From Gammaproteobacteria bacterium (GTDB taxonomy: Bacteria; Pseudomonadota; Gammaproteobacteria; SG8-11): 64,000 nucleotides of DNA. The position numbers were made by a program, and so were the translations under genes. The notes beneath the pieces are model-generated. The model searched no databases, had not been told where the DNA came from, and was given only the letters and a program-made list of their open reading frames with translations. The stretch covers positions 1 through 64,000 of the forward strand of contig JAHECY010000004.1 of NCBI GenBank assembly GCA_024641505.1, in the 5' to 3' direction. Positions 1 to 64,000 of the stretch are shown here, one piece after another; positions within the stretch are counted from its first letter, which is position 1, and each line of letters starts with the position of its first letter.

Positions 1-144
1 CCCCCGGGTGCCTGCCGCCCAGACCCGACGTATCACGGTAAATGCATGATGTAAAACCGCATATGCCCGGCAGGTGTCAGCGTGATGCCGCCGGGCGACG
101 TGGTGTGGACTTTTTTTGAATATTTCACGAAAGGAACAATAGGC

Positions 145-1533
145 ATGCCGTACAAGTACAGCTCAGGAATCATGGGTGGCGTTATCCTGCTTTATGCGTT
201 GATGGTGCCGGGCGCTTTTGCCGCGCTGCCGGTGGCGGACGGTGATGGGCAACCGTTGCCGACATTAGCGCCGGTGCTGGAAAAAGTGCGACCCGCGGTG
301 GTGAACATCGCCACCAAGGGATTCGTGCGTGAGCAGGAAAATCCTTTATTGCGAGACCCGTTTTTCCGTTTCTTTTTTGATCTGCCTGATCGGCGCCCGC
401 AGCCTCGGCAGCGACAGGAGCAAAGTCTGGGTTCCGGCGTTATCGTCGACGCGGACAAGGGTTACATCATCACCAATAACCACGTCATCGATAAAGCGGA
501 TGAAATCACGGTAACGCTGGTGGATGGCCGCAATCTCTCCGCCAAGCTGGTGGGAACGGATCCGGAAGCGGATATCGCCGTTATTCAAGTGCCCGCGGAA
601 AACCTGACCGCGTTGCCAACGGCCGACTCCGATGTGTTACGAGTGGGCGACTTCGTGGTCGCCATCGGCAATCCCTTCGGATTGGGGCAGACGGTCACGT
701 CAGGTATTGTCAGCGCCTTGGGGCGCACCGGTCTGGGGATCGAGGGTTACGAAGACTTCATTCAAACCGACGCTTCGATCAATCCCGGTAATTCCGGCGG
801 TGCATTGATCAATCTGCGTGGCGAGCTGGTGGGCATCAATACCGCGATACTCGCGCCCGGTGGCGGCAATGTCGGCATCGGTTTCGCCATTCCCATCAAT
901 ATGGCGCGCAATATCATGGGGCAATTGGTGACCCATGGTGAAGTCAAGCGCGGACAGTTGGGTGTCATTATCCAGGATCTGACGCCGGAGTTGGCCAATG
1001 CCTTTGATATCGAAGTACACAAAGGCGCGGTTATCGCCGAGGTGATGAACGGTTCACCCGCGGATAAGGCCGGCATCAAAGTCGGTGACGTGATCGTGGA
1101 AGTCGGCGGGCATAAAATCAGTAACGCGGGAGAACTGCGCAACCGCCTGGGCTTGCTGCGGGTCGGCGAACAAGTCGAACTCAAGGTGTTGCGCGAAGGC
1201 AAACCCCGGACCTTGCAAGCCAAGATCGGCGCGCCCCAGTTGGACAGCGTTGCCGGTGATGCTCTCTATGATCGTCTGGCGGGTGCGGTTTTCGGCGAAA
1301 TCAATCAATCATCGCCGTTGTACGGCAAAGTGGAAGGAATAATCGTGTCTGAGGTGCAGTCCAACAGTCCCGCCTTTCGCACGGGTTTGCGCAAGGGAGA
1401 TCTGATCGTATCGGTGAACCGGCGCAAGGTGACGACCCTGAAGGATTTTGAAAATATTGCCAAGGCCAGTCGTCAGGGGCTGTTGTTGAATATCCAACGC
1501 GGTAACAGCGCGATGTTCGTGCTGGTGAAGTGA
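145..1533 (+). CDS. degQ: DegQ-type periplasmic serine protease (HtrA family)
   Basis: Periplasmic protein-quality-control protease/chaperone, 462 aa. An N-terminal hydrophobic segment ending near AFA (residues 10-26) reads as a signal peptide. The trypsin-like domain shows the full triad: His113 in NNHVID, Asp143 in EADIAV and Ser217 in GNSGG. Two PDZ domains follow (about 265-355 and 370-460). The loop before the catalytic domain is short, more like DegQ/MucD than DegP. I chose the ATG at 145 because AAAGGA lies about 10 nt upstream and the signal peptide begins there; a GTG at 82 in the same frame would put a non-signal extension in front. It ends 50 nt before a convergent methyltransferase gene. 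Family assignment is firm; DegQ versus MucD naming is not settled by sequence alone. Confidence 0.93.
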   Translation: MPYKYSSGIMGGVILLYALMVPGAFAALPVADGDGQPLPTLAPVLEKVRPAVVNIATKGFVREQENPLLRDPFFRFFFDLPDRRPQPRQRQEQSLGSGVIVDADKGYIITNNHVIDKADEITVTLVDGRNLSAKLVGTDPEADIAVIQVPAENLTALPTADSDVLRVGDFVVAIGNPFGLGQTVTSGIVSALGRTGLGIEGYEDFIQTDASINPGNSGGALINLRGELVGINTAILAPGGGNVGIGFAIPINMARNIMGQLVTHGEVKRGQLGVIIQDLTPELANAFDIEVHKGAVIAEVMNGSPADKAGIKVGDVIVEVGGHKISNAGELRNRLGLLRVGEQVELKVLREGKPRTLQAKIGAPQLDSVAGDALYDRLAGAVFGEINQSSPLYGKVEGIIVSEVQSNSPAFRTGLRKGDLIVSVNRRKVTTLKDFENIAKASRQGLLLNIQRGNSAMFVLVK

Positions 1534-1583
1534 TCGATATCGCCGGTGGTGCCGGGGCTTGGTGGCGCGGTGTCGCCACCGAG

Positions 1584-2255
1584 CTACAGGCGGCCGGTGA
1601 TGATCATGTGCCGGTCAGATACGATTTTAATCGTTAATTGCGTTAACTGCGCGTCCGTCAGTTGCGCTTGCACCTCCGCTGGCGTGAAGGCGGCCAGCAG
1701 GGATTGATAGAAGTCATGCTGGAGTATGTCCGGTTCGGTGCCGGCGTAGTGTTGCACCAAATGGCGCGCTGCCGTGGTGCTGGCCGGACGGAACAGGTCC
1801 ATGATGTAGACGATGGTGCCCGTCTGGCCGCACTGTTTTACGGTTTGCCACATCACCCGCGGATCATGCAGGTGGTGCAGCAGGCTGTTGGACACGATGA
1901 TGTCGTACGGCGCATTGGGTAAGTCGATGCAGGGCAGGAGGCGTTGCCAGAGCTGGATGCGCCCGGCAAGTCCCGCACGGGTCAGGAGTGTCGCCCCTTG
2001 CGCGAGCATGGCGGCGGCGCCGTCGACGCCGTCAAAGTGCATCTCCGGAAAGCGGCGCGCGAAGCGCACCGTGATATCCGCCGGACCGCAACCCAGGTCG
2101 ACGACCCTGGCCGCGCGTGGCGCCGCCGGGTACCGTTCGACGAACAATGCCACGCACAAGTCATGGGGCGCGGCGAAGTCCGCACCGGCATAAGCTGCCG
2201 CTTGTGCCGTGTCATCCATGAGTTCCGGTTCGGGAGTGCGCGCCAGTGTGCTCAT
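1584..2255 (-). CDS. class I SAM-dependent methyltransferase
   Basis: A 223-aa class I methyltransferase. The SAM-binding motif I is VVDLGCGPADIT, followed by an acidic post-I region (FDGVDGA) and motif IV-like IIVSNSLLHHL. The substrate cannot be deduced. The ATG at 2255 overlaps the lysA stop codon as ATGA, the usual sign of translational coupling, so it is the last gene of an lptM-like/lysA/methyltransferase operon. A longer open frame upstream only reads lysA out of frame. Between this gene and degQ the two strands converge, with no obvious terminator in the 50-nt gap. Confidence 0.8.
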   Translation of the reverse strand: MSTLARTPEPELMDDTAQAAAYAGADFAAPHDLCVALFVERYPAAPRAARVVDLGCGPADITVRFARRFPEMHFDGVDGAAAMLAQGATLLTRAGLAGRIQLWQRLLPCIDLPNAPYDIIVSNSLLHHLHDPRVMWQTVKQCGQTGTIVYIMDLFRPASTTAARHLVQHYAGTEPDILQHDFYQSLLAAFTPAEVQAQLTDAQLTQLTIKIVSDRHMIITGRL

Positions 2256-3502
2256 GCGGGCAAGATGGATTCCCCGCGGATCAGATCCGCCAGCGTTTCC
2301 CGCTGCCGCGTGACATAAAATTCCGAGCCGTCCACGATGACTTCCGCAACCCGGGGGCGAGAATTGTAGTTCGAACTCATGCTGAATCCGTACGCGCCGG
2401 CGGAACGCACCGCCAGCAGGTCGTCCTGGGCCAGGGTCAGTTGCCGTTCTTTGCCAAGGAAGTCGCCGGTTTCGCACACTGGCCCTACCACATCATAGGT
2501 ATGAGAGGGCTGGGTTGAGCCTTGGGTGACCGGAATGATTTCCTGCCAGCTGTTGTAGAGGGAAGGCCGAATCAGATCGTTCATGGCGGCATCGACGACG
2601 GCGAAGTGTTTCTGGCCGTTGTCTTTCAGATGCAGCACGCGTGTTAGGAGAATGCCTGCATTGCCTACGATGGCGCGGCCGGGCTCCATGATAATTTTAT
2701 ACTTGGCACGGTCAAGTCGATCGGCGACCGCCTGCGCGTAGGTAGCGGGCTCCGGTGGCGCCTCATTGCGGTAGCGGATACCGAGGCCGCCGCCGATGTC
2801 CAGATGCTCAATGTGAATGCCGTCGTTGCGCAGTTCCTTGATCAAGGCCAGTACCCGGTCGATGGCGTCGATGAATGGCGTGACGCTGGTGAGTTGCGAT
2901 CCGATATGGCAGTCCAGTCCCTTGACCGCGAGATGCGGTGACGCCGCCGCATAGCGATACAGGCGCCGCGCGTTTTCAATGTCGATGCCGAATTTATTCT
3001 CGCGCAGCCCGGTGGAAATATAGGGATGGGTCTGGGCATCAACATCCGGGTTGACCCGTATGGCGACGGGTACCACCTTGCGGGCGTCCCTGGCGACTTG
3101 TTCGGTCATATAGAGTTCGGATTCAGATTCGAGATTGAACGAATATATTCCCTGTTGTAACGCGTAGGAGATTTCTTCGCGGGTTTTGCCGACGCCGGAA
3201 AAGACCACTTTTCCCGGATCGCCACCCGCGGCCAGCACCCGATGCAACTCACCCATGGAGACGATGTCAAACCCGGATCCCAGGCGCGCCAGGATGTTCA
3301 GCAATCCCAGGTTGGAGTTCGCCTTGACCGCATAGCAGATGAGATGGTCCTGGTCGCCGAAAGCGCGGTCGAACGCGTGCCAATGGCGTTCCAGCGTGGC
3401 GCGGGAGTAGATATAACAAGGTGTTCCGACCTGTGCGGTGATGTTCCGCACCGGTACGTCTTCGGCGTACAGTTCCGCGCCGCGATAATTGAAATGGTCC
3501 AT
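2252..3502 (-). CDS. lysA: diaminopimelate decarboxylase
   Basis: Last step of lysine synthesis: PLP-dependent decarboxylation of meso-diaminopimelate in the cytoplasm. 416 aa, the usual length. The alanine-racemase-like barrel carries the PLP lysine Lys60 in YAVKAN, the HIGSQ motif, a glycine loop (GGGLGI), EPGR for phosphate binding, and the CETGDFLG motif that supplies the active-site cysteine from the partner subunit. It starts 5 nt after the LptM-like lipoprotein gene, a neighbourhood common in gammaproteobacteria, and overlaps the methyltransferase gene by 4 nt at its 3' end. Confidence 0.97.
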   Translation of the reverse strand: MDHFNYRGAELYAEDVPVRNITAQVGTPCYIYSRATLERHWHAFDRAFGDQDHLICYAVKANSNLGLLNILARLGSGFDIVSMGELHRVLAAGGDPGKVVFSGVGKTREEISYALQQGIYSFNLESESELYMTEQVARDARKVVPVAIRVNPDVDAQTHPYISTGLRENKFGIDIENARRLYRYAAASPHLAVKGLDCHIGSQLTSVTPFIDAIDRVLALIKELRNDGIHIEHLDIGGGLGIRYRNEAPPEPATYAQAVADRLDRAKYKIIMEPGRAIVGNAGILLTRVLHLKDNGQKHFAVVDAAMNDLIRPSLYNSWQEIIPVTQGSTQPSHTYDVVGPVCETGDFLGKERQLTLAQDDLLAVRSAGAYGFSMSSNYNSRPRVAEVIVDGSEFYVTRQRETLADLIRGESILPA

Positions 3503-3507
3503 AATGC

Positions 3508-3669
3508 TCAGTTGTTGGTTTTGGGTTGGGGGGTGATCGGGCCTTTCTTCACCGCATCCGGTTTGGCGGGGGGTGGCAAATACAGGTCGTCCTTATAGCC
3601 GCAGCCCGTTTGCATGAGCAATACGCAGGAAAGGAAAACAGTCGCGAGTACAATACCGGAGCGGATCAC
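3508..3669 (-). CDS. lptM: LptM/YifL-like small lipoprotein
   Basis: A 53-aa lipoprotein. It starts at GTG 3669 with GAGGAA about 5 nt upstream. Residues 5-22 are hydrophobic and end in TGC, with Cys23 as the likely lipidated residue. The mature start GYKDDLYLPPP matches the CG.KG.LYLP pattern of LptM (YifL), which in E. coli assists oxidative maturation of the LPS translocon LptD. A Pro/Lys-rich tail follows. Its position 5 nt upstream of lysA is the usual one for this family in gammaproteobacteria. A function in LptD assembly is transferred from the family, not shown here. Confidence 0.82.
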   Translation of the reverse strand: MIRSGIVLATVFLSCVLLMQTGCGYKDDLYLPPPAKPDAVKKGPITPQPKTNN

Positions 3670-3729
3670 AGGTTCCTCAATTCATTAAGTGGCGCAAAGG
3701 TGGCATTATAGCGTATTTTGGTAACTACC

Positions 3730-4416
3730 ATGGAGTTCGAAACCGACATGATTATTGTTGATCCTCCCCGGCAACCTGCCCAGGCGGCCGTCATCTGGCT
3801 TCATGGCTTGGGTGCCGACGGCCATGATTTTGCGGGTATTCAGCGCAGGTTAGGGTTGCCGGCGGGTCACGCGATTCGCTTTATTTTTCCGCATGCGCCG
3901 ATGCAGCCGGTGACCGTTAATGGCGGGTATGTGATGCGTGCCTGGTACGATATCTATGATATCGGGCCGGATAAACCCGAGGATCAGAAGGGATTGGAAC
4001 GGGCGGAAAAGGCGTTGCATGACATGGTGGCGCAACTGGAGGCCGATGGTATCCCGCCCGAGCGCATTGTCCTGGCAGGTTTCTCCCAGGGCGGCGCTGT
4101 CAGTTTGTTTACGGCATTGCGGGCGTCACGGCCGTTCTGCGGGGTCATCGCATTGTCCACCTATCTGCCGCTGGCGCAAATGGTTGCGACCACTATTACT
4201 CCGGCAGGTAAAGCGACGCCGGTATGGATGGCGCACGGTGATGGCGATGAGGTGGTGCCGCTGGTGTTTGGTGAATTGTCACGGGACCGGATGCGGGGTT
4301 TGGACGTGGCGGTGGAGTGGCACAGCTATGGCATGGGCCACAGTGTTGTGGACGCGGAAATCAGTGATTTGGGAGACTGGTTGCGTGCGCGTATCGGGCC
4401 CACCGTGGCGCCTTGA
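3730..4416 (+). CDS. carboxylesterase / phospholipase, alpha/beta hydrolase
   Basis: A 228-aa esterase of the phospholipase/carboxylesterase family (EstB/YpfH/acyl-protein-thioesterase type), probably cytoplasmic as no signal peptide is seen. The nucleophile elbow is GFSQG with Ser119; the Asp is in HGDGDEVVP and the His in GMGHSV. The N-terminal oxyanion-hole motif WLHGLGADG is typical. The start is ATG 3730; TTG 3718 and ATG 3748 are also in frame and none has a strong ribosome site. It is divergent from the lptM-like/lysA operon. The substrate is unknown. Confidence 0.87.
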   Translation: MEFETDMIIVDPPRQPAQAAVIWLHGLGADGHDFAGIQRRLGLPAGHAIRFIFPHAPMQPVTVNGGYVMRAWYDIYDIGPDKPEDQKGLERAEKALHDMVAQLEADGIPPERIVLAGFSQGGAVSLFTALRASRPFCGVIALSTYLPLAQMVATTITPAGKATPVWMAHGDGDEVVPLVFGELSRDRMRGLDVAVEWHSYGMGHSVVDAEISDLGDWLRARIGPTVAP

Positions 4417-4557
4417 TTACCTTAATATTAAAAAGATGTATTTCCCGATGCTTAAGCCCTGGAGCGCGGGGAGCAGGCCATGTCAGAATCCGTGCTTGCT
4501 GTTACCATGGACCTTTGTTTGGCGGCAATAACGCGGTCGCGTATTGGAGAACAACCT

Positions 4558-5367
4558 ATGATTCAAAAGCTAAATCTGGAACAAGCTGTTGCATTACTCA
4601 ACCAGCATCCCGTCCCCTGCGCCCTGTTCAATGGCCAAGGGCAGCCGGTCTGGATGCATGCGGGGTTGGCAGCTGTATTGCAGCGACCGAATGTGGAGTT
4701 GTCTGCTATGAGCCTGGCGGACGTTGAGGGTCAACTTACCCCGGTACCCGGCGATCTGGTACAAACCGCATCGGGTATCTACGCCCTGGTAAAGGATGTC
4801 ATTGCGGTGGGCGGGACCTCCTATCAGGCCCGCTATTTTCTTGATGCGCGCGCGCAAAGCGATAATAAAGTATTGCGGGAGCGTCTGGAGAAAGAGGCTA
4901 TGGTGGACGCAGACACAGGACTGCTCACCTACAGTGCGCTGATCAAAAATCTGGACTTGTTGGTGACCCGCAGTCGTCGCTACGGAAATCCTGTTTCACT
5001 GCTGAAGATTCACGTGGCATTGGACACCGGCGCTGTGTCTGCCGCGGACCTGCTCACGGCCGTGGGGCATTTACTCAAGGATCAGTTGCGCTGGGCGGAT
5101 TTAATTGGGCGCACCGAAGATGAACGTTTTGTAATCATTATGCCGGAGACTTCCGACGGTGCAGCGCAAATCATTATCGATAAGATCCGCGAGCGTTTGA
5201 AGACATTGACTGTACCCTACGCCGATGGCGTTCCATGCGGTGTACGCGCGTGCTATGGATTGACCGCATGGCGTAAAGGGGACGATAGCACCATGGTGTT
5301 GAACAGATTGCATGATGCGTTGACTGCCGCTGATGCCGGGAAGGGCACGGATCTGGTGATCAAGTGA
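4558..5367 (+). CDS. PAS-like/degenerate GGDEF domain protein
   Basis: A 269-aa cytoplasmic protein. Residues about 5-100 look like a PAS-type sensor fold; about 115-265 form a GGDEF-type domain, recognisable from DADTGLLT, DLIGRTEDERF and the terminal A.......G.DLVI. The catalytic GGDEF is replaced by RTEDERF (codons at 5107-5130), so diguanylate cyclase activity is unlikely; it may bind a nucleotide or a partner, or be an orphan receptor. The ATG 4558 has GGAG 8 nt upstream; an upstream ATG at 4480 also has GGAG and would add 26 residues, so the start is open. Confidence 0.72.
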   Translation: MIQKLNLEQAVALLNQHPVPCALFNGQGQPVWMHAGLAAVLQRPNVELSAMSLADVEGQLTPVPGDLVQTASGIYALVKDVIAVGGTSYQARYFLDARAQSDNKVLRERLEKEAMVDADTGLLTYSALIKNLDLLVTRSRRYGNPVSLLKIHVALDTGAVSAADLLTAVGHLLKDQLRWADLIGRTEDERFVIIMPETSDGAAQIIIDKIRERLKTLTVPYADGVPCGVRACYGLTAWRKGDDSTMVLNRLHDALTAADAGKGTDLVIK

Positions 5368-5405
5368 GTCGGCGCATGTCCCGGTTTGGGGGCGCCCGGT
5401 AACCG

Positions 5406-5434
5406 TTGCCACCGATGGTAATATTTCATATTCT
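5406..5434 (+). promoter_or_regulatory. sigma-70-type promoter before the candidate sRNA
   Basis: TTGCCA at 5406-5411 and TATTCT at 5429-5434 are separated by 17 nt, a good match to -35/-10 (5 of 6 and 4 of 6). The predicted start is near 5441. No open reading frame follows on this strand before the terminator at 5559. Confidence 0.45.
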
Positions 5435-5440
5435 CCCTGT

Positions 5441-5588
5441 AGTTTAATTCATGGTGACGCGTGGTCACTGACGGTAGATTAGGGGCGTAGGTGATTAATT
5501 GGATCGGTTCGGACCACTGATTAATTATCCTCATCTCCAATCTACCTCTCCATAGTTAGCCACTTCCCCGGGAAGTGGCTTTTTTTTA
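5441..5588 (+). ncRNA. candidate small RNA
   Basis: A stretch of about 148 nt bounded by a good promoter and an intrinsic terminator and lacking a convincing ORF. It holds a small hairpin (GTGAC...GTCAC near 5454-5468), two copies of TGATTAATT (near 5492 and 5518) with a short TGG...CCA stem between them, and a C/T-rich single-stranded section (CTCATCTCCAATCTACCTCTCC) that could pair with target ribosome sites. I do not recognise the family; it is not 6S, tmRNA, RNase P or SRP. The identification rests only on promoter, structure and terminator. Confidence 0.4.
5559..5588 (+). terminator. Rho-independent terminator
   Basis: GCCACTTCCC / GGGAAGTGGC form a near-perfect 10-bp stem with almost no loop, followed directly by eight T. 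This is one of the strongest intrinsic terminators in the window. Confidence 0.85.
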
Positions 5589-5714
5589 CTGTATGTACAG
5601 AGCTTGGCAGCCGGTACGCCGTGGTGCGGGGTGGGTCTATGGTAGCGGGCGTAAAGCAGTAGCGTATGGCCGGATCACATGGGCCGTGATCATGTCGGAA
5701 ATACGGCCGCATCG

Positions 5715-5876
5715 TTAGCGTTGACTGTTGAGCATGGAAAGCGGGAGCGGCGTTGCCGGCGACATGTCCGCAGATTGCGGCTCGACATCATACAACCAGG
5801 ACTGGCACAGTCCCAGGATAACGACGATTATAATGCTGATAATAAAATCCTTAATGGAACGGTTAAAATTACCCAT
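5715..5876 (-). CDS. small single-pass membrane protein (hypothetical)
   Basis: A 53-codon ORF with AGGCGG 5-10 nt before ATG 5876. Residues 9-24 are strongly hydrophobic (FIISIIIVVILGL), preceded by a polar N-terminus containing Lys/Arg and followed by WLYD and a Pro-rich tail. The layout fits a small inner-membrane protein, N-in. It is divergent from the Crp/Fnr gene. I do not recognise a family, and the region could still be non-coding. Confidence 0.38.
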   Translation of the reverse strand: MGNFNRSIKDFIISIIIVVILGLCQSWLYDVEPQSADMSPATPLPLSMLNSQR

Positions 5877-6078
5877 GTGCACCGCCTGACACTTATTTGT
5901 CGGTAACGCCAGTGTATGATCCGTTTGGTGTGCGGCGCCAGTGGAAAATTACCAGGGAAGGCCTGAGCAATTTTGGTGCGGTAATAGTCGCCAGGGGGGG
6001 TGCACTTTGTGATGTTTTATCGCGTCGACGGTGGAATGGCAGTGATTAGACTTGTTCCACGGCCGGTGTGCATGTAAA

Positions 6079-6106
6079 TTTACATAAATCATCCGTATCC
6101 TATAAG
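6079..6106 (+). promoter_or_regulatory. promoter of the Crp/Fnr-type regulator gene
   Basis: TTTACA at 6079-6084 and TATAAG at 6101-6106 with a 16-nt spacer. The predicted start near 6113 leaves a leader of about 26 nt before ATG 6139. Confidence 0.5.
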
Positions 6107-6138
6107 CAGAATATTGGCTTATCCATTTAAATAATTCA

Positions 6139-6837
6139 ATGTATAATGACGACATGTTTACATCGGCGAAATCAATGGATACTGAATCGATACCGTTAAG
6201 TAATGTTCCCCTGTTCTCCGGTTTAAGTGAGCAGGAGATTCAGGCGATCTCTCATCACGCCGTGACCAAGCGGTTCATCAAGAATACGGTAGTCATCAAT
6301 GAAGGTGACAACTCCGATTCCTTATATGTGATTCTCTCGGGCCGTGTGAAAATTTACTTGAGCGATGAGGATGGCAAAGAAGTGATTCTCAACAACCAGG
6401 GGCCGGGTGATTATTTCGGTGAGCTGGCGCTGATTGACGAGGCCCCCCGGTCCGCCTCCGTGATGACCACGGAGGATTGTAAATTATCTATTATCAATAA
6501 GCATGATTTTGCGGCTTGTTTAAAAAACCACCCGGAAATAGCGTTAAGCCTGATCAAGGACCTGAGCGCACGCATGCGTTCCTTGACAGAGAATGTCAAG
6601 AGTCTGGCGTTAATGGACGTTTACGGACGCGTTGCCCGGACTTTGCTCAATCTGGCCGTCGAAGAAAACGGCAAGCTCGTGATTCAGGAAAAGCTCACCC
6701 AAAAAGATATTGCCAATATGGTGGGCGCCTCCCGTGAGATGGTAAGCCGAATTCTGAAGGACTTGTCCATCGGCGGCTACATCTCCGTGGATAAGCGGCG
6801 CATCACCATCAATGAACGACTGCCAGCTGCCTGGTAA
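6139..6837 (+). CDS. Crp/Fnr-family transcriptional regulator
   Basis: A 232-aa DNA-binding regulator. Residues about 22-140 form a cyclic-nucleotide-binding beta-roll with a well-preserved phosphate-binding cassette (FGELAL....PRSASV), which suggests cAMP or a similar ligand. A dimerisation helix follows, then a winged helix-turn-helix (LTQKDIANMVGASREMVSRI). There is no N-terminal Cys cluster, so it is not an FNR-type oxygen sensor. Start codons at 6139, 6154 and 6175 are possible; none has a clear ribosome site, and 6139 fits the promoter best. The stop lies 6 nt from a convergent gene. Confidence 0.9.
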   Translation: MYNDDMFTSAKSMDTESIPLSNVPLFSGLSEQEIQAISHHAVTKRFIKNTVVINEGDNSDSLYVILSGRVKIYLSDEDGKEVILNNQGPGDYFGELALIDEAPRSASVMTTEDCKLSIINKHDFAACLKNHPEIALSLIKDLSARMRSLTENVKSLALMDVYGRVARTLLNLAVEENGKLVIQEKLTQKDIANMVGASREMVSRILKDLSIGGYISVDKRRITINERLPAAW

Positions 6838-6843
6838 CACCGG

Positions 6844-7503
6844 TCAATCATGGCCTTGGAGGTGGAACAGCGCCGCAAAGCCCAGGAAATTCCCTGCCAC
6901 ATCATCCTTGATTTTGACTTCAGTTGTGCCCGGGCCGGCGTCGCGGTCGTAGTGGCCGGTATAACGCATGTAGCGCGTGCCGCCAGTGAAGCTCAGGGTA
7001 ACGGGACGTGACAATATAAGGTCGTACCCTACCACCAAGCCGGCGCCATAGCCGCGGATAAACCCGTCATACTCTTTTTTATTGCCAAAGAAATGCCGAT
7101 CCTGGAATTCATCGTAGGCGGTCAATTTCACTTGGGGGCCGAGCCATAAGCGGTGACGCGCCGTCTCGAGCAGCCGCAATCCGAAGGTCTGGGTAAGGGT
7201 CATGCCGGAGTAATGAATATTGTAACTGTCATTATTCAAATAACTGGATTCCATGCCGATGCCGAGGCGGTAGTTAAATACCGAGGGGCTGGCCACGGCG
7301 GTATCCAGGACGGCCCCTACATGGAAAGTCTCGCGGTCGACATTATCGTCGCCAGGCCAGTTTTCGTCGCTCGAGCCCACATCTATTCCCAGGCCGACAG
7401 CGTGACAAACCGGAGTGAACTGGGTGACCAAGACCAGACCCATTAAAAAACTCAGGCGCTGTTTGATTGGTGGCAGGGTGGTGCGAAGTCTGGCGTATGA
7501 CAT
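6844..7503 (-). CDS. small outer-membrane beta-barrel protein
   Basis: A 219-aa protein with a signal peptide (hydrophobic 16-32, ending CHA). The mature part shows alternating polar/aromatic strands such as FNYRLGIGM, HRLWLGPQVKLTAYD and YGAGLVVGYDL, and ends in a strand, as expected of an 8-10-stranded OmpW/OmpA-like barrel. No specific family is recognised. It is monocistronic as far as can be seen and is convergent with the Crp/Fnr gene. Confidence 0.7.
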   Translation of the reverse strand: MSYARLRTTLPPIKQRLSFLMGLVLVTQFTPVCHAVGLGIDVGSSDENWPGDDNVDRETFHVGAVLDTAVASPSVFNYRLGIGMESSYLNNDSYNIHYSGMTLTQTFGLRLLETARHRLWLGPQVKLTAYDEFQDRHFFGNKKEYDGFIRGYGAGLVVGYDLILSRPVTLSFTGGTRYMRYTGHYDRDAGPGTTEVKIKDDVAGNFLGFAALFHLQGHD

Positions 7504-7726
7504 CGTCGTGTCTCAACATCGGGATCAGTTGTAAAAATCGTAACATTGTCGGAGTAGGCGCAGTAAATGGGCAAAACATGCATGGACATGGGCAAGATGT
7601 GTGGCATCTTGTCACGAGGGCGACAACCGTGCATCTCCGGATGCGCGTGGCTGATGGGCGGGGGTCGTCACCGGTGCGATTTGGACTGCGCCTTGGTCAT
7701 GGGAATGGCGCTTACAGGTAAGGATT

Positions 7727-7802
7727 TGGTGCCGATGTGCGGAATCGAACCGCAGACCTACGCATTACGAGTGCGTTGCTCTACCATCTGAGCTACACCG
7801 GC
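7727..7802 (-). tRNA. tRNA-Thr (anticodon CGT)
   Basis: A 76-nt tRNA including encoded CCA. The acceptor stem GCCGGTG pairs with CATCGGC (one G-T), the D-arm contains GCTC..GAGC, the anticodon stem-loop is ACGCA-CTCGTAA-TGCGT giving anticodon CGT for codon ACG, and the T-arm is TGCGG-TTCGATT-CCGCA. A TACAAT -10-like element lies about 17 nt upstream (7819-7824). It follows the Fur-family gene on the same strand. Confidence 0.96.
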
Positions 7803-7880
7803 AGGGTGGGCAAAGCGGATTGTAACACTCCCGCGCCCGATTCGGATGGGGGCGGGCAATGAGTTTGGGAAAATTACTGG

Positions 7881-8291
7881 CTACTGGCGACGAACCTTGA
7901 AGATCACATCAACCGTCTCCAGTTGGGTGCCCGCCGGTGGCTCGGGGATTTTACCAAGCACCAGTTCGGAATGCTGAACGTCCTGCAATTCCCCGGTATC
8001 AACATTGTAAAAATGATAGTGCGAACTGGTATTGGAATCGAAGAACACCTTGCTTGGATCAATGATGACTTCTTTGACCAGGCCCTTACGGGCAAACAAT
8101 CCCAGCGTGTTGTATACCGTCGCTTTCGACACCACGGGTCTGTCTTTATTGACGATGGTGAGGACCTGATCAGCCGACAGGTGCTGGGGTTTGTTGAACA
8201 GTACGGCGGCGATTTCTACCCGTTGGTGCGTGGGGGAGATATCATGCTGGGTTAGCATTTGAACAATTTCTTTCATTGTAGATACCATCAT
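7881..8291 (-). CDS. Fur-family regulator lacking all cysteines
   Basis: A 136-aa Fur-superfamily repressor. The N-terminal winged helix is clear (ISPTHQRVEIA ... ATVYNTLGLF), followed by a dimerisation half with SSHYHFYNVDTGEL. There is no cysteine in the whole protein, so the structural CxxC zinc sites of Fur/PerR/Zur are absent; the metal-site histidines (HLS and HYH) remain. That composition is reminiscent of Irr-like members, but the assignment is uncertain. Start codons at 8291, 8288 and 8276 are in frame without a clear ribosome site. Likely targets are iron or peroxide genes. Confidence 0.85.
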   Translation of the reverse strand: MMVSTMKEIVQMLTQHDISPTHQRVEIAAVLFNKPQHLSADQVLTIVNKDRPVVSKATVYNTLGLFARKGLVKEVIIDPSKVFFDSNTSSHYHFYNVDTGELQDVQHSELVLGKIPEPPAGTQLETVDVIFKVRRQ

Positions 8292-8304
8292 GGCCAGAAT
8301 TTTA

Positions 8305-8322
8305 CATATTAGTCATATTAGT
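8305..8322. promoter_or_regulatory. tandem repeat in the Fur-homologue promoter
   Basis: Two abutting copies of CATATTAGT, in an A/T-rich stretch immediately upstream of the Fur-family gene. The position suits an autoregulatory operator; it does not match the classical Fur box. Confidence 0.3.
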
Positions 8323-8399
8323 ATAACAGAGTAGATTGCTGTTAATCGGGCTCAATAAAGCATCAATTATACAGAGGTATAACCTGCAATCCAAGTATT

Positions 8400-8416
8400 C
8401 CATTAAGCATTAATGG
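8400..8416. other. short perfect palindrome downstream of thiO
   Basis: CCATTAA-gca-TTAATGG is a perfect 7-bp inverted repeat about 18 nt beyond the thiO stop. It has no T-run on the thiO strand, so it may stabilise the 3' end or bind a protein rather than terminate. Confidence 0.3.
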
Positions 8417-8434
8417 TAATTAAACGGGAAATCA

Positions 8435-9517
8435 TCATTGTATCTTGTAAGGTGTTGGATCAAGGAGCAGGGGTTGATCGAGAATCATATTACACATCAG
8501 TCGGCTGGATGCGGGGGCCAGAACAACACCGTTGCGGAAGTGGCCAGCATTTATATAGGTATTCTTGAGCCGGGGGTGCCGATCGATGATGGGTATGCCT
8601 TCGGGGGTGCCCGGCCGCAGGCCTGCCCAATGTTGGATTATCGGGTACTGGGCCAGCGCCGGATAAAGGGAGAGGGCAAAGTCATGGAGTTCCTGGCGGG
8701 CATTGCTGGTGATGGTTTTATCGAAGCTGGCATGTTCCAGGGTGCTGCCGACCAGGATTTTACCGTCCCGGCGCGGAATCAGATAGTGCGCCTTTGACAA
8801 TACCATGCACGGCACGACATCTGGCGCGGCGTCAAACAAGATCATTTGTCCCTTGACCGGCGTGATTGGCAGGTCCAGCGCCAATGTTTTTGCGAGACCA
8901 CCGGTCCAGGCTCCCGTGCAGATCAGAAAACGGTCTCCGGTTACAGGCCCGGCAGTGGTGATGGCGGCAGTGACCCGGTCATCGGCGATTTCAAATGAGT
9001 GCACCTGGCGTCGCAGATGGAAAGTGACATCGGAAGCCTCCAGGTCCTGATGCAATGCTTGTAGCAACCGGGGGTTGCGTACATGAGCGATGCTGGGAAA
9101 CCATAGTGTGGACTGGTTCATAGACGCGCGTTCACAACGAAAGCGCGGGTCTCCCCCCGGGGGAATCAGTTCCAGGGGCATGGGATAGTCTGCGGCCCAT
9201 TGCTGCGCCGCATCTTTATCATCTTGATCCAAAACCAGGAGGCCGCAGGGAGACCATTGGGCGTCGATGCCGGTGTTGGCATGGAGCGCGGCGCACAACG
9301 GGGGGTAATGATGTTGGCTCCAGCGCGCAAGGTCATTTACCGCCTGGCTGTAGCGCCAGGGGTAGAGCGGTGAGAGGATGCCGCCGCCCGCCCAGGAAGA
9401 CTCCTGCCCCCAGCCGTCTTGATCTACGATGGTAACCCGGGCACCGGCAGCGCTCAGTTCGTGGGCGCTCAGCATGCCGATAATACCGCCACCGATGATG
9501 ACTATGTCATTGTGCAT
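8435..9517 (-). CDS. thiO: glycine oxidase ThiO
   Basis: A 360-aa FAD-dependent amine oxidase of the DadA/ThiO family. In thiamine synthesis ThiO turns glycine into iminoglycine for the thiazole. Seen here: the FAD-binding GGGIIG at residues 9-14, WAGGGILSPLYPW near 42, the ATG-type CTGAWTGG near 200, and C-terminal WAGLRPGTPEGIPIID and GHFRNGVVLAP, which are ThiO signatures. It lies 24 nt after a PfkB kinase gene in the same operon. No other thiamine gene is in the window. Confidence 0.88.
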   Translation of the reverse strand: MHNDIVIIGGGIIGMLSAHELSAAGARVTIVDQDGWGQESSWAGGGILSPLYPWRYSQAVNDLARWSQHHYPPLCAALHANTGIDAQWSPCGLLVLDQDDKDAAQQWAADYPMPLELIPPGGDPRFRCERASMNQSTLWFPSIAHVRNPRLLQALHQDLEASDVTFHLRRQVHSFEIADDRVTAAITTAGPVTGDRFLICTGAWTGGLAKTLALDLPITPVKGQMILFDAAPDVVPCMVLSKAHYLIPRRDGKILVGSTLEHASFDKTITSNARQELHDFALSLYPALAQYPIIQHWAGLRPGTPEGIPIIDRHPRLKNTYINAGHFRNGVVLAPASSRLMCNMILDQPLLLDPTPYKIQ

Positions 9518-9541
9518 GTGTTTATTGTCTCTGGAAATCCG

Positions 9542-10417
9542 TTATGGCGCCAATAAGTTGCGCAGGCCCCGTTGACCGCATTTTTTCCCCGCCAGGGCGC
9601 AGGCCTCGCCCAGGGCTGTTGCCAGCGAGTGCTGCAGCAGCAGTCCGTGAATCAAGCCGGCATTGAATACGTCGCCAGCGCCGAGAGTGTCGATCACTCG
9701 TGATGGCGGGTAAGCAGGGCTGCAGCAAGCGCTATCATGAGAATCCAGGCCATAGGCTCCGGTCTCGCCCCAGGCGCAAACCAGATCCCCGCGTGCGCTT
9801 CCCCGGGCGCGGATATCACTGAGGAACGCCGGTCCCGTGGTGAATCCTTGATGCAATGCGAACTGGCGGGAAAAAATCAAAAGGTCTGCATACTCGTACA
9901 ATACACCAATGTCGTCACGGGATTTCTCGATTTCGATGGAAATTTTGCCCGGATAGCCGCGTGTGCGCAGCGCCGCCAGCATGAGCCGGGTCTGGGCCAC
10001 ATTTCGACCTTCAAAATGCAGCCAGGTATAGTCATGCCAGGGCAGATTCACGGTGTCTTGCAGGTCAAATTCCGGTAGGTCCCGGTAATGCACGATGGTG
10101 CGAGAACCATTGATTCTGTTAAGTAAAATGTAGGATGTTGGCATGGCGCCGTGGGGCAGAATGTTGCAGTGCCGGTAACCCACGCCGGCGTTCTGCAGGT
10201 CGGTGCGCACAAAATCACCGTCACCATCATCGACCAGGGTACCGGCCCATTGGCAGTGGTGCCCCAGCGCCGCAAGCACGGTCAGCGTGTTGGTGGCATT
10301 GCCGCCGCGCGTGCGCTGACGCGTCAATGCGCGGACTTCATCGTTTTCCGCGGGATAGTGGCTAACCTCATTGATGATATCAATGGTAGCAATGCCGATG
10401 CCCAAGATCGTCGCCAT
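9542..10417 (-). CDS. PfkB-family sugar/nucleoside kinase (ketohexokinase-like)
   Basis: A 291-aa PfkB carbohydrate kinase. The N-terminal GGNATNT motif and C-terminal DTLGAGDVFNAG (anion hole and catalytic Asp) are intact, so it should be active. The compact lid and HFEGRN motif resemble ketohexokinase-type members, but the substrate cannot be read from sequence. It is the middle gene of an operon: zinc-ribbon membrane protein, kinase, thiO. Pairing with thiO invites a thiamine-related reading, which is only inference. Confidence 0.8.
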   Translation of the reverse strand: MATILGIGIATIDIINEVSHYPAENDEVRALTRQRTRGGNATNTLTVLAALGHHCQWAGTLVDDGDGDFVRTDLQNAGVGYRHCNILPHGAMPTSYILLNRINGSRTIVHYRDLPEFDLQDTVNLPWHDYTWLHFEGRNVAQTRLMLAALRTRGYPGKISIEIEKSRDDIGVLYEYADLLIFSRQFALHQGFTTGPAFLSDIRARGSARGDLVCAWGETGAYGLDSHDSACCSPAYPPSRVIDTLGAGDVFNAGLIHGLLLQHSLATALGEACALAGKKCGQRGLRNLLAP

Positions 10418-10433
10418 GGCGATTGGGTAACCC

Positions 10434-10742
10434 TCAGGTGATTTTGGGGTTGGAGTTCTTGGGGCGCATGCGGGATACCGGGCAGGTCAAATTGAGCAGG
10501 TCGAGGACGAGCCATCCCGTGGCCAGAACACCAAAATAAAACCAGCTGTGTTTGGCCAGGGCAACGTAACCGAACAACATCACGTCCCAGGTATAGAAAA
10601 AAGAAAGTACCGCAAGAACTATCGGTTGGGCACAGATTCGACCCCCGCATTCGGGGCAATAAACTTCCCGCCATTTCCCGGTGAGGTACTTCTGCTTGAG
10701 GCTGAGAGTGGGTTTTTTACAGTGGGGACAACAAAATTTCAT
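10434..10742 (-). CDS. zinc-ribbon membrane protein (hypothetical)
   Basis: A 102-aa protein. Two CxxC pairs (CPHC at 5-8 and CPEC at 29-32) make a zinc ribbon facing the cytoplasm; two hydrophobic segments (about 40-60 and 66-88) follow and the C-terminus is basic. First gene of the operon with the PfkB kinase and thiO, 16 nt upstream of the kinase. Function unknown. The 100-nt gap to the divergent ankyrin gene must hold both promoters. Confidence 0.65.
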   Translation of the reverse strand: MKFCCPHCKKPTLSLKQKYLTGKWREVYCPECGGRICAQPIVLAVLSFFYTWDVMLFGYVALAKHSWFYFGVLATGWLVLDLLNLTCPVSRMRPKNSNPKIT

Positions 10743-10842
10743 GGGGCTTAGGTTACGTCATTACTTTTTAGTTTATGCGCGAATTTGTTTACAATATACG
10801 CTGTATTTCACGGCGTCTATGGAGAAATGAGGGGAATTTGGC

Positions 10843-11421
10843 GTGATTGACCTGATTTTGGATTATGGTAAAAAGAATTTGTTGTCACCCCATCGGCTAT
10901 TGCTGATTGTCTGCGCGCTGGCATTGCTGGGCGGTTGTGACCGGAATACCTCTCTGATGGAGGAAGTGCTGGATGACGATGTGCAGGCGGTGCAAGCCCT
11001 GCTGACTCAAGGTGTCGCAGTCGATGAAGAAAATCGCTACGGATGGACCGCGCTCTCCCATGCGGCACGAACCGGGAATGTCGCCATTGCCGGCTTGTTG
11101 CTGGATCGGGGGGCGCAGATAGACCATAAGGATGATTCTGGTTGGACCCCATTGATGCGGGCCGCCATGAAAGGTCATACTGAACTGGTAAAGTTGTTGG
11201 TGGAGCGGGGTGCCGAGGTCGATGCTGCCGCTGCCGATGGCTGGACGGCGTTACTTTGGGCAGTGCAACGCGAGCATCTGGAGACCGTCAAGCTGTTGAT
11301 TGATAAAGGAGCAGATGTCAACGTCAAGGATGCCGCTGGTCGCACGCCGGTTATGGTGGCACGCAGTGAGGGGTATAATGACATCGCCCAATTGTTGTTG
11401 GCGGCCGGCGCTAAGTATTGA
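10843..11421 (+). CDS. ankyrin-repeat lipoprotein
   Basis: A 192-aa lipoprotein starting at GTG 10843 with GAGGGG about 8 nt upstream. The signal ends at LLGGC with lipidated Cys32; the next residue is Asp33, an E. coli-type inner-membrane retention signal. The mature part is four to five ankyrin repeats with the GWTALSHAA / GRTPVMVA cores, a protein-binding scaffold. It is followed 89 nt later by two triheme cytochrome lipoproteins, so it may hold a partner of that pair in the periplasm. Confidence 0.85.
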   Translation: MIDLILDYGKKNLLSPHRLLLIVCALALLGGCDRNTSLMEEVLDDDVQAVQALLTQGVAVDEENRYGWTALSHAARTGNVAIAGLLLDRGAQIDHKDDSGWTPLMRAAMKGHTELVKLLVERGAEVDAAAADGWTALLWAVQREHLETVKLLIDKGADVNVKDAAGRTPVMVARSEGYNDIAQLLLAAGAKY

Positions 11422-11510
11422 TACTGCATACCGGCATGGACGCGGCGCTTTCGAGTATGGCGGCGTATCGTGGTAATGAGTCGAACATTTAACTGAAGAA
11501 TAATTATACC

Positions 11511-12155
11511 GTGTATCAACTGAAACAGAATCTGATGGTGGTTATCATCCTGGGGCTGGCGGCATCGGCTCTGCTGTCCGCGTGTTCCGGTGGTGGTGCC
11601 GAGAAATCCCAAAGCCGAGCGGCTCAGTATGTTGTGGAAGGCCGGCTCGGCGGTGGTGGCAAGCAATGGCAGGATAATCGTTACTACGCGGAATCCGCCG
11701 CCACCGAGCCGTTACGTGAGGATGGTGTCCATGATCCGGAGAATCCGGCGCTCGAAGCGTTGCAGGATCCGGGGGCCGCGATGAGTAAATTTCCATTTGA
11801 TCGCAGAGGCGCGGTTGATTGGGTGAAGACCCTGGATCAGGGTCTGATCGATCCGCGTCAGTCCCTGAAGGGCGACGGGGAGATGTTGATCATGAACATG
11901 GATATTATCTTTACAGATACCGGACAAATGCCTTGGGTACGCTTTCCCCATCTGGCGCATACCAAATGGCTGGATTGTTCCAACTGTCATCCGGCGATAT
12001 TTGTGCCGCAGCGCGGATTCAACAATCCCTCCATGGATGGCATCCTGGCCGGTGAGCATTGTGGGCGTTGTCACGACAAGGTGGCCTTTCCATTGTGGAT
12101 ATGTGAGCGTTGCCATAGTGTCCCCCATGAGAATTCTCCTGAAAAATGGTGGTGA
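11511..12155 (+). CDS. triheme c7-type cytochrome lipoprotein (first copy)
   Basis: A 214-aa periplasmic lipoprotein. The lipobox is LLSAC (Cys25). Three CXXCH haem sites cluster at the C-terminus: CSNCH 156-160, CGRCH 184-188 and CERCH 198-202, preceded by RFPHLAHTKW whose two His are likely distal ligands. This matches the triheme c7-type cytochrome domain. The middle segment (DGVHDPENPALEALQDP ... FPFDRR) is shared with the next gene. GTG 11511 is the longest start and ATG 11535 is possible. It should carry electrons between membrane dehydrogenases and terminal reductases; the partner is unknown. Confidence 0.87.
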   Translation: MYQLKQNLMVVIILGLAASALLSACSGGGAEKSQSRAAQYVVEGRLGGGGKQWQDNRYYAESAATEPLREDGVHDPENPALEALQDPGAAMSKFPFDRRGAVDWVKTLDQGLIDPRQSLKGDGEMLIMNMDIIFTDTGQMPWVRFPHLAHTKWLDCSNCHPAIFVPQRGFNNPSMDGILAGEHCGRCHDKVAFPLWICERCHSVPHENSPEKWW

Positions 12156-12166
12156 GCGGGTTAGCT

Positions 12167-12832
12167 ATGGTAGTGCGAGTGTTTCTGCCGGTGGTGCCGG
12201 TATTGGTGGCGGTGATATCAACGGCGTGTCAGGGGCATGAACCGGTGCAGGAGCCCTGGGTCCAGGCGGCCTTGCAGTTCGGGCAAGAGCCTGCTCCGGC
12301 AGAGGGTGCCGCGACAGAGGTCGAGGAAGTGCCCGACGGTTATACCTCGGAAGGCAAACGTCTGAGTATTGTCAATATCGCGCCCATTGAGACCCTCAAC
12401 GATGGCGTGCACGACACGGAAAACAACGCGTTCATGACCTTGCAGGACCCCACGGTCGCGTTGGAAGGGTTCCCTTTGGATCGCCGGCTGCAAGTCAACT
12501 GGGTGCAGGCACTGGAGATGGGTTTGATTGAGCCGCGCGCGGATATTACCGGCAAGAGCGAGATGCTGGTCATGAATCTGGATATCGTGATGAAAAACAC
12601 CAAGGATATGCCCTATGTGCGCTTTCCCCATTTACAGCATACCAAGTGGCTGGATTGCTCAAATTGCCACCCCAATATTTTCATTCCGCAGGAAAACGCC
12701 AATGATATCAGCATGAACAAGGTATTACGTGGTGAGTATTGCGGCGTGTGCCACGATAAAGTGGCGTTTTCCCTGTTCACGTGTGAACGTTGCCACAGTG
12801 TGCCCCATGCTACATCGGGGAAGTGGTGGTGA
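12167..12832 (+). CDS. triheme c7-type cytochrome lipoprotein (second copy)
   Basis: A 221-aa paralogue of the gene just upstream. The signal ends at ISTAC. Haem sites are CSNCH 164-168, CGVCH 192-196 and CERCH 206-210, with the same RFPH..HTKWLDC lead-in and the same GKWW/EKWW-type terminus. An acidic linker of about 35 residues after the lipobox is longer than in copy one. ATG 12167 has GAGCGGG upstream; ATG 12146 overlaps the previous gene's stop and is also possible. Tight spacing implies one transcript with copy one. Confidence 0.87.
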   Translation: MVVRVFLPVVPVLVAVISTACQGHEPVQEPWVQAALQFGQEPAPAEGAATEVEEVPDGYTSEGKRLSIVNIAPIETLNDGVHDTENNAFMTLQDPTVALEGFPLDRRLQVNWVQALEMGLIEPRADITGKSEMLVMNLDIVMKNTKDMPYVRFPHLQHTKWLDCSNCHPNIFIPQENANDISMNKVLRGEYCGVCHDKVAFSLFTCERCHSVPHATSGKWW

Positions 12833-12838
12833 CCGCGG

Positions 12839-13630
12839 TTACTTCTTGACGGCTTTCTTGGTCGTATTTTTATCCGACAACAGATCAATGATCTCATCAT
12901 TGCCATTGCCTTGGGCGATATCCAGAGGGGTGTTGCTCTCCACATCCGCATGACTGGTGTCGGCGCCGCGTTGCAGTAACAAGGCAACGGTTCGGGGATG
13001 ATTGAATTCGACGGCTGCCATGAGCGGCGTGCGGCCCTGAAAGCCAACGATGTTAACGTTAAAGCCACTGTCCAGCATCATGGTTAGAATGTTGTCATAG
13101 CCCAGCGCCGCGGCCATGAGCATGGCTTCGGAGCGCTCATCCGGCAGGAACTTGTCTTTGTGTTTGAGTAATACCTCGACCACTCGCTCGAAACGGAAAA
13201 ACACCGCATTGCGAAATGCGCTGCTGCCGTTTGCATCACGCAGTGTGGGATCCGCGCCGTTGGCAAGCAACACCTGCACGCAGTCCGGATGGTCGTTGGT
13301 GGCGGCCGCGATCAGTGCCGTGGTCCCGTTACGGTCCTTGATATTGACCTTCGCGCCACGCGCGATGAGGATGTGGGTGGCCATCAGATGTCCCTGGCCC
13401 GCCGCCAGCATCAGGGCGGTTTTGCCGTGATTGCTCACGGAGTTAACGTCGCCGCCACGTGCCATGATGCGGTTCATGCCTTCCACATCGCCCAAGGATG
13501 CCGCCGACATCAGTTCGGTGAGGTTCTCGCCGGTGCAGCCGACGAGCGCGCCGACCAGCAAGATCAGGGCATAACACCGTAAACGGCGTGTCCAAGAGGC
13601 TGATTTTTCGTGATAACCGCGAGTAGACAT
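12839..13630 (-). CDS. ankyrin-repeat lipoprotein, convergent with the cytochromes
   Basis: A 263-aa lipoprotein: signal to LVGC (Cys32), then six to seven ankyrin repeats (for example GKTALMLAAGQGHL, GTTALIAAA, GRTPLMAAV) and a Lys-rich tail. Its stop is 6 nt from that of the second cytochrome gene. It lies 31 nt downstream of rho on the same strand, so it may be read from the trxA-rho region as well as from its own promoter. A second ankyrin lipoprotein sits on the other side of the cytochrome pair. Confidence 0.83.
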   Translation of the reverse strand: MSTRGYHEKSASWTRRLRCYALILLVGALVGCTGENLTELMSAASLGDVEGMNRIMARGGDVNSVSNHGKTALMLAAGQGHLMATHILIARGAKVNIKDRNGTTALIAAATNDHPDCVQVLLANGADPTLRDANGSSAFRNAVFFRFERVVEVLLKHKDKFLPDERSEAMLMAAALGYDNILTMMLDSGFNVNIVGFQGRTPLMAAVEFNHPRTVALLLQRGADTSHADVESNTPLDIAQGNGNDEIIDLLSDKNTTKKAVKK

Positions 13631-13661
13631 GGCGGAGGCTGTTTTATGATTACGTCCGGAA

Positions 13662-14918
13662 CTAGCGTTTCATGGAATCAAAAAATTCATTATTGGTTTT
13701 GGTATCCTTGAGCTTGTCCAGCATGAATTCCATGGCGGAGATTTCGTCCATGGGATGGAGCAATTTGCGCAGGATCCAGACCTTCTGCAATTCGTCCGGC
13801 GCCATCAGCAGTTCTTCGCGACGGGTACCGGAGCGATTGATATTGATGGCGGGGTAAATGCGTTTTTCCGAAATGCGCCGGTCCAGATGGATTTCCATGT
13901 TGCCGGTGCCTTTAAATTCTTCATAAATAACTTCATCCATGCGCGAACCGGTATCGATCAGGGCGGTGGCGATAATGGTCAAGCTGCCGCCTTCTTCAAT
14001 GTTACGCGCGGCGCCGAAGAAACGTTTGGGCCGTTGCAGGGCATTGGCATCCACGCCACCCGTCAGTACCTTGCCGGACGCCGGTACCACGGTGTTGTAC
14101 GCCCGTGCCAGGCGGGTGATGGAGTCCAGCAGAATGACCACATCCTTCTTATGTTCCACCAGGCGCTTGGCTTTTTCGATGACCATTTCCGCCACTTGCA
14201 CATGCCGACTCGCCGGTTCGTCAAACGTGCTGGAAATAACTTCGCCGCGCACCGAGCGCGCCATTTCGGTGACTTCTTCCGGGCGTTCGTCGATGAGGAG
14301 TACGATCAAATGGCAATCTTCGTGATTGCTGGCAATGGACTGGGCGATTGTTTGCAGCATGATGGTCTTGCCGGATTTCGGCGGTGCCACGATCAGTCCC
14401 CGTTGACCGCGGCCGATGGGTGCGGCCAGATCGATAACGCGGGGCGTCAAATCCTCGGTGCTGCCATTGCCACGCTCCAAGGATAAACGCTTGTTGGCGA
14501 ATAACGGGGTAAGGTTTTCAAAAAGCACCTTGTTGCGCGCTTGTTCCGGTGCTTCAAAATTGATTTCCGAGACTTTCAGCAGGGCGAAATAACGCTCACC
14601 TTCCTTGGGGGGTCGGATTTTGCCGGATACGGTGTCGCCGGTACGTAAGTTGAAGCGGCGAATCTGGCTGGGAGAAACATAAATATCATCGGGGCCGGCC
14701 AGGTATGAACTGTCCGCGGAACGAAGAAACCCGAACCCATCCTGCAAAATTTCCAGTACACCATCTCCGTAGATATCTTCGCCGCTCTTGGCATGGGCCT
14801 TGAGGATGCCGAAAATAATGTCTTGTTTACGGGAACGGGCGGCGCCTTCGATGTTGAGGGATTCCGCCAGGGATTGCAGCTCAGCGACGTTCTGTTTCTT
14901 CAGTTCGGTCAGGTTCAT
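13662..14918 (-). CDS. rho: transcription termination factor Rho
   Basis: A 418-aa hexameric RNA helicase that ends transcription. The N-terminal Rho_N helix bundle ([19 protein letters not shown]), the cold-shock-type RNA-binding domain (GFGFLRS.....DIYVS), Walker A APPKSGKT, Walker [13 protein letters not shown] and the Q/R-loops are all present, at normal length. It lies downstream of trxA on the same strand, the conserved proteobacterial order, behind a 336-nt leader. Confidence 0.98.
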
Positions 14919-15254
14919 CGTGGTTATTGTCCAGATATTAAAATATGGTGTGAATTGGTTTTGGAATAGGGAAGCCGCGAATCGGCCTCTTGGCCTAAAC
15001 TGTTTGTTGCCGGGGGAGTACCAAATAAGACGTTGTTGCTGATTTTAATCGCTTATTGTGCTAAGGCTAGCATGTAATTTTGCAAACGTCCAGACCTTGG
15101 TCCTGCTATCGGCAGCCAACAAAAATACTAAAGTAGACGCTCCCTCATTGAGTATCGCGTTCGGTATAACCAGAGCTATCATACGGTTTGAGGCCCCTGT
15201 TAGGCGAGGGGCTCTCATTCAGTCGTGATTATATTTGGTTTTGTCGTCAGGCGT
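14919..15254 (-). promoter_or_regulatory. trxA-rho intergenic leader
   Basis: 336 nt without a gene. Near the trxA end, GCCCCT (15193-15198) and AGGGGC (15207-15212) form a 6-bp hairpin, lacking a T-run on the trxA/rho strand. The rest is leader for rho; in E. coli the equivalent region mediates Rho autoregulation, and this one may do so too. No clear -35/-10 pair was found. Confidence 0.4.
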
Positions 15255-15581
15255 TTAAATATTGCTGTCCAGGAACGCGGTCAGTTGAGATTTGGAAACC
15301 GCCCCCACTTTAGTGGCTTCTACGTTGCCGTTCTTGAACAGCATCAATGTCGGGATGCCCCGGATGCCATACTTGGGAGGTGTGCCGGGATTTTCGTCAA
15401 TATTTAATTTCGCGATTTTAACGCGGCCTTTGTATTCCGTGGCAATTTCATCCAGGATAGGCGCGATCATTTTACAGGGACCGCACCAATCAGCCCAGTA
15501 ATCCACCAATACCGGTTGCTGCGATTTAGTAATTTCCTCTTCAAAGGTCTCGTCGGTTACATGGACGATATTTTCACTCAC
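15255..15581 (-). CDS. trxA: thioredoxin 1
   Basis: A 108-aa cytoplasmic disulfide reductase. The active site is WCGPC (Cys33, Cys36) and the cis-proline loop is GIRGIPTL. Length and motifs are canonical. GAGG is 6 nt before the ATG. It is followed by rho. The 220-nt region to the divergent mtnB gene is A/T-rich around 15700-15720, where its promoter probably lies. Confidence 0.97.
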
Positions 15582-15801
15582 GGGTAAACCTCCTTCGCGA
15601 TTTCGCTATCCCCCATTGTGATCTTAAAGGCGAATCTATTTCAAGCCTGGTGTGCTTATTTCGTAAAAAAGGACGGTCAAACAGTGCTCCATAGATAACG
15701 GTAAATTATATATAATTATTCAACGTTTATCCCTTTGCTCCAGCAGGAAAAGAGTTGCGGATCATAAGGGCAGGGTATGGCTATTAATTAGACAGGTGGC
15801 G

Positions 15802-16443
15802 ATGAATCTACGCAATGTGATCTCCCCGCGGCAGGGATTAGTACAGGTGGCGTCGGAATTTTACCGGCGCGGCTGGATGGCGGGTACTGCCGGCAACCTC
15901 AGTTGCCGCGATCCCGGGGAACCCGCTTGCTTCTGGGTAACCGCCAGTGGCCGAGCCAAAGGCGGACTCACCGTCGCCGATTTTCTGCTGGTGGATATCG
16001 GGTCCGGGGAGGTGCTGGATCAGGTGTCCCCCGGCAATAAGCCTTCAGCGGAAACGGTCATTCATCGCGCGCTTTATCGTCTGGATCCCCGGATTCAGGC
16101 CTGTTTGCATGTGCACTCGGTAGACGCATGTCTCGTGGGTATGCGTCATCAGGGAGATGCGTTGCCGCTGCCGCCCCTGGAAATGCTCAAAGGCCTGGGA
16201 ATCTGGGAGGAACATCCAACGCTGGAGTTGCCGGTGTTTGAAAATTATCTCGATGTCGACCGGATTGGGGCGGAAATAAACCGGCGTTTTAACGCCCAGG
16301 TGCCGCAAGTGCCGGCATTTCTGATTCGGCATCATGGTATTACCGTATGGGGAGAAAGTCTGGAGCAGGCGTTTCATCGTACCGAAATCATGGAGTTTAT
16401 ACTGAGCTTTCTGGCGCGGGAGGGGGGCGCCACCCGTCCGTAG
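15802..16443 (+). CDS. mtnB: methylthioribulose-1-phosphate dehydratase
   Basis: A 213-aa class II aldolase-type enzyme of the methionine salvage pathway, which dehydrates 5-methylthioribulose 1-phosphate. GTAGN-like TAGNLS, the SAE motif near 83, the zinc ligands His103 and His105 in HVHS, and IRHHGITVWG near 175 are present. The MLKGLGIW segment is typical of MtnB rather than of fuculose aldolase. ATG 15802 follows AGGTGG; GTG 15796 is an alternative. No other mtn gene is in the window. Confidence 0.85.
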   Translation: MNLRNVISPRQGLVQVASEFYRRGWMAGTAGNLSCRDPGEPACFWVTASGRAKGGLTVADFLLVDIGSGEVLDQVSPGNKPSAETVIHRALYRLDPRIQACLHVHSVDACLVGMRHQGDALPLPPLEMLKGLGIWEEHPTLELPVFENYLDVDRIGAEINRRFNAQVPQVPAFLIRHHGITVWGESLEQAFHRTEIMEFILSFLAREGGATRP

Positions 16444-16572
16444 ACCCTTATTCCAGTGAGCGCGCAAAAGTCGCAACGTAATAACGTATCGTCTGCCGGC
16501 GCTCTGTAGTCTCTTTGTCTTGGTGCGCGGGCCATCGCGGTTTTCGGGCGCCGTCACTACGGGAGAGCGGCG

Positions 16573-17706
16573 TCAGTCGTGAACCATGATGCAATTGCGC
16601 CCGGAATGCTTGGCCTGATACAAGGCATCATCCGCTTGCGCCACCAGTTGGGCTCCGACATCTGCCGCCGGCTGGGTATTTTTTCCGTGATAGGTTGCGA
16701 TGCCGATCGACAAGGTAATGTGCAGGCTGTTTTTACCTGGCATCAGAAATTGATATAAATCCACTGTCAGGCGTATGCGCTCGGCAATCTCGGAAGCTTC
16801 GGCAATGTCAGTATGGTAAAGCAATGCGGAGAATTCTTCGCCGCCATAACGCGCCAGTACATCCGTGACGCGCAGTTGATTTCGAATCAGGACCGCGATT
16901 TGCGCCAGGACCTGATCCCCGACTTGATGACCGTGGGTGTCGTTAATGGCCTTGAAACGATCCACATCCAGAAATAAGCAGGCCAGTACTTTCTTGTCTC
17001 TTTGGGCGCGCAATACCTCTTCATCGAGGCGCTGGTCAAAAAAGCGTCGATTGTTAACGCCGGTCAGGGGGTCCGTCAGTCCGGCCTTCTTGAGACGATC
17101 CTGGTTCAGGGAGTTTTCAAGGCATACGGGAAATATGGCGGCCAACCGTTCCAGAATATCGGTGCCATCGGATTTTTGAAAACGCTGTTCCTGGCGGCTC
17201 CCCAGGTTGATGCTGCCGATCAGGCGACTATTGCCATACAAGGGCAGCAGTGCGACGCTGCGCGGTAACAGGCGGGTCTGGGGAAACATGGAGCCATGGA
17301 GGTCGGCGTCGAAAGCCCCGAGTATCGGTCGATGGCTGCCGTGAAACAGTTGCCGCAGGGCGTGTTCATCCCGATGAAAGATTACGCAGGACCAGGGGTT
17401 GGCGCTGTCTAAGCTGGCCCCTAACAGGCGTTGGATTTCATATTCTGAATCGATTAAGGTCAGAGTCACCCATTCCAGGTGCGAAGACTCACGGTAGCGA
17501 ATCAGTAGATTGGTGACCAGATCCGCGAGGGATCGGGAGCTGATCAGACGTAATTCCTGGGATTGAACCCGTTTCAATTTGCGTTCATTACGCTTGGCCT
17601 GACTGACCAGCTCCTGTAATTGCTCGCGCAACTGGCGGTTTTCCTGGATCAAATCACGGGGAGAGGCCAGATCGTCGGAGTGGCTGAGAGGTGAAATTTT
17701 TAACAT
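16573..17706 (-). CDS. diguanylate cyclase with DUF484/GAF-like sensor
   Basis: A 377-aa protein. Residues 18-50 are a coiled coil, about 50-205 a DUF484/GAF-like sensory domain and about 215-375 a GGDEF domain. The active site GGEEF is intact and is preceded five residues earlier by RVTD, the RxxD inhibitory site, so it should make c-di-GMP under product control. LTDPLTGVNNRRFFDQ is typical. No membrane segment is seen. It is divergent from the next small membrane gene. Confidence 0.9.
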   Translation of the reverse strand: MLKISPLSHSDDLASPRDLIQENRQLREQLQELVSQAKRNERKLKRVQSQELRLISSRSLADLVTNLLIRYRESSHLEWVTLTLIDSEYEIQRLLGASLDSANPWSCVIFHRDEHALRQLFHGSHRPILGAFDADLHGSMFPQTRLLPRSVALLPLYGNSRLIGSINLGSRQEQRFQKSDGTDILERLAAIFPVCLENSLNQDRLKKAGLTDPLTGVNNRRFFDQRLDEEVLRAQRDKKVLACLFLDVDRFKAINDTHGHQVGDQVLAQIAVLIRNQLRVTDVLARYGGEEFSALLYHTDIAEASEIAERIRLTVDLYQFLMPGKNSLHITLSIGIATYHGKNTQPAADVGAQLVAQADDALYQAKHSGRNCIMVHD

Positions 17707-17867
17707 AACTTACGTAATAATGATGAGTAAATGATCATAATTGTGTTAATGCAGAAATTGCGCCATTGGACTGGCATGCACGGCAGGGTCTGGATGCCTG
17801 GTTGTCGCATGAAATTTAATGAAAATGTCGAAAGGCTGACGGGATTGGTGATCTGGAGCTGGTACCG

Positions 17868-18215
17868 ATGAAAATCCTGATGATTCTCGTCATCGTGGCG
17901 ATTTTTTTAGGCGTCTCGACGTTGCGTTTTGTGGGTGATGATGAGCGATTTGCCCAAGTGGAGGCGGGTGATTACCAAGGCTTATTGGGCCCTGGCTGGA
18001 TATTTCTGGTTCCCGGGGGCGCTTTGGTGCAACCCTTAAGTTTGGGCGATGAAGGGGTGTCCAGAGGCCAGGGGTTAGCGGATTTCGCCGGTCAAATCAT
18101 GCCCGTCGCGGGGGATCAGATCCCTGAGGGTACACGGGTAAAAATTGAATCCTTTCGTGAGCAGCGCATCTGGGTAAGGCCGATCTCCCTGGGTACGAGT
18201 CAGCAAGCTTCCTGA
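17868..18215 (+). CDS. membrane-anchored hypothetical protein
   Basis: A 115-aa protein with GGAG 9 nt before ATG 17868. An N-terminal membrane anchor (residues 3-21) is followed by a mostly beta soluble part ending in PEGTRVKIESFREQRIWVRPI, which resembles the small OB-like domain of NfeD proteins. The similarity is weak and the function unknown. It is monocistronic and convergent with the porin gene. Confidence 0.6.
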   Translation: MKILMILVIVAIFLGVSTLRFVGDDERFAQVEAGDYQGLLGPGWIFLVPGGALVQPLSLGDEGVSRGQGLADFAGQIMPVAGDQIPEGTRVKIESFREQRIWVRPISLGTSQQAS

Positions 18216-18244
18216 CAGGGCATAACTGCCGGCGTAGCGCGCAT

Positions 18245-18286
18245 CCCCGGGAAGGGTGGCCGCCGGTCTGGCCGACAATCCCGGGG
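18245..18286. terminator. GC-rich hairpin between convergent genes
   Basis: CCCCGGGA (18245-18252) pairs perfectly with TCCCGGGG (18279-18286), with an additional inner GGCC/GGCC pairing. It lies between two convergent genes and probably blocks transcription from both sides; there is no T-run. Confidence 0.45.
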
Positions 18287-18340
18287 CGACATCAGAGAGC
18301 ATGCCGTTGCCCGGGATCTGCCGGTGAAACATTGGAGTTA

Positions 18341-19348
18341 TTAGAATTCCGCAGCCAGTTGAATCAATAGTTGCGTAGCGGATTCACCGGAACCACCGTC
18401 CGTAGTGTCATAGTCAATAGCCGACGAGTATTCCAAGGCCAATCTGGCGTTCTCACCGAGTTCGTGGCTGAGTGCCATCGCGATCGCGCTTTCCGGAAGA
18501 CCGAGAAACAGGGCGTCACTTGTCGCTTGATAACCCAGCCCAACGTGATACCCACCACCGACATCCATGCCGACATCCAGCAGCGATGCGCTGGGACTGG
18601 CGTCCGCGGGCGCATCACCACCCAGATCACCCGCCTGAAACTTGTCGAGCGCCGCCACATGTTCCAGATTGATGGCCACGCTGCCAAGCGTTACGCTGCC
18701 GCTGAATGCAAAGCCGGCGACGAAGTCGGCGACATTAGTGCCGGCCAATCCCTGCAAGGCTTCGCTGTCCGCGATGTTCGACAGGTAACCCAGGTTCACG
18801 CTGAACGCATTTTCCTTGTCATAACTGAAATTCAATCCGTAGCCGAGATCGGTATTGTCACCTTTGGCAAGGGTGTCGTCGGTATCGCTGTTGCCGTTGA
18901 ACATGTAAGCCGCGGCCTGCAAGCCATCCCTCTCGAAGCTATACATCAACGCAACCTCGTTGGTTTCTCCGAGCTCCAGGGTCAGAGGGTCGGACACGAG
19001 GTTGGTCGTGAAGGTTCCGAACGGCAGGTAGAGTCTGCCCATGGTGATTTTTGAATGTTCATCCAGTGCGTAACTTATCGTTGCCTCGTCCATCAGCGGG
19101 CCATCACTTTCTCCCTCTTCATACAAAAACAAGATATGACTCTCGACCTGTTCGTTAATTTTCGTGTCAAGCGCCACTTCCACGGTGGCCACTACGACCT
19201 CGGTCTCTTTCGTGCCGTCATAATTCTCCGCGGAATAAAATTCGGTCTCCACGATGCCGTTCATTTTGAGCGTGGGTTCTGCGTTGGCAGCAGGTGCGAG
19301 CAGGGCGCATGTGATGGCGCCTAAAATAGATTTTGATTTTCCTTTCAT
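18341..19348 (-). CDS. LbtU-family siderophore porin-like protein
   Basis: A 335-aa outer-membrane protein. The signal peptide ends ANA (residue 23); the mature part begins TLKMNGIVETEFYSAENYDG, the pattern of the LbtU family described as a TonB-independent siderophore receptor in Legionella, and it ends in a terminal Phe (QLAAEF), the usual barrel-insertion signal. Alternating strands and the ITMGRLYLPFGTFTTN segment support a porin fold. AGGGGA sits 8 nt before the ATG. Iron uptake is inferred from the family. Confidence 0.82.
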   Translation of the reverse strand: MKGKSKSILGAITCALLAPAANAEPTLKMNGIVETEFYSAENYDGTKETEVVVATVEVALDTKINEQVESHILFLYEEGESDGPLMDEATISYALDEHSKITMGRLYLPFGTFTTNLVSDPLTLELGETNEVALMYSFERDGLQAAAYMFNGNSDTDDTLAKGDNTDLGYGLNFSYDKENAFSVNLGYLSNIADSEALQGLAGTNVADFVAGFAFSGSVTLGSVAINLEHVAALDKFQAGDLGGDAPADASPSASLLDVGMDVGGGYHVGLGYQATSDALFLGLPESAIAMALSHELGENARLALEYSSAIDYDTTDGGSGESATQLLIQLAAEF

Positions 19349-19371
19349 GTGTGCGTCCCCTAAATGTCTTC

Positions 19372-19403
19372 GATGTTACGGATGTTACGGTTTCGATTGA
19401 AAC
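19372..19403 (-). promoter_or_regulatory. candidate operator upstream of the porin gene
   Basis: A tandem GATGTTACG repeat (19372-19389) abuts a perfect inverted repeat GTTTC-gatt-GAAAC (19390-19403), 24-55 nt upstream of the porin start. The position is right for control of that gene. The repeat does not resemble a Fur box. Confidence 0.35.
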
Positions 19404-19473
19404 TGGATCGTAAAAGATAGCACAGGCTTCGCGAATAATTTCATTGCTTGTAATACCCTTTCCAGGGCGTTTG

Positions 19474-19749
19474 TTGTCAGAAAAAGGTTATGAGCCTATT
19501 GAAATATTTTTCGCAGGCGAATGAATTGTCGGCTAGCCAGCATACGTTGTGTGCTGATTGATTTGGCGTTGTCACTGGTGCGGCGCTGTGGCCGATAAAA
19601 CCGGGATTATCGAGTAGAAATTTCGGCGATCCGGCGTGATGGTGCAAGCGCCGGACGTGATATGCAAAGACGGGTTGGATGCGTGCACCGCAACCTTTGC
19701 TGTGGCAGCGGGCACAGGCAAAGGTATCATCGTGCTTCGACGCGTGGGG
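19474..19749 (-). other. open in-frame extension after the LVIVD gene stop, with CXXCH
   Basis: Directly after the TAA of the LVIVD-repeat gene the same frame stays open for 91 codons to a TGA at 19474. Twelve codons in it reads DTFACARCHSKGCGAR, a canonical haem-c attachment motif. There is no start codon or ribosome site of its own. It may be the remnant of a longer haem-bearing protein cut by a stop, a sequence error, or chance. The remaining 19349-19473 holds only the porin promoter. Confidence 0.3.
19693..19725 (-). terminator. hairpin downstream of the LVIVD gene
   Basis: ACCTTTGCTGTG (19693-19704) pairs with CACA-G-GCAAAGGT (19713-19725), a 12-bp stem with one bulge, 25 nt past the stop of the LVIVD-repeat gene. 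It lacks a T-run. It coincides with the CXXCH codons, so the two readings compete. Confidence 0.4.
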
Positions 19750-22737
19750 TTATTGGCCCGGACCTGACGGCATCATGCGCTTAAACATTTCATTGCTCAA
19801 ACGTGGTTGTTTGGGTCGCACCAGCGTGACCGCCAGCGCCGGCGTATCCGCATCTGGGTTGTCGAGGCTCCGAATCTGGTACCGGCCCAAAGGCATGGCG
19901 CCCGGAAAGGTGATGCGGGTGTGGTGATCGTCAATGGGGGTTACCCGTGTTGGCGGTAACAAGGTGATAGAGCTCAGCGTGGGGCCGCCGGCAAAGAAGA
20001 CATTGGTGCCTTGCATGTCAAAGCCTGTCAAGCGTTGCCGGGTTGGATAATAATTATGGGTCGTGGGAGTGTTGTCGGTACTCAGGGTGAACGTGTAAAG
20101 CGCATTCTCGGTAGCGACAAGCAACTGATTGTCGTGCAGCTGCAATTGATTAATAGTTTGAGTAAAGGCTAATGACAATTCGCCATCCACCAGGCTGGCA
20201 TGTTCCCAGCGATACCAGTGCAGGCCATCGCCGGCGAGTGCGGCGACGATTGTATCCTGGTTGCCGTGCACCTGGAGTACTGGCTGTGCCGTGATCAGCG
20301 TCGCCGGCGGTGACTTGAAGTCCGCATGACTATAGGCGACCAGTCCGGTATCGGTGCCGAGGATGAGATGCTCATTCAGTACCTGCATGGCGTTGACGCC
20401 CCGATGCAGCAGCTGCGGTGCGCCCGGTTGCAGCGGGTTGGCGAGGTCGCGCACGTATACGTTGTGATGCGCATCGAGCAGCGCCAGGAAGCGCAGACCG
20501 CCGGTAATGGCGACGGTATCTTTTGGCACGGCAGCGTGTGGCAACAATTTCAAAGTAAACGGATCACTGACATCAAGGATGTCCAGATGTCCGTTGGCGT
20601 TCAGTGCATACAGCAGGTCGTCCGATACCAGCACATCGCGTACTTGCCCGGGCAGGTCCATGGCGGTTACCCAGATCGGATTCAGCGGATTCTTGATGTC
20701 AAACACCTGTACGCCAGCTTCGCCGCTGGCGAGATAAGCATATTTACCCTTGATATGCACCTGCTCGATTGGCGCGCGCGCATGGTAGCGACTCACCAGG
20801 CGTGGCGCTTTAGGATTGCTGACATCCGCGACCTTGATGCCACCCCACCAATCGAGCAGATAGGCGTACTTGCCTTTGATGTTGACGCCCCAGGTGGAGC
20901 CGTCGGTGTCCAGACGCCCGATGATTTTGGGGTCGGTCAGGTAACTGATGTCCACCACCTGCAATCCCGCATCCCACGCGGCGAGATATATCAGGTCGCC
21001 GGCCACAGCGATGCCACGGGCGTTGCCGGGTATCGGAATATGGGAAATCTCGCGCATATTGGCCGGGTCACTGATGTCCAGCAAATACAGTCCCCGGTCA
21101 AAAAAAGCGCAGATGGCGATATTGTCCCGAATGACGATGTCTTCCGCCTGGCCTTTGGGGTCAAACGCGCCAATGGGTAACGGTTGCTCCGGCGTCGTTA
21201 TGTCAAAACTGAGGATGCCCGCGTTGTCATCGGCCACGAAAGCGGTTTTCTCCCGGACCGCAATCGCCCAGGCTTTGCCTTGTGTGTCATAACTGCCCAG
21301 TTTGTGCGCGTGCGCAGGATCGCTGATGTCGACGATATGAAAACCCCCGCGATGATCCGCCACATACAGCAATGTATCTTCACGTTTCATGGTGTAAGCA
21401 AGGCCGCCGGTGGCGACTTCCGTAAGCCGATGGGTGTCCGAGGCCTTACTGATGTCGATGATCTGTAACCCATGATCATCGTCACCCACATAGGCGACGT
21501 TGCCGTGTACCAGCACGCCTTTGGCGGAACCCGCGGTGTGAAAATTTCCCAGTTGACGCAAATAATTCGGCTTACTGATGTCGTAGATATGCAGTCCCGA
21601 GAACCAATCGGCCACATACAGGCTGTCGCCCTCGATCCAGGCGCGGCGACTGCCGCCCTGATTGACACCTTCGCTGGATATCATGGGCACCGAGGCGTTG
21701 CTGAAGTCCACTTGAGTAAGCGCGTTGCCGCGGGCGACGTACGCCAGATTCCGGGTAAATTGCATGCTGCTGATCGCCGGACCGGCGCTCAGGTCGTGGC
21801 TGCCGATGAGACGTGGCTGCCAAGCATCACTGGCATCAACCAGGTGCAACTGGTAATCACTGTTCAACAACAATAAGCCCATGGCGTCCATGCGTACGCG
21901 CGAGGTGGAGCCCAGTTTGTTGTGACTTCCGAGCTGGCGCAGGGTGGTGGGATCGCTGATATCGACGATGCTCAAACCATTGGCGCCGTCCGCGATATAC
22001 AAGATGGCGTTGTTGATCACCAGGCCGTTGGCGCTGCCGCCACTGCGGTAGCGGGCCACGATTTTCAAGCCCTCGGCAGCCGCCAGCTGAAACACGACGA
22101 TGCCCGCGTCGCCCACAGCGAGATATGCGAAGTTGCCGTCCACGGCGATGTCACGTACCGTTTCCGCAACGGCCGCGCTGCCGGTTTGATGCAGGGTGCC
22201 ATCGGCATCAAGTTCCAGCGTCACCAACTGTTGATGACTGCTGATCCCGATCAGTTGCCGGTTGCCGGCGCGCAGCCAGGCCATGTCCGTGCTTGACTCC
22301 TGCCGGGCCAGTGAAAAACCGTTTGCCACGGGTTCCAGTAGTCCGATGCCGCTTGCGCCGTAGGCCACCACCAACCCTTCCCAGCTTATCAAACCGCGAT
22401 TCATGCCGGCGGGTAACTGTAGGCTGCTCTTCGGTGTGCCATTGAGGTCGCAAATCACCAGTTCACTTTGCTCGGTGAGCAGCAGCAATGCGTCATCCAG
22501 CAGCAAGGTCGCGGCTAGCGCGGCGCTGGTAGTGGCTATTATGGCGGCGGGTGCCGTGGCGCCGGTTACCAGCAGCGACACCGGCGCATCATGGGTAACG
22601 GTCAGATCCGTTGTGTGCCCAAAGGGAATTTCCCGCGGTTGGATATCGACTATGGCGGCACCTGCGTTCTGGTAAAGAATGCAGCAGGCCATACACTGAA
22701 TGGCGCGCAGGCGCCAAGTCGTCAACGAAGCGTCCAT
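19750..22737 (-). CDS. large exported LVIVD-repeat beta-propeller protein
   Basis: A 995-aa protein with a likely signal peptide (to about residue 28, ending GAA). From about 190 to 720 it has twelve or more repeats of roughly 42 residues with the core L.IVDIS.P.....LG....G.A..V.V.G..AYVAD, the LVIVD repeat, which builds one or two beta-propellers. The last third is irregular and the end reads PSGPGQ. Such proteins are usually surface or periplasmic; the ligand is unknown. It is the last gene of a tas-like/DUF2846 lipoprotein operon, 20 nt after the lipoprotein. Confidence 0.85.
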   Translation of the reverse strand: MDASLTTWRLRAIQCMACCILYQNAGAAIVDIQPREIPFGHTTDLTVTHDAPVSLLVTGATAPAAIIATTSAALAATLLLDDALLLLTEQSELVICDLNGTPKSSLQLPAGMNRGLISWEGLVVAYGASGIGLLEPVANGFSLARQESSTDMAWLRAGNRQLIGISSHQQLVTLELDADGTLHQTGSAAVAETVRDIAVDGNFAYLAVGDAGIVVFQLAAAEGLKIVARYRSGGSANGLVINNAILYIADGANGLSIVDISDPTTLRQLGSHNKLGSTSRVRMDAMGLLLLNSDYQLHLVDASDAWQPRLIGSHDLSAGPAISSMQFTRNLAYVARGNALTQVDFSNASVPMISSEGVNQGGSRRAWIEGDSLYVADWFSGLHIYDISKPNYLRQLGNFHTAGSAKGVLVHGNVAYVGDDDHGLQIIDISKASDTHRLTEVATGGLAYTMKREDTLLYVADHRGGFHIVDISDPAHAHKLGSYDTQGKAWAIAVREKTAFVADDNAGILSFDITTPEQPLPIGAFDPKGQAEDIVIRDNIAICAFFDRGLYLLDISDPANMREISHIPIPGNARGIAVAGDLIYLAAWDAGLQVVDISYLTDPKIIGRLDTDGSTWGVNIKGKYAYLLDWWGGIKVADVSNPKAPRLVSRYHARAPIEQVHIKGKYAYLASGEAGVQVFDIKNPLNPIWVTAMDLPGQVRDVLVSDDLLYALNANGHLDILDVSDPFTLKLLPHAAVPKDTVAITGGLRFLALLDAHHNVYVRDLANPLQPGAPQLLHRGVNAMQVLNEHLILGTDTGLVAYSHADFKSPPATLITAQPVLQVHGNQDTIVAALAGDGLHWYRWEHASLVDGELSLAFTQTINQLQLHDNQLLVATENALYTFTLSTDNTPTTHNYYPTRQRLTGFDMQGTNVFFAGGPTLSSITLLPPTRVTPIDDHHTRITFPGAMPLGRYQIRSLDNPDADTPALAVTLVRPKQPRLSNEMFKRMMPSGPGQ

Positions 22738-22757
22738 GGTGAAGATATTTCCGGTAT

Positions 22758-23273
22758 TCAGAGTTTGTCGATAGCGAGGCTGCCGGGTACTGAGGAAGTT
22801 CTGAGGCCGTCGATGAGGCTCTTGGCGGTTTCCAGGCTGACCATATCGATCAGGTAGTAAACACCACGGAATTCCTCGTTAACCTGTTTGACGTGGAGAA
22901 AGTAGCGTTCATTCGGTTGTAATGTTATTTCGCTGGTGCGCGTCATTTCCACCGGTTCCATTTTGTTGGTGAACAGCGTCAGGGAGCGGGTGGTGAAGGT
23001 AACCTTTACCGGTTTCATGCGTACGTAAGTGTATTCGCCTTTGGCCAGATCCATCAAATGTTTGCCATTGGCTTCGATGGCGACGGGATTGTCCGCCAAT
23101 CCCCGTTCCCGGTAAGTATCAGGCCGAATGAAATACACTTGAGCGGCTGCGATATCGGGGTCCTGAGCGAATAGTTCGTGCTTCTTGTTCAGGGAGGTGC
23201 TGCTGCAAGCCGTGATCAGCAGCGATAACATCAGTAACAGCAGATAATTCAGGGGTGACTTCAGCGCAACCAT
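22758..23273 (-). CDS. DUF2846 lipoprotein
   Basis: A 171-aa lipoprotein with GAGGAA 7 nt before the ATG and lipobox LITAC (Cys23). The mature domain shows the DUF2846 features YFIRPDTY, GEYTYVRMKPVKVTF and ERYFLHVK. Function unknown; family members are envelope lipoproteins. It sits 16 nt after the aldo/keto reductase gene and 20 nt before the LVIVD gene, so the three are probably co-transcribed. Confidence 0.78.
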   Translation of the reverse strand: MVALKSPLNYLLLLMLSLLITACSSTSLNKKHELFAQDPDIAAAQVYFIRPDTYRERGLADNPVAIEANGKHLMDLAKGEYTYVRMKPVKVTFTTRSLTLFTNKMEPVEMTRTSEITLQPNERYFLHVKQVNEEFRGVYYLIDMVSLETAKSLIDGLRTSSVPGSLAIDKL

Positions 23274-23289
23274 GGATATTCCTCGTAAA

Positions 23290-24330
23290 CTACGGGCTGG
23301 GATTCGGATAACGCCGGTGGATATCTTCTATGCCCGTGATGACTTCATCCGCCAGGCGCAGACTGACACTGTCGATGTCCGTACGCAATTGTTCCATATT
23401 CGTGGCGCCTATTATAGTACTAGTCAGGAAGGAACGCGTATTGACATAAGATAGCGCCATCTGGCTGGGGTCCAGGCCGTGGCGCCGCGCCAGCTGGACA
23501 TATTCCGCCGTGGCTTGCAGCGCCTGGTCATTGGTGTAACGGTCAAAGCGTTGCCACATGCTGATCCGCGCCCCGGGGGGGCGCGCGCCGTCCAGGTATT
23601 TGCCGCTCAATACACCGAACCCCAGCGGCGAATACGCAAGTAATCCGGTCTGCTCCCGATGGGCGATTTCCGCCAACCCGATCTCGAAGCTGCGATTGAG
23701 CAGATTGTAAGGGTTCTGGATGCTGACGATTCGGGCTTGAGCGCGCACTTCCGCCAGTTGCAGGTAGTGCATCACGCCCCAGGGCGTTTCATTGGATATG
23801 CCAATATGGCGTACTTTGCCGGCATCCACCAGATCCGTCAAAACTTCCAGGGTTTCCTCGAGAGCCGCGCCCGGCGTTTCTTCATGATGCTGATATCCCA
23901 AATGGCCAAAAAAATTGGTATGCCGGTCCGGCCAGTGGACCTGGTAAAGATCCACATAATCTGTCTGTAATCGCCGCAAACTGTCGTGCAATGCCTGTTC
24001 AATATTCCGCCGATCCAGGGACTGTTGTCCGCCACGGATATGGGACATCCATTCGGCGCGGCCGGCCACTTTGGTGGCGAGAATAATTTGATCCCGGTTG
24101 GCGCGTTGACGCAGCCAGGAGCCAATATAGGATTCCGTGCGTCCCGCGGTTTCCGCTTTGGGGGGCACTGGGTAGAGCTCCGCGCTATCGATAAAATTAA
24201 TGCCGCGGGAAACCGCATAGTCCAGCTGCGCGTGGGCGTCCGTTTCCGAATTTTGTTCACCCCAGGTCATGGTGCCCAAGCATAGTTTGCTGACGCGTAG
24301 CGGACTGGACCCCAGCGGCTGATACTCCAT
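23290..24330 (-). CDS. NADP(H)-dependent aldo/keto reductase Tas-like
   Basis: A 346-aa cytoplasmic aldo/keto reductase, the length of E. coli Tas. The catalytic set is visible: Asp and Tyr in INFIDSAELYPVPP, Lys in ILATKVAG and His in YQVHWPDR; NADP binding is by the C-terminal ATNMEQLRTDI region. The PVPPKAETAGRTE segment is a Tas hallmark. The substrate is unknown. First gene of a three-gene operon with two envelope proteins. Confidence 0.9.
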   Translation of the reverse strand: MEYQPLGSSPLRVSKLCLGTMTWGEQNSETDAHAQLDYAVSRGINFIDSAELYPVPPKAETAGRTESYIGSWLRQRANRDQIILATKVAGRAEWMSHIRGGQQSLDRRNIEQALHDSLRRLQTDYVDLYQVHWPDRHTNFFGHLGYQHHEETPGAALEETLEVLTDLVDAGKVRHIGISNETPWGVMHYLQLAEVRAQARIVSIQNPYNLLNRSFEIGLAEIAHREQTGLLAYSPLGFGVLSGKYLDGARPPGARISMWQRFDRYTNDQALQATAEYVQLARRHGLDPSQMALSYVNTRSFLTSTIIGATNMEQLRTDIDSVSLRLADEVITGIEDIHRRYPNPSP

Positions 24331-24614
24331 GCTCGGTTTCTCCTTAGAAATTAAAGGCTAACTTTGTGATTTACAATGGTTTTATCCGTATGTGAAGAGT
24401 AGCAGGAGAGGGTGCTGTGGTCTATGGGTCCGGGTCGGAGGCGCAAGAGATGCGAGGAAATAACGGGAAGATAGGGGCTTATATAATAAATATGGTTATA
24501 AATATATTCAATTCTTAGATGGGGGTCACAGTTTCGCTGGTACCGAGCGCGCAGTATGTGGGGGGTGTGCATGCCACAATGAATACTAATCAAAATGGAT
24601 GATAAGGCGCAGTT

Positions 24615-24770
24615 ATGTATAAATATTTATTGGCAGGTTGCGGCATCGTGCTGCTGGTGATCCTGGAACAATGGGGGCATACCGAGTTTACGGTTTACCG
24701 TGAAGTCATCGGTGCGGTGTTGGTGGCGCTTTTGGTTGGCCCCTGGATCGTCAAACAATTCGATTCCTGA
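24615..24770 (+). CDS. small two-helix membrane protein (hypothetical)
   Basis: A 51-aa ORF with AAGG 7-10 nt before ATG 24615. Two hydrophobic stretches (about 4-17 and 30-45) flank a short polar loop with EQWGHTEF; the C-terminus is KQFDS. The composition and ribosome site suggest a real small membrane protein. I do not recognise a family. The 284-nt region upstream (24331-24614) is A/T-rich near 24480-24510 and shows no other gene. Confidence 0.5.
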   Translation: MYKYLLAGCGIVLLVILEQWGHTEFTVYREVIGAVLVALLVGPWIVKQFDS

Positions 24771-24845
24771 CCGGTTAGCAGCGGACGGTAGATGTCCGTT
24801 ACCTCTTGGAGGTAACGGAGGGCGATGCGCGGTAATTTCAGTCCG

Positions 24846-25208
24846 TCAGGCGTTGACCGCAAGATAGGGTTGGTCTAGGCCACGCAAATGTTGCTCCAGC
24901 CATTGTTCGGTGAACAACATTGCGGGTAACGCCGCTTCTTTGACATCCAGCTCGAGATTTGTGCGAATGTGTCGGGCAAGGTTGAGCAATGCGGCATGTC
25001 TTTGCCGGTGCGCCTCAGCGTCCGGGGCATGGCTGCTGCGCATTACCTCCTCTTTCAGAACAAATAAGCGACTGGCATCCGTGATCACGGCGTCAAAACG
25101 TTTTGTGATTACGGAAGCGTCCATGTCACTTTGCGCGGCTTGGTAAAACGACGCCAGATCCGCGCGCAACAGATCCAGCAGACGTTCAGGTTGCTCGAAT
25201 GTACACAT
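24846..25208 (-). CDS. hemerythrin-like four-helix protein, incomplete iron site
   Basis: A 120-aa protein starting at ATG 25208, with a very strong GGAGGAGGAAG ribosome site. The helices match bacteriohemerythrin: EEVM near 53-56, His67 and His71 in HRQRH, and WLEQHL..LD giving His107 and Asp112. The first-helix His and the His of the usual HF..EE motif (Leu48 here) are missing, so a standard di-iron site is unlikely; altered metal or oxygen/NO sensing are possibilities. It stands alone between two intergenic regions. Confidence 0.68.
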   Translation of the reverse strand: MCTFEQPERLLDLLRADLASFYQAAQSDMDASVITKRFDAVITDASRLFVLKEEVMRSSHAPDAEAHRQRHAALLNLARHIRTNLELDVKEAALPAMLFTEQWLEQHLRGLDQPYLAVNA

Positions 25209-25556
25209 AACTTCCTCCTCCATAGACAACATAATCTTCACTTTTATATACCCGTTAAAGGCTGACACGATCACACACGTAGCGACATAAAGCGTTGCTT
25301 CGTCGTAGTATTCGTCCCTGAAGGCGAAATAATTAACGAAAATTTACGACTTAGAACGCTTCCAGAAAGTTCGACCAGTGCTGGGGCGCGTTGTCTGCGA
25401 GCCCCTATCTGTTTGTTTTCTTGGGATTACTGCCCCGTTCTATGTGCGTGCGGATACGTCAGCGCGCGTGCAATACCATTGGAGGTGAGTGGACAGTAGT
25501 TAATTGAAAATTAATGAGGATGTTCCTGAGTATTTCTGTCGGGAAAAAGGCCGGTT
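25209..25556. other. intergenic region without recognised feature
   Basis: 348 nt between the hemerythrin-like gene and the end of the beta-oxidation operon. It must hold the hemerythrin promoter. I see no ORF with a ribosome site, no intrinsic terminator with a T-run and no clear repeat. Confidence 0.4.
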
Positions 25557-25955
25557 CTAAAGCGGGTCTACAGTTTTCGGTTGGCGTTGTTGATCGACCG
25601 CCACGTAGGTCAGTGTGGCCTCCGTCACTTTCGTGCATTGACCGCGATCCCGCAGACGTTCCGCGAACACCTCGACAAAAACCGTGATGGAAGTATTACC
25701 CACACGCGTGACGTTGGCGTAGCAACTGATCAAATCACCGACGAACACCGGCTTGTGAAACTGAAATTCGTTTACCGCCACGGTGACCACACGGCTGCCG
25801 GCGCGGCGCAGGGCGGCGACGCTGCCGGCAATATCCACTTGGGACATGATCCAGCCGCCAAAAATATCACCTGCGGCGTTGGTATCGGCGGGCATTGCCA
25901 TCAGCCGCGTCGTCGGTTGTCGGTCCGTGGGCAGTTGCTCTTCTGTGCTGGTCAT
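25557..25955 (-). CDS. acyl-CoA thioesterase, YciA/hotdog type
   Basis: A 132-aa hotdog-fold thioesterase. It shows MPADTNAAGDIFGGWIMSQVD, the active-site region of YciA/BACH enzymes with its Asp, then AVNEFQFHKPVFVGDLI and ANVTRVGNTSITV. It releases free CoA from acyl-CoA. The start ATG 25955 is the family start; an upstream open frame overlaps the ligase gene. It is the last gene of the beta-oxidation operon, 20 nt after the ligase, and may drain excess acyl-CoA. Confidence 0.88.
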   Translation of the reverse strand: MTSTEEQLPTDRQPTTRLMAMPADTNAAGDIFGGWIMSQVDIAGSVAALRRAGSRVVTVAVNEFQFHKPVFVGDLISCYANVTRVGNTSITVFVEVFAERLRDRGQCTKVTEATLTYVAVDQQRQPKTVDPL

Positions 25956-25975
25956 GATTAACGCCCGGAAAATGT

Positions 25976-27784
25976 TTAGTGTCCCGCATACATGGCATCT
26001 ACCTGAGTTTGGTAGTGTTTGATGATGAGGTCGCGTTTTTGCTTGAGGCTGGCGGTGAGCATGCCGTTTTCCACGGTCCACGGTTCCAGGGTCATGAACA
26101 CCCGATAGATTTGTGCGTAACCGGGGAAATCCTTGAGACGAACCGCGATACGCTGAATGATGAGTTGGTGCAACGTGCTGTGGGACAGCGATGCGAGATC
26201 GTCCGCCGCCAGGCCCAGACGTTGCGCCAACGCCGGCCACTTATCCTGGCTCAGTACCAGCAACGCCGTGAGATAGGGTTTACCTTCGCCCACTACCGCC
26301 ACTTGATCGATATAGGGATCGAGTACAATGGCGCCTTCCATATCTGTGGGTGGGACTTTCTCGCCATTGGACATGACGATGATTTCCTTCATGCGGCCGG
26401 TGATGAAATAGTGCTGGCCCCGTTGCGTCGCTTTATCGCCGGTATGCAGCCAGCCTCCGTTGTCGATGGTGGCGTGCGTGGCTTCCGGATTGTTCCAATA
26501 ACCGAGCATGACATTGGGGCCCCGGCATAATAATTCCCCGGCGTCGCTGATCACTACTTCCACATCCCTGATCGCCATGCCGATACTGTCGGCGATATTG
26601 CGCGCCGCGGTATTGCCGGTGATGATCGGGCTTGCCTCGGTGAGACCGTAGCCCTGAATGATGTTGATGCCAAGTCCGATGAACGTACGCGCCACCGGCA
26701 GGGATATCGGGGCGCCACCGCAAATGGCGGCACGTAAGCGGCCGCCCAGTTTATTCGCGATTTTGTTCGCAACCAAAACCCGCAGCAGCGGCCACAGCAG
26801 CAATTTAGCGTGCCAGGGCGCACGCCCCTGCGCATGTTCAAAGCGCGCCCAGCCAATGTCGACCGCCAGGTGAAACAGTTTACGCGCCAGCGGTGATTTT
26901 TCCTCGAGTTGATCCATAATGCGACCGTACACGCGTTCATAAATGCGCGGTACCGAGATCATGACCGTGGGGCGTGCGGTCAGCAGATCCTCCGCCAGCA
27001 GAGGAATCGAGCGCGCGAACACGATCATGGCGCCGGTCATCATGGGAATGTAGTAACCCAGGGTGCGTTCCAGCATATGGGACAGAGGCAGAAATGACAG
27101 AAACACATCCGTGTCATAAACGGTAACCAGTTCCACGCCGGCCAAGGCGTTGGTCAATACATTGCGATGGCTGAGCATGACCCCCTTGGGTCTGCCGGTA
27201 GTGCCGGAAGTATAGACGATGGTGGCGAGTTCATCCGGCGCGCAGTCATGGGTGCGCAACTCGGAAATCTCCTTAGCTAGCCAGTCCTGTAGACATGACA
27301 GACGGGAAATGCCGGGATTATAATCGCAAGGGTCCACGATGATGACACGCACCAGGCCGCTCAGCTGGGCACTGATTGGTGTCAGTTGGCGCACATGATC
27401 CTCGTTGTGGATCACCAGTAATTTTACCGTTGCATCCTGCAGGATATAGGCGACGTTGTCGGCGCGATCATTGGTGTAGAGCGGTACCACGATCAGGCCC
27501 AGACCCAGCGCCGCTTGTTCAAACAGCACCCACTCAATGCCGTTGGCGAGCATCAGTGCCAGCTTGTCGCCGGCCACCATGCCCTCCTTGAGCAATGCCG
27601 CCTGACGCCGGGCAATTTCATCACGGGTTTTGGCCCAATGCCAGGTGATCCATTGCTGGGTTGCCGAGTCAAAAAAACGGTAAGCGTCGTGCTCAGGCTG
27701 TTGCTGGCAGCGCTGACGAAACAAATCCTGCATCGTGTGGGCGCGCGACGGTGGTATCAGTTGTGGAAGATTGTCAATAGCCAT
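25976..27784 (-). CDS. long-chain acyl-CoA synthetase (AMP-forming)
   Basis: A 602-aa member of the adenylate-forming family, closest to the long-chain (COG1022-type) fatty acyl-CoA ligases. The P-loop is YTSGTTGRPKGVMLSH; further motifs are GYGLTEASP, GWLHTGD and KEIIVMSNGEKVPP, the latter containing hinge residues. It activates fatty acids to acyl-CoA with ATP. It lies 13 nt after the bifunctional hydratase/dehydrogenase gene and so supplies substrate for the enzymes of its own operon. Confidence 0.92.
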   Translation of the reverse strand: MAIDNLPQLIPPSRAHTMQDLFRQRCQQQPEHDAYRFFDSATQQWITWHWAKTRDEIARRQAALLKEGMVAGDKLALMLANGIEWVLFEQAALGLGLIVVPLYTNDRADNVAYILQDATVKLLVIHNEDHVRQLTPISAQLSGLVRVIIVDPCDYNPGISRLSCLQDWLAKEISELRTHDCAPDELATIVYTSGTTGRPKGVMLSHRNVLTNALAGVELVTVYDTDVFLSFLPLSHMLERTLGYYIPMMTGAMIVFARSIPLLAEDLLTARPTVMISVPRIYERVYGRIMDQLEEKSPLARKLFHLAVDIGWARFEHAQGRAPWHAKLLLWPLLRVLVANKIANKLGGRLRAAICGGAPISLPVARTFIGLGINIIQGYGLTEASPIITGNTAARNIADSIGMAIRDVEVVISDAGELLCRGPNVMLGYWNNPEATHATIDNGGWLHTGDKATQRGQHYFITGRMKEIIVMSNGEKVPPTDMEGAIVLDPYIDQVAVVGEGKPYLTALLVLSQDKWPALAQRLGLAADDLASLSHSTLHQLIIQRIAVRLKDFPGYAQIYRVFMTLEPWTVENGMLTASLKQKRDLIIKHYQTQVDAMYAGH

Positions 27785-27797
27785 GAGTTCCGGATCC

Positions 27798-29819
27798 TCA
27801 GAATGTCAAATCGGACCAACCGGCATCGGGGGTGAATCGGGTACCGTATTTTTCCTTGAATTCTACCATGCGCGCCTGCAATTTAACTGCGCCTTGGGTT
27901 TCGATATAACGCATTGGGCCTCCCTGGAATGGCGCGAAACCCGTGCCGAAGATGATGCCGGCGTCGAGCAGGTCGGTATTGGCGGTTACCTGATCACGGT
28001 GACAGGCCACCGCTTCATTGACGAAACGCAATATCATGCGATCGACCACTTCCTGGCTGGCAATGCCCATCGCGCGGGAAGTTTTCCTGTGCTTCTTGTA
28101 TTTGTAAAAACCCTCACCGGACTTCTGTCCGAGTTTGCCTGCGCTAACCAGTTGTTGCAACCGTGCTGGTACTTCCACATTGTATGCTTTGGAAAGATTT
28201 TCCGCGACATGCAGGCAGATATCGAGACCTACGGTGTCCGCCAATTCGATCGGTCCCATGGGCATACCGAAATCCAGTGCCGACGTGTCGATGGTGGCGG
28301 CGCTGATGCCTTCGCTTTCCATGATCACGGCTTCGAGCAGGTAGGGCATGAGAATGCGGTTGACAAGAAAGCCCGGAGTGCTGGTCACCGGTACCGGCAG
28401 CTTGTCGATATGACGAGTGAACGCCGTGGCTTTGGCCACAACGTCGGCATCGGTGTTTGCGCCCTTGACGATTTCCACCAGTTGCATCATGGCCACGGGA
28501 TTGAAGAAATGCAAGCCCACCAGGCGGCCAGGGTTTTTGAGTACGCTGCCAATGGATTCCAGCGGGATGCTGGAGGTATTGGTGGCGAGCAGGGCATCCG
28601 GCTTGGCCTTGGCTTCCAAAGACTTGAACAGTTCCTGCTTGGCTTGCACGTCTTCAAAAATAGCCTCGATGATGACATCCGCCTGGGCGATGCCTAGGCC
28701 GTCGATATCCGGCACCAGACGGTCCAGCGCCGCCTGGATCAGGCGTGGAAGTTTGAGTTTTTTCTGATAAAGCTTGTAAGCCCGTTCATAAACCTTGGCC
28801 AGAGTTTCATGCTTGCGGTCCTGCAGCGTGACGGTCAGTCCCTGCAGTGCGCACCAGATGGCAATATCGCCGCCCATCACACCGCCGCCCACCACGTGCA
28901 CGTGCCGGGGTTGAATCAGGCTTTTATCACCGGTGGTTTTCAACTGCTCTTGCAGAAAGAACACCCGCACCAGATTGCGGGCCGTGTCATTGGTCACCAG
29001 GCGCGCGTCCGAATTGCGCTCCTCGACCAGCATTCTGCCCGGTTGATCAAAAAACCGTTCCCACAGATCGATGATGGCGTAGGGGGCCGGGTAGTGTTTG
29101 AGAGCCGCTTTCTTCGCCACCTGTTTGCGCAAATACCTGGCCAACAAAGGGCGTACCAGGCGATGATTGGTTAGACGCAAGCGTAATGGCAGGGGTTTCT
29201 TCTTCGGGGGATGCAGTACCGTCTCCCGTGCCGCCATCATTAAATGTCGGTTGGGGACCGCGTAGTCCACCAGGCCGATTTTTTTGGCGGCACGACTGCT
29301 CAGGGTGCGCCCGGTGAGCATCATATCCATGGCGTTGGGCGCGCCGATCAACGCCGGCAGCCGCACGGTGCCGCCAAAGCCGGGATGAATGCCCAGCTTC
29401 ACTTCCGGCAGACCCAATTTTACTTTTGGATCATCGTCGGCAATACGATAGCGGCATGCCAAAGCCAATTCCAGGCCGCCGCCCAGGCAAAAGCCGTTGA
29501 TCAAGGCGACGGTGGGGCAGGGCAGATGTTCCAGGCGATCATAGACACGCTGGCCGCGATGAATCAGTTCCAGGGCTTCGTCCTGGGTGTCGAGTTTGGC
29601 AAATTCCTTGACGTCGGCGCCGGCGATAAAGCCATGGCTCTTGGCGGAGAGTATCACCAGACCTTTAGGTAACGCTTCATCAAGTGATTTAAGTATGACC
29701 TCCAGTTCATCCAAAACCTCGCTGGACACGGTATTGGTGTTTGCGTCGGCCTTGTCCAAATGACACCACAAGATGCCATCTTGATCTTTTTCGGTACGCC
29801 AGTGTTTCAGATTTTTCAT
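27798..29819 (-). CDS. fadJ: enoyl-CoA hydratase/3-hydroxyacyl-CoA dehydrogenase (FadJ-like)
   Basis: A 673-aa bifunctional beta-oxidation enzyme. The N-terminal crotonase domain has GFIAGADVKEF and GGGLELALACRY; the hydratase Glu is in GLPEVKLGI. From about residue 300 a Rossmann dinucleotide fold begins (VVGGGVMGGDIA), followed by the HAD signature GLHFFNPV and a C-terminal pair of dehydrogenase domains. It converts enoyl-CoA to 3-ketoacyl-CoA for the thiolase encoded 6 nt upstream. Confidence 0.92.
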   Translation of the reverse strand: MKNLKHWRTEKDQDGILWCHLDKADANTNTVSSEVLDELEVILKSLDEALPKGLVILSAKSHGFIAGADVKEFAKLDTQDEALELIHRGQRVYDRLEHLPCPTVALINGFCLGGGLELALACRYRIADDDPKVKLGLPEVKLGIHPGFGGTVRLPALIGAPNAMDMMLTGRTLSSRAAKKIGLVDYAVPNRHLMMAARETVLHPPKKKPLPLRLRLTNHRLVRPLLARYLRKQVAKKAALKHYPAPYAIIDLWERFFDQPGRMLVEERNSDARLVTNDTARNLVRVFFLQEQLKTTGDKSLIQPRHVHVVGGGVMGGDIAIWCALQGLTVTLQDRKHETLAKVYERAYKLYQKKLKLPRLIQAALDRLVPDIDGLGIAQADVIIEAIFEDVQAKQELFKSLEAKAKPDALLATNTSSIPLESIGSVLKNPGRLVGLHFFNPVAMMQLVEIVKGANTDADVVAKATAFTRHIDKLPVPVTSTPGFLVNRILMPYLLEAVIMESEGISAATIDTSALDFGMPMGPIELADTVGLDICLHVAENLSKAYNVEVPARLQQLVSAGKLGQKSGEGFYKYKKHRKTSRAMGIASQEVVDRMILRFVNEAVACHRDQVTANTDLLDAGIIFGTGFAPFQGGPMRYIETQGAVKLQARMVEFKEKYGTRFTPDAGWSDLTF

Positions 29820-29825
29820 TTGTTA

Positions 29826-31136
29826 TTATCCCGTCACCCGTTCCACCAACATGGCACCACCTTGGCCGCCACCAATACATAGACTGGCCATGCCCCGCTG
29901 GGCGTTGTTACGCTCCAGTACTTTCAACACGTGCAATACGATGCGTGCACCGGACGCGCCCACGGGGTGGCCGAGACTGACGCCGCCACCGTCGACATTC
30001 AGCCGTTCAGGATCGATTTGACCCATGGGCTGAGCCAGCGCCAGCTCTTCCTTGCAATACTGGGGTTCCTGCCAGGCGCGCAGGCAGGCCAGCACTTGCG
30101 TGGCAAAGGCTTCATTGATTTCCCAATAGTCGACATCGGCGATCTTCATTTGCTGGCGTTGCATGATCGGTGTCATGGCATGCACCGGACCCAGGCCCAT
30201 TTGCGCGGGCTCCAGTCCCGCCCATTGACTATCGACTATCCTGCCGATCACCGGCAATTTGTATTTTTCGATCGCCTGCTCGCTGGCCAGTACCAGCAGC
30301 GCCGCGCCGTCGGTAACCTGGGCGCTGTTGCCGGCAGTGACCTTGCCGAACGGTCGGTCGAAGACCGGCTTCAGTTTGGCGAGACTCTCCAGCGTCGTGT
30401 CGGCGCGTACGCCATCATCGTGTTCGTAGAAATGGCCCCGGGTATCGTAAATGACCTCGATTTCATCCAGCCACTTATTCTGCTGCGCACGGTCCAGGCG
30501 CTGATGGCTGGTCATGGCGAAGGCGTCCATCTCCGCGCGGCTGATGTTGAAACGCTGGGCGAGATTTTCCGCGGTTTGTCCCATCGACAGGCCAACCACC
30601 GGATCCGTCAAGCCACGCAACAGACCGATGATGGGCTGGAAATGCCCAAGGCGAAGTTTGCCTATTACCCGCAACTTCGCCGGCAGCGTCTTGGCGGCAT
30701 TCAGCGCCCCAAGCCAGGTCACCATGGTTTCATTGAACAGCACCGGCGCATGACTCATGGATTCCACGCCCCCGGCAAGCACCAGATCGGCACGGCCGCT
30801 GGCGATATCCAGGGCGGCATTGTCCAGGGATTGCATGCCGGACGCGCAGTTGCGCTGCACGGTCCAGGCGGGTACTTTTTTCCCGCAGCCGAGGCGCAAC
30901 GCCACCACGCGTGCAATATTGGCTTCGTCAGGGCCGGGCATCACGCAACCGATGATTACCTCGTCAAACGCCGTGGGAGCGAATGGCATGCGTGCCAGCA
31001 AAGCGCGACCCGCAGCCACTGCCAGGTTGGCGGCAGGGAAGTGGCCCGGTTTGCCGCGCGCCTTGAGAAACGGAGTGCGCGCGCCGTCCACGATATAGAC
31101 CGGTCTGCCGGGTAGATTGCTGGATGTAGCCGCCAT
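29826..31136 (-). CDS. fadI: acetyl-CoA C-acyltransferase (thiolase, FadI-like)
   Basis: A 436-aa thiolase. The nucleophilic Cys lies in NCASGMQSLD, the His in GGGVSLGHPVGASGARI and the second Cys in LCIGGGQGGAM. The length and sequence suit the FadI type, which works with a FadJ-type partner rather than FadA. It cleaves 3-ketoacyl-CoA to acetyl-CoA and shortened acyl-CoA. It follows the acyl-CoA dehydrogenase gene by 14 nt. Confidence 0.93.
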   Translation of the reverse strand: MAATSSNLPGRPVYIVDGARTPFLKARGKPGHFPAANLAVAAGRALLARMPFAPTAFDEVIIGCVMPGPDEANIARVVALRLGCGKKVPAWTVQRNCASGMQSLDNAALDIASGRADLVLAGGVESMSHAPVLFNETMVTWLGALNAAKTLPAKLRVIGKLRLGHFQPIIGLLRGLTDPVVGLSMGQTAENLAQRFNISRAEMDAFAMTSHQRLDRAQQNKWLDEIEVIYDTRGHFYEHDDGVRADTTLESLAKLKPVFDRPFGKVTAGNSAQVTDGAALLVLASEQAIEKYKLPVIGRIVDSQWAGLEPAQMGLGPVHAMTPIMQRQQMKIADVDYWEINEAFATQVLACLRAWQEPQYCKEELALAQPMGQIDPERLNVDGGGVSLGHPVGASGARIVLHVLKVLERNNAQRGMASLCIGGGQGGAMLVERVTG

Positions 31137-31150
31137 ATGGGTTTCCCTTG

Positions 31151-33589
31151 TTAGTTATCTAATGATGGGTGGCGAATTTCTTCATTGCTGAAATGATCCA
31201 CCTGAATAAGATCCAGCCGAAAATCATGGGCCTGCTGCAGTATCGCCAGATCTTCTTTGCTGAAGATGCTGTTTTGGCGCGCCATGTTTATCTGTTCGTC
31301 CCAGGTTTGTCCCGTGATGGCGCCGGAGCGAATGGCCTGTTGCAGTTTCTTTTCCAGCGGTTCGGCGCTGATGATAATTGGCAATGCCTGATCCAGTTTG
31401 GCCAGAGTCTGCTCCGGGTCGGTGGGTATATGCATGCCGGTGGTCAGGCGGTCCCGGGCCACGGAGGGTTCCAGGATCAACGCCGCGGCCCGATGACCGG
31501 CTTTGTCGCTGGGTGCGTGATAACGTTTGCCCAGGGGGAACGTCAACCAGCGTAATATCAAGCCCACCGGGCGCAGCGGGAAGTTGGCATAAAATTCATA
31601 CAGTGCATCCTGACTGCGTTGCGAAAGGTCATGCAGACACCAATCCACCAGAGGCAGATCCTCCAATTGTCGGTTCTGATCCTCATAGCGTTTGAGTACC
31701 GCAGACGCCAGATACAGATAACTCAACACATCGCCGAGGCGCGCAGACAGCCGTTCCTTGCGTTTCAGCGCGCCGCCGACAATAAGCATGGCGATATCGG
31801 CGCTGAATGCCAATGCCGCGCTCAGGTGGCTCAAGCGTTGGTAATACGGGCGGGTGCGCTCGTCGCCGAAACGCACCACCTGTCCGCCGCTGAGCCCGAG
31901 CACGATGGAACGTACCGCATTACTGATGGTGAAGCCGATATGACCGATAAAAGCGCGATCGAAATGTACGAGACCTTCCTGTTCATCCACGTTCGCCAGG
32001 GCCTGCATCTCCTTGAGCACATAGGGATGGCAGCGGATAGCGCCTTGACCGAAGATGATCATGGACCGGGTAAGGATATTCGCGCCTTCCACGGTGATGC
32101 TGATTGGAATTGCCTGATACACGCGGCCGAGAAAGTTGCGCGGACCCATGCTGATACCACTGCCGCCTTGCACGTCCATGGCATCGTTAATGATGCGGCG
32201 CATGGTCTCGGTGAGGTGATACTTGACGATCGCCGAAGTGACCGAGGGTTTTTCGCCTTGATCCACCGCCTTCGCGGTGAGCGTGCGCGCGGCGTCCATC
32301 ATGTAAGTGTAGGCGCTGATGCGGGCCAGCGCTTCCTCCACGCCTTCAAACTTGCCAATCGGCATTTTGAATTGGCTGCGAATGCGTGCATAAGCGCCGG
32401 TGCCACGGGAGGCCAGCTTGCCGCCGCCGGTGCTGAGGGCGGGCAGGGAAATAGAGCGGCCAACGGACAAGCAGTCCATGAGCATGCGCCAGCCTTCACC
32501 CAGTTGTTTCTGACCACCGATTACCATATCCATGGGTATGAACACGTTCTCGCCCCAGTTGGGACCATTCATGAACGCCTGATTCAGTGGGAAATGACGT
32601 TGGCCGATAGTGACGCCGGGCAGGTCGGTGGGAATCAATGCCAGGGTGATGCCGATGTCATCTTTGTCGCCCGCCAGGTGGTCGGGATCATAGAGTTTGA
32701 ATGCGACACCCAGCAGCGTGGCCACGGGACCCAGGGTAATGTAGCGTTTGCTCCAACTCAGGCGTATGCCCAGCACGTCTTTTTTGCCCTGGTATTCACC
32801 CTTGCAGACGACGCCGCTGTCCGGCATGCTGCCGGCATCGGAGCCGGCTTCCGGTCCGGTCAGGGCAAAGCAGGGAATTTCCTCACCGCGCGCCAGGCGC
32901 GGCAAATAGTAATTCTGTTGATCGGGGGTTCCGTATTGCAGCAGCAATTCCGCCGGACCCAGCGAATTCGGTACCATCACCGTTACCGCGGTGGAAATGC
33001 TGCGCGTCGCCACTTTGACCACTACCGCGGAATGGCCGAGCGCGGAAAACCCCAGACCTCCGAATTTCTTCGGGATGATCATGCCGAAGAAACCCTGTTC
33101 CTTGATGAAGCGCCAGACATCGGGCGGCAAGTCCATATGGGTTTGGGTGATCTCCCAGTCGTGCACCATATCGCACAGTTGTTGCACGGGTCCGTCCAAA
33201 AAAGCCTGTTCATCAGCGCTGAGTTTGGCTTCCGGGTAGGCGACCAATTTTGACCAATCGGGTTTGCCGCAAAACAGTTCGGCGTCCCACCAGACGGAGC
33301 CCGCGGCGATGGCGTCCTGTTCCGTCTGCGACATCGGCGGAATAGCTTTCTTCATCAGTGGAAATAAGCGGTCGCTGATGATCGTGCGGCGTAAGGGTGG
33401 CACATTGAGCAACATGACCGGCGTCCATACCAACAGCAGAAACAGTGAACCGAGCGCGTAGTTGGAGGTGGACGCATAAGTGACCAACAGCGCGAGGCCG
33501 GCCGTACTCCAGAGATAGAGCGGCGTACGAAAAAACGCCAACACGGTCAGCAGCAGGAACAACATGGTGAGCGTTATTGAAAATGTCAT
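31151..33589 (-). CDS. fadE: acyl-CoA dehydrogenase FadE
   Basis: An 812-aa membrane-associated acyl-CoA dehydrogenase of the FadE type, much longer than ordinary ACADs. Two hydrophobic N-terminal helices (about 5-22 and 28-60) anchor it; the ACAD core (FALTGPEAGSDAGSMPD, QGGSGISMG) follows, then a long C-terminal extension typical of FadE. It performs the first, FAD-linked oxidation and opens the five-gene beta-oxidation operon. A YiiX-like gene ends 51 nt upstream on the same strand, so the operon may extend to it. Confidence 0.95.
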   Translation of the reverse strand: MTFSITLTMLFLLLTVLAFFRTPLYLWSTAGLALLVTYASTSNYALGSLFLLLVWTPVMLLNVPPLRRTIISDRLFPLMKKAIPPMSQTEQDAIAAGSVWWDAELFCGKPDWSKLVAYPEAKLSADEQAFLDGPVQQLCDMVHDWEITQTHMDLPPDVWRFIKEQGFFGMIIPKKFGGLGFSALGHSAVVVKVATRSISTAVTVMVPNSLGPAELLLQYGTPDQQNYYLPRLARGEEIPCFALTGPEAGSDAGSMPDSGVVCKGEYQGKKDVLGIRLSWSKRYITLGPVATLLGVAFKLYDPDHLAGDKDDIGITLALIPTDLPGVTIGQRHFPLNQAFMNGPNWGENVFIPMDMVIGGQKQLGEGWRMLMDCLSVGRSISLPALSTGGGKLASRGTGAYARIRSQFKMPIGKFEGVEEALARISAYTYMMDAARTLTAKAVDQGEKPSVTSAIVKYHLTETMRRIINDAMDVQGGSGISMGPRNFLGRVYQAIPISITVEGANILTRSMIIFGQGAIRCHPYVLKEMQALANVDEQEGLVHFDRAFIGHIGFTISNAVRSIVLGLSGGQVVRFGDERTRPYYQRLSHLSAALAFSADIAMLIVGGALKRKERLSARLGDVLSYLYLASAVLKRYEDQNRQLEDLPLVDWCLHDLSQRSQDALYEFYANFPLRPVGLILRWLTFPLGKRYHAPSDKAGHRAAALILEPSVARDRLTTGMHIPTDPEQTLAKLDQALPIIISAEPLEKKLQQAIRSGAITGQTWDEQINMARQNSIFSKEDLAILQQAHDFRLDLIQVDHFSNEEIRHPSLDN

Positions 33590-33640
33590 CGGACTATTCC
33601 CTCATGGCGTCGGCGCGTTGCCGCCTGTTCAATCCGTGGT

Positions 33641-34588
33641 TCAGCTTGCGGATTTACCCTTGACTTGTTTGCGTTCCCCTAGTGTAGGACTTTTTTTCTT
33701 CTGTGTCCGGGGTGTTGACGGCGGCTTGTCGGATTCCGGCGGCATGTTATCGGTGATTCTTCGGTTTTGGGGTTCCGGCAGGAAGCATTCCATGTCGTCG
33801 TCGCAGATTACGCCCTGTTCATCCCAGGGTAGCTGGCGGTACACGGCGAGGTCGTCAAAACCCAGGATCGGGTACTTGATGATCTCAAAGTAGGGTGAAT
33901 AATCAAAGTCACTGGGAGTGTAGAGGCGGGTGTTGCGTTTATACAGACGTAATTTACCGTCCTCCGAACGATGAATTACTGGCAGAATCGGGAAATGAAT
34001 AGAGGAAAACGCCGCCGCGATCATGGAGGAGCATACGGTGCGCGTGGATTCACCGACCCGCCGTTCAAACAAACTGGAGCGCCAGCGTCGAGGTACGATG
34101 CCAAAAGGCACCAGGAAACGCGCCAGATCAAACAATTGCCGAATGTTGTAGTCAAAACCCAGATGGCGCGCCAGGTAGGCGACGGTATTATGAGCATCCT
34201 GACGCGACAAGCCTTTGGGGCGGCAGATGCGCAGATGGTCATACTTGTATTTTTTCAAGGGCACGACGATCGTGCCTTCTCCCAGCAATGCCTCGATCAT
34301 TAATTGTTCATGGGGATCGCCGGTGTAGTGTTGTCGTACCAGTTCCCGAATTTCCGGATCGTCAATTTCATTGATGCGCCCGATATACATGGCGGCATGA
34401 GTCCAATGACTTAATGTGATGTTTTTGATGACCTCGCTGACCCGGCTGCGGCCTTCGACCAATAGGACATCACACGGTCGGATTTCGAAACACAGCCGGT
34501 CATAGTCCGAAAGAGGGTTGCCCATGGGCTCATCTTCATGAGTCAGCCAGTAGACCAGCCGTGCGCTTAACCAATTATATAGTCCCAC
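33641..34588 (-). CDS. YiiX-like permuted papain-fold amidase
   Basis: About 315 aa. RPCDVLLVEGRSRVSEVIKN, the His of LSHWTHAAMYIG, the acidic IEALLGEG and the Cys of TRTVCSSMIAAAF give the circularly permuted NlpC/P60 (YaeF/YiiX) active-site order. The C-terminus is a Pro/Lys-rich tail. GTG 34588 has AAAGG 8 nt upstream and fits the family N-terminus; ATG 34669 would add 27 residues with no ribosome site. The substrate may be a lipid or peptide amide; its link to the downstream fatty-acid genes is only positional. Confidence 0.72.
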   Translation of the reverse strand: MGLYNWLSARLVYWLTHEDEPMGNPLSDYDRLCFEIRPCDVLLVEGRSRVSEVIKNITLSHWTHAAMYIGRINEIDDPEIRELVRQHYTGDPHEQLMIEALLGEGTIVVPLKKYKYDHLRICRPKGLSRQDAHNTVAYLARHLGFDYNIRQLFDLARFLVPFGIVPRRWRSSLFERRVGESTRTVCSSMIAAAFSSIHFPILPVIHRSEDGKLRLYKRNTRLYTPSDFDYSPYFEIIKYPILGFDDLAVYRQLPWDEQGVICDDDMECFLPEPQNRRITDNMPPESDKPPSTPRTQKKKSPTLGERKQVKGKSAS

Positions 34589-34669
34589 GTAAAATGCCTT
34601 TATCGATAATCGGGCGGTAAGCGTTGACGGCTGCACCACCACGAGGAGTTGTTGCGATTGCTGACGCAT

Positions 34670-35048
34670 CCATTAGGAGCAATAAAAAAAAGGTTTTGCG
34701 GAGGTCTATTGCGTTAACCTTTGCGTTATCGCCGGAGCCGGCTGCGACAGCACTATGCAACAACATTGCCAGGCCTTCGACCCTTTTTATTATTTCTAGT
34801 GCAACTCTGTTCGCTATCATAGTGGGATTCTACCTACAAAGACCTTAAAAAAAGATTGAATGATAGGCAAACTCTAACGGAGGATCAGCACTTATAACGG
34901 TTCGTCACTGTTTTTCTTAAGCGGTTGCCTTTTTTACCGCCAACCACCCCGAGCGAGGCCATGGCTGGAATGTTAGACGGCAGTCGCGAGTTTGATCATC
35001 AAACTTTAACGTCATAGCAGGTGGGCGGGTCTGTTAGAATAGTGTCCT
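34670..35048. other. intergenic region between divergent genes
   Basis: About 380 nt. It contains A-rich tracts (near 34685 and 34847) and presumably both divergent promoters. Short open frames here have no ribosome site and no recognisable sequence. No strong promoter pair or hairpin was found. Confidence 0.35.
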
Positions 35049-35447
35049 ATGTTTACCCTTACTGAAGCTGTTGCCGCCGCCGTTCTCACCTACGCAATAA
35101 TGATCGGTGCCTACTTTCTCACCACGCGCCGTGCCCTGCACATGGGGGCCATGGCACTGGTTATTCTTTTCGATATGGCCATGCCGTTCTACCTGGTGTT
35201 GACGCGTGACTGGATGAAAAGGTTGATCGACAACGGAGATATACTCTCATTTGGGGTTTGGACACATTTCGGGTTGGTGATTACGCTGTATGCCCTCTAT
35301 ATCGTGCAAGTTCAAACGGCGCTGCGGTTGTGGCGGGGCGGCGATCAGGGATCCCGGGCCAGCCATCACCAACAAGGCAAGGGTATTTTATTGGTGCGCG
35401 GTTTAGTGATAATTACCGGAGCCTGGTTGGCGCAACCCACACCGTAA
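35049..35447 (+). CDS. four-helix membrane protein (hypothetical)
   Basis: A 132-aa integral membrane protein with four predicted helices (about 7-24, 32-52, 70-88 and 108-127). The cytochrome-like spacing of His residues (THFGL, SHHQQGKG) is loosely similar to DUF420-type membrane proteins. I cannot assign a function. It ends 34 nt before a bidirectional terminator and is convergent with prkB. Confidence 0.6.
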   Translation: MFTLTEAVAAAVLTYAIMIGAYFLTTRRALHMGAMALVILFDMAMPFYLVLTRDWMKRLIDNGDILSFGVWTHFGLVITLYALYIVQVQTALRLWRGGDQGSRASHHQQGKGILLVRGLVIITGAWLAQPTP

Positions 35448-35480
35448 CCGCAAGACTGTGTCGCGCGCCGACGGCAGGCA

Positions 35481-35508
35481 AAAAAAAGCCGGAGGGTATC
35501 CGGCTTTT
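35481..35508. terminator. bidirectional Rho-independent terminator
   Basis: GCCGGA-gggta-TCCGGC (35488-35504), with TTTT on the + side and seven A (T on the - strand) on the other. It serves both the + strand membrane gene and prkB; it is stronger on the minus strand. Confidence 0.85.
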
Positions 35509-35530
35509 GGTGACGAAGGAAACGACGCGC

Positions 35531-36403
35531 TTAGCGTATTTTCCGACTTTCGTCCGTTAATTCCTCGATCAGAGGACTAAGAATGATCTCCATGGCAAAA
35601 CCCATCTTGGCGCCCGGCACCACCAGGTTATTGGGACGCGACATGAACGAATCCTTGATCATGTTCAGCAGATACGGGAAATCCACTTTTTTAGGATCCC
35701 GATACCGAATGACAATAAAGCTTTCATCAGGCGTCGGAATGTCGCGTGCAATGAAGGGATTGGAGGTGTCGACCGTGGGAACGCGCTGGAAGTTGATATG
35801 GCTGCGCGAGAACTGCGGTGTTATATAATGCACATAGTCATACATACGACGCAGAATAGTGTCGGTGACGGCTTCAGGCGAGTACCCGCGCTGGGAAGTA
35901 TCGCGGTGGATCTTCTGAATCCATTCCAGATTAACGATGGGCACCACTCCGATCAGCAGATCTACATACTGCGCGACATTGACGTTGCCATGCACCACGC
36001 CACCGTGCAAGCCTTCGTAAAACAGCAAATCGCTGCCCTGTTCCAGGTCTTGCCACGCCGTGAACGTACCGGGGTCCTGGCCCCAGGGTTCACCTTCCTC
36101 GGCGCTGTGGATGTAGTAACGACGCTTGCCGGTACCGGATTCGCCATAGGTCTTGAATAAGTCTTCGATCTTGGCAAAGTCATTGCCTTCCGGGCCGAAG
36201 TGGCTGAGGATCTTGCCTTGCTTCTGGGCTTTGGCAATTTCTTCTTTCATTTGCTTGCGATCGAAACGGTGGAAACTGTCGCCTTCCACGACTACCGGTT
36301 TGATTTTTTCCCGATAGAAAATGTGTTCGAAGGCATTCTTAACCGTCGTCGTGCCAGCGCCCGAGGAGCCGGTGACGGCGATAATCGGGTGTTTCTTGGA
36401 CAT
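35531..36403 (-). CDS. prkB: phosphoribulokinase
   Basis: A 290-aa class I (proteobacterial) phosphoribulokinase, the Calvin-cycle enzyme that makes ribulose-1,5-bisphosphate with ATP. The P-loop is GSSGAGTTT (12-20), followed by VVEGDSFHRFDR, HFGPEGNDF and the YEGLHGG motif with its catalytic Asp/Glu surroundings. GGGGAG precedes the ATG. It is not next to RuBisCO here; it stands with nsrR upstream on the same strand, 157 nt away. A Calvin cycle in the organism is inferred from this gene alone. Confidence 0.96.
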   Translation of the reverse strand: MSKKHPIIAVTGSSGAGTTTVKNAFEHIFYREKIKPVVVEGDSFHRFDRKQMKEEIAKAQKQGKILSHFGPEGNDFAKIEDLFKTYGESGTGKRRYYIHSAEEGEPWGQDPGTFTAWQDLEQGSDLLFYEGLHGGVVHGNVNVAQYVDLLIGVVPIVNLEWIQKIHRDTSQRGYSPEAVTDTILRRMYDYVHYITPQFSRSHINFQRVPTVDTSNPFIARDIPTPDESFIVIRYRDPKKVDFPYLLNMIKDSFMSRPNNLVVPGAKMGFAMEIILSPLIEELTDESRKIR

Positions 36404-36560
36404 AAGTACTCCCCTTATAGATGTAACTTTTTGAAATCGTGTCTATTGTTCTTCTTATGGATTCTTTACTGGTTGGCTCTGTTATTCCGCTATCATAATA
36501 TGGATTATGACTGACCAGAGGGCTGTAATAGTACCCTATTTCATGGATCTTACAAAGGCG

Positions 36561-37013
36561 TCACGTGATGGCTTTTGCCCGATGAAATGTAATGGGAATT
36601 TCCGATGGTGGGGTAGTTTTGACGGCATCGGCCAGGGTGTATTGGCCTAACACGTCAAGGAATGATTCTCCTGCCCGATGGAGGGCGTTTTTGAGAGCAC
36701 ACAAGGGCAGGATTTTGCAGGGCAGGGGGGCATCGCCAAAACATTCTACAATATTGAAATTAGGCTCAACTTTGCGGACAACATCGCCAATATTGATGTC
36801 TTCAGGAGGGTGGGCTAAGCGTAAGCCACCCCCCTTGCCGCGAAACGACAGGATGTAGCCTAGAATCGCCAAATTATGGACGATTTTAACCAGATGATTG
36901 CGGGATATCTGATAATAATCAGATATTTCCGAAATAGTGACAGTTTTTTCCGGGTTAACACTGAGGTAAACCAGTACGCGCAGTGAGTAATCCGTATAGA
37001 GTGTCAATTGCAT
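36561..37013 (-). CDS. nsrR: NsrR-type Rrf2 nitric-oxide sensor
   Basis: A 150-aa Rrf2-family repressor. The N-terminal winged helix (MQLTLYTDYSLRVLVYLS) and the three cysteines Cys91, Cys99 and Cys105 in C.......C.....C match the iron-sulfur cluster ligands of NsrR, which loses its cluster on NO. GKGGGLRLA is the Rrf2 wing. Likely targets are NO detoxification or denitrification genes, none of which is recognised in the window. Confidence 0.9.
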   Translation of the reverse strand: MQLTLYTDYSLRVLVYLSVNPEKTVTISEISDYYQISRNHLVKIVHNLAILGYILSFRGKGGGLRLAHPPEDINIGDVVRKVEPNFNIVECFGDAPLPCKILPLCALKNALHRAGESFLDVLGQYTLADAVKTTPPSEIPITFHRAKAIT

Positions 37014-37074
37014 AATATTTTTAATGTAGCAAACCGTCGATCGTATTTCATCATACGCCTTGGGATAAATATTT

Positions 37075-37102
37075 CCACAGCTAGTAGAGGTTCTAGTGGT
37101 GG
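37075..37102 (-). terminator. topA 3' hairpin
   Basis: CCAC-AG-CTAG and CTAG-TG-GTGG pair at nine of ten positions around a TAGAGGTT loop, 25 nt after the topA stop. The following sequence is moderately T-rich on the minus strand. Confidence 0.45.
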
Positions 37103-37126
37103 GTCCTCGCAGATGCGGTTATCCGA

Positions 37127-39412
37127 TCAGGTTTCTTCTTCTTCCGTGACCGCTTCTTTAAAGTCGCATTCCTTCTGCGGACATTGTTTCTCCGCGCCTT
37201 TTCGCTTCGTCACTTTTAACGAAAGAATTGGCCAGCCGCAGGACGGACAGGGCTCGTTGAGTGGTTCATTCCACAGGGCGTAATCGCAATCCGGGTAGCG
37301 GGCGCAGGAATAGAATATCTTGCCGCGGCGGGATTTACGTTTGAGCAGGGTGCCTTGCCGGCACTGGGGGCAGGGGACTTTGGTGTCTTCCGGTGCTTCC
37401 AGGGGTTCCATGTGATTGCAGTTGGGATAACCCGAGCAACCAATGAATTTTCCATAGCGGCCATGTTTGACGACGAGTTGGGAGCCACACTGCGGGCATA
37501 CCCGGCCCTCGATGGTCTGGGGTTGGGCATTGGCGTCTTCATTGACGTTGCGGGTGTAATCGCAATCGGGATAGGCGGTGCAACCGATGAACAGTCCCCG
37601 TTTACCCAGGCGTTTGGACAGCGGCTGACCACACTTGGGACACGCTTCGTCCAGGGTTTCGTGGGTAACGTCACGCCGGTCCACGTTTTTTTCCGTGTCC
37701 TCAACCTGTTGGTGAAACGGCGTCCAGAACGCGTGCATCACCGGCACCCATTCTTTTTCGCCGCGGGAGATGGCATCCAGTTCATCTTCCAGGCGTGCCG
37801 TGAAATCATAATCCACGTACTGGGTAAAATAATTGGTCAGGAATTTATTGACGATACGGCCCACATCCGTGGGGGTGAAGCGCTTTTTCTCCAGTTCCAC
37901 GTATTCACGCGCCTGCAGGGTAGAAATGATCGAGGCATAGGTTGATGGTCGTCCGATACCGTGTTCTTCGAGGGACTTGACCAGGCTCGCTTCCGTGTAG
38001 CGGGGCGGTGGTTCGGTGAAATGCTGTTCCGGGCGAATCTTGTCCAGAGTAATGTATTCACCTTCAATCAAAGGCGGCAGCAGGGTGCCGCCATCATCAT
38101 CGGGAGAGTCGTCCTTACTTTCCTGGTAGACGGTAATAAAACCTGCATGGGCGATGGTGGAGCCGTTGGCGCGGAACCTATGCTCCGCTCCCGCAGTCAT
38201 ATCTGCGGCCACGGTGTCGATGGTGGCGTGAATCATTTGACAGGCGACGGTACGTTTCCAGATCAGGTCATAGAGCTTGAATTGGTCAGGACTCAGATTG
38301 CTCTTGATTTCAGCGGGCACGCGCAGTACGGAAGTGGGGCGAATCGCCTCATGGGCCTCCTGGGCGTTCTTGGATTTGGTTTTGAAAACGCGCGCTTCTT
38401 CCGGCAGGTTATCCGCGCCGTAGCGATCCCGGATGAACTGGCGCATTTCTTCCACCGCTTCCTGAGCCAGGCTCACCGAATCGGTACGCATGTAGCTGAT
38501 CAAACCGGTGGCTTCACCGTCGATTTCGATCCCTTCATAGAGCTGTTGGGCGATACGCATGGTGCGCTGAGTCGTGAAACCGAGTTTGCGTGACGCCTCT
38601 TGTTGCAGCGTGGAGGTAATGAACGGTGGTGCGGGATTACGCTTGCGCTTTTTCTTTTCAACCTTTTCGACCAGCAATTTGCCGTTGGCGGCGGCATTGA
38701 GGGTCTGCTGGGCCTCGGTGGCCAGCGTTTCGTTATTGATATCGAACTGACTGAGTTTGTTGCCATGGTAATAAGTGAGTTTGGCAACGAATTTTTGGGC
38801 TTCTTTATCCAGATCAGCTTCAATGGTCCAGTATTCCTGGGCCAGAAATTTTTCGATTTCCTCCTCACGTTCCACGATCAGACGTAACGCGGGGCTTTGT
38901 ACCCGGCCGGCGGACAAGCCGCGCCGCACTTTTTTCCAAAGCAGGGGCGACAGGTTGAAACCCACCAGATAGTCCAGGGCACGGCGCGCTTGTTGCGCGT
39001 TTACCAGATCCGTGGACAGCTCACGGGGATGCTCCATGGCTTCCTGGATGGCGCGTTTGGTGATTTCGTGGAACACCACGCGGCCCACGGTTTTGTCCTC
39101 AAGCAGGCCTTCATCATTGAGCATTTCATAAAGATGCCAGGAAATGGCCTCGCCTTCGCGATCGGGGTCAGTCGCCAGGTAGAGGGCGTCGACGCCCTTC
39201 AAAGCTTTAACGATAGCGTCGACGTGTTTCTCATTCTTTTCGATTACCCGGTACTTCATTTTGAAGTCGTGACCCGGATCCACGGCGCCTTCCTTGGGCA
39301 GCAGATCACGGACATGACCGTACGAGGCCAGGACTTGAAAGCCCCGTCCCAGGTATTTTTTGATGGTGTTCGCCTTGGCCGGCGACTCGACGATTACCAG
39401 TGCTTTGCCCAT
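37127..39412 (-). CDS. topA: DNA topoisomerase I
   Basis: A 761-aa type IA topoisomerase that relaxes negative supercoils. The Toprim domain (VIVESPAKANTI; YLATDPDREGEA), the catalytic Tyr in GLISYMRTDS and four C-terminal zinc ribbons (CPKC, CPQC, CPQC, CPSC pairs) are complete, the latter being E. coli-like. The stop is at 37127. It is in line with smg, dprA and the lysM gene, the usual neighbours. Confidence 0.97.
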   Translation of the reverse strand: MGKALVIVESPAKANTIKKYLGRGFQVLASYGHVRDLLPKEGAVDPGHDFKMKYRVIEKNEKHVDAIVKALKGVDALYLATDPDREGEAISWHLYEMLNDEGLLEDKTVGRVVFHEITKRAIQEAMEHPRELSTDLVNAQQARRALDYLVGFNLSPLLWKKVRRGLSAGRVQSPALRLIVEREEEIEKFLAQEYWTIEADLDKEAQKFVAKLTYYHGNKLSQFDINNETLATEAQQTLNAAANGKLLVEKVEKKKRKRNPAPPFITSTLQQEASRKLGFTTQRTMRIAQQLYEGIEIDGEATGLISYMRTDSVSLAQEAVEEMRQFIRDRYGADNLPEEARVFKTKSKNAQEAHEAIRPTSVLRVPAEIKSNLSPDQFKLYDLIWKRTVACQMIHATIDTVAADMTAGAEHRFRANGSTIAHAGFITVYQESKDDSPDDDGGTLLPPLIEGEYITLDKIRPEQHFTEPPPRYTEASLVKSLEEHGIGRPSTYASIISTLQAREYVELEKKRFTPTDVGRIVNKFLTNYFTQYVDYDFTARLEDELDAISRGEKEWVPVMHAFWTPFHQQVEDTEKNVDRRDVTHETLDEACPKCGQPLSKRLGKRGLFIGCTAYPDCDYTRNVNEDANAQPQTIEGRVCPQCGSQLVVKHGRYGKFIGCSGYPNCNHMEPLEAPEDTKVPCPQCRQGTLLKRKSRRGKIFYSCARYPDCDYALWNEPLNEPCPSCGWPILSLKVTKRKGAEKQCPQKECDFKEAVTEEEET

Positions 39413-39536
39413 GATGTAATGAACAATCTCTATCTTAGTGTAACTGTGAAAATCCGGTTGCAGGCCGAAGTGGTACGTGTGCCGTCGTGTAACGTGCTGT
39501 GGTCAACTTATCATTGCACTGGATGTCGCGTCCGGA

Positions 39537-40016
39537 TCAGTGCAGATTATTGGGCAGTTCGTCCAGCACCATGTCTTCCATCCAGGTCAGGGCTTCTTCC
39601 CTGCCGGGTTGGTTGAACAACACCATTAACACTACCCACTTGAGTTGGTCGATGTCAAAGTCATCACTGTCCAGGGCCATGGCCCGATCGATGACCAGTT
39701 CGCGCGTATCCTGATCCAGCACACCCACTTGTTCGAGAAACAACAGGAAGCCGCGACAGGTAACGTCCAGCTTCTCCATCTCCTGTGGGGCGTACATACG
39801 GATGGAGCGTCCCTGGGTCGGCATGGGTTCCTGGGTTTGGCCCCGTAATTGGGTCAAACTTTCCAACCAGTCGAACGCCTTGTTGATTTCAGAATGAAGA
39901 AATCCCGCTTCCTTCAGTTCCACTTTGAGTGACTCGGGATCCGAATACAGATTGGCATCATCATCCATATAGTTCTCAAAGAGATACATCAGTACATCGA
40001 ACACGTTTTCTTTCAT
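39537..40016 (-). CDS. smg: Smg family (DUF494) protein
   Basis: A 159-aa acidic protein of the Smg/DUF494 family: MKENVFDVLMYLFENY at the N-terminus and LVIDRAMALD...DQLKWVVLMVLFNQP near the C-terminus are the signature. It always sits between dprA and topA in gammaproteobacteria, as here (18 nt after dprA). The biochemical role is unknown. Confidence 0.93.
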   Translation of the reverse strand: MKENVFDVLMYLFENYMDDDANLYSDPESLKVELKEAGFLHSEINKAFDWLESLTQLRGQTQEPMPTQGRSIRMYAPQEMEKLDVTCRGFLLFLEQVGVLDQDTRELVIDRAMALDSDDFDIDQLKWVVLMVLFNQPGREEALTWMEDMVLDELPNNLH

Positions 40017-40034
40017 TGTCCCAACCTGTCGTTG

Positions 40035-41159
40035 TTATCGCAGTCTGGTGTAACGCCCGTCAATCCCTGTTACAAAGCCCTGCAATTCTAATACCAAAAG
40101 AATGGACGAAACGGCTGCGGGCGTCAATCCACTTCGGTTTATTACTTCATCAATAGACACGGAAGTGCTGCTGATATTTTCAAGGAGCTCAGCCTGCTCG
40201 GGGGTTAAGCCATTCATTGCGCGAGGTATCTCAGGCAACGATATTTCATTTGGGGTTGTCATTCCTCTACAGATATCGGTTGTTTGATTAAGTTCACTTA
40301 AAATATCCGGGTAACGCTCCACCAGTTTCGCGCCTTGCTTGATCAGATGGTGGCAACCGCTGGATTTGGGGTCATGAATGGATCCGGGCACCGCAAATAC
40401 CTCGCGACCCTGCTCCAAAGCCAGCCGGGCGGTGATCAGGGATCCGCTGCGCAAGGTGGCTTGGACGACAATGATGCCGACTGACAAACCGCTGATAATC
40501 CGGTTACGCCGGGGAAAATGCCCCGGGTGGGGCGCGGTGGCGAGTGGAAACTCGGACACCAGTGCGCCCCGGTCGATAATTGTCTGGGCGAGTACCCGAT
40601 GACTGTGGGGGTAAACCCGATCCAGGCCGGTACCGAGTACCGCCACCGTCGTACCCTCCGGGTGATGCAGGGCGCCACGGTGGGCGGCGGCATCGATACC
40701 TTGGGCCAGCCCACTGGTGATGCTGTAGCCCTGAATGGCCAACTGCCAGGCCAGATTAAATGCGTTCTCCCTGCCGTAAATCGTCGGATTGCGGCTGCCC
40801 ACCAGTGCCAGTTGGTGCAATTGCAGTAATGTGGGATCGCCACTGACGAACAACACCGGAGGTGCGTCGCTAAGGTGTTTCAATGGAGCCGGATATCGGG
40901 GGTCAAGCAGGGTGATAATATGATTGGTGGGCGCCTGAGCCCAGTTTAAATGATGCTCCACGCGGTGCCAGTCCGGATTTCTCAGGCAGGCGCTGGTACC
41001 GGCGGGCAGTTCCCGTGCCACTCTGTCAGGCTCTGCAATGATGTCAGCCGGCGTGTGGCGGGAGGCCAGTAGATGCAAGAAGCGGTTCGGGCCGATACCG
41101 GGAACGAACAGGAGTGCCAGCCAACAGGCCAGCTCATTGGTGCTGAGTGCTGTCATCAC
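40035..41159 (-). CDS. dprA: DNA-processing protein DprA
   Basis: A 374-aa single-strand DNA-binding protein that loads RecA during natural transformation. SAM-like helices at the N-terminus, the Rossmann DprA core (VGSRNPTIYGRENA; GLAQGIDAAAH; GTGLDRVYP; RNRIISGLS) and a C-terminal winged helix (from about 300) are all present. It lies in the smg/topA run; no other competence gene is in the window. Confidence 0.95.
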   Translation of the reverse strand: MMTALSTNELACWLALLFVPGIGPNRFLHLLASRHTPADIIAEPDRVARELPAGTSACLRNPDWHRVEHHLNWAQAPTNHIITLLDPRYPAPLKHLSDAPPVLFVSGDPTLLQLHQLALVGSRNPTIYGRENAFNLAWQLAIQGYSITSGLAQGIDAAAHRGALHHPEGTTVAVLGTGLDRVYPHSHRVLAQTIIDRGALVSEFPLATAPHPGHFPRRNRIISGLSVGIIVVQATLRSGSLITARLALEQGREVFAVPGSIHDPKSSGCHHLIKQGAKLVERYPDILSELNQTTDICRGMTTPNEISLPEIPRAMNGLTPEQAELLENISSTSVSIDEVINRSGLTPAAVSSILLVLELQGFVTGIDGRYTRLR

Positions 41160-41182
41160 GACTATCCTTGTCGTTGTTGATC

Positions 41183-41200
41183 ACGTCATTCGGATGACGT
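41183..41200 (-). other. hairpin between the lysM gene and dprA
   Basis: ACGTCAT-tcgg-ATGACGT, a perfect 7-bp stem with a tetraloop, in the 51-nt gap between the lysM gene and dprA. No T-run; it could attenuate or stabilise the transcript. Confidence 0.4.
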
Positions 41201-41210
41201 TACCCCGGTG

Positions 41211-42377
41211 TTAGGGATTGCGCAAGACATCGTACAACTGAATGTCCTTGATGGTGTCCATCACCAGGCCAAAACTGACCCGATCAAAAGTCTTAAAAAC
41301 CATAATCAGTCCAGACCGGGTGTCTGGTAGCTGTACTGAATCACGTGGATTGGGGCTGATGACATTCCGAATCCGGTGCCCCTTGCGGTACACCGCTAGT
41401 ACATGGCCCGGTTCAATGCCATCAAATTCCCCAAGATTGATTACCGCTGTCTGATACAGGCCAATACGGGTTACAGCATCCAGGACTTCGATGATTTGCC
41501 CTTCCACCGGAGTCGCCGGTGCGTGGGGCAAATAGTTGGCTCTCATTTCATCGTCCAGAATGGGTAACAATTTGTCGCCCAGCAAGGTTTCTCTCTCGGA
41601 GTTCACGATTTGTAAAGTCGTGGGATTGCCAAAACTTCTTACCAGTGTAGTCCCGACATAAATGGCTTCGAAACCTAATATATCGTCTTCATCAGCATCC
41701 TGGTTACGGTATACGCGTCCCGTGCGATACAAGCTGAATCGGTTGGTTTTGCCGGCCTCGATGCCCACGGCATAAAGAGTGTCGCCACTGCCCGAAATCA
41801 AGTGATTGTCTTCACCGGACACGACATAACCGGAACTGTTCAGCTCCTTCTCGCTGATTACCATGGGTTTAGAAAGAAACTGTTCGATAATTTCAATGGG
41901 TATTGTGGGGATCGCCCGGTCTTTATGGGTGCGCCGAATTTTGGGTTCGAGTTTTCCGGTGTTGCTGGCGCTGACGATTTTCACAGTTCTCTTTGTGGAT
42001 TTTCCTGGCGTGGTGGTGGCCGAGGAGGGGTCCGCCGACGTCCTGCCGGGGCTGGTCATCTGCTGCTCACCGGTGACCGTCTCCGTTTCCACAACCCGTT
42101 CCAAACGGCGCAGCACCGGTTGCCCGTTCTGATAGGTCATGACGATGATGTCGCCAGGATAGATCAAATGGGGATTCTCAATTTGCGGATTGAAGTCCCA
42201 CACATCGGGCCAGCGCCAGGGATCTCGTAGAAAGCGGGCGGAAATGCCCCACAAGGTATCCCCTTTGACGACGGTATAACGCTCCGGTGCATCCGGGGCC
42301 AAAGCGATTTCGTCGCTGCTGGCGCTGGTGCTGACACCCAGAATCAATATCAGTAAAGTAATGCTGATGAGCCGCAT
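41211..42377 (-). CDS. exported LysM-domain protein
   Basis: A 388-aa secreted peptidoglycan-binding protein. A signal peptide (MRLISITLLILILGVSTSASS) is followed by a LysM domain (YTVVKGDTLWGISARFL ... IYPGD). The rest is a beta-rich region with SGSGDTLYA and a C-terminal globular domain. ATG 42377 with AGGA 5 nt upstream is the likely start; ATG at 42389 and 42440 are also in frame. Its place between dprA and def is conserved; the role in the envelope is not known. It is divergent from def across a 252-nt promoter region. Confidence 0.85.
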   Translation of the reverse strand: MRLISITLLILILGVSTSASSDEIALAPDAPERYTVVKGDTLWGISARFLRDPWRWPDVWDFNPQIENPHLIYPGDIIVMTYQNGQPVLRRLERVVETETVTGEQQMTSPGRTSADPSSATTTPGKSTKRTVKIVSASNTGKLEPKIRRTHKDRAIPTIPIEIIEQFLSKPMVISEKELNSSGYVVSGEDNHLISGSGDTLYAVGIEAGKTNRFSLYRTGRVYRNQDADEDDILGFEAIYVGTTLVRSFGNPTTLQIVNSERETLLGDKLLPILDDEMRANYLPHAPATPVEGQIIEVLDAVTRIGLYQTAVINLGEFDGIEPGHVLAVYRKGHRIRNVISPNPRDSVQLPDTRSGLIMVFKTFDRVSFGLVMDTIKDIQLYDVLRNP

Positions 42378-42629
42378 GGCTGTCCTCATTTTCTTCGTGT
42401 TGCTACGGCTGAAACTTTTCCCCCGGAAACGCGCGTGCAAACTTTTCCAGGGGGGTTAGCGTATCCGGCTGGGAGGAACCGCCAACAACCGGTAGAATAT
42501 GCACTCTATATCGACCAAACCTATGGATAATTAAACTGTTAACTAAGGCTTGTCGGTTCGTTTTATCCCTTAGGAAAAATGAGTTCTATCACCTCTCGGC
42601 CCACAAAGAAAATTAAGACTGTAAATATT

Positions 42630-43133
42630 ATGGCTTTATTGAATATACTGCACTACCCGGATCCCCGTTTGCGCAACAATGCCGAACCTGTGGCCACGGT
42701 TGGTGCTGAAGAAAAACAATTGGTCGCGGACATGTTTGAAACCATGTACAGCGCGCCGGGTATCGGTCTGGCGGCAATTCAAGTCAACGTACCCAAACGC
42801 ATTATCGTCATCGATATCAGCGAGGATCAGACCCAGCCCATGTGTTTTATCAATCCCCAGATCAAGCGCCGGGAAGGGGAAGAGCAGATGGAGGAGGGGT
42901 GTTTGTCGGTGCCCGGAATCTACGAACCGGTGGTGCGTTACCGGAGCATCATGGTACAGGCCCTTGACCGTAAGGGATCGGCGTTCGAGTTGGAAGCCGA
43001 TGGCTTGCTCAGCGTGTGTATACAGCACGAAATCGATCATTTGGATGGCAAATTGTTCGTGGATTATTTATCGGAAATGAAGCGTACCCGCATTCGTAAG
43101 AAGCTCGAGAAAATGCGGCGTCAGACCTTATAG
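42630..43133 (+). CDS. def: peptide deformylase
   Basis: A 167-aa metalloprotease that removes the formyl group from nascent N-terminal Met. The three motifs are intact: [15 protein letters not shown] (Cys91) and QHEIDHLDG (His133, His137, catalytic Glu134). The start ATG 42630 gives the family N-terminus [14 protein letters not shown]; an ATG at 42579 is less likely. It overlaps nothing and is 2 nt from fmt. Confidence 0.96.
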
Positions 43134-43135
43134 CC

Positions 43136-44125
43136 ATGTCTACTGCCGCATCGTCCACCGGGACGCCCGAGCACCTTGTCACGCCTTTGTCCATCGTTTT
43201 TGCCGGCACTCCGGAATTCGCCGCGACGGTGTTGCAAGCCTTGCTGCAAACGCCGCATCACATCCGCGCCGTGTATACTCAGCCGGATCGACCGGCGGGT
43301 CGTGGCCGCAAGTTGCGGCCGAGTCCGGTGAAAGAGTGCGCCTTGGAGGCGCAACTGCCCGTGGAGCAGCCGCAGACCCTGCGTGATGCCGAAGTACAGC
43401 GGCAACTGCAGGCGTATCAGGCGGATCTGATGGTGGTGGTAGCTTATGGCCTGATCCTGCCGCCAGCGGTGCTGGCGGCGTTTCCTCTGGGATGTGTCAA
43501 CGTGCATGCCTCCCTGTTGCCGCGTTGGCGCGGTGCGGCGCCGATTCAGCGCGCCATTGAGGCCGGTGACGAGACTACCGGTATTACCATTATGCAGATG
43601 GATAAGGGCTTGGATACCGGGGCGATGCTCGCGGTCCAGGAGTGCGCTATTACGGCGGATGATACCGCGCAAACACTGCATGATCGACTGGCAGGGATGG
43701 GCGCGTCATTATTATGCGCGACCTTGCCTCGGTTACGAATCGGCGCTCTCAGTCCGGAACCGCAGGATGATGCGCTGGCAAGTTACGCCGCAAAGATCGT
43801 CAAGGATGATGCGCGTATCGATTGGCGACGTTCGGCGCGCGAGATCGAGCTGCAGATACGCGCCTTCAATCCCTGGCCCGGCGCTTACACCGAATACCGT
43901 GATGGGAACCTGAAAATCTGGAGCGCGCAGGCCGTTGTCGGCGGCAGCGGTGCAGCTCCTGGCACCGTCGTGGCGATCGGCAAAGATGCTATCGATATGA
44001 GTACTGGTGCCGAGATTTTGCGCATCACCCGGCTGCAAGTTCCTGGCGGTAAACCGGTGGCGGCTCGGGATTTTATTAACGCCCATCGTGATCTGCGGGT
44101 CGGCGCTGGATTTCAGAATGCATAA
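43136..44125 (+). CDS. fmt: methionyl-tRNA formyltransferase
   Basis: A 329-aa enzyme that formylates Met-tRNAfMet. N-terminal formyltransferase with VFAGTPEFA, NVHASLLPRWRGAAPIQRA (catalytic Asn/His region) and MDKGLDTG; C-terminal tRNA-binding barrel from about 210 (NPWPGAYT). The N-terminus carries an unusual 15-residue Ser/Thr-rich extension before the core. It follows def by 2 nt and precedes rsmB by 24 nt. Confidence 0.95.
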   Translation: MSTAASSTGTPEHLVTPLSIVFAGTPEFAATVLQALLQTPHHIRAVYTQPDRPAGRGRKLRPSPVKECALEAQLPVEQPQTLRDAEVQRQLQAYQADLMVVVAYGLILPPAVLAAFPLGCVNVHASLLPRWRGAAPIQRAIEAGDETTGITIMQMDKGLDTGAMLAVQECAITADDTAQTLHDRLAGMGASLLCATLPRLRIGALSPEPQDDALASYAAKIVKDDARIDWRRSAREIELQIRAFNPWPGAYTEYRDGNLKIWSAQAVVGGSGAAPGTVVAIGKDAIDMSTGAEILRITRLQVPGGKPVAARDFINAHRDLRVGAGFQNA

Positions 44126-44149
44126 AATTCCCATGTTGGAGTTCTTGCC

Positions 44150-45445
44150 ATGAGTGCCCGGGTGGTAGCGGTAGCAATTTTGACGGAGGTGTTTGCGGGT
44201 GCTTCGCTCACCAGCGCGTGCCAGCAACGGCTGCCGACATTGCATGACAGTCGGGATCGTGCGTTCGCGCAGGAATTGGCCTATGGAGTCTGTCGGTGGC
44301 ACTTGCGTCTGCTGGCGTTGGTGGATGCTCTGTTGGCGCGCCCAATGCGGCAACGGGATTTCGATCTGAATCTGTTGCTGGCGGTGGGACTGTACCAATT
44401 GCTTTATACCCGGGTACCACAACACGCGGCATTGGCGGCGACCGTGCAGGGCGCGGTCGCCATGAACAAAGGCTGGGCCAAGGGGCTGGTCAACGGGGTA
44501 TTACGAAATTTTCTGCGGCGTCGAGATGATTTGTTGGCGGATCTGGAGCACGATCCGGTAACCCGCTGGTCCATGCCGCGCTGGTTGTTGGACACCTGGC
44601 GCCAGGACTGGCCGGACGCTTGGCAACAAATCGCCCGGTGCGCTAACGACTATCCGCCCCTGGTGCTGCGCATCAACCGGCAGCGAACTACCCGCGACCA
44701 GTATCTTGCACTGCTGCAAGCGGCAGGGTTGCAGGCGGACTCCGTAGCCGGGGCCGAAGATGCCGTTGTGCTGGCGCAGGCCATGCCAGTAGCGGAAATC
44801 CCGGGGTTCGCCGATGGCCTGGTGTCGGTACAAGACGCGGCGGCGCAACTGGCGCTGCCCTTGCTCGAGCTGGCGCCTGGAATGCGGGTGCTCGATGCCT
44901 GTGCGGCGCCGGGAGGCAAGTCTTGTCATATTCTCGAGCGAGAACCGACTTGTCGCCTCTTGTCGCTCGATATCGATGGCGAGCGTGTGGCGCAGATTAG
45001 CGACAACTTTCAACGTCTGGGGTTGCAGGGTGAGGTCCGAGTCGCCGATGCGGCGGAGCCTGATCATTGGTGGGATGGCGAGTTGTTTGATCGCATCCTG
45101 CTGGATGCTCCATGTTCGGGTTGCGGTGTGATAAGGCGCCATCCGGATATTAAAATATTGAGAAAACAAGGGGATGTGAGCGGGCTTGTGTATCGACAAA
45201 CACATTTGTTGGGGAATTTATGGCCGCTGCTTAAAAACCATGGCAAACTCGTTTATGCCACGTGTTCTATATTAAAAGCGGAAAATGCCGAACGTCTGCA
45301 CGCGTTTGCTGCGCAACATGGGGATGCGCGCTGCGACCCGATGGACGTGCCCTGGGGAAGGCCGCAGACGCCGGGTCGGCAAATCTTGCCGGGTGACGGC
45401 TTAATGGACGGATTTTACTACGGTAGTTTATGTAAGTCGGTTTGA
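44150..45445 (+). CDS. rsmB: 16S rRNA m5C967 methyltransferase
   Basis: A 431-aa RNA cytosine methyltransferase. N-terminal NusB-like RNA-binding helices (about 1-150) are followed by the SAM domain: motif I DACAAPGGKSCH, DAPCSGCGVIRRHPDIK with the catalytic Cys, and YATCS with the second Cys. Gene order def-fmt-rsmB is conserved. Confidence 0.95.
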   Translation: MSARVVAVAILTEVFAGASLTSACQQRLPTLHDSRDRAFAQELAYGVCRWHLRLLALVDALLARPMRQRDFDLNLLLAVGLYQLLYTRVPQHAALAATVQGAVAMNKGWAKGLVNGVLRNFLRRRDDLLADLEHDPVTRWSMPRWLLDTWRQDWPDAWQQIARCANDYPPLVLRINRQRTTRDQYLALLQAAGLQADSVAGAEDAVVLAQAMPVAEIPGFADGLVSVQDAAAQLALPLLELAPGMRVLDACAAPGGKSCHILEREPTCRLLSLDIDGERVAQISDNFQRLGLQGEVRVADAAEPDHWWDGELFDRILLDAPCSGCGVIRRHPDIKILRKQGDVSGLVYRQTHLLGNLWPLLKNHGKLVYATCSILKAENAERLHAFAAQHGDARCDPMDVPWGRPQTPGRQILPGDGLMDGFYYGSLCKSV

Positions 45446-45475
45446 TGAAGGATGATCAGGTGAAAGGCGGAAAAA

Positions 45476-46063
45476 GTGTGTAATTTTCTTACTAATGGAT
45501 TAAAGCGGCAAGTGGTTACCCCGATCATGTTTGGTGGTTTTCTACTGGCGGGAAACGCGTTGGCGGAGGAGCCGGGATTTACCGTGGTCAGAGTGCACAC
45601 AACGGTGGCGGAGGATGGCGTGAAAGTTTCGGCGCTGCTGAATTTCCAGTTTACGGATACAGTGGCGGAAGCCGTGCGCAACGGCATCCCGGTAACGCTG
45701 GAGGTGAAGGTGAAGGTGGAGCGGCCGGAAAAGTATTGGTGGCCGGAGGAAGTGTCGATGGTCCGCCAGCGCTATCAATTGCGCTACCATGCGTTGTCGC
45801 AACAGTATCTGGTGCGCAATCTCAATAATGGCGTACAAAACCATTTTGCCAATGTCAGACAGGCACTGGCCATGATCGGGCAGGTTGACGGTGTCACCTT
45901 GATGAAAGACGCGGATATTTCCGATCTCACCCAATATCGCTTGCTTGTTCGCACCCGGCTCGATATCGGTGCCCTGCCGGTGCCGTTGCGCCTGTGGGCT
46001 TACCTGGATCCCGGTTGGTATTTGAGCAGTGACTGGTTTGAGCAACCCTTAAACGGCAAATAA
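45476..46063 (+). CDS. DUF4390 exported protein
   Basis: A 195-aa protein with a probable signal peptide (ending NALA near 30). The beta-rich mature part with PVTLEVKVKVER, the YQLRYHAL..YLVRNLNNG segment and a W-rich end matches DUF4390, which is typically found between rsmB and ntrY. GTG 45476 has AGGCGG 6 nt upstream. Its stop is 2 nt before ntrY, so they are translationally linked. Confidence 0.82.
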   Translation: MCNFLTNGLKRQVVTPIMFGGFLLAGNALAEEPGFTVVRVHTTVAEDGVKVSALLNFQFTDTVAEAVRNGIPVTLEVKVKVERPEKYWWPEEVSMVRQRYQLRYHALSQQYLVRNLNNGVQNHFANVRQALAMIGQVDGVTLMKDADISDLTQYRLLVRTRLDIGALPVPLRLWAYLDPGWYLSSDWFEQPLNGK

Positions 46064-46065
46064 CA

Positions 46066-48270
46066 GTGGAAACCAAGCTGCGCACGTTCAAGTCTGATTA
46101 TCTGCCGGCGACGATTTTGTTCGTGCTGATGCTGGGATCGCTGGCGTTGATGAGTGACGCCACTCAGGACAATGTGCGATTTCACAAGCTTTATTCCACG
46201 CTGCTGGCCATCAATGTCCTGATTCTGATCCTGCTGCTCTGGTTGATCCTGGTCAATATGGTGAAACTGGTGCGCCAGCACCGACGCCGTATTGTCGGTT
46301 CACGCCTGGCCGCGCGTCTGGTGGTGGTGTTCGTGGTGCTCACGCTGGCGCCGGTTTCCGCGGTGTACTATTTCTCCATCCAGTTTTTGAGCCAGGGTAT
46401 CGACAAGTGGTTCGATGTACGCGTGGATCAAGCGTTGGACAATGCGCTGGACTTGAGCCGTTCCGCACTGGACTTGCGCATGCGCGAGTATAAAAGGGAT
46501 GTTGAGACGCTGGCGCGGAAGCTGATGGATGTGGAAGAGAACATGGTGGCTTTTACCTTGAGCGATTATCGAACGGACAGTGACGCCATCGAACTCACCT
46601 TGCTCACTTTGTCCGGCAAGTTCATCGCCTCTGACAGTGCGGATACCACGGCCATTATTCCCGATCGACCCGATGAAGCGATTATTATCGGCTTGCGCCG
46701 TGGTCGGTCCTATATCGGTCTGGACCCGATCGGTGAGCGGGGCCTGCATATCCGGGTGGTGGTGCCGGTGATCAGCTCCGACCCACGCCGCGATAAATAC
46801 ATGCTGCAGGCACTATATCCGGTGGAAGCGCGCCTCAATGATCTGGCGGCCAGCGTCCAGGAGGCATATGCTCACTACCAGGAGGTGGTGTTTCTCAGGG
46901 AGCCACTGAAGAACAGTTTCCTGCTCACCCTGTCATTGGTGCTGTTGTTGACCCTGCTGGCGGCGGTGTGGGCGGCGTTTATCTCTGCGCAACGCCTGGT
47001 GGCGCCGATCAGTGTATTGGCGTCGGGTACCCAAGCGGTGGCGCAGGGCGATTACACCATGCAATTGCCGTTGCCCGACAGCCGGGATGAAATACAGTCG
47101 CTGGTGCAATCCTTCAATGATATGACGCGCAAGATCGCTTATGCCCGGGATGCGGCTGATCACAGTCAGATGCAGGCGGAAAACGAACGCGCTTATTTGC
47201 AGGGCATATTGGAGAGTTTGACATCGGGGGTGCTCACGCTGGATCGTTTTCACGTGTTGCGCAAAATTAATCCCACCGCCACCCGGATTCTGGGCGCTGA
47301 TTTGAGTGAATTGCTGGATCGGCGCATGGAAGCCATGGCGGACAGCTTTCCGCACCTTGAGAACGTGGTAAACATGCTCAAGCCGCATCTGGCGGGTAAC
47401 TCCGAATGGCGTGAAGAAGTGAGCGTGCTGGGACCCGCCGGGCGTCAGGTGCTGATGTTCCGCGGCAAGGCGCTCACCGGCAGCGGCGGTGCGCAGACCG
47501 GCTATGTGGTGGTATTTGACGATGTCACCGCCCTGATCCAGGTGGAACGTGATGCCGCCTGGGGCGAGGTGGCGCGACGCATGGCCCATGAAATCAAGAA
47601 TCCGCTGACCCCGATTCAGTTGTCCGCGGAACGCTTGCGGCACAAATACTTGCCGGGGATGGAGCCGGAATATGCCGATCTCCTGGATCGGGCGACCTAT
47701 ACCATAATTCAGCAGGTGCAGGCGATGAAAGAGATGGTGAAGGTGTTTTCGGAATACGCGCGCATGCCGAAAATGAATTTGGTGCCGCTTGATCTCAATG
47801 GCTTGATCGATGAAGTGCTGGACTTGTACCGTGGTACGGATTTTGACGTGCAATTCAATTTGTCGCTGGATCATGATCTGCCGATAATCTCGGCTGACGG
47901 AGACCGCCTGCGGCAACTGTTGCACAATCTGATTCGTAATGCCCTGGATGCCACGCGTGTCGCCGAGCTTTCGGAAGTCACGTTGAAAACACGCTTGATC
48001 CAGGATGCGGTGCATGCGTTCGTTGAACTGCGCGTGGAAGATACGGGTACCGGCATCCCCGAACACATGATTCAGAACCTGTTCGAGCCTTATGTCACCA
48101 CGAAACCTAAAGGTTCGGGATTGGGCTTGGCGATCGTCAAAAAGATCGTCGAGGAACACGGCGGTCTGGTATGGGCGGAAAATCGGGTACATGACGGCGC
48201 CTGTATTGTTATAAGATTACCGGTACCGGATGTTGAAATTCAGGGACTGGCTGCGACGAGCCAGACGTAA
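46066..48270 (+). CDS. ntrY: NtrY-like membrane sensor histidine kinase
   Basis: A 734-aa inner-membrane histidine kinase. Two N-terminal helices and a third near 80-100, a periplasmic sensing part (about 115-275), another helix near 285-310, HAMP, PAS, and then HisKA with the phosphorylated His in MAHEIKNPLTPIQLS and HATPase (GTGIP...FEPYVTTK; GSGLGLAIVKK). GTG 46066 is the start. It pairs with the response regulator encoded 35 nt downstream; the signal may be nitrogen or redox state. Confidence 0.93.
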   Translation: METKLRTFKSDYLPATILFVLMLGSLALMSDATQDNVRFHKLYSTLLAINVLILILLLWLILVNMVKLVRQHRRRIVGSRLAARLVVVFVVLTLAPVSAVYYFSIQFLSQGIDKWFDVRVDQALDNALDLSRSALDLRMREYKRDVETLARKLMDVEENMVAFTLSDYRTDSDAIELTLLTLSGKFIASDSADTTAIIPDRPDEAIIIGLRRGRSYIGLDPIGERGLHIRVVVPVISSDPRRDKYMLQALYPVEARLNDLAASVQEAYAHYQEVVFLREPLKNSFLLTLSLVLLLTLLAAVWAAFISAQRLVAPISVLASGTQAVAQGDYTMQLPLPDSRDEIQSLVQSFNDMTRKIAYARDAADHSQMQAENERAYLQGILESLTSGVLTLDRFHVLRKINPTATRILGADLSELLDRRMEAMADSFPHLENVVNMLKPHLAGNSEWREEVSVLGPAGRQVLMFRGKALTGSGGAQTGYVVVFDDVTALIQVERDAAWGEVARRMAHEIKNPLTPIQLSAERLRHKYLPGMEPEYADLLDRATYTIIQQVQAMKEMVKVFSEYARMPKMNLVPLDLNGLIDEVLDLYRGTDFDVQFNLSLDHDLPIISADGDRLRQLLHNLIRNALDATRVAELSEVTLKTRLIQDAVHAFVELRVEDTGTGIPEHMIQNLFEPYVTTKPKGSGLGLAIVKKIVEEHGGLVWAENRVHDGACIVIRLPVPDVEIQGLAATSQT

Positions 48271-48305
48271 CTGCGGGCGAAGCTAACGATTGGGCGGGAT
48301 TGGTC

Positions 48306-49673
48306 ATGAAGCCATACATATTGGTAGTCGATGATGAGCCGGATATTCGCCATTTGGTGAAGGATATCCTGGAAGACGAGGGTTATGAAGTTTCGGTGGC
48401 GGAAAATGGCACCGCGGCCCGTTTGCAGTTGCAGGCCCGGACACCGGATCTGACGTTGCTGGATATTTGGATGCCGGATGTGGACGGCATTACCTTGCTG
48501 AAAGAATTCACCATGGCAGGACACAATACGCCTGTGGTCATGATCTCCGGACACGGCACGGTGGAAACCGCCGTCGAAGCGACACGTCTGGGGGCGTTTG
48601 ATTTTGTCGAAAAGCCCTTGTCCATGGGCAAATTGCTGACGACGGTGGAGCGCGCTATCGCCGAGATGCGCAAACCCAAGACCGAAGGCGTGACAGGTCC
48701 GGGCAAGGCAGTACCGGAACCGGTCGGTCACAGTGAGGTGATGCGCACCCTGCGCGCGCGTGCCGCGAAAGTGGCGGAACAGCGCAATACGGTACTGATC
48801 TACGGCGAGCCCGGTGCTGGTAAAAGCATGTTTGCGCGTTATATTCATGGTTTGAGCGATCAGGCAAGTGGCCCGTTTCTCACCGTCAATTTAGCCAGTC
48901 TTGAGACCGAACAAATTCATAAAGTGTTGTTTGGCAATGGCTTGGGGACGGCTGAGGCGTCGGAAAGCGCGTTCGTGCAGGCGCGCGGCGGTACCTTATT
49001 TATCAATAACGTCAGTGTCGCCGAATTGTCGGTGCAGACGCGGTTGGCTGAGATTCTGTCACAGGAAGAAAATGACATCTCGGTGCGCCATGCTGTCGGC
49101 ACGTTACCGCGTCTCATCGTCGCCACCTCGGAAGACGTGCGGCCACTGGTGGACGTGGGGCAATTTCGGCGCGATCTGTACTATAAGCTCAATGAAACTC
49201 CTTTGTGGATTCCCCCGCTGCGGGATCACCGTGAAGACGTGCCGGAGTTGCTCGGTTATTTCGTCGATCTGGCAATGGCCGAGAATCAATTGCCTTACCG
49301 GAAATTCAGTTTTGCCGCCCAGAACTGGCTGCGCAATTACAGTTGGCTGGGTAATGCGCTGGAAATGAAGAATCTGGTAAAGAGCCTGCTGGTGTTGGGT
49401 AATGAAGCGGACATAGAAGTTGATGAAGTTAAAGCGATTCTAGGTCATAATTTCGCTGTCGAACCGTCCGGCACGGGGGATGCGCAGCAGGATTTCGAGC
49501 TGCCGCTACGCGAAGCCCGCGAACGCTTCGAAAAAGCCTATCTGGAATTTCATTTGCGTGCCGCCAACGGTAACGTCGGAGTGGTAGCACGCAAAGCCGG
49601 TATGGAGCGTACGCATCTGTATCGTAAATTCCGTGCGCTCGGCATAGACCCTAAGAATATCCGTCACGACTGA
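48306..49673 (+). CDS. ntrX: NtrX-like response regulator with degenerate AAA+ domain
   Basis: A 455-aa response regulator. REC domain with Asp53 (LLDIWMPD), then a sigma-54 AAA+ domain: Walker A GEPGAGKS (167-174) is intact, but the GAFTGA loop region reads [14 protein letters not shown] (210-223) and Walker B reads GGTLFINN with Asn234-Asn235 in place of Asp-Glu. The C-terminal Fis-type helix-turn-helix ([20 protein letters not shown]) is intact. It is probably not an ATP-driven sigma-54 activator but may act as a repressor or a sigma-70 regulator. It is operonic with ntrY. Confidence 0.9.
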
Positions 49674-49690
49674 CGCCGGCATTACCGGCG
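49674..49690 (+). other. hairpin between ntrX and trkA
   Basis: CGCCGG-catta-CCGGCG, a perfect 6-bp stem overlapping the end of ntrX, without a T-run. It may modulate readthrough into trkA, 36 nt downstream. Confidence 0.35.
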
Positions 49691-49726
49691 CCATCGGTTG
49701 ATGGCAACTGGTATGGACTGCACACA

Positions 49727-51100
49727 ATGAAAATAATAATCCTGGGCGCGGGTCAAGTGGGCGCCAGCGTTGCGGAGCATTTGGCCAGCGAAGCCAACGA
49801 TATTACGGTCGTCGATACCGACACCAAGCGGCTGCAGGATTTGCAGGACCGGCTCGATATTCGCACGGTTAGCGGTCATGCATCTTATCCTGCAGTGCTG
49901 CAAACCGCCGGTGCCGAGGACGCGGACATGATCATCGCCGTTACCAATAGCGATGAGATCAACATGGTCGCCTGCCAGATTTCCTATACCATCTTTCACA
50001 CGCCAACCAAGATCGCACGAGTGCGGGCGTTGGAGTATCTGGCGTTTCCCAGTCTGTTTGCCCAGGAAGTGTTTCCCGTGGACGTGTTGATCAGCCCGGA
50101 ACAGTTGATCACTGACTATATTCTGCGTCTGGTGGAAAACCCCGGGGCGTTACAGGTGCTGGATTTCGCCGATGGCAAAGTGCGCCTGGTTGGTGTCAAG
50201 GCTTACTATGGAGGTCCCCTGGTGGGGCAGGAGCTGCGCACCTTCAAGGACCATTTACCCGGTGTCGACACCCGCGTGGCGGCGATATTTCGCCGTGGCA
50301 AAGCCATCCTGCCGGAAGGCAATACCATCATTGAGGCGGATGACGAAGTATTTTTCCTGGCGGCCACCAAAGATATCCGAACCGTGATGAGCGAGCTGCG
50401 CCGTCTGGACAAGCCGTGCAAGCGCATCATGATCGCTGGCGGCGGCAATATCGGTGTGCGTCTGGCACGCACTTTGGAGCGTGCCTATCAGGTAAAGCTC
50501 ATCGATCACAATACGCTGCGCGCGGAAAATATTTCCCGTGAGCTGGACCGCACCATCGTACTGCACGGCGATGCGGCGGATGAGGACTTGCTTCTGGAGG
50601 AAGGTATCGAACATGCGGATGTGTTTTGCGCCGTCACCAATGATGATGAAGCCAATATACTCTCGGCGATGCTCGCCAAACGCATGGGGGCGCGCAAGGT
50701 CATGTCCTTGATCAATCGCGCCGCCTATGTAGACCTGGTGCAGAGCGGTATCATCGACGTCGCGATATCGCCGGAACAAATTACCATCGGCAGCCTGTTG
50801 GCGCATATCCGCCGGGGCGATGTCGCGGTGGTGCATTCCCTGCGGCGCGGTGCCGCTGAAGCCATTGAAGCGATTGCGCATGGCGACAAGAAATCTTCCA
50901 AGGTGGTCGGGCGTATGATCGAAGAGATCAAGTTGCCGCCTGGTACCACTATTGGCGCTATTGTGCGCGGTGAAGAGGTGTTGATCGCGCACCGCGAAAT
51001 CATGGTGGAAGCGGAAGACCATGTGATCATGTTTGTGGTGGATAAGAAACGCATTTCGGAAGTGGAGCGGCTATTTCAGGTGGGCGTGACTTTCATGTGA
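49727..51100 (+). CDS. trkA: Trk potassium uptake protein TrkA
   Basis: A 457-aa cytoplasmic regulatory subunit. Two tandem RCK units, each with a Rossmann NAD(H) site ([17 protein letters not shown] near 3, [16 protein letters not shown] near 232) and a TrkA-C domain, the full TrkA architecture. It gates the TrkH channel encoded 60 nt downstream. Confidence 0.95.
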
Positions 51101-51160
51101 ACTCTTGCCCGATCCGGACGCGAACCGGCAGGCAATTTCCGTTAGGGATCGATAGCATTC

Positions 51161-52612
51161 ATGCGTTACATCGTGATTCAGAAGGTGTTGGGGTCGTTGC
51201 TGATGATGTTCAGTTTCACCATGCTCCCCCCGGCGTTGATATCGTTTATTTATGACGATCATACCGCGTACCCGTTTTTGAGCGCTTTTGCGCTCACCGT
51301 GGTGACCGGATTGGTGCTGTGGCTGCCGGTGAAGCACGTGCACCGGGAGTTGCGTTTGCGCGACGGTTTTGTGATTGTCGTGATGTTCTGGGTGGTGCTC
51401 GGCCTGTTTGGCGCCTTGCCGTTCATTCTGGCGGAATCGTTGCAGATCTCGGTCACCGACTCGGTTTTTGAATCGGTTTCCGGTCTTACCACGACCGGGG
51501 CCACTGTCATTACCGGGATCGATGGTTTGCCCGCGTCGATACTCTACTACCGCCAGCAACTGCAATGGTTGGGCGGCATGGGTATCATCGTGCTGGCGGT
51601 GGCCATCATGCCGATGCTGGGTATCGGTGGCATGCAGTTGTACCGGGCGGAAACGCCCGGGCCAATGAAGGATTCAAAGCTTACCCCGCGCATTACCGAG
51701 ACCGCAAAGGCGCTTTGGTACATCTACCTTGGACTCACCGTGGTGTGCGCGCTGAGCTATAAATTGGCGGGCATGAATTGGTTCGACGCGGTCGGTCACA
51801 GCTTTTCCACCGTGGCGATCGGCGGATTTTCAACGCATGACGCCAGCATCGGATATTTTCATAACGCGTTCATCGAAGTGGTGGCTGTGATCTTCATGTT
51901 CATATCCGGCGTTAATTTCGCGCTGCACTTCGTCGCCTGGCGTTCGCTGAGTCCGCGGCCATATTTACTGGATCCGGAGTTTCGCACCTACTTTTTGTTA
52001 CTGGCCGCGCTGGCGCTGATTTCCAGTACCTATCTGTATATTCAGGGGACGTTTGCGAGTGTCTGGTCGGCGTTGCATCATGGGATTTTTCAGGCGGTAT
52101 CGATCGGCACCACCACGGGGTTTACCACCGCGGACTACTATTCCTGGCCGGGATTCCTGCCGGTGTTGTTGTTGTTCGCCAGTTTTATCGGCGGTTGCGC
52201 CGGCTCCACCGGTGGTGGTATGAAAGTCATTCGGGTCTTGTTGTTGTACAAACAGGGGATACGGGAAATTCTGCGTTTGATCCACCCCAGCGCCCGGATT
52301 CCGGTCAAGGTGGGCAGTAAACCTTTGTCGGAGACGGTGATCAGCTCCGTATGGGGTTTCTTTTCCCTGTATGTGGCGTCGTTCGTGGTGATTTTGCTGC
52401 TGCTGATGGCCACCGGCCTGGATCAGATCACGGCTTTTTCCGCGGTTGCCGCCTGCATCAATAACCTGGGTCCGGGGCTTGGTGATGTCGGCGCCCATTA
52501 CGGCACGATCAATAGTATGTCCAAGTGGGTGCTGTGTCTGGCGATGCTCATGGGGCGTCTGGAGATTTTTACGATCCTGGTTATTATGTCTCCCGCATTT
52601 TGGCGCAAGTAG
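51161..52612 (+). CDS. trkH: Trk potassium uptake protein TrkH
   Basis: A 483-aa potassium-translocating subunit with about ten membrane helices and four pore loops (for example SGLTTTGATV, TTTGFTTADY and GCAGSTGGGMKVIR). The selectivity-filter glycines are kept. It works with TrkA. A methyltransferase gene begins 67 nt after it. Confidence 0.95.
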   Translation: MRYIVIQKVLGSLLMMFSFTMLPPALISFIYDDHTAYPFLSAFALTVVTGLVLWLPVKHVHRELRLRDGFVIVVMFWVVLGLFGALPFILAESLQISVTDSVFESVSGLTTTGATVITGIDGLPASILYYRQQLQWLGGMGIIVLAVAIMPMLGIGGMQLYRAETPGPMKDSKLTPRITETAKALWYIYLGLTVVCALSYKLAGMNWFDAVGHSFSTVAIGGFSTHDASIGYFHNAFIEVVAVIFMFISGVNFALHFVAWRSLSPRPYLLDPEFRTYFLLLAALALISSTYLYIQGTFASVWSALHHGIFQAVSIGTTTGFTTADYYSWPGFLPVLLLFASFIGGCAGSTGGGMKVIRVLLLYKQGIREILRLIHPSARIPVKVGSKPLSETVISSVWGFFSLYVASFVVILLLLMATGLDQITAFSAVAACINNLGPGLGDVGAHYGTINSMSKWVLCLAMLMGRLEIFTILVIMSPAFWRK

Positions 52613-52679
52613 CCCGTCATCCACCTGGTGCTTGATAGACCAGATCGCACAGGAATCCACTGCCTTGACTTCGTTGCCG

Positions 52680-53261
52680 ATGTCCGAAAAATGGGATCAA
52701 CGCTATCGACAGCAACTTGCCGATGGTTATCGTCCGGAGCCGGTGGCGGTGCTGACCGCCAATGCACACTGGTTGCCGCCGGCACCGGCAGCGGCGTTGG
52801 ACCTGGCTTGTGGCCTCGGTGCCAATGCGCAGTGGCTGGCGGCCCGGGGCTTTGCGGTGATGGCCACGGATATCTCACCGGTAGCGATCGCCCACTTGCA
52901 GGAGGTCGCCGCACGGCACTCGTACGCGATCACGGCGCAGGTGAGTGATGTTACGCAGTCGCCGCTTCCGGCGGCATCCTATCTGGTCATTGTGGTCAGC
53001 CAGTTTCTGGAGCGCGCGCTGTTTCCCCGGTTGTGCCACGCGCTGGCGCCGGGAGGCATGCTTTTCTACCAGACCTACACGCGGGAGCGGCCGACGTGTG
53101 CAACCGGCCCTGCCAATCCCGCGTATCTGCTGGCACCCAATGAATTGCTGCATTTGTGTTCTCCGCTGGTGGTGCGTTACTACCAGGAACCCGGCCTTGG
53201 CGTGCCGCACGGGTTTGTCTGTCCGGCGGGCTGCGCGCAAATCGTGGCCCAAAAGCCCTGA
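52680..53261 (+). CDS. SAM-dependent methyltransferase, TehB-like
   Basis: A 193-aa class I methyltransferase starting MSEKWDQRYR. Motif I is ALDLACGLGANAQWLA, motif II FAVMATDISP, motif IV YLVIVVSQFLE. Similar to TehB/thiopurine-type enzymes often found beside trk or rhodanese genes; the substrate is unknown. ATG 52680 is chosen from the family N-terminus. Its stop codon lies inside the strong palindrome that begins at 53256. Confidence 0.85.
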   Translation: MSEKWDQRYRQQLADGYRPEPVAVLTANAHWLPPAPAAALDLACGLGANAQWLAARGFAVMATDISPVAIAHLQEVAARHSYAITAQVSDVTQSPLPAASYLVIVVSQFLERALFPRLCHALAPGGMLFYQTYTRERPTCATGPANPAYLLAPNELLHLCSPLVVRYYQEPGLGVPHGFVCPAGCAQIVAQKP

Positions 53262-53297
53262 GTGATAGCGCACAGAGTTGTGTGATATCACTCAGGG
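53256..53297 (+). promoter_or_regulatory. 42-bp palindrome with two GTG-N6-CAC sites, candidate activator binding site
   Basis: CCCTGAGTGATA (53256-53267) and TATCACTCAGGG (53286-53297) are a perfect 12-bp inverted repeat whose arms continue inwards with most bases paired. Inside are two GTG-N6-CAC sites at 53262-53273 and 53280-53291, 18 bp apart. The centre lies about 109 bp before the predicted sigma-54 start at 53386, the usual distance of an enhancer site. It also overlaps the stop codon of the preceding gene, so a 3' hairpin is an alternative. Confidence 0.5.
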
Positions 53298-53359
53298 TAA
53301 TCTCTGCTCGTCCATCATCATTTCTCTCCAACTTAATGTAATTAAACAGTATTTTATGA

Positions 53360-53375
53360 TGGCCCGGGTCTTGCT
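53360..53375 (+). promoter_or_regulatory. sigma-54 (-24/-12) promoter
   Basis: TGGCCCG-ggtc-TTGCT compares with the consensus TGGCACG-N4-TTGCW with a single mismatch and exact GG-to-GC spacing. The transcription start should be near 53386, leaving about 88 nt of leader before the DUF4266 gene. The final gene of the cluster encodes a sigma-54 activator. Confidence 0.6.
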
Positions 53376-53473
53376 TAAAGCAGGAACTCGCGGTCTGACG
53401 GCGGCGTTTGCGGCTAGTTCAAGGGCAAGTGTTGACGGGGACCGCCTGGTGTTGATCGATAGGTTGAGAATTT

Positions 53474-53740
53474 ATGATCCAGAATGCCGAAGTTTCATGG
53501 CTGCGGCTGCCACGCCACCGGTGCCGCCATGCAGGCCGGGTATTGGTTGCGTTGCTGTTGGTCAGCGGACAAGGATGTGCGGGCATAGAGCCCTGGGAAC
53601 ATCAGTACCACGCGGACCCGATCATGCAACTGGTGGATGACGGTGAAGAACTGGCTTATCAGCAACATATGTTTCGAGCTCTGGCGCAGGGACTCACCGG
53701 CGCGCCCGTGGGGGGCGGTGGTTGCGGCTGTGAGCAGTGA
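53474..53740 (+). CDS. DUF4266 Cys-rich lipoprotein
   Basis: An 88-aa protein. The signal segment ends SGQGC (Cys35, likely lipidated), followed by GIEPWEHQYHADPIMQ, the VxPWE...LADPxM pattern of DUF4266, and a C-terminal Gly/Cys motif GGGGCGC (80-86). DUF4266 proteins are usually encoded next to DUF3570 proteins, as here with one gene between. The two terminal Cys could bind metal or flavin-like groups. It is the first gene after the sigma-54 promoter. Confidence 0.75.
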   Translation: MIQNAEVSWLRLPRHRCRHAGRVLVALLLVSGQGCAGIEPWEHQYHADPIMQLVDDGEELAYQQHMFRALAQGLTGAPVGGGGCGCEQ

Positions 53741-53823
53741 CGTCGCGGTTTTTTACGTCGATACACGCGCGCCGCGCCATGGGCAAATTTGATTGTTTCA
53801 ATTTGACGTTAACGGGAGTAGGT

Positions 53824-55374
53824 ATGCAGATGTGTGCACATACAAAGAAAGTGTTGTTAGCCATGTTGATGGCGACCACGCTAGCGGGTTGTAACAGCGG
53901 TTCCGGCAACAACGGAAGTGTTGCGGCCAAAATCGACGAGAATCCGGCCAAGTACTACGTGTTCGCGGTGGATCATGAGGGTTATGTCAACATTTATTCA
54001 GATGACGGCGGCCTCGGCATCGAGAAATCGTCGCAATCCTTTCAGCCCAAAAACAAGCAAGGCGGGGCATTGTCACTGGGTGAAATTCACTTCGTCAAGG
54101 GTAAAGCCGTGCTGGTGGTGCAAAACGGCTTCACCGATGATGCGGGTACCGCTATCGGTGGCGGTATTATCATAGTCGACGTCGCCACGCAGGCCTTGGA
54201 GTACATGATTCCCCTGCAATCAAGCAATGGTCTGGTCACGCGGCTCGTCCACAGCTATCTGGACCCGGACGGGCAGCATTTGTGGATCAATAACGACGGA
54301 CCGAACGGCAGTTCCGGTTTGACCGTGGAAGAAATCGCCATGGCGGATTCAGTGTTCCGGGTGAATGTGGATCATGAAGATACCATGGACCTGGATGCCG
54401 ACGGTTTGGGCGATGATATCTACATTGGCGCTTTCGTCGATGCCGATGCCGGCCACAACAATAATGCCAATGAAATCATCGTCGGTAACGGTCACAAGAA
54501 GAGTACCTTTACCGGTTCTGACGCCGGCGGCATGGCCATGAAATATTTCATGACCCACAATATGACCGATAAAACCGTATCCGTCATTGACAATGACCCC
54601 GCTGCCGCGAGCTTTCTGACGGTGGTGAAAACTATCAGTCTGGGCGACAGCGCGCCGCATGGCATGGATTTTTCGCATCACAGCGGCCATGTCTATACCG
54701 GGTTGGTAAGTGGCAGCAATGCGGTAAATATCATTGACGCCACCGATATGACTTTGCCGGCGGGCAATATCGCAGCGGGTACCGATGCCGGCCAGATTCC
54801 CGCCGGTGGTTACGTGCATACGCATGACGACTGGGTTTATACCGCGGGTTACAAAAATGGCGTGGGCTACCTGTCCGTGATTGATGCGGCTACCGACACC
54901 GTGTTGGAGGTTATTGATCTGGGAAATATTTCCTCAAGCAGCTTCAATATCAGCCACATGAGCATGACCCACGGCACCATGACCCATGAAATGCTCAAGG
55001 TGTATGTGCCGAGTCGCACTTCCGGTACTGCGGAGAATGATAAAATCGCGGTGGTTGAATTGGATATGACCACCGGCATGCGTAAAGCCGATGTGGCTGT
55101 GAAGCACATTCCCGTTGGCGCCGGCAGCGACCATCGTAACGGTAAGATTACCCCCGACGGTATGCATGCTTACTACCCTAACGGCGGTGATTGCGGCGTG
55201 GACCATGCAAGTCACGGTCCCAACTGCACCACGATATCAGTTATCAATACCATGACCGATGAAGTGATCGCCATTCTCAATACCGAAGGCCATGAGCCCG
55301 GCTCCATTGGGATTGTTGAGGCCACCGGTAATGAATCCATGACCGGTGATCCGGGTCACGAGCACATGCACTAG
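53824..55374 (+). CDS. Met/His-rich beta-propeller lipoprotein
   Basis: A 516-aa lipoprotein: GGGAG 5 nt before ATG 53824, lipobox LAGC (Cys23). The mature part has YVTN/YncE-like beta-propeller strands (VSVIDND, VNIIDATD, LSVIDAATDTVLEVI, ISVINTMTDEVIAIL). It is rich in His and Met, notably ISHMSMTHGTMTHEM (54946-54993), SHHSGH and a terminus GHEHMH, a composition typical of copper-binding periplasmic proteins. A calcium-like DLDADGLGDD also occurs. An intrinsic terminator follows. Confidence 0.78.
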   Translation: MQMCAHTKKVLLAMLMATTLAGCNSGSGNNGSVAAKIDENPAKYYVFAVDHEGYVNIYSDDGGLGIEKSSQSFQPKNKQGGALSLGEIHFVKGKAVLVVQNGFTDDAGTAIGGGIIIVDVATQALEYMIPLQSSNGLVTRLVHSYLDPDGQHLWINNDGPNGSSGLTVEEIAMADSVFRVNVDHEDTMDLDADGLGDDIYIGAFVDADAGHNNNANEIIVGNGHKKSTFTGSDAGGMAMKYFMTHNMTDKTVSVIDNDPAAASFLTVVKTISLGDSAPHGMDFSHHSGHVYTGLVSGSNAVNIIDATDMTLPAGNIAAGTDAGQIPAGGYVHTHDDWVYTAGYKNGVGYLSVIDAATDTVLEVIDLGNISSSSFNISHMSMTHGTMTHEMLKVYVPSRTSGTAENDKIAVVELDMTTGMRKADVAVKHIPVGAGSDHRNGKITPDGMHAYYPNGGDCGVDHASHGPNCTTISVINTMTDEVIAILNTEGHEPGSIGIVEATGNESMTGDPGHEHMH

Positions 55375-55395
55375 GTAACCTCCCGCCGGTGTTGT

Positions 55396-55437
55396 CGGGG
55401 CATGTCATTTGCCATGCCCCGGTAATGCCGGTTTTTT
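55396..55437 (+). terminator. Rho-independent terminator after the propeller gene
   Basis: CGGGGCATG (55396-55404) pairs with CATGCCCCG (55413-55421), a perfect 9-bp stem; a second short CCGG-taatg-CCGG stem leads into six T at 55432-55437. It should reduce, perhaps not abolish, transcription into the DUF3570 gene. Confidence 0.7.
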
Positions 55438-55614
55438 GCAATAGTCGCATCCCGACATCAACACAAAATTTCACCAAGACATCAGGTACGCAAATTCATG
55501 GCGCAATGTCTTGAAAAGAATTTATCCGTCCGGTCCTGGCGCCCTGGCGCGATAACCGGAGTTGCATACGGGCGGATGCGAATCATACATCCCTCGGCAT
55601 AGGTGTCCTTGCGT

Positions 55615-56742
55615 ATGTGCAGAAAGCTCTCAACAGTGTTGTGGCCCCTGGTGGCGGGTTTGGGTCTGGGCGTGGCGCAGGCGCCCTGGGCGCAAGACGA
55701 GTTACAGTTGTTTTTTGGTTATTACGCCGATGACAGCGGCTTGACCGTGCAGTCACCGAGCATTCGTTTGGGTAAAATGCTGTCCGAAGCAAATACATTC
55801 GGTATTAAATACACCCGTGAAAAATTCAATAAGGAGGCTCCCGCAAACGCGGTTGACGCGGTGAGCGGCGCCACCACGGTTGCCGGTGGCTCAGGCAGCG
55901 GTTTCAGCGAAGTACGCCATGAATGGGTGCTTACCGACAGCCATAACTTTGGGGATACCGCTGTGACCGGCGGAGTATTTTTCAGCGAGGAAACTGATTT
56001 CAAATCCGAGGGGGTGTCGCTGGCCCTGTCGCGCCAGATGTTGCGCAACAATCTCACGCTTACCGGCATGTATAACTACACCGGTGATGAAATCGACAAA
56101 CATGATGCCGTGGCATCAGAAAAATTTCCCAGAACCAAAGAGGTTAATGGCCTAACATTGGCGGCAACCCAGATCGTCAATCCCGTGCTGGTTGTGGTCG
56201 GTGGTTATAGCTATGCAGCGGTGGAGGGTTATCAGAGTCAGCCGTTGCGCAAGATTTCCATTGATCAAGAGGTATCCGGTGGCGGTGGCACGGTATCTTA
56301 TGTCTATGAAGAAAGGCACCCGCGACAACGTGAACGTCAGACGTTGTTCTTTCGCGCCAAGCAATACTTTCAGACGCGCACCAGCGCGGATGTCAATTTA
56401 TCCTATTACCGCGATGACTGGGGCGTGGATGCCTCGGCTGTCGATATCAAGCTGCAGCAATACTTGCATCCGATGTTGATAGTGCGCGGACGCATGCGTT
56501 ATTACCACCAGAGCGCCGCAGATTTTTATCGGGAATCCTATGCCATGCCCCAGGACCTGATGACTGCCGATTCCCGGTTGCGACAATTTGACACCTTACT
56601 TTCGGGGGTCAAGCTGTTATACGCTTGGGACAATCTGGGATGGCGGGGTTGGTCTACGTCCCTGAATTACGAGCGCTATCGGGAAACACGGCAGGGACTT
56701 AAGGCGGATATCCTCATGTTGAGTATTAAAGCTCCGCTTTGA
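55615..56742 (+). CDS. DUF3570 outer-membrane barrel protein
   Basis: A 375-aa protein with AGGTG 9 nt before ATG 55615 and a signal peptide ending PWA near residue 26. Many alternating strands (YYADDSGLTVQSPSIRLG, LTGMYNYTG, RTSADVNLSYYRDDWG) and the terminal ADILMLSIKAPL fit a beta-barrel; DUF3570 is the family. DUF3570 and DUF4266 genes commonly travel together, sometimes with ApbE and thioredoxin genes, which are absent here. GTG 55603 is a second start. Confidence 0.78.
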   Translation: MCRKLSTVLWPLVAGLGLGVAQAPWAQDELQLFFGYYADDSGLTVQSPSIRLGKMLSEANTFGIKYTREKFNKEAPANAVDAVSGATTVAGGSGSGFSEVRHEWVLTDSHNFGDTAVTGGVFFSEETDFKSEGVSLALSRQMLRNNLTLTGMYNYTGDEIDKHDAVASEKFPRTKEVNGLTLAATQIVNPVLVVVGGYSYAAVEGYQSQPLRKISIDQEVSGGGGTVSYVYEERHPRQRERQTLFFRAKQYFQTRTSADVNLSYYRDDWGVDASAVDIKLQQYLHPMLIVRGRMRYYHQSAADFYRESYAMPQDLMTADSRLRQFDTLLSGVKLLYAWDNLGWRGWSTSLNYERYRETRQGLKADILMLSIKAPL

Positions 56743-56797
56743 GCAAACAAAATCGTATATCGTCAGTTCCCGTCGATAGAGTGTAGACTTCACGATT

Positions 56798-57499
56798 ATG
56801 GAATTAACCCTGCCGCTCGCATTTACCATTGGTCTGTTCAGCACCTTGCATTGTGTAGGTATGTGCGGGGGCGTTATCGGTACCTTGAGCATGAGTCTGG
56901 CGCCGCACATACGAAATCACCGGCTAAAGCTGCTGGGTTTTGTGCTGGTTTACAGTGTGGGGCGTATTTCCAGTTATGCTGTGGCGGGATTTGTCCTGGC
57001 ATTGGCGGGCAGCGAAATATTTAATGCGCTCAGCCCCCAGTACGGGCACCATGCCCTCACCTGGTTATCGTCGTTGCTGATCGGCTTGATAGGCGTGTAT
57101 CTGGCGGGCTGGTTTCCCGGGCTCAATCGTCTGGAACGCCTGGGGCAGCCTTTGTGGCGGAAAATTGAGCCCATCGGCAGGCGTTTGCTGCCGGTATCGA
57201 CACTGACTCACGCCTATGTGTTCGGATCGATTTGGGGTTGGTTGCCTTGTGGTCTGGTGTATACCACCTTGTTATGGGCGGCTTCGGCGGGCAGTGGCAT
57301 GGAGGGCGCCTTGATGATGCTGGCGTTTGGATTGGGGACTTTACCTGTGGTGCTTGCCGCGGGTATGCTCACGAGTGGTTTGCTCAGGTATTTGCGGATG
57401 TCGGCAACGCGACGTTATGCGGGCATGGTAATGATAGGTTTGGCCGTGCTCAGCGTTTGGTATGAATCGCAAACACATACCGCACACCTGCATCATTAA
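56798..57499 (+). CDS. TauE/SafE-type membrane transporter (COG2836-like)
   Basis: A 233-aa inner-membrane protein with six predicted helices. The FSTLHCVGMCGGV motif (Cys19, Cys23) and the WLPCGLVYTTL motif near 155 are characteristic of the small TauE/SafE-like subfamily linked to copper delivery and cytochrome oxidase assembly. The C-terminus is His-rich (THTAHLHH). A metal role is inference. It sits 55 nt after the DUF3570 gene and 24 nt before a sigma-54 activator. Confidence 0.85.
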   Translation: MELTLPLAFTIGLFSTLHCVGMCGGVIGTLSMSLAPHIRNHRLKLLGFVLVYSVGRISSYAVAGFVLALAGSEIFNALSPQYGHHALTWLSSLLIGLIGVYLAGWFPGLNRLERLGQPLWRKIEPIGRRLLPVSTLTHAYVFGSIWGWLPCGLVYTTLLWAASAGSGMEGALMMLAFGLGTLPVVLAAGMLTSGLLRYLRMSATRRYAGMVMIGLAVLSVWYESQTHTAHLHH

Positions 57500-57523
57500 A
57501 ATAATTGCATAGGGCTCAGGGGC

Positions 57524-58501
57524 ATGAGTACAGAATTTGATCGCTTAATTGGCGCATCGCCGGAACTGCAAAATGTTATCAACGCCGCCCGCGTGGTGGC
57601 CGTTACCGATGTCACCGTGCTGATTCAGGGGGAGAGCGGTACCGGCAAGGAACTACTGGCACAAGCGCTGCACGCCGCCAGCCGCCGGGCCAAACGTACC
57701 TTGATCACCATCAATTGCGCGGCACTTCCGGAAGCTCTGGTAGAGTCGGAATTATTCGGGCACCGCAAAGGCGCTTTTACCGGCGCTACTCAGGATTATC
57801 TCGGACGCATCCGGGCCGCGCAGGGTGGCACGGTGTTTCTCGATGAAGTCGGCGAACTTTCATTGCCGGTGCAGGCAAAATTATTGCGCTTCCTGGAAAC
57901 CGGTGAATGCCAGCCCGTAGGCGCCACGGGCGTGGTGGCGACCGATGTCAGAGTCATTGCCGCCACCAATAGCGATCTGGCCGCGCGCGTGCAATCCGGT
58001 CACTTTCGCGGGGACCTGTATTATCGATTGCACGTGGTACCGATGGAATTGCCGCCCTTGCGGCAGCGGCGCGGCGACATTGTACCCTTGCTCGCCCATT
58101 GTTTGCGCTATTTCAGCAGTCACCATCAGGTGCCGGCGCCAGAATTCAGCCGGGATGCGCTCCGCATCTTGAAAGCCTACGCTTGGCCAGGCAATGTGCG
58201 TGAATTGCGTAATCTTTGTGAACGCCTGGTGATATTGCTACCCGGGCAACACGTCGATGTGCAGAATCTGCCACAGAACCTGGTCCAGGCCGCGCGTGAC
58301 ACGGGTCGCATATTGCCGTTGGCGGCGCGTGCGCCGTTTGCCGCTATCGCTGATGTGGAGAAAGCCATGTTACGGGATGCCTTGTATCATTTTGCCGGCA
58401 ATCAAAGTCAGGCGGCCCGCTCGTTGGGTCTATCCCGTGATGCGTTCTTGTACCGATTGAAAAAATATGGAATACATTATCAGGTTTCCCTGACGCACTG
58501 A
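57524..58501 (+). CDS. sensor-less sigma-54 activator (bEBP)
   Basis: A 325-aa enhancer-binding protein of AAA+ plus Fis-type helix-turn-helix only, like PspF; it has no REC, GAF or PAS domain. Walker A GESGTGKE (36-43), the sigma-54 contact GAFTGA (83-88), Walker B TVFLDE (103-108), R-finger region YRLHVVP and HTH (NQSQAARSLGLSRDAFLYRL, about 290-312) are intact. Its activity must be set by a partner, by its own level or be constitutive. As the last gene of the cluster with a sigma-54 promoter upstream, it probably acts on that promoter. Confidence 0.92.
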   Translation: MSTEFDRLIGASPELQNVINAARVVAVTDVTVLIQGESGTGKELLAQALHAASRRAKRTLITINCAALPEALVESELFGHRKGAFTGATQDYLGRIRAAQGGTVFLDEVGELSLPVQAKLLRFLETGECQPVGATGVVATDVRVIAATNSDLAARVQSGHFRGDLYYRLHVVPMELPPLRQRRGDIVPLLAHCLRYFSSHHQVPAPEFSRDALRILKAYAWPGNVRELRNLCERLVILLPGQHVDVQNLPQNLVQAARDTGRILPLAARAPFAAIADVEKAMLRDALYHFAGNQSQAARSLGLSRDAFLYRLKKYGIHYQVSLTH

Positions 58502-58708
58502 AGATTCCCGGGGGCTGAATCCGACACCATCGCTGTTGGTGCGTGCTGAGCAGACCGTTCCTGGAATATGTTGTTTTGGCCGGTTACCGCTGGAAAAAAG
58601 CGGAAAAATAGTTGCCGCACGATATATCAAAGTCGCTTTATATTATTAATAAAGATATATGTGACGCCGTTAACTCTCCTGTGCAAATTAATGCCTGGAG
58701 TATGCATT

Positions 58709-59500
58709 ATGGGTGTCCGTAATTCTTTTCTGTCTTCCATCACACTGCTTGTGATAACTGCATCGCAAAATTTCGTGTTTGCATCTTATGATGATGGATT
58801 GACGGCCTATGCCGCCGGCGATTTTGATACTGCAGCCAAGGAGTTTATGACGGCGGCAGCGGCGGGCGACGCCGGCGCGGCGCACATGTTATCGAAAATG
58901 TATCAGGAGCACCGTGGTGTACCAGCGGACGCGGCACTGGCCTTTAAATGGACCATGGCCGCAGCCGAGGAAGGTATTGCTCAGGCGCAATATCAGTTGG
59001 CGGGTCTCTATGAATCCGGTGCGCAGGGGGAGCCCAACTATGAAGCGGCGGTCTTGTGGTATCACCGGGCGGCTCAACAGGGTTACCCGTTGGCGTATTA
59101 CAAGCTGGCGCACCTTTATACCGAGGGGCTAGGCGTCGAGGCAAGCAAGGAACAGGGGCGTTTGTTGTTTGGAAAAGCGGCGTCGGAACTGGACGTGCAT
59201 GCTCAAAAAGGCGATGCCCAGTCGCAAGACGTGCTGGCAAGCATGTATGAAAAGGGTATGGGAGTAGGCCGGGATCTTGACAAGGCCTTGTACTGGTATC
59301 GGCGTGCAGCCAATCAAGGATTGGCGACTGCGGAACTGAACATGGCTCGCATGTATATCAAGGGCAGGGGTGTTGCGCGCAGCACGGAAACCGCGTTGAA
59401 ATGGTTGCGGCAGGCCGCGGATCACGGCTCCCTGCATGCGCAGCAGATCGTGGCGGCGCATGCTGCGCGTGGCGAGGCCAGTCTGGCCAGTCTGGATTAA
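58709..59500 (+). CDS. Sel1-repeat exported protein
   Basis: A 263-aa protein with GGAG 8 nt before ATG 58709 and a signal peptide ending VFA near 25. Five to six Sel1 repeats of about 36 residues follow (for example AQAQYQLAGLYESG, PLAYYKLAHLYTEGLG, ALYWYRRAANQG), a scaffold for protein-protein contacts. The 207-nt region before it contains only a small CACCA...TGGTG hairpin near 58526. The partner is unknown. Confidence 0.85.
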   Translation: MGVRNSFLSSITLLVITASQNFVFASYDDGLTAYAAGDFDTAAKEFMTAAAAGDAGAAHMLSKMYQEHRGVPADAALAFKWTMAAAEEGIAQAQYQLAGLYESGAQGEPNYEAAVLWYHRAAQQGYPLAYYKLAHLYTEGLGVEASKEQGRLLFGKAASELDVHAQKGDAQSQDVLASMYEKGMGVGRDLDKALYWYRRAANQGLATAELNMARMYIKGRGVARSTETALKWLRQAADHGSLHAQQIVAAHAARGEASLASLD

Positions 59501-59527
59501 TTCTGCATCTGGCCGTGCGCGCCGGAT

Positions 59528-60421
59528 TTAGTAGAGTTTTATTTCGCCCGCGGGGCGAGTTCGAAATCTTTTATACCCCCACTGATACTGCTCCGGTAAT
59601 GCGCGCACGCATTGTTCCACACCCTGGTTTAATGCGGCGACGGCAATTGCCAGGTCCCGGTGGCTGATGTCAGGGTGTCCTGGAATAAAATGCAGGTGAT
59701 AACCGCGGCCTTGGGGCAGGCGTTGCGCATAGCCGAACAGCACCTGGGCGCCGGTCTTTTGCGCGAGACGCGGCAACAGACTCATGGTGTTGGCGGCGAT
59801 ACCAAAAAATGGCGCGAACAAACCCGCGCCTCCTCGGCCGGGATCCTGATCCGGCAATATGCCCACGCATTCATTTTCATGCAGCAGTTGAAACAGGGTT
59901 TTAATGCCTTTGGGGGTAGTGGCTGCCAGTTTTGCACCAAAGCGGGTGCGCACTTTCTGGATAAAGCTATCCATTTCCGGCAAACGCGGCGGGCGGTACA
60001 AATTGGTGATCGGCACCACGGTGTTGATGTAATGCCCCAGGATTTCCCAACTGCCCAGGTGCGGTGCAGCGACGATGATGCCTTTACCCTGTTGCAGTCC
60101 CTGGCGTAGATATTCACCACCGCTGACCTGAGATACCAGGCGTAAAATCTCCGGTTCCGGCCAGTACCACAAAGGACCGTTTTCACACAGCGTTTTACCG
60201 ACTTCGATCAAGCTGGCGCGCGCCAGGGCTTGTCTTTGCGGCGGCGACCAGTCGGGAAAGCACAGATTGATGTTGCAGCGGGTAACAGCGCGCAGGCGAT
60301 TGGGGAAAAGGTAATACATACGACCGATGATCGCACCCAATGCGTGATTAAATGGCAGGGGCAGCAGGGCCAGTGCGCGCAGCAATGTGGTCACCAGAAA
60401 CAGCCGAGAATCGGAGAGCAT
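59528..60421 (-). CDS. LpxL/HtrB-type lipid A acyltransferase
   Basis: A 297-aa lysophospholipid/lipid A acyltransferase with an N-terminal membrane anchor (about 5-35). The catalytic HxxxxE is HLGSWE (His121, Glu126), followed by the substrate motif TNLYRPPR and the conserved PDQDPGRGGAGLFAPFFG. It adds a secondary acyl chain to lipid A or a related lipid; which member (LpxL, LpxM, others) is not settled. It is divergent from the rhodanese gene. Confidence 0.88.
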   Translation of the reverse strand: MLSDSRLFLVTTLLRALALLPLPFNHALGAIIGRMYYLFPNRLRAVTRCNINLCFPDWSPPQRQALARASLIEVGKTLCENGPLWYWPEPEILRLVSQVSGGEYLRQGLQQGKGIIVAAPHLGSWEILGHYINTVVPITNLYRPPRLPEMDSFIQKVRTRFGAKLAATTPKGIKTLFQLLHENECVGILPDQDPGRGGAGLFAPFFGIAANTMSLLPRLAQKTGAQVLFGYAQRLPQGRGYHLHFIPGHPDISHRDLAIAVAALNQGVEQCVRALPEQYQWGYKRFRTRPAGEIKLY

Positions 60422-60592
60422 CGCAGGTTTCTACGTAGTGTGGGGTAATTTCAATAAACGTAATCAATACGCCGGAATCTCAATGATACACCATCCCCGA
60501 TGATTCACCATCCTGGATCAGCGTTTGCGTATTTTCCGCGGCGGCTGTCTTGGCCTATACTGTATTTTTGACGGACACCTGCAGACAGGATA

Positions 60593-60600
60593 CCCCCCCC
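60593..60600. repeat. C8 homopolymer before the rhodanese start
   Basis: Eight consecutive C between AGGA and ATG 60602, sitting in the ribosome-site spacer. Such tracts can slip and change translation efficiency; whether this one does is unknown. Confidence 0.5.
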
Positions 60601-60601
60601 A

Positions 60602-61033
60602 ATGAGTAAGAAAAAAGATTTGAAAGAAATTACTCCGCCGGAAGCCTATAAGTTAATTCAAGAGAGTCCACGGGCGGTTTTGATCGATATTCGTTCGTCC
60701 ATGGAATTTCTTTTTGTCGGACATCCCGCCGGCGCTGTTCACGTTCCCTGGATTGACGAGCCGGATTGGGTGATCAATCCGCAATTCGCCGCGCAGATTC
60801 GTAAGCTGATGTTGGGCGGAGTCGGCACGCAACACCCGGAAAGTGATGCGCCTATTATTCTCATCTGTCGCAGCGGGAAGCGATCCCGTGAAGCCGGTGA
60901 ATTCCTGCTGGAGCAGGGCTTGTCTGAAGTCTATAACGTCACCGAAGGGTTTGAGGGTGAACGCGATGAACAACATCATCGCAGCACCTTGGGCGGGTGG
61001 CGGTTTCATGGGCTGCCCTGGGAGCAATGTTAA
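60602..61033 (+). CDS. rhodanese-domain protein
   Basis: A 143-aa single-domain rhodanese, cytoplasmic. The active-site loop is CRSGKRS with Cys89, and the acidic lead VLIDIRSSMEF near 27 is typical. A 25-residue insertion (about 52-76, DEPDWVINPQFAAQIRKLM) is characteristic of a subfamily found in sulfur-oxidising bacteria. It transfers sulfane sulfur; the partner is unknown. AGGA is 12 nt from the ATG with a C8 tract between. Confidence 0.87.
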   Translation: MSKKKDLKEITPPEAYKLIQESPRAVLIDIRSSMEFLFVGHPAGAVHVPWIDEPDWVINPQFAAQIRKLMLGGVGTQHPESDAPIILICRSGKRSREAGEFLLEQGLSEVYNVTEGFEGERDEQHHRSTLGGWRFHGLPWEQC

Positions 61034-61470
61034 GGGTGTGCGGGGTTATGTAAAAAAATAATTTTTATTTTACATAGTCAGGGAAGACCTGATCGTTTGC
61101 GTTCTTGAATGTACATCTGTTATTTATGTTTTGGAAATGCGGCGGGCATGAATGAATTTGCCCAACGTTCCCGCAGATAACACGTTGCTTCATGTCAATT
61201 TTTTCAGAATACGATGGTCAATCCACTGCCATCTACCTTCTGGATTTCATGCGTGTCTTTTTAATGTGGCCCTCAGATTCCCTGTGTTAAGCTGGCGGAC
61301 GGACTGTGCTGGCCCGGTAATTCGCAGGTACACAATTGACGTTAGCGTTGTGTGGTGGGTTTTATCAATGGCCGGTAAGCTGCCTGGTGACCATCAGCAC
61401 TTATACATGTCCAACATGTTTATTATTTATTGAAGTAAAAAAAACGCGTTTCGCAGTGAGGGGGTAAGTC
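61034..61470 (+). promoter_or_regulatory. intergenic region with A/T palindrome
   Basis: 437 nt, lower in GC than its neighbours. TATGTAAAA (61047-61055) and TTTTACATA (61068-61076) form a perfect 9-bp inverted repeat just past the rhodanese stop, a weak terminator or a protein site. A weak sigma-70-like pair (TTGACG 61336-61341 and TTTTAT 61360-61365, 18-nt spacer) precedes the next gene, whose ribosome site is GAGGGGG. A 93-codon frame at 61152 lacks a ribosome site. Confidence 0.35.
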
Positions 61471-62124
61471 ATGGTTTCTGTATTGTATTCCCGGTTTCTG
61501 ATTATTTCAGGTTTGGTCCTGGTGGTGAATTTTTCTGCATTAGCCGCCGAGGGCATGCCGGGTGGCGCCCCGTCCGCGGATAAAAACGCGGGCATGGATA
61601 TGACCGCGCCGGTCATCGATCACCAGTTCCGGCAAAAAATACGTATCGCGCAAGGTACGCCGGTGGAAATCAGCGCGGTGGTCAAAGATGACGACGGCGT
61701 GAAGGCGGTGACGCTTTATTACCGAACCGTGGGTGGGGAGGAATATACCCGGGACACCATGCAGGCACAGGAAGGTGGCAAGTATTCGGTATTGATTCCC
61801 GCCGAAGGGGTGAGTGCCCCGGGTCTGGAATATTACATCCAGGCTGAAGACATGGTCGGCAATATGTCGTTCAAAGGGGCGACATTCTCACCGATTCAGT
61901 TGGTCGTCAAAGGTGAAGCGCCGCACGGGGCTACGATCAGCGTGTCCGGTTCTGATGAAGACAATGCCAGCGACAGCGGCTTATTTGCCAAGGACAAGAA
62001 ATGGTGGTGGGTCGCCGGCGGCGTATTGGTCACCGGCGCCATCTACGCGGCGTCGCAGGGGAATGACAATAACAAAGATTCCGGCAGCACCTCCGTCACC
62101 GTTACCGGACGCGTGCCGCAGTAA
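61471..62124 (+). CDS. exported Ig-like protein with C-terminal membrane segment
   Basis: A 217-aa protein with a strong ribosome site (GAGGGGG) and a signal peptide (to ALAA, about 26). A single Ig-like domain (APVIDHQF...ISAVVKDDDGVKAVTLYYRT...LEYYIQAEDMVGNMS) is followed by an acidic Ser-rich spacer and a membrane segment (WWWVAGGVLVTGAIYA, about 176-192), then a polar tail. I do not recognise a family. It is 55 nt upstream of a large lipoprotein and probably co-transcribed with it. Confidence 0.7.
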   Translation: MVSVLYSRFLIISGLVLVVNFSALAAEGMPGGAPSADKNAGMDMTAPVIDHQFRQKIRIAQGTPVEISAVVKDDDGVKAVTLYYRTVGGEEYTRDTMQAQEGGKYSVLIPAEGVSAPGLEYYIQAEDMVGNMSFKGATFSPIQLVVKGEAPHGATISVSGSDEDNASDSGLFAKDKKWWWVAGGVLVTGAIYAASQGNDNNKDSGSTSVTVTGRVPQ

Positions 62125-62179
62125 GCGCCGCGCTGCTGAACAATTTATAATTACAAATTTTTATCGGGAGTTTTGTTAA

Positions 62180-64000
62180 ATGATTGCGACGAGTCATGGA
62201 CCGAAGATCAGGGGAATTGCTTTGTGCTGTATGTTTGCCTTGTTGGCGGCATGCGCGGAGCGTAATGACAGTAACGCCAAACCGGGCGACGACGGTGTGA
62301 TATCAGCGCCGTTGCCCGTCAGCCTGGTGGCTGCGTTCAAGGACATTCAGCAGGGCACTCTGCGGGTGGTGCTGGTAGTGGACCGGGGTACTGTCAATGA
62401 GGCCAGTTACACCCTGGAAGACGTGACGCAACCAACCGCCGATACTTTCAGTGGTAAGTTGACGCAGGTAATAACGCCCGGATTTCATACTTTCGATCTC
62501 GAATATTATATTGTGGGTACTGGATTTGCCGGCGAGGAAGCCGAGGGAATCAAAGTAGGTGAAGCCCTTGGCAGTGGACCGTCGAATATCGCAAAGGGTA
62601 AGAATAATATCGTGGACTTCTCACGCGTTCCCGTCGATACCAGCATGGACGCCGATCAGGACACAATTCCGGATCTGATCGAGTTGCGATTGCGAACCAA
62701 CCCGCGGTCGGCGCAGGAGTTCCCCCAGTTTAATGTGTCCGGCGTGTCGCCAACCGATGGCGCCAGCGCTATTCCCGTCAATGCCGCGATCATCGTACAA
62801 TTTTCCGAAGCGTTGAATCGTGACACGATCAATAGCGACAATTTCACCGTGATCGGGTCGAACGGCGTGGCGGTAACTGGAACGTTCTCGGTGACCGATC
62901 CAACGCCGGACAGCGCGGCCAAAGTTACGTTTGCTTTGGGAGGCGCGAGCCTGCAATTCGGGACTGAATACTCGGTTCATTTGAATAACGCCATCCGTTC
63001 ATTGTCCGGGGCAGCGTTGGTGGCGATGGATTTCAAATTTACCACCGTCAACATTACCCCGCCCGTGACCCTTTCCGGGGTGCAGGTCGGCTATGAGGAG
63101 TTTGTTCCTGGTGGCGCTGCCGTCCAGTTCATTATTGCTGATCTGGTGCCGGGGAGCGTGTATGCGGTCGCATTAAACGGTTTGCAGCAAAACCTGAATA
63201 TGTCTTTGTTTTCTTCCAGCGCGTTCGCGAATGAAATTTGTGCTTCCAGGCAGAACGGTACGACCAGTGAAAGATGCGTGGTCAGCGCTGATAACAACGG
63301 TAATATCTATCTTCAAGTGGATGGCTCCCTGGCTACTGATCGTTCCCGGTTCATTCTGGATATGAACGAAATGAGTTCATTGAACGGCGTGTCCGGCAGC
63401 ACCACCGGAAATGTAGCTTTGGATGACAGCCGGTTATATATTTTGTCCGGTCTGCAAGCTGGTGCGGAAATCTTGCTGGAACTCACGGAACTTAGCGGTG
63501 ACGGCGATTTACTGGTATACGGCGATGATGGTTTCAGTAATCTGCTGTGTTCATCGCAGCGTCGAGGATTTTATTATTACGAGCCGCAGGCTTCGAGTGA
63601 AGGCTGTATCGCCGCGGCGGCTAATGGCGGTAATCTCTATATCAAGGTCTCCGGCCTTAACAGTCAGAAGAATCCCGATACCGCGGTGGATTACACGCTT
63701 TCCTGGGGCGCGCCGGAGATCGTAACTTTGGATGCTGTCACCGACACTTGGCCGCAATCACGGGCCGCCGGGGACCGAATTGTCACGTATTACCACATTA
63801 CGGGATTGGAACCGCAGACCGAGTATGTGCTGGAGGCCGTCACCACTAACGGATTTAGTTTGGAGCCACGGGTGCATGTTTACAGCGGGCCAAAATATGA
63901 CGACGCAACAGTGATTTGTCAAAACCTCTCGAGCTCCGGGACCTGTGTGATCACCTCCACGGCTGACAAGGATTTGTACGTGGTGGTGGATGCGGTGTTC
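62180..64000 (+). CDS. large Ig/PPC-like surface lipoprotein, truncated by the window end
   Basis: At least 607 codons, open to the window end. GGGAG precedes ATG 62180; the signal ends LLAAC. A Ca-binding-like segment (DADQDTIPDLIEL, about 156-168) is followed by a Big_5-type Ig domain (SPTDGASAIPVNAAIIVQFSEAL to DFKFTT, about 188-295) and then at least three beta-modules of about 100 residues with paired Cys (for example NEICAS...SERCVV and NLLCSS...EGCIAA), resembling the prepeptidase-C-terminal type. It is probably exposed on the surface. The C-terminus and any enzymatic domain lie outside the window. Confidence 0.72.
   Translation, partial: MIATSHGPKIRGIALCCMFALLAACAERNDSNAKPGDDGVISAPLPVSLVAAFKDIQQGTLRVVLVVDRGTVNEASYTLEDVTQPTADTFSGKLTQVITPGFHTFDLEYYIVGTGFAGEEAEGIKVGEALGSGPSNIAKGKNNIVDFSRVPVDTSMDADQDTIPDLIELRLRTNPRSAQEFPQFNVSGVSPTDGASAIPVNAAIIVQFSEALNRDTINSDNFTVIGSNGVAVTGTFSVTDPTPDSAAKVTFALGGASLQFGTEYSVHLNNAIRSLSGAALVAMDFKFTTVNITPPVTLSGVQVGYEEFVPGGAAVQFIIADLVPGSVYAVALNGLQQNLNMSLFSSSAFANEICASRQNGTTSERCVVSADNNGNIYLQVDGSLATDRSRFILDMNEMSSLNGVSGSTTGNVALDDSRLYILSGLQAGAEILLELTELSGDGDLLVYGDDGFSNLLCSSQRRGFYYYEPQASSEGCIAAAANGGNLYIKVSGLNSQKNPDTAVDYTLSWGAPEIVTLDAVTDTWPQSRAAGDRIVTYYHITGLEPQTEYVLEAVTTNGFSLEPRVHVYSGPKYDDATVICQNLSSSGTCVITSTADKDLYVVVDAVF

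Follow-up and report, generated by a model that had tools for sequence, protein, structure and literature searches.

Gene content of the locus

The window analysed here, a 64,000-nucleotide stretch of a gammaproteobacterial contig, carries between positions 53256 and 58501 five adjacent genes on the + strand. These encode, in order, a DUF4266 protein, a His-rich beta-propeller, a DUF3570 protein, a DsbD_2 (SafE-like) protein and a sigma-54 activator without a sensor domain. The first-pass annotation of this DNA had described such a row of envelope proteins plus activator and this is borne out, with all products except the propeller passing Pfam cut-offs.

Specifically, the first gene (53474..53740) encodes a small lipoprotein-like protein (DUF4266, PF14086; 38.5 bits, cut-off 27) ending in GGGGCGCEQ, and this C-terminal CXC motif (CGC in the window) is also present in its orthologues. 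The second (53824..55374) encodes a propeller lipoprotein of 516 amino acids with an HxH C-terminus, recognised from its orthologues, a structural model and PDB propeller folds, and is followed by an intercistronic hairpin (55385..55437, + strand) with a 20-pair stem and a T tract. The third gene (55603..56742; the start codon is uncertain between GTG 55603, TTG 55609 and ATG 55615) would encode a short outer-membrane-type beta-barrel protein, given a match to DUF3570 (PF12094; 139.9 bits, cut-off 25, profile positions 106-397 of 427), a barrel-like model and one SGAT motif of the [S/T]GA[S/T] type, which is invariant in the 4 rows aligned.

The fourth product (56798..57499) matches DsbD_2 (PF13386; 162.1 bits, cut-off 24.9) and has no match to DsbD (PF02683) at E up to 0.1; its cysteines (HCxGMC and WLPCG) are invariant and its C-terminal tail is His-rich in 3/3 proteins. 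It had been called a SafE-like transporter, of which the family assignment stands, while the protein is better read, from its invariant cysteines, as a DsbD_2-type membrane thiol protein. The last gene (57524..58501) encodes an activator with Sigma54_activat, AAA lid and Fis HTH domains over Pfam cut-offs, Walker motifs and a GAFTGA motif; its AAA+ domain begins at residue 8 and it is therefore sensor-less, as originally described.

Conservation and distribution

The five-gene set recurs in four other genomes of the same class and its order is kept in 5/5 loci over the parts that the contigs cover, two of the other loci being complete and two cut by contig ends. Three of these loci (G001, G379 and G040) come from metagenome-assembled genomes, and the same three were recovered when named genomes were scanned with a propeller alignment, while a scan with the single propeller protein found none. 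The propeller is rare: at E <=1e-15 it is found in 6/369 genomes of the class (4 of these below 1e-140), in 2/24 genomes of one family and in 1/3 of an order; at E 1e-20 among 398 genomes of the phylum only the window genome has it; and at E 0.001 it is matched in 8/94 relatives, five at 7e-17 or weaker. The genome sets overlap one another, and the window genome or others already counted are included in these figures. In twelve other DUF3570 loci, tblastn at E 1e-3 finds no relative of activator, propeller or DsbD_2 protein. Viral contigs contain no propeller relative and no exact palindrome/-24 pattern, and a viral origin was set aside; plasmids give weak matches in two records only (26% identity). 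A reading as a defence system was likewise dropped, the three proteins tested having no PADLOC match.

Promoter and upstream palindromes

Upstream of the first gene, TGGCCCGGGTCTTGCT lies at 53360..53375 (+ strand), exactly where a sigma-54 -24/-12 promoter element had been placed, and no other site in the window matches TGGCNCGNNNNTTGCW exactly. Further upstream, GTG-N6-CAC occurs at 53262-53273 and 53280-53291. Site 1, GAGTGATAGCGCAC (53260..53273, + strand; 3 mismatches against the consensus), which overlaps the stop codon of a methyltransferase gene upstream, is the predicted distal activator site; site 2, GTGTGATATCACTC (53280..53293, + strand), 20 bp from site 1, is the predicted proximal one. 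These palindromes had been put about 110 bp before the predicted start, which holds for the transcription start deduced from the -12 element (about 53386, with site centres at about -100 and -120) and does not hold for the DUF4266 start codon at 53474, before which the sites begin at 194 and 214 bp.

Taken singly, neither motif is above chance in the window, where -24/-12-like matches with <=1 mismatch number 5 against 4.25 expected and GTG-N6-CAC 10 against 18.9 expected; it is their combination, with its conservation in other genomes, that exceeds it. Using a 12-mer from the window alone and the -24/-12 motif from the literature, the pair was found at a spacing of 77-100 bp in 4/4 other loci, as compared to 2/12,000 shuffles. 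The -24/-12 element of these four loci has 1-2 mismatches to consensus and a counterpart of site 2 is present in each; a second palindrome was found in G040 (3 mismatches), G304 and G379 (2 each), and was not found in G001, which has a single one. Palindrome-to-TGG distances fall at 77-80, 98-100 and 120-121 bp, in steps of about two helical turns. Across 12 loci that include these five (467,456 strand-bases) all palindrome/-24 pairs lie at the five, and the twelve other DUF3570 loci (339,552 strand-bases) contain none. The single-motif counts would suit a chance neighbourhood of unrelated envelope genes and accidental motifs, but such a reading is contradicted by the four other genomes, in which order and motifs are kept down to about 45% protein identity, and we regard it as exceedingly improbable. 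Reading the palindromes as a terminator of the methyltransferase gene is also disfavoured, since G040, G304 and G379 keep them despite having different upstream neighbours.

The source genome contains ten palindromes with <=2 mismatches, an only slight enrichment because a reversed control pattern gives six, and a good -24/-12 element lies in range of this one alone. One possibility is that, although the promoter depends on sigma-54, the palindromes serve a different regulator, either a repressor or a dimer of the CRP/FNR-like or GntR-like type, and that the linked activator has its targets elsewhere or needs no fixed sites. Sites resembling TGTGATATCACA are similar to those of other regulators too, and the nine further palindromes without an in-range -24/-12 within 2 mismatches, set beside the six of the reversed control, could be taken in this sense. 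However, the palindromes at the locus are helically phased with the -24 element and travel with the operon in distant genomes, and the DUF3570 loci without the activator gene are also those without the pair; we consider another regulator quite unlikely.

That the locus is a self-contained sigma-54 regulon, as first proposed, is in our view a well-supported prediction, because the gene set and its elements recur in four other genomes, the source genome encodes one RpoN and this is the sole genomic palindrome with a good -24/-12. Transcription of the operon is accordingly predicted to be RpoN dependent, and the conservation of the sites suggests that activator and palindromes are paired and that the operon is autoregulated, activator gene and palindromes both being seen in three loci only. 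Several points count against this reading. The loci number only five, a single palindrome was found in G001, and the second sites of window and G040 have 3 mismatches. A further point is the activator of G304, which has GSFTHA where the window has GAFTGA and G040 has GAFSGA, and changes in this motif are reported, in the part of PMC7057263 drawn on here, to impair open-complex formation. Another is the T-tailed hairpin between propeller and DUF3570 genes, which could uncouple DUF3570, DsbD_2 and activator from the promoter. A hairpin is found here in 5/5 loci (z of -4.1 in the window, -1.6 in G001, -5.3 in G040, -2.4 in G304 and -5.1 in G379, where seven other gaps range from -0.7 to +2.2), being weakest in G001, where alone it is not significant (12/200 shuffles fold equally well). 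Its conservation suggests a fixed stoichiometry.

The propeller lipoprotein

The window propeller has nothing over threshold in Pfam, NCBIfam, PHROGs or PDB sequence searches, and its orthologues are 61-45% identical. Its model (pLDDT 73.4, pTM 0.77) matches PDB beta-propellers; we claim no propeller family for it, because generic propellers dominate the fold matches, and of the 50 listed in a second comparison, which include NirF, cytochrome cd1 and AztD, a designed propeller stands first. The first-pass annotation had called it a Met/His propeller. The His half of this stands, as seven internal His are invariant among the five propellers aligned and the HxH end is present in 5/5. The Met half does not, Met being invariant at 2/23 positions, one of them the start Met, and falling to 1.5% of residues in G040. 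Met content was consequently rejected as an argument for copper and, because these Met are not conserved, the proposed copper-handling role has no direct support; the electron-transfer role proposed alongside it is the better half of that suggestion. The His residues suggest that the propeller binds metal, and four of the seven, with positions read from secondary structure only, may lie on strands lining the channel.

These His would also fit a propeller that is itself a copper oxidoreductase, like the propellers of methanethiol oxidase, thiocyanate dehydrogenase and nitrous oxide reductase, with the thiol/flavin partners maturing it or exchanging electrons with it. Thiocyanate dehydrogenase is among its Foldseek matches, but cytochrome cd1 ranks above it, and none of these copper enzymes is among the 50 matches listed in the second comparison. 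Also in its favour are sub-threshold matches to MtoX and SBP56 and a profile built from 10/12 MtoX loci, which aligned over 44 columns (E 0.0025, probability 11.8), though not globally. The sequence matches are nevertheless far too weak for family membership, as the four orthologues scanned reach at most 14.2 bits where the curated SBP56/MtoX cut-off is 650, and the window propeller has no match at E 0.1. Residues required for SELENBP1 activity have been reported (PMC10362175, in the part used here). We judge a copper oxidoreductase to be unlikely.

Alternatively, the locus could be an uptake or chaperone system for zinc or another metal, in which the propeller works like AztD and the DsbD_2 protein moves the metal. 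AztD is a fold match to the model (Z 26.4, 3.5 A, 333 aligned), with no NCBIfam match by sequence listed, and it binds zinc through pore and C-terminal His (PMC6689063, as far as drawn on here), which may be compared with the His-rich tails of the present proteins. However, AztD is just one of many propeller matches, a scan of the five genes together with four neighbours shows no ABC transporter (AztABC) gene, and redox chemistry is what the flavin and CXC partners suggest. We think this route improbable.

Predicted flavin and thiol chemistry

The first-pass annotation knew of no description of the full gene set. The set does have a precedent, because a flavinylation-based module of DUF4266, DUF3570, DsbD, thioredoxin and ApbE has been published (Meheust et al. 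2021, PMC8238504). In the part of that survey used here, DUF3570 is an ApbE-flavinylated protein, DUF4266 is a CXC protein belonging to an electron-transfer module of DsbD and thioredoxin, and the function of DUF3570-type electron transfer is called uncertain. By analogy, SGAT is the predicted ApbE flavinylation motif of the present DUF3570, and flavinylation, a redox relay and an outer-membrane location would follow from family membership. It counts against such a relay that the cluster has no ApbE gene and, in the window, no thioredoxin gene. Two ApbE genes lie on other contigs of the genome (C112 and C52, the window being on C94), and a TlpA-like thioredoxin lies within the operon in 2/5 loci.

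Hypothesis

Computation establishes the genes and their order, the promoter, the palindromes, the hairpin and the motifs. From these we hypothesise that the locus is a sigma-54 operon under its own control, encoding an envelope thiol/flavin relay for a propeller that binds metal, which we think rather probable. The locus would be one regulatory unit, whose last gene encodes the activator lacking an N-terminal sensor domain. The binding sites of this activator would be palindromes, about GTGTGAWATCACAC and usually two in number, lying on the same side of the helix ~77-121 bp upstream of the -24. From there it would drive the whole operon, itself included, while the hairpin would raise the amounts of DUF4266 and propeller above those of the membrane parts. 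DsbD_2 would move thiol electrons across the inner membrane, the TlpA-like thioredoxin and the CXC protein DUF4266 would carry them onward, and a flavin on the SGAT of the outer-membrane DUF3570 barrel would give electrons to, or take them from, the His-rich propeller lipoprotein with its putative bound metal. A bolder form, which we put forward as possible and no further, is that the dedicated switch governs an outer-membrane flavin/thiol relay feeding electrons to a new family of metal-bearing propeller lipoproteins with an invariant-His ring. These would form a metalloredox enzyme or metal-acquisition machine of the periplasm or cell surface that was not known before, the sensor-less activator perhaps being controlled in trans by an envelope component.

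Conservation of the switch's DNA elements and of gene order in distant relatives points to a self-contained system, probably a metal-linked electron-transfer system in a rare group of bacteria. The activator, promoter and upstream sites that accompany this version give a way in, as the signal that switches it on would lead to the physiological role of the relay, and an unclassified family of His-rich propellers is added as candidate redox partner of DUF3570-type electron transfer.

Comparison with known systems

AztD (PMC6689063, in the part drawn on) shares the propeller fold, His residues and C-terminal His, whereas the present cluster has no AztABC genes and its propeller carries a lipoprotein-type signal. 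The copper methanethiol oxidase SBP56/MtoX is also a propeller, with short local similarity around DPxSPxF...HG, yet the present protein is sub-threshold in both libraries. Activators of the PspF and HrpRS type, as far as PMC7057263 was used, likewise consist of AAA+ plus HTH alone, with upstream sites and a -24/-12 promoter; unlike them, the activator here is linked to envelope redox genes and probably drives its own operon. With the clusters of Meheust et al., as portrayed in the part of the survey used, the locus shares a CXC DUF4266, an [S/T]GA[S/T] DUF3570, a membrane DsbD-type protein and, in 2/5 loci, a TlpA-like thioredoxin, but it has no ApbE, DsbD_2 (PF13386) replaces DsbD (PF02683) and DUF3570 is shortened. 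Beyond those clusters it has a His-rich propeller lipoprotein, a sigma-54 activator, its own promoter elements and an intercistronic hairpin.

Organisation and conservation of the cluster

In the window a sigma-54-type promoter is followed by five genes, all on the + strand, which encode DUF4266 (53474-53740), a predicted beta-propeller, DUF3570 (ending at 56742), DsbD_2/PF13386 (56798-57499) and a sigma-54 activator (57524-58501) with an AAA+ domain from residue 8 and a Fis-type HTH at its C-terminal end. All but the propeller were assigned by Pfam, and DsbD_2 is indeed the family that the first-pass annotation termed SafE-like. The window genome has one RpoN gene. Downstream of the activator gene, at 58682-59500, lies a gene for a Sel1-repeat protein.

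Propeller orthologues (61-45% identity) occur in four other genomes of the class, namely G001 (Proteobacteria bacterium UBA6920, of the same genus as the window genome), G040 (Proteobacteria bacterium WH4.bin33), G379 (Gammaproteobacteria bacterium PMV_4.23) and G304, the first three being metagenome-assembled. Over the stretch that the contigs cover, the five loci share one gene order; the window, G040 and G304 contain the whole cluster, and a contig end interrupts it within DsbD_2 in G001 and within DUF3570 in G379. The first gene in G040 and G379 encodes a TlpA/AhpC-TSA thioredoxin-like protein; at the corresponding place in G304, ~300 bases of leader separate the promoter from DUF4266 (locus L041, 9931-10260, minus strand), with no coding remnant obvious by eye. 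The family is rare, since a phylum sample of 398 gave no other genome, and the evidence for conservation comprises five loci in all.

Promoter and palindromes

Counted one by one in the window, neither the -24/-12 element nor the GTG-N6-CAC-type palindrome exceeds chance; it is their conservation in other loci that shows them to be more than chance. With the literature sigma-54 -24/-12 consensus as search pattern, we looked for pairs of the window 12-mer GTGTGATATCAC (at most 2 mismatches) and a -24/-12 element (at most 2 mismatches) 60-130 bp downstream. In 4/4 other loci the 500 bp before the first gene contain such a pair, versus 2 of 12,000 dinucleotide shuffles. The first-pass annotation had proposed a self-contained sigma-54 unit, to be checked by conservation of these motifs upstream of the gene set. 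The unit is genuine, conserved and self-contained, and the prediction of sigma-54 regulation is strong.

A scan of 467,456 strand-bases from 12 loci with GTGTGANATCACAC, a consensus derived with all five cluster loci already in view, gave seven pairs, every one at the five cluster loci. The pair was absent from twelve other DUF3570 loci (339,552 strand-bases, 8-18 kb each; four belong to the window genome, eight to others), where tblastn (E 1e-3) also detected no relatives of the activator, propeller or DsbD_2; all three were recovered from the positive controls G040 and G304 in the same search. A search of the window genome for GTGTGATATCACAC with at most 2 mismatches finds 10 palindromes, against 6 for a reversed control pattern. 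Only the cluster's has a -24/-12 element with at most 2 mismatches in range, and one further palindrome has a candidate with 3.

The palindromes start 80 and 100 bp from the TGG in the window, 77 and 99 bp in G040, 98 and 120 bp in G379, 100 and 121 bp in G304, and 79 bp in G001, where only one is seen. Wherever two exist their spacing is 20-22 bp, and they therefore lie on about the same helix face; the second sites in the window and G040 have 3 mismatches against the consensus. The window palindromes centre near -100 and -120 relative to an inferred start at ~53386. Activator gene and palindromes are seen jointly in three loci only, the other two stopping at contig ends, and in the G304 activator GSFTHA replaces GAFTGA.

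The propeller

For the 516-residue protein encoded between DUF4266 and DUF3570, Pfam and NCBIfam give no match above cut-off. By eye it has a lipoprotein-like signal, LAGC; the Pfam lipoprotein-signal match is sub-threshold. The AlphaFold model, built from four sequences, is all-beta (pLDDT 73.4, pTM 0.77) and matches many beta-propellers, including NirF (Z 29.4, 3.4 A, 346 aligned), cytochrome cd1 (Z 28.7, 3.2 A, 353 aligned) and AztD (Z 26.4, 3.5 A, 333 aligned). The earlier description of a Met/His propeller holds for His and fails for Met, which is not conserved across the five proteins. Each has 22-27 His, of which H89, H143, H224, H245, H279, H289, H437 and two close to the C-terminus are invariant, and all five end in HxH. 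In the model H89, H143, H245 and H279 lie on predicted strands, which we take to be inner, channel-lining strands of successive blades. SBP56/MtoX signals fall under every threshold, and this weak sequence similarity may serve as a lead only.

Besides the full cluster, the G040 genome encodes another propeller (L026, contig C80, 9304-11181), diverged and ending in a GHSH tail, beside a porin. Hypothetical proteins of Candidatus Manganitrophus (CP114554.1 and CP114559.1) show 26% identity over 69% of the propeller.

DUF3570, DsbD_2 and related loci

The DUF3570 protein of the window is short and has a single predicted flavinylation site, SGAT, within VDAVSGATTV. The site is invariant in four aligned rows, the G379 copy ending before it, and falls in a low-confidence loop (residues 80-95) of a mostly beta model (pLDDT 71.1, three sequences) that matches outer-membrane barrels. 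In the three complete DsbD_2 proteins the cysteines of HCxGMC and WLPCG are invariant and the last 20 residues hold four His, compared with a mean of 0.63 in 46 window ORFs of at least 150 aa, a crude list in which the cluster's own proteins are counted.

Four more DUF3570 genes lie on window-genome contigs C102, C149, C52 and C4 (L028-L031); DUF4266 accompanies three and ApbE, the flavinylating enzyme, follows one, and the sigma-54 pair is at none. Among the class genomes sampled, the DUF3570 that comes next in closeness (L102, G056 contig C8, 7832-12129) lies in a cluster that lacks the activator and encodes DUF4266, a thioredoxin-like protein, a protein whose haem-binding match is weak, and an FG-GAP lipoprotein whose tail is His-rich (HAGHH), another His-tailed partner adjoining DUF3570. 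At 6/7 loci from other genomes of the class (L103-L109) a gene for a large protein (855-1023 aa) precedes DUF3570, with smaller genes between, and a TlpA-like protein was recognised in 4/7.

An intercistronic hairpin

The first-pass annotation overlooked a hairpin that separates propeller and DUF3570 at all five loci and differs in sequence from locus to locus. Folding z is -4.1 in the window (first 95 of 237 gap bases; -3.7 over 126 bases), -5.3 in G040, -5.1 in G379 (first 110 bases), -2.4 in G304 and -1.6 in G001 (12/200 shuffles as good), and -0.7 to +2.2 for seven other intergenic gaps of the operons. In the window its stem comprises 20 pairs and a T tract is present; a T run also occurs in G001, and G040, G304 and G379 are without one. 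The hairpin probably sets the ratio of cluster proteins or terminates in part, and might uncouple the genes downstream of it.

Proposed working and comparison with known systems

We infer every step beyond an operon with conserved sigma-54 signals. The activator is predicted to bind the palindromes and loop to the -24/-12 promoter, which would switch on the operon containing its own gene, with the signal entering via another protein or via the activator's own abundance. Thiol electrons would leave the cytosol through DsbD_2 and pass via a thioredoxin and the CXC protein DUF4266 to a flavin on DUF3570, and the putatively metal-bearing propeller would act as partner.

As described in PMC7057263, PspF and HrpRS have no cis-regulatory domain and are controlled in trans; the cluster activator resembles them in being without such a domain. 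DUF3570 and DUF4266 were already described by Meheust et al. in flavinylation-linked envelope electron transfer (PMC8238504), an account that the first-pass annotation passed over. The cluster is a variant of that module. Two ApbE genes lie elsewhere in the window genome and none in the cluster, and because of this absence the cluster is, by the gene content given in that paper, a relative rather than a strict member of the flavinylation module.

Follow-up and report, generated by a model that had tools for sequence, protein, structure and literature searches.

Paired palindromic operators upstream of a sigma-54-type promoter are very likely the enhancer of a sensor-less activator with a copper-acquisition-like regulon

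The window analysed here is the whole 64,000-nt stretch of gammaproteobacterial DNA (contig JAHECY010000004.1, positions 1 to 64,000), and its genes and promoter described below all lie on the forward strand. A gene for a SAM-dependent methyltransferase-like protein (Pfam Methyltransf_25; 52680-53261) precedes a palindromic array, its stop codon lying inside the left operator of that array, and is followed by a sigma-54-type promoter, ATGGCCCGGGTCTTGCT, at 53359-53375 (score 0.88 of 1; GG at 53361-53362 and GC at 53373-53374) with an inferred start near 53386. Promoters were scored against the general sigma-54 consensus. The first gene behind the promoter encodes a small secreted DUF4266 protein (PF14086; 53474-53734), and it is followed by genes for a secreted protein without a Pfam or NCBIfam family (53737-55374), which we call propeller-like by its look only and without any test, a DUF3570 outer-membrane-type protein with an SGAT motif (PF12094; 55603-56742), a DsbD_2/SafE-like membrane protein (PF13386; 56798-57499) and a sensor-less sigma-54 activator (57524-58501), the proposed binder of the array. 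The propeller-like protein contains histidine and methionine; just 4 of the 369 class genomes have it, in this cluster every time. Neither Pfam nor NCBIfam assigned a metal to the DUF4266, propeller-like or DUF3570 proteins of the window, and a copper role is proven for none of the genes in the operon. An imperfect 22-bp inverted repeat at 55386-55431, between the propeller-like and DUF3570 genes, could form a hairpin within the operon.

The activator matched PF00158, PF25601 and PF02954 above their cut-offs, giving an AAA+ domain, a lid and a Fis-type helix-turn-helix (HTH) that together span residues 8-315 of 325. Its C-terminal HTH, including the recognition-helix region, was strongly conserved across 84 aligned sequences. 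No NCBIfam equivalog among the 25 families compared was matched above its cut-off. Like PspF, the protein has no N-terminal sensor domain and consists of AAA+ plus HTH only, in about 325 aa; unlike PspF, it scored 275.1 against a cut-off of 443.55 and 223.8 against 529 with the NCBIfam PspF equivalogs, and its neighbour is not PspA but a DsbD_2/SafE membrane protein.

Re-reading of the array confirmed a perfect 12-bp inverted repeat, of which CCCTGAGTGATA (53256-53267) and TATCACTCAGGG (53286-53297) are exact reverse complements, as well as two GTG-N6-CAC strings 18 bp apart (53262-53273 and 53280-53291). The centre of the array, 53276.5, lies at about -109 relative to the inferred start. The inverted repeat, the two strings, the overlap with the stop codon and the location near -109 had all been claimed in a preliminary description, and all of them held; the unit that it proposed, GTG-N6-CAC at 18-bp spacing, did not. 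The conserved register is instead two 16-bp palindromes of the form TGNGNNAWWTNNCNCA, at 53259-53274 and 53279-53294, 20 bp apart centre to centre. The left (distal) operator, TGAGTGATAGCGCACA, matches 9 of 10 core positions and begins with the TGA (53259-53261) that ends the methyltransferase gene, while the right (proximal) operator, TGTGTGATATCACTCA, matches 10 of 10; neither has an assigned strand. The array thus reads TGAGTGATAGCGCACA-GAGT-TGTGTGATATCACTCA, and the long inverted repeat (53256-53297), 9 of whose 12 bp fall within the operators with CCC/GGG in addition, is mostly the product of two copies of one palindrome.

The arrangement was unique in its surroundings. The pattern TGAGTGATA-N18-TATCACTCA had no second match in the window at ≤3 mismatches and none in 100 shuffles, and the 20-bp-spaced array occurred once in the whole 4.78-Mb genome (≤2 mismatches), at this place, with no hit for a reversed control pattern. 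Three other candidates were set aside. Scanning the genome for pairs of GTG-N6-CAC with gaps of 15-21 bp returned five unrelated places and missed the window site, where no more than 6 bp separate the two strings. A third operator-like string within the methyltransferase gene (52942-52957, 2 mismatches) was absent from the matching place in a same-genus relative, and a second match to a 21-bp array in the same genome (contig C175, 2 mismatches) fell in a coding region without a sigma-54 site; we take both to be chance.

As RNA, the array region of the window folds into one long hairpin (-31.9 kcal/mol, z -5.43), and the preliminary description had offered a 3′ RNA hairpin as its alternative. 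Such a hairpin could terminate or stabilise the methyltransferase transcript. Besides the stable fold, this reading is favoured by the overlap of the inverted repeat with the stop codon, by the CCC/GGG arm ends, which reach past the operators, and by a somewhat raised flanking complementarity across all arrays (29/75, about 19 expected). It could be assessed in G001, the only other genome of the genus compared, where the gene order is the same (TrkH, methyltransferase, DUF4266, propeller), the methyltransferase neighbour is 55% identical to that of the window and the region 3′ of its stop codon aligns with the window without gaps. The G001 array reads TGAGGCATTTGCCGCA-GAAC-TGCGTGATATCACGCA, with both sites in the window register: the left site matches 10 of 10 core positions at the same place as the left operator of the window, and the right site is a perfect palindrome. 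Each half is a palindrome-like 16-mer, and pairing between the halves is poor, at 1 of the 6 variable positions. The sigma-54 site is also kept (TTGGCCTGATGCTTGCT), 64 bp from the array compared with 65 bp in the window. The one long hairpin, in contrast, is replaced behind the same gene by two small ones (z -1.38). The operators and promoter were thus kept in G001 while the hairpin was lost; therefore, what selection maintains appears to be a pair of distinct DNA dyads, not an RNA hairpin. The comparison with relatives that had been suggested as a check thus went against the hairpin alternative.

Further observations weigh against the hairpin. The fold was not stable in a second relative, G040 (z = +0.18), no U-run follows the window hairpin (the next sequence is TAATCTCTGC), no Rfam family matched up to E = 1, and most other arrays sit in promoter regions rather than 3′ of stop codons. 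Mirror pairing between the two sites was not significantly above within-array permutation (109/186 against 100.6 expected, p 0.07), and a special mirror symmetry, whether for a hairpin or a cruciform, was not needed and was dropped as a candidate. Of what defines an intrinsic terminator, the stable hairpin is met; the U-run and conservation of the hairpin in relatives are not. We consider the RNA reading very improbable and retain the DNA operators.

To look beyond the genus, we built a weight matrix from just three sites, both of those in the window and one from G001. At 37 loci of activator orthologues (52-57% identity), tandem pairs scoring >18 were found in seven, all a short way upstream of the activator gene or of the SafE-like gene beside it, compared with a top score of 17.4 at 43 control loci of other sigma-54 activators. 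Two genomes from two other families, G040 and G304, carry the same DUF4266-propeller-DUF3570-SafE-activator cluster with pairs upstream, and more pairs were recovered in regions from 46 activator-positive genomes of the class. In its general form the array consists of two copies of TGNGNNAWWTNNCNCA whose centres lie 20-22 bp apart, with 14 arrays at 20, 11 at 21, 5 at 22 and 1 at 19 bp. Arrays scoring ≥19 numbered 23 in 1.07 Mb of orthologue loci, against 0 in 0.53 Mb around other activators and 0 in 3.2 Mb of shuffled sequence. Because core positions served to pick arrays, the consensus is to some extent circular there, although the first matrix came from the window and G001 only. In G252 (C1:1705121-1705176) three operators stand in a row at 20-bp steps, which suggests that arrays can be longer than two. 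Separately, in loci L199 and L200 (G088 and G211) the whole array is a nearly perfect inverted repeat and lies close to what may be a small metal-binding gene (IKCGGCANS in L199); a sigma-54-like site at a distance of 51-52 bp points away from this gene.

These comparisons also bear on the simplest rival, a palindrome that arose by chance. Short inverted repeats are frequent in any 64 kb, and nothing else speaks for it; against it stand the uniqueness of the array in window and genome and the fact that G001, G040 and G304 all keep its place, spacing and register. Because the array is conserved in relatives, the chance reading is already refuted, and we regard it as excluded for nearly all purposes.

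Occurrence of the array followed that of the activator gene. Genomes were called activator-positive at E ≤ 1e-92 (46 of 369). The reversed control pattern occurred in none of the 369, a strict array (no mismatch, 20-22 bp) in 10: 8 of the 46 positives against 2 of the 323 others (Fisher p 1.2e-6). These two were G001, in which the activator is not visible since the contig ends inside the cluster, and G033, whose match falls within coding sequence, has no promoter and was discounted. When G001 was counted among the positives despite its missing activator, a 21-bp array with ≤2 mismatches was found in 18/47 activator-positive and 3/47 activator-negative genomes, and with ≤1 mismatch in 9/47 and 0/47, respectively. 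A point against the enhancer reading is that no more than about half of the activator-positive genomes yielded an array. None lay near the activator at many Thiodiazotropha loci and at some loci of methanotrophs; the targets in those genomes may sit elsewhere.

We also determined the position of the arrays relative to promoters. A sigma-54 site scoring ≥0.84 at 40-100 bp accompanied 17 of 25 arrays, compared with 1.2% of positions drawn at random from these loci. With further arrays added, the 28 array-promoter distances fell at 50-55 bp (18), 64-66 bp (6), 74, 77, 85 and 95 bp. They left the intervals 56-63 and 67-73 bp empty and look like steps of about one helical turn. The loci are partly related, and no formal p value is given for this phasing. 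For the G040 array, no sigma-54 site could be recognised where one would be expected.

A referee might ask whether a different regulator, such as a MerR-, LacI- or CRP/FNR-type dimer, binds the array and by coincidence has the same targets. Several dimeric regulators are known to have sites resembling the GTGATATCAC core, and operators are often palindromic. Against this reading, the sites are paired at 20-22 bp, sigma-54 promoters lie 50-95 bp away, and the arrays co-occur with one family of sigma-54 activators; moreover, no regulator other than the activator was found among the cluster genes scanned, and CRP or FNR half-sites, judged by eye, were not conserved in G001. A different regulator is thus very unlikely, and the sigma-54 activator remains the preferred binder.

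The genes beside arrays elsewhere provided a hint about function. TonB-dependent receptors adjoin arrays in L033, L035, L161, L183, L184, L186, L201, L203, L207, L208, L210, L211, L216, L224 and L226. Only those of L184, L033, L035, L183, L186 and L161 were scanned, the others being read from sequence and position. The L184 receptor passed the NCBIfam TonB-copper cut-off (569.9 against 472.45); those of L033, L035, L183 and L186 had the TonB-copper model as best match but below threshold, the L161 receptor had a siderophore model as best match, and several target receptors scored as general or siderophore-type TonB receptors. Copper-binding MbnP and its partner MbnH follow arrays in L188 and L051, above curated cut-offs, and PCu(A)C copper chaperones lie downstream of arrays in L170 and L173, with ExbB and TonB in L170. 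DUF4266 clusters follow arrays in the window, G001, G040, G304 and G252, and a thioredoxin-like gene is present in G040 and G252. The identifiable targets elsewhere therefore mostly look like copper-acquisition genes, from which a copper signal is inferred. The window operon is tied to this theme only through the shared operator and activator. Neither the regulon nor the copper link had been foreseen in the preliminary description.

In the window, and at most of the loci with a DsbD_2/SafE-like gene, this gene immediately precedes that of the activator. In four loci from Methylohalobius and Methylothermaceae assemblies (L019:7221-8942, L033:3123-4886, L035:2505-4205 and L040:4264-5964) the two are fused in one frame through a linker of 17-20 residues, an unusual domain architecture in which Pfam found DsbD_2, AAA+ and HTH_8 each time. 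Since the four assemblies are separate and the linkers similar, a sequencing artefact is unlikely. Because the two are fused in one polypeptide, we infer that the membrane protein may control the activator.

As a kind, the window array would be a sigma-54 enhancer. Enhancers of the NifA, NtrC, NorR and PspF type are known to consist of at least two dyads some 100 bp ahead of a -24/-12 promoter, served by an AAA+ Fis-type activator. The window array resembles such tandem upstream sites in its paired dyads, its -24/-12 promoter and its linked AAA+ Fis-type activator. NifA is known to bind TGT-N10-ACA and NorR GT-N7-AC, and the operator TGNGNNAWWTNNCNCA and its 20-22 bp array differ from both. 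In Methylococcus capsulatus, copper-responsive gene clusters contain a TonB system, MauG-type di-haem proteins and putative sigma-54 promoters (PMC4831470), and thus share copper-limitation genes and putative sigma-54 promoters with the regulon described here; that study named FUR, IHF and sigma-54 sites, and the relevant sections name no activator or enhancer site. DUF4266/DUF3570/thioredoxin-like (ApbE) clusters are known as flavinylation systems, and an SGAT motif of the kind present in the window's DUF3570 protein is reported as an ApbE flavinylation site (PMC8238504). The window cluster is like these in joining DUF4266 with DUF3570, in the SGAT of its DUF3570 protein and, in G040 and G252, in the thioredoxin-like gene, and unlike them in adding the propeller-like protein and the sigma-54 activator. 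The open-access literature searched contained no description of a sigma-54 activator of copper uptake or of this regulon; subscription papers were outside the scope.

Taken together, the palindrome is very likely (probability about 0.87) the tandem enhancer of the sensor-less activator encoded at 57524-58501, which would serve a copper-acquisition-like regulon. The sites, their spacing and conservation, the promoter geometry and the co-occurrence with the activator gene are shown, and three features expected of a sigma-54 enhancer are present: dyads upstream of a -24/-12 promoter, conservation amid diverging neighbours and co-occurrence with the activator. An enhancer for this activator had already been proposed, and it is now supported by conservation in G001, recurrence in two families and the co-occurrence, without binding or expression data. 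In the inferred mechanism, two activator dimers would bind the two 16-bp palindromes, set 20 bp or two helical turns apart, and would seed an AAA+ hexamer that contacts sigma-54 RNA polymerase at 53359-53375 by looping and opens the promoter. The DUF4266-propeller-DUF3570-SafE-activator operon would thereby be switched on and, as it holds its own activator gene, would be autoregulated; the same operator-activator pair would run a dispersed regulon in other Gammaproteobacteria. Because the identifiable regulon genes are mostly for outer-membrane or periplasmic copper acquisition, the likely signal would be the status of copper or a similar metal, with the DsbD_2/SafE membrane protein as a likely partner that may read copper status and gate the activator.

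How bacteria, notably methanotrophs, sense low copper and induce MbnP/MbnH, TonB receptors and related genes is unsettled. The analysis names four things that lend themselves to direct tests, namely the operator, the family of the activator, the geometry of the promoter and a membrane protein as candidate sensor, and the operator array can serve as a search pattern for the regulon in further genomes. A bolder reading, for which we see the odds as evenly balanced, is that this is a widespread, undescribed gammaproteobacterial copper-acquisition regulon in which SafE directly controls a sensor-less sigma-54 activator, to which it is fused in some methanotrophs. If so, these bacteria would possess a membrane-tethered, metal-sensing enhancer-binding protein that recognises tandem TGNGNNAWWTNNCNCA sites.
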